Assembly: GCA_007132865.1 (NCBI GenBank)
Contig: SLNU01000310.1
Span: 1-13,207, forward strand
Direction of reading: 5' to 3'
Origin: Bacteroidales bacterium
GTDB lineage: Bacteria; Bacteroidota; Bacteroidia; Bacteroidales; UBA7960
DNA length: 13,207 bases
Each line of letters begins with the position of its first letter. Position 1 is the stretch's first letter. Under the pieces are notes generated by a model, which was given only the letters and a program-made list of their open reading frames with translations, was not told the origin of the DNA and did not search any database. Below are positions 1 through 13,207 of this stretch, piece by piece. Made by a program: the position numbers and the translations under genes.

Positions 1-1054
1 CCACCACCACTGCAGCAGCGGCCACTGCCAGCAGGAAACTGTTGCGAATGAGCTCCCAGAACCGGATGTCCAGCACCTGGGACGCTGTCTGTAAGCTCCA
101 GTGGACCAGCATGGCGGCCGGAAAGATGAACCCCAGAAGCAATGGCAGCAGGCAGATCCCCAGGGCGGCTGCGAGGGGCAGGCCCCGGAGGCGATGGATC
201 CTTGGCGGACGGTAATGGCTGCCCACCACTTCGTACCGCATCTGCCCCCGCTGATAACGTTCCAGCAAGATCAGCGCCAGCACAAAGACCATCAGGTAAG
301 CCGACAGCTTCATGGCTGCGGAGGCATTCCCGAAGGCGAACCAGGCGGTAAAGATCCCGGTGGTAAAGGTGTCGACCCCGAAATAGCGTGCCAGTCCGTA
401 GTCATTCAATACCTCCATCAAGGCCAGGGAGATGCCTGCCACGATGGCCGGCCTGGCCAGTGGAAGCGCGGCGGAAAAGAACACATTCATGGGTCTGCGT
501 CCGAGGGAAGCCGCTACATCCAGCAGTGTGGTGGACTGCTTCAGGAAGTAGGCCCGCGTAATCAGGTACACATATGGGTACAGGGAAAGCGAAAGAATGA
601 TGATGGCCCCGGGCAGGGACAGGATGTTGAACAGCAGGTAAGGCCCGGTTTCCAGCCCGAAGTTGTTTCTCAGAAAAACGTAAATCGGACTGGTATAGTC
701 GAGTATTCCCGCCCACGTAAACCCCAGGATGTAGGCAGGGATGGAGATGGGCAAAATCAGCGCCCACTGGAAAAACCGCCTCCCCGGAAAGTCATACATC
801 GTAACCAGCCAGGCCGTGCTCACCCCCATCAGGAAAGTCAATAGGGCAACCCCCGCCATCAGCAGCAGGGTATTCATCACATAGGATGGGATCAGCCGGT
901 GCAGGATATGCCTCCAGGTCTCATCGCCCGCCACGAAAACTTCCGGGAAAATGACCAACAGGGGCAACGCCACCAGCAATGAAGTCACAAATGCACCCGC
1001 CACCCAGCCGTTGCTGAGGAATCTGATTATTTTTATATGTCGTCGGATGGGCAT
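1..1054 (-). CDS. Ferric-iron ABC transporter permease (FbpB type), 3' end beyond the window
   Basis: Inner-membrane permease that moves Fe(III), delivered by the periplasmic binding protein, into the cytoplasm with ATP hydrolysed by a separate subunit. The reading frame is open for 351 codons from the ATG at 1054 to the left edge, with no stop. The protein has repeated hydrophobic spans (about residues 20-40, 60-85, 97-117, 140-165, 203-215, 250-265, 293-315, 335-351). The cytoplasmic EAA-type loop lies at about 179-205 (DVAASLGRR, then ALPLARPAI), which is the ATPase-docking motif of binding-protein-dependent permeases. FbpB-type permeases fuse two such domains, and a second one appears to begin near residue 293. 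The iron-binding lipoprotein gene lies just upstream on the same strand, so the two are probably one operon; no ATPase gene is visible and it may lie past the edge. Thiamine or other FbpB-like substrates are possible but less likely given the neighbour. Confidence 0.88.
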   Translation of the reverse strand, partial: MPIRRHIKIIRFLSNGWVAGAFVTSLLVALPLLVIFPEVFVAGDETWRHILHRLIPSYVMNTLLLMAGVALLTFLMGVSTAWLVTMYDFPGRRFFQWALILPISIPAYILGFTWAGILDYTSPIYVFLRNNFGLETGPYLLFNILSLPGAIIILSLSLYPYVYLITRAYFLKQSTTLLDVAASLGRRPMNVFFSAALPLARPAIVAGISLALMEVLNDYGLARYFGVDTFTTGIFTAWFAFGNASAAMKLSAYLMVFVLALILLERYQRGQMRYEVVGSHYRPPRIHRLRGLPLAAALGICLLPLLLGFIFPAAMLVHWSLQTASQVLDIRFWELIRNSFLLAVAAAAVVV

Positions 1055-1057
1055 GTG

Positions 1058-1201
1058 TATGGTTCTCGCTGGTTCTGATTCTCGCCGGACCTGGTTCCCG
1101 CTGGCCCTGCTTCCAGTCGGACCTGGTTACCGCCGTCCTTAGGTCCCGCTGGCCCTGCTTGCAGCCGGCCCTGGTTCTCGCCGGCCCTGGTTACCGCCGG
1201 C
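1058..1201. repeat. Nine-unit 16-bp degenerate tandem array
   Basis: Nine consecutive units of exactly 16 bp can be laid out from 1058. Plus-strand examples are CCTGGTTCCCGCTGGC (1090), CCTGCTTGCAGCCGGC (1154), CCTGGTTCTCGCCGGC (1170) and CCTGGTTACCGCCGGC (1186). The left units are more diverged. The array begins 3 bases after the stop codon of the iron-binding protein gene and ends 3 bases before the permease start, so it occupies 144 of the 150 intergenic bases. No hairpin-plus-T-tract terminator is visible in it. Confidence 0.9.
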
Positions 1202-1204
1202 CCT

Positions 1205-2344
1205 TTAGTTCCATCCCGCCCTGTTGAAGATGAACATGGCTTCCTGCAGCCATGGCTCCAGCTTGCTCAGGGGGATGGTGTCCTCCCGGAATGTGCCCCA
1301 TGATTGCAATAGTTCGGGCCATTCCACCTGCTGCGAAACGGGGTATTCGTAATTATCCGACGATAAAACCCTTTGGGCTTCGTCGCCGAGCAAAAATTCG
1401 ATGAGCCTGCGGGCATTGTCGCTGTTGGGGGCATGGGCCGCGATGCCGATCCCGCTGATGTTCACGTGGGTGCCGCGGCCCTGCTGGTTCGGGAAGAAAA
1501 TACCCGCCTGTGCAGCCACCTGCCGCTCTTCCGCATTGGGCGAGTTGAGCAGCAATCCCATATAATAGGTATTCACGATGGCCACGTCTCCGAGTCCGGC
1601 AGCCATGGCCTTGACCTGGTCGCGGTCGTTGCCCTGCGGACTGCGGGCCATATTCGAAACGAGCCCGCGCGCCCAGTGTTCGGCTTGTTCTGGTCCGACA
1701 GCCGCGACCACAGCGGCCATCAGGGTCTGGTTGTAGTGGTTCTGGGAGGAGCGCACCAGCACACGTCCATGCCAGGCCGGTCCGGCCAGGTCTTCATAGG
1801 TAGAGAGGTCAGTGGGGTCGACCCGGTCCTTATGGTACACGATCACCCTGGCCCGCTTGGTGAGGCCGGTCCAATACCCCTGCGGGTCACGGAAGGCGGG
1901 CGGCACGGTTTGGCGGACCAGCTCCGAGTCTACCGCCTGCAGCAGTCCTGTGGCCGCGGCACTTACGAGCCGTCCCGCATCAGCGGTGATCAGCAAGTCG
2001 GCCGGGGAGGAGGGGCCCTCCAGCCGCATGCGGTTGATCAATTGGTCGGTGTCGGCCTTGATCAGGTTCACCCGGATGCCGGTCTGTTCGGTGAAGGAGC
2101 GGAACAGGGCTTCGTCGGACTGATAATGGCGGCCGGAGTAGACGTTTACCTGGTCGGTGGGGGTGGAGCAGGAGGTCAGTAATGCTGATGAAAAAAGAAA
2201 TGCGGTCAAGGTTGCGAATGTTAGGGTCCTGCCCGCAATCTTGATGGTCCTGCCCGTAAGCTTGAAGGCCGACACTGAACGGTTCCGGGACTTGCCTGAA
2301 TGGTCAGGGTCTGCGATGGGATGGGTAGAGCGAATCATGGACAT
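1205..2344 (-). CDS. Ferric-iron ABC transporter substrate-binding lipoprotein (FbpA/FutA family)
   Basis: Periplasmic binding protein that captures Fe(III) and hands it to the adjacent permease. With the ATG at 2344 it is 379 residues. A hydrophobic stretch ends in a lipobox (LLTSC, Cys59), so the mature protein should be a lipoprotein. VYSGRHY at 68-74 matches the first iron-ligand region of FutA/FbpA proteins, and the paired tyrosines at 260-261 (NTYYMG) match the conserved iron-binding tyrosines. The frame stays open to a TTG at 2377, but a -7 promoter box at 2366-2373 lies downstream of that codon, so ATG 2344 (or 2338) is preferred. A GTG about 24 residues before the lipobox Cys would give a shorter, more usual signal peptide. 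The region before the hydrophobic core is long and contains a 21-bp duplication. The permease follows after a 150-bp repeat-filled gap. Family confidence is high; the start is uncertain. Confidence 0.88.
   Translation of the reverse strand: MSMIRSTHPIADPDHSGKSRNRSVSAFKLTGRTIKIAGRTLTFATLTAFLFSSALLTSCSTPTDQVNVYSGRHYQSDEALFRSFTEQTGIRVNLIKADTDQLINRMRLEGPSSPADLLITADAGRLVSAAATGLLQAVDSELVRQTVPPAFRDPQGYWTGLTKRARVIVYHKDRVDPTDLSTYEDLAGPAWHGRVLVRSSQNHYNQTLMAAVVAAVGPEQAEHWARGLVSNMARSPQGNDRDQVKAMAAGLGDVAIVNTYYMGLLLNSPNAEERQVAAQAGIFFPNQQGRGTHVNISGIGIAAHAPNSDNARRLIEFLLGDEAQRVLSSDNYEYPVSQQVEWPELLQSWGTFREDTIPLSKLEPWLQEAMFIFNRAGWN
2225..2266. repeat. 21-bp direct duplication inside the signal-peptide region
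   Basis: Two adjacent 21-bp copies, 2225-2245 and 2246-2266, both begin GGTCCTGCCCG and differ at only a few later positions. On the minus strand they encode LTGRTIK and IAGRTLT, just before the hydrophobic core of the iron-binding lipoprotein's signal peptide. A diverged third copy may lie at 2204-2224. Confidence 0.7.
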
Positions 2345-2365
2345 TCTATGGGAGATTTGAATGCC

Positions 2366-2373
2366 CAAAATTA
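2366..2373 (-). promoter_or_regulatory. Candidate -7 box for the iron-binding protein operon
   Basis: TAATTTTG on the minus strand fits the Bacteroidota -7 consensus TAnnTTTG. Transcription would start near 2360, leaving a short leader to the ATG at 2344. No convincing -33 TTG element at the usual spacing was found, so this is tentative. Confidence 0.35.
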
Positions 2374-2510
2374 TCAATAATTAGTCTAAATAAGTACTGC
2401 AATAGTGAAAACCCCTACTAATGGGGATGCTGCATTATAGCGATGGAGATACTGGATTATTCCCTGAACCTGGTCCGCTGGCCCAGTTAACGGCTGGTTT
2501 TACCGGGTGT

Positions 2511-2759
2511 CCGGCTCGCTGTCCTATTTGCGGCCCGCATCACTGTCCGGCTGCGGCGCTCCTCGCCGTCTGGTTCGCGGCGCTCTTCATTGCTCAGTTC
2601 TGTCCGGCGCACGATCCGGCTAGCTGCCTGGTTGGCGGCCTTAATCGCTGTCCTCTTCAGCGCCCGGCTCATGGCCCTCCCCGCCGTCTGGTTCGCTGCC
2701 TTCTTCGCCGTCCGGTTCAAAACCTTCTTCGTTGTCCTCTTCACTATCCGACGCATCGC
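2511..2759. repeat. About 21-unit 12-bp degenerate tandem array crossing a stop codon
   Basis: Reading the plus strand, units of 12 bp follow one another from 2511 to 2759 with one 10-bp and one 11-bp exception. Examples are CCGGCTCGCTGT (2511), CTGGTTCGCGGC (2570), CTGGTTGGCGGC (2628), CTGGTTCGCTGC (2688), CTTCTTCGCCGT (2700) and CTTCTTCGTTGT (2724). The rightmost 117 bases or so encode the acidic C-terminus of the lytic transglycosylase. The same period continues without a break through its stop codon (2641-2643) into the intergenic region. Bases 2461-2510 contain further related but irregular sequence. Confidence 0.85.
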
Positions 2760-3708
2760 CTTTTACTTCGGGTGCAGATAACGGAATCTTGATCTCGTAA
2801 CGTTTCCGGGAGCGGTTGGGGAGTTCGTAATCACGAAGCCAGGGGTTCAGGAGGCGAAGTTCCTTATAGGTGGTATTGTGCTGCAGGGCGAAGGCCACCA
2901 GGTCTGGAATGGTGGTGTCCACCACCATGGTGGTGTAATTGAAGGGTTCATAAAGGTCCTTGGGGCGGAAGTGGAACCCGGAACCTGCAGGATCAGTGAA
3001 GATGGTTTTCACGGCCAACAAGCGGAACATATACCTGGAGGTTTCCTCATTCAGGTGCAGGTCGTAATACCCCCCGACGCGCTGGGTGTTCATTACGCGT
3101 GAAAGTCTGGCATTGCCGATATTGTAGGCCGCAGCGGCCAGGGTCCAGGAGCCGAACCTTTCCCTGGCGTTCAGCAGGTATTTGCACGCGGCTTCCGTTG
3201 CCTTTTCCACATGGTAGCGCTCATCTATATGGGCATTCACCTCCAGTCCGAATTCCCTGCCGGTCCCCTCCAGGAATTGCCAGAACCCGGTGGCTCCCGC
3301 AGGGGAGACCACGTTCATCAGTCCGCTTTCAATCAGCGCTAGGTATTTAAAATCATTGGGAACCCCATGTTTTTCGAGTATGGGTTCAATGACCGGAAAC
3401 CAGCGGTTGGCCCGCTTGAAGAACAGCATGGTCTGGGATTGCCAGTAGGTGTTTACCAGCAGTTCCCTGTCATAGCGCTCCCTGATGTCCCACAGATGCA
3501 TCGGTACCGGTTCGCCCGCAAAACTCAGGGTGTCCGGGATGTGCAGGGCAAAGACCCCGTATTGCTTTTTGAAGGAATCGATGAATACCTGGTCTTCCTC
3601 AGCCGCTTCCCGCCAAAAGGAGAATAAATGGATGGACACAATGCCGGCAATGAGCAATCCGACAAAAATCCAGGAACGTTTAATCTTTAAGCTGAGGTTC
3701 TGAAACAT
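2641..3708 (-). CDS. Membrane-anchored lytic murein transglycosylase (MltD-like) with acidic repeat tail
   Basis: Cleaves the MurNAc-GlcNAc bond of peptidoglycan, forming 1,6-anhydro ends, during wall remodelling. The 355-residue protein starts with a basic stretch and one hydrophobic segment (about 13-30), an uncleaved anchor or signal peptide facing the periplasm. The SLT/GH23-type domain spans roughly 100-240. It has the catalytic glutamate in ALIESGL (Glu127), then GATGFWQF (138-145) and AAAAYNIGNA (191-200), which is the usual order for this fold. Residues 259-310 resemble a diverged LysM peptidoglycan-binding module. The last 38 residues are strongly acidic, including EPDGEEGS, EPDGGEGH and EPGAEEDS in tandem, and are encoded by a 12-bp DNA array that continues past the stop. 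It is the first of three minus-strand genes, followed after about 300 bp by the iron-uptake pair; cotranscription is uncertain. Function is assigned with confidence, the exact transglycosylase subfamily less so. Confidence 0.9.
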   Translation of the reverse strand: MFQNLSLKIKRSWIFVGLLIAGIVSIHLFSFWREAAEEDQVFIDSFKKQYGVFALHIPDTLSFAGEPVPMHLWDIRERYDRELLVNTYWQSQTMLFFKRANRWFPVIEPILEKHGVPNDFKYLALIESGLMNVVSPAGATGFWQFLEGTGREFGLEVNAHIDERYHVEKATEAACKYLLNARERFGSWTLAAAAYNIGNARLSRVMNTQRVGGYYDLHLNEETSRYMFRLLAVKTIFTDPAGSGFHFRPKDLYEPFNYTTMVVDTTIPDLVAFALQHNTTYKELRLLNPWLRDYELPNRSRKRYEIKIPLSAPEVKGDASDSEEDNEEGFEPDGEEGSEPDGGEGHEPGAEEDSD

Positions 3709-3882
3709 GGCAAGCTGGGATTTTATATCTGTAATCGTAAATTATAATCAGTATAAATTAGTCCTGGGTGCTACACGGAAAACCTTGAAAAATTGCCCAA
3801 GGCCTTGATTGTACAATGGTTCACAAAAAAAAGCATTTCCGGGCTGTGGTTGTGAATAAATGAACAGTTAGGAAAAATTATT

Positions 3883-3890
3883 TAGCTTTG
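3883..3890 (+). promoter_or_regulatory. Candidate -7 promoter box of the aldehyde oxidoreductase gene
   Basis: TAGCTTTG is an exact match to the Bacteroidota -7 consensus TAnnTTTG. Transcription would start near 3896, giving a leader of about 36 bases. The -33 region (3859-3862, AATG) is a poor match. The divergent gap 3709-3931 holds no gene; its lytic-transglycosylase side is AT-rich but shows no clean -7 box. Confidence 0.5.
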
Positions 3891-3915
3891 TAACCGGTTT
3901 AAATTAAACACTTTT

Positions 3916-3923
3916 AAAGGAGA
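3916..3923 (+). promoter_or_regulatory. Strong Shine-Dalgarno sequence of the aldehyde oxidoreductase gene
   Basis: AAAGGAGA lies 8 bases before the ATG at 3932. Bacteroidota genes often lack a clear Shine-Dalgarno, and none of the other genes in this window has one this good. It supports the chosen start and suggests high expression. Confidence 0.7.
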
Positions 3924-3931
3924 TTTAGTAT

Positions 3932-6091
3932 ATGAACATTGCGGAAATTAAAGCACAGCGAAAACGGTTGAAAGAGGTGGAATATACCCCCACGCCTCTG
4001 GACAAGGGATATACGGACAAGGTCTTGTATATCAACGTTGGTAATAATGAAGTAAAGGAAAAGGACGTACCCCCTGTGATGAAAGAAAAATTCATCGGCG
4101 GGAAAGGCTATGGCCTTCGCCTTCTCTGGGATGCGACAAAGCCTGATACCAAGTGGAACGACCCGGAAAATGAGATCATCATTTCCTCCGGACCGGTGGG
4201 TGGCATCACCCAGTATTCGGGTGCCGGGAAATCCCTGCTGGTTACCATCTCCCCCCAGACCGACTCTGTGATGGATTCCAACGTGGGTGGGTTTTTCGGA
4301 CCCTTTCTGAAGTTCTCAGGATTCGATGCCTTAGAACTGCAGGGCAAGGCCGAAAAGGATGTGGTCATCCTGATCGATGGAAAAAACCGCAAGATCGAGA
4401 TATTCGAAGACCCAGGCCTGAGCGTGGATACCCACCTGATGGCCGAGGAGCTGACCGAAATGTTCGCCGACGATGAAAAGGATGCAAGGAATATCGGCAT
4501 TGTTTCTACCGGCGCGGCAGCTGACCACTCCCTGCTTGGGATGGTTAACTTCACCTTCTATGACATGAAGCGCAAGAAGATCAGGCTGAAGCAAGCCGGT
4601 CGCGGCGGCATCGGCACTGTGATGCGTGACAAGAAGATCCGGGCCATCGTGGCAAAGGTTGAAGGGGTAACCGGTAACCTGAACAATGTGGCAGACCTGG
4701 AGACCATCAAGGAAACCGGCCGTTCCTTCCAAAAGGAGATGCGCGAACTGGATGACGACCAGTGCCAGATGAAGAGAAAGGGCACCGCCAACATCCTGAA
4801 TGTAATGAACGACTATGACCTGCTGCCCACCCATAATTTTAAGTTCGGCAGTCATGACGACGGACTGAAGATTCATAGCAATGTGTTCCGCGACAAGTAT
4901 TTCACTCAGAATGTTCCCGACGGATGCTGGATCGGCTGTGCGATGTCCTGCGCCAAGGGCGTGGATGACTTTGAGCTGCAGACCGGCCCCTACAAAGGGC
5001 AGAAGGTGATTGTAGACGGACCCGAATATGAGACCGGAGCCGGACTGGGTTCCAACCTGGGGATTTTTGACCCGGAAGCCATTATTGAGCAGAACTTCTA
5101 TTGCGATACTTACGGTATTTGTACCATCACCTGGGGTACCGTCGTGGCCTTCATCATGGAGTGCTATGAGAATGGCATTTTGAACAAGGAGCGGACTGGC
5201 GGACTCGAACTGACTTTCGGGAATAAGGACGCGGCGCTTGATTTGCTGCACCAGCTGGCCGCTGGAAAGGGATTCGGACTTGTAGCCGGACTCGGTGTCA
5301 GGAAGATGAAGGAGTTGTTTGTGGAGAAGGGATGGGGCGATGCGAAGTTCCTGAATGATATCGGAATGGAGAACAAAGGGCTGGAATACTCCCAGTATGT
5401 TTCCAAGGAAAGCCTTGCCCAGCAGGGCGGGTACGCGATGACCAACAAAGGTCCGCAGCATGACGAGGCCTGGCTGATTTTTATGGACATGGTGAACAAC
5501 CAGATTCCCTCTTTTGAGGACAAGGCCGAGGCCCTGCATTATTTCCCGATGTTCCGTACCTGGTTCGGACTGGTCGGATTGTGTAAGCTTTGCTGGAACG
5601 ACGTGGTCCCCCCGGAAAATGCACTGGAGGAAGAACCGCACAAGATTCCCAAACATGTCGCCAACTACGTGGCTATTTATGAAGCCGTTACCGGCCAGCC
5701 GTTCAGCAAGGAAGAAATGATTCGCCAGAGCGAACGGGTGTACAACTTCCAACGGGTATTCAACCTGCGCCGCGGATTCGGCAAGCGCATCCATGATGCC
5801 CAGCCATACAGGGCTGCAGGTCCCGTGACCGTCGAGGAATACGAGTCAAGGGCAGAGCGCTATGACAAGCAACTCAAGGAAGACGTGGGCTTTGATCCGG
5901 CCGGAAAATCCACCGTGGAAAAAATGGCCGTATTGCGCAAATACCGCGAGGGCCGTTACGAGCAACTGCTCGATTCTGTGTACCAGCGCCGCGGATGGAC
6001 CAAGGATGGCATCCCGACCCTGGAGCATTTGAAGGATCTGGGCATGGACCTCCCGGAAGTGTTGGAGGTTGTCAAGCCCCACCTGAACTAA
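3932..6091 (+). CDS. Aldehyde:ferredoxin oxidoreductase family tungsten/molybdenum enzyme
   Basis: Family members hold W or Mo on a bis-pterin cofactor beside a [4Fe-4S] cluster and oxidise aldehydes to acids (or reduce acids) with ferredoxin, in the cytoplasm of anaerobes. The 719 residues show the family landmarks in order: FIGGKGYGLRLLWD (54-67), GGFFGPFLKFSGFD (119-132), RGGIGTVM (224-231), a cysteine cluster (332, 336, 340), GPEYETGAGLGSNLG (363-377), KGPQHDE (506-512) and GLCKLC (549-554), which probably supplies the fourth cluster cysteine. Two things are unusual. The cluster spacing is C-x3-C-x3-C instead of the C-x2-C-x3-C of the Pyrococcus enzyme. The protein is also about 100 residues longer than typical, with an N-terminal extension of about 25 residues and a charged insert around 636-676 before the conserved QRRGW end. 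It stands alone, with its own promoter, ribosome site and terminator. No pterin-maturation or ferredoxin gene is adjacent. The substrate cannot be read from sequence. Confidence 0.92.
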   Translation: MNIAEIKAQRKRLKEVEYTPTPLDKGYTDKVLYINVGNNEVKEKDVPPVMKEKFIGGKGYGLRLLWDATKPDTKWNDPENEIIISSGPVGGITQYSGAGKSLLVTISPQTDSVMDSNVGGFFGPFLKFSGFDALELQGKAEKDVVILIDGKNRKIEIFEDPGLSVDTHLMAEELTEMFADDEKDARNIGIVSTGAAADHSLLGMVNFTFYDMKRKKIRLKQAGRGGIGTVMRDKKIRAIVAKVEGVTGNLNNVADLETIKETGRSFQKEMRELDDDQCQMKRKGTANILNVMNDYDLLPTHNFKFGSHDDGLKIHSNVFRDKYFTQNVPDGCWIGCAMSCAKGVDDFELQTGPYKGQKVIVDGPEYETGAGLGSNLGIFDPEAIIEQNFYCDTYGICTITWGTVVAFIMECYENGILNKERTGGLELTFGNKDAALDLLHQLAAGKGFGLVAGLGVRKMKELFVEKGWGDAKFLNDIGMENKGLEYSQYVSKESLAQQGGYAMTNKGPQHDEAWLIFMDMVNNQIPSFEDKAEALHYFPMFRTWFGLVGLCKLCWNDVVPPENALEEEPHKIPKHVANYVAIYEAVTGQPFSKEEMIRQSERVYNFQRVFNLRRGFGKRIHDAQPYRAAGPVTVEEYESRAERYDKQLKEDVGFDPAGKSTVEKMAVLRKYREGRYEQLLDSVYQRRGWTKDGIPTLEHLKDLGMDLPEVLEVVKPHLN

Positions 6092-6096
6092 GATCT

Positions 6097-6147
6097 GGTT
6101 GCGCACACGCGCGAACTGCCTGCCCGGCTCCCTGCGCACGCGCAACC
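6097..6147. repeat. GC-rich inverted repeat just after the aldehyde oxidoreductase stop
   Basis: GGTTGCGC (6097-6104) is the exact inverse complement of GCGCAACC (6140-6147), with a few extra inner pairs possible. The loop is long and no T-tract follows, so it is at most a 3'-end stabilising hairpin. The element TGCGCAC also recurs directly inside it. Confidence 0.5.
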
Positions 6148-6186
6148 CGCACGCTCGGCCATTGCCGAAATTGGTGTAAAAATTAA

Positions 6187-6225
6187 GGGCCGCCCGGAAG
6201 CAATTCCGATGGCGGCCCTGGTTTT
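6187..6225. terminator. Bidirectional rho-independent terminator between convergent genes
   Basis: GGGCCGCC (6187-6194) pairs with GGCGGCCC (6211-6218), and inside it CGGAA (6195-6199) pairs with TTCCG (6204-6208) around a GCAA loop, with a two-base AT bulge. Reading plus, TGGTTTT follows the stem. Reading minus, TTAATTTTT follows it, the better T-tract. It sits between the aldehyde oxidoreductase (ends 6091) and the prenyl synthase (ends 6313 on the other strand) and can stop both transcripts. Confidence 0.8.
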
Positions 6226-6250
6226 ATGCTACGGCCCTGGTTTTTCAGTG

Positions 6251-6318
6251 CCTGCGGTCACGTGGTCCAAATCCTGCGGTCCGTGTGACTCAGTGCCTGT
6301 GGTCGCGTGCGACTAATG
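6251..6318. repeat. Three-unit 22-23-bp degenerate tandem array at the prenyl-synthase 3' end
   Basis: The units are 6251-6272 (22 bp), 6273-6295 (23 bp) and 6296-6318 (23 bp). They start CCTGCGGTCACGTG, CCTGCGGTCCGTG and CCTGTGGTCGCGTG. The last unit includes the stop codon (6313-6315) and final His codon of the prenyl synthase. Immediately left, GGCCCTGGTT occurs twice (6214 and 6233), partly within the terminator. Confidence 0.7.
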
Positions 6319-7290
6319 CTTGCGTTCAAGCAGGTTTTTAGCCAGCGTGGCCACGCCTTCCTTTTGTTCCGGCGCGACAGCAATGCCATCGAGGTGCTCG
6401 AAGGCCAGGCGGTAATACTCCTCCATTTTCTGTATTGCAAGCTCGCGAATACCCAGTTGCTCATAGATCTCCTTTACCTGTTTCACCTTCTCTTCCGGGT
6501 CGGTTATCCCTCCTGAAAATGCTTTATCCAGCAGGTCCATTTGCTCGGGCCCTGCCAGCTCAAATGCCTTGATCGTTAGCCAGGTTTTTTTGTTGGCGAT
6601 GATGTCGCCCCCGCTTTTCTTGCCGAACACAGCCTCATCACCATATACATCCAGCCAGTCATCCCGCAATTGAAATGACAGTCCGACACACTCTCCAAAC
6701 CGATAAAGTTTTTGCGCATCATCGTCGGATGCCCCGGCAATGATTGCACCGGTTTTCAGACATGCGGCAGGCAGTACGGCCGTTTTCAGGCGGATCATCT
6801 CCAGATAGTCGGCCTCGCTGACATGCTTCGTGGATTCAAAGTCCATGTCGTATTGCTGACCCTCACAGACCTCGATGACGGTTTGGTTAAATAGTTCCAT
6901 GATCTTTCTGAGGTGCTGATCGGGGACTTCAAGCATATGCTTGTAAGCCAGTGCGAACATCACGTCGCCGGAGAGGATGGCCGCGTTGGGTCCCCATTTG
7001 GCATGGACGGTCTGCTGGCTGCGACGCAGCGGGGCATTGTCCATGATGTCGTCATGCATCAGCGTGAAATTATGGAACAGCTCCAGTCCGAGGGCCGGGG
7101 AAACGGCCTTATCCACGTCCCCGCCAAAGAGCTGGCAACCCAGCAGGGTCATCACGGGCCGCATGCGTTTGCCGCCATTCTTCAGGCAATAGGCCACCGG
7201 TTCATACAATCCGCCCGGCTGCCTGTCAAGTCCCATCCCGGCAATGTGTGCGGATATTATTTCCTGTAATTTGTGAAGGCTGTTGGACAT
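6313..7290 (-). CDS. Polyprenyl (geranylgeranyl/farnesyl-type) diphosphate synthase
   Basis: Condenses isopentenyl diphosphate with allylic diphosphates by a Mg-dependent trans-prenyl transfer in the cytosol, supplying precursors for quinones, carotenoids or longer prenyl carriers. The 325 residues fit the family. GGKRMRP (39-45) binds isopentenyl diphosphate. The first aspartate-rich motif is DDIMD (80-84), followed by the arginine pair at 89-90. The second is DDWLD (210-214), and the GKKSGGDI..NKK segment (223-235) is also typical. The Phe five residues before the first motif (Phe75) suggests a short product, C15 to C20, but chain length is an inference. The start codon ATG (7288-7290) lies within a 7-bp tandem array that also contains the upstream rmlA stop codon. 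No promoter box was found in the array, so transcription probably reads through from rmlA. The stop codon sits in another array, and the shared terminator lies about 95 bp beyond. Confidence 0.92.
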   Translation of the reverse strand: MSNSLHKLQEIISAHIAGMGLDRQPGGLYEPVAYCLKNGGKRMRPVMTLLGCQLFGGDVDKAVSPALGLELFHNFTLMHDDIMDNAPLRRSQQTVHAKWGPNAAILSGDVMFALAYKHMLEVPDQHLRKIMELFNQTVIEVCEGQQYDMDFESTKHVSEADYLEMIRLKTAVLPAACLKTGAIIAGASDDDAQKLYRFGECVGLSFQLRDDWLDVYGDEAVFGKKSGGDIIANKKTWLTIKAFELAGPEQMDLLDKAFSGGITDPEEKVKQVKEIYEQLGIRELAIQKMEEYYRLAFEHLDGIAVAPEQKEGVATLAKNLLERKH

Positions 7291-7469
7291 TGGGTGTTGC
7301 TGTTGGTTATTGGCTATTGGATATTGGCTGTTGGCTGTTGGGTGTTGGGTGTTGGCTGTTGGCTATTGGTTATTGGCTGTTGGCGGTTGGCTGTTGGCTA
7401 ATGTCCGATGTCTAATATCTAATTATCCAATATCCAATGTCCAATGTCTAATTGCTGTTGGCTATTGGG
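7281..7469. repeat. 27-unit heptanucleotide tandem array bridging two genes
   Basis: On the plus strand, 27 units can be laid end to end from 7281 to 7469; 25 are exactly 7 bp, one is 6 (7295-7300) and one is 8 (7420-7427). Two unit types occur. TGTTGGC/TATTGGC-like units fill 7281-7398 and 7456-7469, and a block of CAATGTC/TAATATC-like units fills 7399-7455. The minus-strand start codon of the prenyl synthase is in unit 2 (CATTGGG, 7288-7294). The rmlA stop codon (7462-7464) spans the junction of units 26 and 27. There are no spacers, so it is not a CRISPR array. Confidence 0.93.
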
Positions 7470-8334
7470 GCTCATCGGATAGCATTTTCAGGAGGTAGTT
7501 GCCGTAGCCGCTTTTTAGCAGGGGTTGGGCGACTTTTTCGAGTTGGGCTGCATCGATGAATTCCATGCGGTAGGCGACTTCTTCAATGCAACCGATCTTT
7601 AGGCCTTGTCGGTCTTCGATGACCTGGACGAACTGGGCGGCTTGTATGAGGGATTCGAAGGTGCCGGTGTCTAGCCAGGCCGTGCCGCGGCTCATCGGTG
7701 CCACTTTCAGCCGTCCCTGCTCCAGGTAATGACGGTTTACGTCGGTGATCTCGTATTCTCCACGGGCACTCGGACGAATGTGTTTGGCCACTTCCACCAC
7801 GCTGTTGTCGTAGAAGTATAGTCCGGGCACGGCATAGTTCGACTTGGGCTTTTGTGGCTTTTCTTCTATGCTCAGGGCCTTGAATTGCTCGTCAAACGCC
7901 ACGACGCCATAACGGGAGGGATCCGACACATGGTAGGCAAATACGACACCCCCGTCGGGCTCGGTATGCGATTGCAGGGTTTCGATAAAACCGGAGCCGT
8001 AAAAAATATTGTCGCCCAATATCAGGGAGACCTTTTCCCTGGCGATAAATTCCTCCCCGATCACAAACGCCTGCGCCAGTCCGTTGGGCTCTTTCTGCAT
8101 GGCATAGCTGAAATTGCATCCAAGCGGCGCTCCGTCACCCAGCAGGTGCACGAAATGGGGGAGGTCCTGGGGCGTGGATATAATCAGGATGTCACGGATG
8201 CCGGCCATCATCAGCACCGAAAGCGGGTAATAAATCATGGGTTTGTCATACACCGGCATGAGCTGCTTGCTCATGGCCAGGGTGATGGGGTACAATCTGG
8301 TGCCGGAGCCTCCGGCCAAAATTATGCCGTGCAT
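7462..8334 (-). CDS. rmlA: Glucose-1-phosphate thymidylyltransferase
   Basis: Joins dTTP and glucose-1-phosphate to give dTDP-glucose and pyrophosphate, the first step toward dTDP-rhamnose and other deoxysugars of surface polysaccharides. The 290-residue length is standard for the enzyme. The nucleotide-binding loop [11 protein letters not shown] (6-16) is followed by the conserved [18 protein letters not shown] (21-38). LILGDN (104-109) supplies the metal-binding aspartate (Asp108), IEEKP (156-160) is the sugar-nucleotide signature, and GTAWLDTGT (216-224) is also diagnostic. No rmlB, C or D is visible in the window, so the sugar pathway must be encoded elsewhere. The start ATG at 8334 fits the family N-terminus. 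It lies after a roughly 100-base leader whose promoter overlaps the end of the upstream exporter gene. The last codons and stop come from the 7-bp array. Confidence 0.96.
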
Positions 8335-8419
8335 AGGAAAAAGGTGTAGTGGACCCAGGCAGGTCCGTTTATGAAAGAACTGTCAACAAACGGGATGGCA
8401 GTTGAAAACGATCTGTGTG

Positions 8420-8434
8420 ACCCTTTCGCAGGGT
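8420..8434 (-). other. Small hairpin in the exporter 3' end / rmlA leader
   Basis: ACCCT (8420-8424) and AGGGT (8430-8434) form a 5-bp stem with a 5-base loop. It lies 10 bases after the exporter stop and near the predicted rmlA transcription start. A second short inverted repeat, GGACC/GGTCC, occurs at 8351-8366. Neither has a T-tract, so a terminator function is doubtful. Confidence 0.35.
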
Positions 8435-8439
8435 TATCG

Positions 8440-8471
8440 CAAACTTACTGCTTTATGGCAAATATCCCAAA
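8440..8471 (-). promoter_or_regulatory. Promoter for rmlA embedded in the end of the exporter gene
   Basis: On the minus strand TTTG (8468-8471), then 20 bases, then TAAGTTTG (8440-8447) fits the Bacteroidota -33/-7 pattern, including the spacing. The TAA of the -7 box is itself the stop codon of the exporter gene. Transcription would begin near 8433, about 99 bases before the rmlA ATG. Confidence 0.5.
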
Positions 8472-10790
8472 GGATTTTTCCAGGCGGTCCCCGGAAATGC
8501 GTTTGTGCAGGGAAAGCAGAATGGATGGCAGCAGGAACAGGTTGGAGAGCAGGGCCACGCTCAGCGTAAATGCGATCAGGTAACCCAGCGCCTGGGTGCC
8601 GCCGAAGGAGGAGAATGTAAAGATGCTGAACCCGAAAAACAAGACCACATAGGTGTAGATCATGCTGACCCCGCTTTCATTCAGGGCCGAAAGCACGGCA
8701 TGCTTGATGTTGTATTGTTTCAGTCGCAGCTCCTGACGGAATTTGGCCAGGAAATGAATGGAGTTGTCTACCGAGATACCCAATGCAATGCTGAAAATGA
8801 TGATGGTCGATGGCTTGATCGGAATGCCCAGGTAGCCCATCATGGCTGCGGTGAGGATCTGCGGAAAGAGGTTTGGAACCAGGGAGATGATCACCATTCT
8901 TGCCCGGTTGAACAACAGGGCCATCAACACCGAAATGATGGCGATTGCGAACAGCAGGCTGGTCAGCAGGTTCTTCACCAGGTAATCTGTTCCTTTCAGA
9001 AAGACCACGCTGGTACCGGTGATTGTGACCGTATGGGTTTCCGGATCGAACAGGGAGTCGATCCCCGGACGAAGATCCTCTTGTATCCGGCGTATGTCAC
9101 GGGTCCCGATATTGGCCATCTGCACACTGATGCGGGTGGTCTGCATGCTGCTGTCGACCAGTGAGCGGAGCAGGGAGTCATCCTCACCCATATTCCTGGG
9201 GAGGTAGGACTGGATGAAGGTCCTGTCATGCCTGTTTGGCAGGTCGTACATGGTGGGGTCCCCGCGGTAAAATGCCTGGCGCACCATTTTCATGGCCTCG
9301 GCCACCGAGAGGGGCCTCGACAGCTCCGGGTAGGTGGCCATTTTCTCTTGCAGCTGGCTGATGGCTTCAAGGGTGGCCGGACGCAGCACCCCGTTGGGGC
9401 GACCGGTCTCTATCATGACCTCAAATGGCATGATGCCCGAAATGTTCCGTTCGAAGAATAGCAGGTCTTCATACACGGGATCCCGGTGGGGGATGTCATC
9501 CACCACGCTGCCGGAGGTATGCAGGCGGGTCATGCCGAACAGTCCCGCAACGAGAAATACAATGGCTACCCCATACACCCGGGCGCGGTGAAAACTCACC
9601 ACCTTGACCACCGCTTTCACCATGCCACGCATGCTGTTGTTGTTCAGGTGCTTGATATGTCTGTATTTGGGAGGGTCCAGGTAGCTGTAAAATATGGGGA
9701 TGAGCGTCAGGGTGAGTAAAAACACCGACAGGATGTTCAGGGCTGCCACGATTCCGAACTCCACCAGAATGCGGTTCCCGGTGATGATGAAGGTGGCAAA
9801 GCCCACTGCGGTGGTGGCATTCGTGAGCAGGGTGGCATTGCCGACCCGCTGTACCACACGGACCAGGCTCTTAACCTTGTTGCCGTGCGAGCGGTATTCA
9901 TGGTGGTATTTGTTGAGCAGGAAGATGCAGTTCTCCACCCCGATGATGATAATCAGGGGCGGGATGATCCCTTTCAGGATGGTAATCTCGTATCCCAGCA
10001 GGCTGATCGTTCCAAGGGCCCAGATGACGCTGATGACCACGATGATCATAGGGAAAAAGACGGCCTTGAACGACCGGAAAAAGAAAAACAATGCCAATGA
10101 TGCCACCAGCATGGCCAGCAGGACGAACAGCTTGAGCTCCGCATCCACCTTCTTCATGGTCTGCGTCCGTATGTAGGGGAGTCCACTGAAATACAGCCGT
10201 ACCCCACTGTCTTCGGTAAAGGCGTTCCCGGCCTTTTGCAAGGCGCCGATCAGGTCAAGGCGCTCGGGGGTGTTCAGAATTTCGCGGTCAAGGCTGACGG
10301 CGGTGAGCAGGGCCCCGGTCTCCGTGTTGTATAGCAGTTTGTCGTAGAAAGGCTGGGAAAAGGCTTTTTCAAACAGGCTGTCCAGGCTTTGCTGGCTGTC
10401 GGGAATGCCATCGAACAAAGGGTGGAACTCCAGCCTTCGCAGGCTGTCATTGCGCTGCGGAATCGGCAAGCGGGTCAGGTTGACCACCCCGGTTACCCCG
10501 GGTATGGCTTCAATGTCGGCGGTGAATTCATGCCATTTAGTGAATCCTTCCAGTTTGAAAATTCGCTCATCCTCCAGTCCGATGAAAACGGTATTGCCGT
10601 CCTCCCCGAAGATCTCCCGGAACCTTTCGTAATCCTGAAAGGCCTCATCGTGTGAGGGCAGCATCTGCGCCAGCTCGTACGACAGCTTCACTTTGCCTGC
10701 CTGCCATCCCATCACTCCCGTCAGGACGGCTACCACCAAAAGAATGGGTAAGCGGTAACGTAGAATGATGCGTACGATGACTTCCCACAT
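8445..10790 (-). CDS. RND superfamily (MMPL-type) membrane exporter
   Basis: Predicted inner-membrane transporter of the RND superfamily, MMPL/COG1033-like, driven by the proton gradient; lipids or hydrophobic compounds are the usual guess for relatives. Starting at ATG 10790 it has 781 residues in two similar halves. Each half has one membrane span (about 14-30 and 405-420), a large periplasmic loop (about 32-220 and 422-605), then a cluster of about five spans (220-370 and 608-765). GISVDNSIHF (671-680) is the conserved acidic span of the second half. The matching site of the first half reads GVENCIFLL (284-292), with Glu in place of Asp. At half the usual length of AcrB-type pumps and without a fusion-protein partner nearby, it is not a tripartite drug pump. 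A TTG two codons upstream (10796) is also open but less likely. It diverges from uvrA and precedes rmlA. Substrate unknown. Confidence 0.88.
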   Translation of the reverse strand: MWEVIVRIILRYRLPILLVVAVLTGVMGWQAGKVKLSYELAQMLPSHDEAFQDYERFREIFGEDGNTVFIGLEDERIFKLEGFTKWHEFTADIEAIPGVTGVVNLTRLPIPQRNDSLRRLEFHPLFDGIPDSQQSLDSLFEKAFSQPFYDKLLYNTETGALLTAVSLDREILNTPERLDLIGALQKAGNAFTEDSGVRLYFSGLPYIRTQTMKKVDAELKLFVLLAMLVASLALFFFFRSFKAVFFPMIIVVISVIWALGTISLLGYEITILKGIIPPLIIIIGVENCIFLLNKYHHEYRSHGNKVKSLVRVVQRVGNATLLTNATTAVGFATFIITGNRILVEFGIVAALNILSVFLLTLTLIPIFYSYLDPPKYRHIKHLNNNSMRGMVKAVVKVVSFHRARVYGVAIVFLVAGLFGMTRLHTSGSVVDDIPHRDPVYEDLLFFERNISGIMPFEVMIETGRPNGVLRPATLEAISQLQEKMATYPELSRPLSVAEAMKMVRQAFYRGDPTMYDLPNRHDRTFIQSYLPRNMGEDDSLLRSLVDSSMQTTRISVQMANIGTRDIRRIQEDLRPGIDSLFDPETHTVTITGTSVVFLKGTDYLVKNLLTSLLFAIAIISVLMALLFNRARMVIISLVPNLFPQILTAAMMGYLGIPIKPSTIIIFSIALGISVDNSIHFLAKFRQELRLKQYNIKHAVLSALNESGVSMIYTYVVLFFGFSIFTFSSFGGTQALGYLIAFTLSVALLSNLFLLPSILLSLHKRISGDRLEKSFGIFAIKQ

Positions 10791-10827
10791 GGGCAATAGG
10801 ATCAGTTGGCTGATTTTTTGGAAGCTG

Positions 10828-10835
10828 CAAAGGTA
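10828..10835 (-). promoter_or_regulatory. -7 box of the exporter gene
   Basis: TACCTTTG on the minus strand matches TAnnTTTG exactly. The predicted start near 10821 gives a leader of about 31 bases to the ATG at 10790, which agrees with that start. The -33 region is weak. Confidence 0.55.
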
Positions 10836-10857
10836 GTTTTTTTAGCTAAAAAAGCCG

Positions 10858-10865
10858 TACCTTTG
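10858..10865 (+). promoter_or_regulatory. -7 box of uvrA
   Basis: TACCTTTG on the plus strand matches TAnnTTTG exactly. The predicted start near 10872 leaves about 15 bases before the uvrA ATG. No clear -33 element is present. Confidence 0.55.
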
Positions 10866-10886
10866 CAGGTTCAATTTTTTTCACAG

Positions 10887-13207
10887 ATGGGGGAAACCCG
10901 CGAGCATTTTACGGAAGAGCGACTGGAGGTTTTCGGGGCAAGGGTGCACAACCTGAAGAACCTGGACCTAGCCATACCACGGGATAAACTCACGGTCATC
11001 ACCGGCCTGAGCGGCAGCGGCAAGTCGTCCCTGGCCTTTGATACCATTTACGCTGAGGGACAAAGACGGTACGTGGAGACTTTCTCGGCCTATGCCAGGC
11101 AGTTTCTTGGTACCCTCGAAAGACCGGATGTGGACAAGATCACCGGACTGAGTCCCGTGATCAGCATCGAACAAAAGTCCACCAGCCGCAATCCCCGCTC
11201 CACGGTCGGTACCATCACCGAAATCTATGACTTTTTGAGGCTGTTGTATGCCCGCATTGCCGATGCGCATTCGCATGTTACCGGGGAAAAGATGGTCAAG
11301 TATACCGACAGCCAGATCCTGGACCTGATGCTGGAGCGCTTCGGGAACCAGACCGTGCAGCTGCTGGCACCCTTGGTGAAAGGCCGCAAGGGCCACTACC
11401 GGGAGCTGTTCGAACAGGTGCGGAAGCAGGGCTACCTGCGGGTCCGAATCGACGGCACGCTGAAGGAGCTGCGTCCCAATATGAAACTGGACCGCTACCG
11501 CATCCATGACATCGAAGTGCTGATCGACCGCGTGGTGGTCAATCCGGCAGGCCGCAGGCAGCTTGGCACTTCCCTGCAAACGGCCATGAAGGTGGGCAAG
11601 GGCATGGTGATGGTGATCGATGAGGAAGGTGGGGAGGTGTTCCACTACAGCCGCAACCTGATGTGCCCCGTTTCCGGGATCGCCTATCCGGAGCCGGAAC
11701 CCAATACATTTTCCTTCAACTCCCCATATGGGGCCTGTCCGCATTGCAACGGACTCGGGACCGTAAGCGAGATGGATATCAGCAAGATCATTCCGAACCC
11801 TGACCTGTCCATCCGAAAAGGGGGGATCGCCCCGCTGGCCAATACGAAAAACCCCTGGGTGCTGAAGCAGCTGGAGTCGATCGGACTCCGGCACGGCTTC
11901 GATCTGGACACCCCGGTGGGCGAGTGGAGCGAAGAAGCCATCAACACCCTTTTATACGGTTCTGACGAAGTGTTCAAGGTCAAACATGAAAGCCTGGGCG
12001 TCACCGGTACCTATGCCCTGAATTTCGAAGGCATCATTAACTTTATATCCAACCAGTTCGAGGAAAGCACCTCCGGATCGGTAAGGCGGTGGGCCGGGGG
12101 CTTCATGCGACAGAAACCATGTCCGGAATGCCACGGCAAGCGCCTGAAAAAAGAATCACTTCACTTCCTGCTGGATGGGAAAAGCATCGCCGACCTGGCC
12201 GAAATGGACCTGCTCAGCCTGAAAAAGGAGATGGATACGCTGCTGCCCCGTCTGGATGCCCGCAAGCGGCGCGTAGCCACGGAAGTGCTGCGTGAACTGA
12301 GCCTTCGGCTTGGATTTTTGCTGGGAGTCGGATTGGAATACCTGGCGCTGAACCGCCCGGCAAAAAGCTTGTCAGGGGGCGAAGGCCAGCGCATACGCCT
12401 GGCCACGCAGATCGGATCGCAGCTGACCGGTGTGCTGTACATCCTGGATGAACCGAGCATCGGGCTGCATCAACGGGACAACCACCGTCTGATCGAGTCC
12501 CTCAAGGAGCTGAGGGACATCGGGAACTCCGTCATTGTGGTGGAGCATGACCGGGACACCATCATGGCAGCAGACCATGTGATCGATATCGGTCCGGGTG
12601 CGGGGGTGAATGGCGGCAGGCTGGTGGCACAGGGAACCCCGCAGGAGATCATGACGTATCCGACAATAACAGCAGAATATCTCAGCGGGGAAAGAGACAT
12701 CCCCGTGCCCGAAAAGCGGCGCCGGCCCAATGGATCATTCCTGCAACTAAAGGGGGCCAGCGGACATAACCTGAAGGAGGTGGACCTGGAGATTCCGCTG
12801 GGCTTGCTGATTTGTGTGACCGGCGTTTCGGGAAGCGGCAAATCGTCGCTGATCAACGAAACCCTTTACCCCATCCTGAGCAAGCACTTTTACCGCTCGG
12901 AGGCGCAGCCCCTGCCGTACGGGAAAATTGTGGGACTATCAAACATCGACAAGGTGATTGAGATCGACCAATCCCCGATTGGCCGCACACCCCGTTCGAA
13001 TCCCGCCACCTATACGAAGGTGTTCGATGAGATCCGCAAGTTGTTCGCAATGCTTCCGGAGTCGCAGATCAGGGGGTACAAGCCCGGGCGCTTCTCGTTC
13101 AATGTGAAGGGTGGGCGTTGCGAAACCTGTCAGGGGGGAGGGGTAAAGGCCTTTGAGATGAATTTCCTGCCGGATGTTTACGTGCAATGCGAGACATGCC
13201 AGGGCAA
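10887..13207 (+). CDS. uvrA: Excinuclease ABC subunit A, 3' end beyond the window
   Basis: DNA-damage sensor of nucleotide excision repair; a dimeric ABC ATPase that loads UvrB at lesions. The frame is open for 773 codons to the right edge; full UvrA is about 940, so roughly the last fifth is missing. The first Walker A is GLSGSGKS (40-47), followed by the typical SAYARQFLG segment. The first zinc module has Cys260, Cys284 and Cys287, but the expected fourth ligand is Ser263 (CPVSG). As I recall, this is the Bacteroidota form. LSGGEGQR (495-502) is the ABC signature, with [10 protein letters not shown] as the following Walker B. The second Walker A is GVSGSGKS (646-653). The second zinc module begins with [11 protein letters not shown] and its last visible CETCQG lies at the edge. 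It diverges from the exporter gene. There is no LexA-like site that I can recognise. Confidence 0.97.

What the first reader, a model, noticed from the sequence alone, without database searches (positions are those of the whole stretch)
1058..7469. Four minisatellite arrays of different period, all anchored at stop codons of minus-strand genes
Arrays with 12-, 16-, 22-23- and 7-bp units meet the stop codons of the transglycosylase (2641), iron-binding protein (1205), prenyl synthase (6313) and rmlA (7462) genes. Of the five minus-strand genes with visible 3' ends, only the exporter (8445) lacks one. The promoter-bearing gaps 3709-3931, 8335-8444 and 10791-10886 show no arrays. The units differ in length and mostly in sequence, so this is not one dispersed repeat family but a repeated tendency to expand local sequence just behind stop codons. 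Possible meanings include a 3'-UTR function (transcript stability, termination, spacing), a repair or replication process that generates tandem copies at transcript ends, or neutral slippage tolerated only there.
Basis: partly seen in the sequence, partly recalled or inferred. Interest (0 to 1): 0.78.

Follow-up and report, generated by a model that had tools for sequence, protein, structure and literature searches.

The report
Repeat arrays at bacterial gene borders
Short DNA repeats fill the gaps between several genes of an uncultured Bacteroidota bacterium and often run over the stop codons; one of them belongs to a repeat family that has multiplied in a close relative's genome and lies next to genes in a preferred direction.

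Summary
The arrays are real. Two are strong: a 16-mer (1060-1204) and a 7-mer (7278-7468). Two are degenerate but non-random. "Anchored at stop codons" is half the truth. Both strong arrays fill whole gaps, from one gene's stop to the next gene's start. The heptamers contain the rmlA stop (CCAATAG) and the polyprenyl-synthase start (CCAATGT). Against a close relative (G043, long blocks 91-93% identical), arrays 2, 3 and 4 differ in length, and two stop codons have shifted because repeats run across them. Array 4 is dispersed: 27 further places in G043. In the 20 fetched, runs within 40 bp of a start point one way (12 of 12); at stops the direction is mostly opposite (8 of 12). In 3.0 Mb from other Bacteroidota, array edges touch stops more often than random placement predicts (41 seen, 22.7 expected); starts show no excess. 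The bias is limited to touching and absent in some genomes. The same polarity is published for other heptamers in Xanthomonas and Nostoc. Best reading: lineage-specific tandem expansions, confined by coding sequence, tolerated across ORF 3' ends. A 3'-UTR function is not needed; the cause of the polarity is open.

The parts
1060..1204 (-). Array 1: nine copies of a 16-mer (sense CCAGGGCCGGCGGTAA-like) filling the gap between the solute-binding-protein stop (1205-1207) and the permease start (1052-1054)
   Evidence: TRF score 129, autocorrelation z 9.8 at period 16; no BLAST match in 47 family genomes, and its place is not covered in G043, so its history is unknown
2475..2760 (-). Array 2: degenerate 24/12-bp repeat running from the coding tail of the transglycosylase (2641-2760) through its stop (2641-2643) into the gap
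   Evidence: z 5.9 at period 24; not found by TRF. In G043 the segment matching 2551-2728 is 37 bp instead of 178 bp, and its ORF ends at a different stop, in sequence that is non-coding in the window
6236..6315 (-). Array 3: three to four degenerate copies of the polyprenyl-synthase gene's own last codons plus stop ([D/E]-R-[K/R]-H-stop) with spacers; period 45 = two units of 22/23
   Evidence: z 5.1 at period 45; G043 has one copy and ends D-R-R-H-stop at the place equivalent to the window copy farthest from the gene (my reading of the alignment)
7278..7399 (-). Array 4, start arm: heptamers (TTGGNTR on + = YANCCAA in sense); holds the polyprenyl-synthase start codon in unit CCAATGT (7287-7293)
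   Evidence: TRF score 132; BLAST family in G043; sequence
7400..7452 (-). Array 4, second arm: heptamers TTGGACA/TTGGATA/TTAGATA in sense, opposite in direction to the start arm
   Evidence: TRF score 48; similar two-arm order at other G043 loci
7453..7468 (-). Two sense units CCAATAG CCAACAG between the second arm and the rmlA gene; the TAG at 7462-7464 is the rmlA stop codon
   Evidence: sequence; G043 also ends rmlA in CCAATAG
6313..7290 (-). polyprenyl synthase gene (PF00348) between arrays 3 and 4
7462..8334 (-). rmlA-like gene, nucleotidyl transferase (PF00483)
2641..3708 (-). lytic transglycosylase-like gene (PF01464) whose tail is made of array 2
1205..2338 (-). solute-binding protein (PF13343), stop abuts array 1

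Best explanation
These are minisatellite-like tracts that grow and shrink by tandem duplication in gaps between genes, and they end at coding sequence because selection stops them there. Arrays 2 and 3 are local duplications that include the 3' ends of their genes. The repeat tract carries stop codons, so the ORF closes at the first in-frame stop of the tract and the array looks 'anchored' at a stop (different stops shown by comparison with G043; which state is older is inferred). Array 4 belongs to a heptamer family (TTGGNTR) that has been amplified and dispersed in this lineage and in several co-directional gaps of G043 runs from stop codon to start codon (shown). At start codons the start-codon-free direction (CCAA in sense) is kept, probably because the other direction puts TTG codons into the leader (inferred). 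At stops the G-rich strand tends to be the sense strand (shown in relatives, cause unknown). How units spread from locus to locus is not known; copying of long blocks is not supported.
For: Length differences and different stops, window against G043: gap between rmlA and prenyl synthase 171 bp against 66 bp; array 2 segment 178 bp against 37 bp; array 3 54-68 bp longer, depending on the alignment. 27 further places of array 4 on 26 contigs of G043, with only 40 of 76 candidates scored. In G043 arrays run from stop to start in the co-directional gaps of L255, L258, L268 and L272, and to within 8 bp of both stops in the convergent gap of L262. Start-proximal runs are C-type in 12 of 12 (G043) and 2 of 2 (G013) within 40 bp, and mixed further away. 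Permutation test and per-gene-end rates favour stops. Arrays inside genes keep the frame: period divisible by 3 in 42 of 53, against 60 of 184 between genes. None of the 8 (of 20) family loci in which rmlA and prenyl synthase lie within 150 bp has a TTGG array there; one (L236) has a small unrelated array. Two of 20 loci have unrelated arrays at the prenyl-synthase stop (L237 a 16-mer, L242 an 8-mer). Neighbouring units are identical more often than chance (0.25 against 0.20, P 0.01).
Against: Variation among heptamers is concentrated at positions 5 and 7 and, less, 6; TTGG is 96-99% conserved over 490 units in G043 (the unit finder is anchored on this motif, which inflates the figure). Plain slippage plus random mutation does not predict that. 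The G-rich sense strand at stops (38 against 9, control 350 against 441, P 1e-6) is not explained by tolerance alone; part of it could come from the few coding bases that overlapping arrays include. A null model that keeps arrays 50 bp away from starts still leaves an excess at stops (33 against 21.5). The stop excess is not general: G001 and G002+G005 show none (P 0.60, 0.80).
Confidence: 0.66

Rival explanations
1. RNA function: the two-armed arrays fold into long hairpins in the transcript between two cistrons and set termination, stability or translation of the flanking genes.
For: Array 4 in sense folds better than shuffles (-28.5 against a mean of -18.6 kcal/mol, z -3.2, 0 of 200). Opposite arms meet at 10 junctions within 36 bp in the fetched G043 loci.
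Against: The arms are not mirror images (no P below 0.5 in 11 arrays tested). I saw no such second arm in arrays 1-3. Of 8 relatives with the same gene pair close together, 7 have a gap without an array and one a small unrelated one. No Rfam family matches in the window at gathering score.
Confidence: 0.12
2. Binding sites: each 7-bp unit (TTGG fixed, later positions freer) is a site for a protein on DNA or RNA, so the arrays are regulatory clusters, as MacGregor proposed for TAACTGA repeats before start codons.
For: Position-specific conservation in G043 and G013; arrays reach start codons; a proposal in print for other heptamers (PMC4679880; abstract, passages and section 12 seen).
Against: The four-unit pattern is absent from 36 of 47 genomes of the family. 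Relatives with the same gene pair lack TTGG arrays there. Window and G043 differ 2.6-fold in gap length at the same place.
Confidence: 0.12
3. Templated synthesis, for instance by a reverse transcriptase or a telomerase-like enzyme, that lays units at breaks between genes.
For: Shared degenerate vocabulary without shared order (17 arrays); G-rich strand often reading away from gene borders; head-to-head joints TTGG-CCAA.
Against: No reverse-transcriptase domain (PF00078) found in G043 or G001, the two genomes with most pattern hits of those searched; G013 has one, and all are drafts of unknown completeness. The start-side polarity has a simpler reason (no start codons in that direction).
Confidence: 0.05
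4. Assembly artefact.
For: 8 of 19 sampled G001 contigs have an array within 6 bp of a contig end, so repeats do disturb assembly.
Against: The 27 further G043 places lie on 26 different contigs, with genes called beside the arrays in the 20 fetched. The syntenic G043 locus carries a shorter array of the same family.
Confidence: 0.03

Closest known systems
G-rich heptameric repeats GGGAATC of Xanthomonas and GGGGA(C/T)T of Nostoc (Rehm et al. 2015, PMC4692102; sections 13 and 16 and passages seen)
   Same: 7-bp unit, dispersed, mostly non-coding, inverted copies occur, length differs between close relatives; close to stops on the coding strand (overlapping stops included) and close to starts on the non-coding strand, irrespective of ORF direction
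   Different: Different unit; ours has longer runs (up to 31 units), is degenerate at certain positions, mostly has GG only (quadruplex formation was not tested), and can fill a whole gap with two arms made of different units
TAACTGA direct repeats of Beggiatoaceae, cyanobacteria and some Bacteroidetes (MacGregor 2015, PMC4679880; abstract, passages and section 12 seen)
   Same: Heptamers between genes, next to start codons and overlapping upstream stops; long arrays in some Bacteroidetes that close relatives lack; contigs that end in repeats
   Different: One fixed unit; no two-arm polarity described in the parts seen
STRR heptanucleotide repeats of heterocystous cyanobacteria (recalled; tandem heptanucleotides of Calothrix are mentioned in a passage of PMC4692102)
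   Same: Tandem heptanucleotides; dispersed and lineage-specific (recalled)
   Different: Not compared by sequence here
MIRU/VNTR minisatellites of mycobacteria (recalled)
   Same: Arrays between genes of an operon, variable in number (recalled)
   Different: Units of 40-100 bp (recalled); not tested here
Tandem repeats of Borg elements (PMC9879509; listing and start of abstract seen)
   Same: Pervasive, fast-changing tandem repeats that arise independently
   Different: Archaeal extrachromosomal elements; not compared by sequence

Membership tests
Intergenic heptamer repeat families (Xanthomonas/Nostoc type) | 7-bp tandem unit, dispersed over many intergenic places | tested here: met
   27 further places in G043, the 20 fetched ones lying mainly between called genes or between a gene and a contig end; 220 overlapping pattern hits in G043 against 9 for the backward control pattern
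Intergenic heptamer repeat families (Xanthomonas/Nostoc type) | G-rich strand is the coding strand near stops and the non-coding strand near starts | tested here: met
   Starts within 40 bp: 12 of 12 and 2 of 2. Stops within 15 bp: 8 of 12 in G043 and 2 of 2 in G013. Other arrays in relatives at stops: 38 against 9. At stops the rule is a tendency only
Intergenic heptamer repeat families (Xanthomonas/Nostoc type) | G-tracts able to form quadruplexes, preference for four units | tested here: inconclusive
   Runs have up to 31 units, so no preference for four. 88 of the 335 units in the 15 commonest types carry GGG, the rest GG; no quadruplex prediction was run
TAACTGA repeats | unit TAACTGA | tested here: not met
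   Unit is TTGGNTR
REP/MITE-like mobile repeats | conserved length and block copies | tested here: not met
   No shared unit order between 17 arrays beyond chance (mean longest shared run 2.34 against 2.32, P 0.36); lengths vary. Terminal repeats were not searched for
Arrays 1-3 as members of the array-4 family | heptamer unit TTGGNTR | tested here: not met
   Periods 16, 24/12 and 45/22; array 1 has no match in 47 genomes
Retroelement-made arrays | reverse transcriptase in the genome | tested here: inconclusive
   None found in G043 or G001, one in G013; drafts of unknown completeness, and the window's own genome is not held

The most novel reading that the evidence does not exclude
Some Bacteroidota have a DNA end-extension process that adds G-rich 7-8-bp units to 3' strands pointing from gene borders into the gap, like telomere-type healing of breaks. 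The ends are then joined, leaving head-to-head arrays (TTGG...CCAA) that fill the gap from stop to start and supply the stop or start codon. Each lineage would have its own unit: TTGGNTR here, AGTTGAAR in G001.
Probability: 0.06. Interest if true: 0.88.

Novelty: new variant of a known kind. Interest (0 to 1): 0.52.

Why it matters
Heptamer arrays with the same strand rule at gene borders have been noted in Xanthomonas and Nostoc without a function being found. Seeing the rule again with other units in Bacteroidota, together with lineage-specific explosions (631 hits of one 8-mer pattern in G001, 0 in G043) and arms of different units, turns a curiosity into a testable general question: what makes and orients these arrays? 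It also suggests that repeat growth across ORF ends can move stop codons between close relatives, a route for protein tails to change. And it may be why some drafts, such as G001, break at gene borders (8 of 19 sampled contigs end in an array).

Tried and rejected
Rejected: block copying of arrays (no shared unit order); fold-back origin of the two arms (arms not mirrored); known RNA family in the window (none at gathering score); simple avoidance of promoters as the cause of the stop excess (it persists when arrays are kept 50 bp away from starts; 38 of 130 arrays were dropped for that test); background strand composition as the cause of G-rich sense strands at stops (control 350 against 441). 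A reverse transcriptase is disfavoured, not excluded.

Led nowhere: paper searches (no paper; only the paper already known was to the point); one search gave mostly unrelated uses of 'STRR'. None of the rows listed (20, 15, 15, 0 and 10 rows; more papers matched than were listed) deals with TTGGNTR arrays by its title; this is weak evidence, and subscription journals are missing. A control outside the Bacteroidota was not run.

Weak points and results against the reading: genes in relatives were called with a simple script of mine (best-scoring ORFs, codon model), so stops are exact but starts are not. A second start rule (longest ORF) gave 39 of 116 stops against 23.2 and 21 of 126 starts against 21.8, with weaker P for single genomes (G004 0.0035, G006 0.012, G007 0.0115, mixed set 0.085). 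With the first rule G004, G006 and G007 are clear (0.0005, 0.0005, 0.0045), the mixed set borderline (0.047), G001 and G002+G005 negative. In co-directional gaps 55 of 99 arrays lie nearer the stop (47 of 92 with the second rule), hardly more than half. G003 was not sampled. The strand bias at stops weakens with distance (48 against 20 within 60 bp) and is small in G004 (3 against 2) and G006 (4 against 2). In G043 I fetched 20 of the 27 further places, all found by similarity to array 4. The backward control pattern for the 8-mer also hits G001 (206 times), as it must, since it overlaps the array in another phase.
Full report
What the window is. The window encodes an ABC permease, a solute-binding protein, a transglycosylase, an aldehyde ferredoxin oxidoreductase (plus strand), a polyprenyl synthase, an rmlA-like nucleotidyl transferase, an MMPL exporter and UvrA (plus strand). 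Its nearest relatives among genome contigs with record titles are Bacteroidales/Bacteroidetes metagenome genomes (57-62% for the polyprenyl synthase, L001-L007). That these come mostly from soda lakes is my reading of the isolate codes, from memory. No whole genome is held for the window. A family search found G043, a draft of a close relative: 94-96% protein identity over the parts of the polyprenyl synthase that it holds. Its matching DNA blocks are 83-100% identical, the two long ones 93% and 91%.

Check of the observation. TRF finds arrays 1 and 4 but not arrays 2 and 3, even at score 30. Autocorrelation against 300 dinucleotide shuffles each supports all four and gives nothing for the three promoter gaps. 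Some coding stretches reach similar z values at periods 21, 18 and 9, so arrays 2 and 3 are real but not outstanding. The wording 'anchored at stop codons' is incomplete. Array 1 reaches from directly behind one stop to 5 bp before the next start. Array 4 holds the rmlA stop in a unit CCAATAG and the polyprenyl-synthase start in a unit CCAATGT. Array 2 is best preserved inside the coding tail of the transglycosylase.

Comparison with the close relative. Array 3: the last codons and stop of the polyprenyl synthase in G043 (D-R-R-H-TAA) lie at the place equivalent to the window copy farthest from the gene. The window has 54-68 extra bases, depending on the alignment, made of further degenerate copies of that stretch, and its ORF closes at the first copy (E-R-K-H-TAG). 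Array 2: the window segment 2551-2728 (178 bp) corresponds to 37 bp in G043. The G043 ORF runs on into sequence that is non-coding in the window and ends ...EPDSDAGRI-stop. Array 4: the gap is 171 bp in the window and 66 bp in G043, both made of the same heptamers. Array 1 has no match in any of 47 family genomes; in G043 the matching contigs stop at window positions 121 and 2043, so its place is not covered. Which state is older cannot be told from two genomes.

Array 4 is a dispersed family. BLAST of the window against G043 gave 27 further places on 26 contigs (40 of 76 candidates scored). A four-unit pattern TTGGNTR has 220 (overlapping) hits in G043 and hits in 10 of the other 46 genomes of the family. 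It hits 20 of 198 genomes drawn from the phylum, G043 included; the other 19 have 1 to 16 hits. Over 490 units in G043 the positions TTGG are 96-99% conserved, while position 5 takes all four bases, position 7 is mainly A or G, and position 6 is T in 82% (the finder is anchored on this motif). The order of units is not shared between 17 arrays beyond chance, but neighbouring units are identical more often than chance (0.25 against 0.20, P 0.01), as expected from local duplication. Another relative, G001, has its own family: an 8-mer pattern AGTTGAAR with 631 hits, 0 in G043, and hits in 5 of 47 genomes. There it occurs with a 7-mer (GTAGGTA-like) that lies next to stops, and 8 of 19 sampled contigs have an array within 6 bp of an end.

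Position and direction in the family. I read 20 of the 27 places plus the syntenic one. In co-directional gaps the array can run from stop to start (L255, L258, L268, L272), and in a convergent gap (L262) nearly from stop to stop; in the two divergent gaps it lies in mid-gap (L275) or touches one start (L265). Other places are at greater distance from one or both genes or end with the contig. Runs within 40 bp of a start have CCAA in sense in 12 of 12 (G043) and 2 of 2 (G013). Within 15 bp of stops, 8 runs have TTGG in sense and 4 have CCAA (G043), and 2 of 2 have TTGG (G013). Farther away the direction is mixed. Opposite arms meet head to head (TTGG then CCAA) at 10 junctions within 36 bp in G043 and once in the window; the reverse order was seen once, across 68 bp between two such modules (L261). 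In most two-armed arrays the arm next to a start is rich in TTGGYTR and the other arm, which faces a stop where that gene is seen, in TTGGACW or TTGGGTA; L263 is reversed. In the window two CCAA-type units lie between the second arm and the rmlA gene. The arms are not mirror images. CCAA arms made of YARCCAA have no ATG, GTG or TTG, whereas TTGG arms carry TTG in each unit and TGTCCAA arms carry ATG (sequence). Selection on the leader can therefore explain the start side; this is inference.

Do arrays cluster at stops in general? I used 213 loci and stretches: 140 from G001, G002 and G004-G007, plus 73 loci from other Bacteroidota, 3.0 Mb in all. TRF arrays of score 50 or more were placed against genes called by script. 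130 arrays lie in closed gaps. They touch 41 of 123 stop boundaries (22.7 expected from random placement in the same gap, 0 of 2000 permutations) and 18 of 137 start boundaries (21.2 expected). Taken alone, G004, G006 and G007 are clear (P 0.0005-0.0045), the mixed set is borderline (P 0.047), and G001 and G002+G005 show nothing. In co-directional gaps 55 of 99 arrays lie nearer the stop, so the effect is one of touching, not of general nearness. Per gene end: 50 of 1820 stops and 20 of 1842 starts. By distance class, first array met per gene end, stops against starts: overlap 20 and 5, 0-12 bp 25 and 14, 13-40 bp 12 and 17, 41-100 bp 23 and 36. In arrays that touch stops the sense strand is G-rich in 38 against 9, compared with 350 against 441 in array-free gaps. 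The polyprenyl-synthase stop carries unrelated arrays in 2 of 20 other family loci (L237, L242), which suggests that such arrays arise repeatedly.

How it most likely works. Tandem duplication makes and unmakes short tracts in gaps. Inside genes most surviving tracts have periods divisible by three (42 of 53, against 60 of 184 between genes). Across the 3' end of an ORF any period can be tolerated, because the first in-frame stop in the tract closes the ORF. That gives arrays that overlap stops, tails that change, and an excess at stops but not at starts. In lineages with an amplified unit the tracts expand until coding sequence or promoters stop them. The steps from duplication to fixation are inferred, and the strand rule at stops and the spread of units are unexplained.

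Comparison with what is known. Rehm et al. 2015 (PMC4692102; sections 13 and 16 and passages seen) report for G-rich heptamers of Xanthomonas and Nostoc that most repeats downstream of ORFs lie within 0-50 bp of stops on the coding strand, overlapping stops included, and that upstream of ORFs the largest share lies within 0-50 bp of starts on the non-coding strand, irrespective of ORF direction. They found no function. MacGregor 2015 (PMC4679880; abstract, passages and section 12 seen) reports TAACTGA heptamers before starts and overlapping upstream stops, and long heptamer arrays in a few Bacteroidetes that relatives lack. The finding is thus a new lineage and a new, two-armed variant of a known kind.

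Verdict. Interest is moderate; it would be high if the strand rule proves to be a DNA-level process. On checking, confidence in the best explanation was lowered from 0.68 to 0.66 because of the co-directional-gap result.

Noticed in passing
L116, L118, L120, L121, L125, L126, L130, L131 (stretches of G001): 8 of 19 sampled contigs of this draft genome have a 7-, 8- or 16-bp array within 6 bp of a contig end, several of them next to a stop codon; the arrays probably break the assembly and are undercounted.
   Followed up: partly
window 6187-6225: Inverted repeat GGGCCGCC...GGCGGCCC followed by TGGTTTT downstream of the aldehyde ferredoxin oxidoreductase gene, conserved in G043: looks like an intrinsic terminator between convergent genes.
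   Followed up: no
window 2225-2265: Two copies of a 21-bp repeat near the 5' end of the solute-binding-protein gene, frame-keeping.
   Followed up: no
window 1060-1204 and 6214-6242: Array 1 and the terminator region beside array 3 share the string GGCCCTGGTT, although their periods differ.
   Followed up: no
L107, L221, L232 (G004) and L183 (G007): Longer units with GAGCCTGTC-like or GTCATCCCGAGCG-like strings recur at several places and look like other dispersed elements, not like the heptamer arrays.
   Followed up: no
window 3932-6091: Aldehyde ferredoxin oxidoreductase gene (PF01314/PF02730) in a Bacteroidota, also present in G043 within a block of 91% DNA identity.
   Followed up: no
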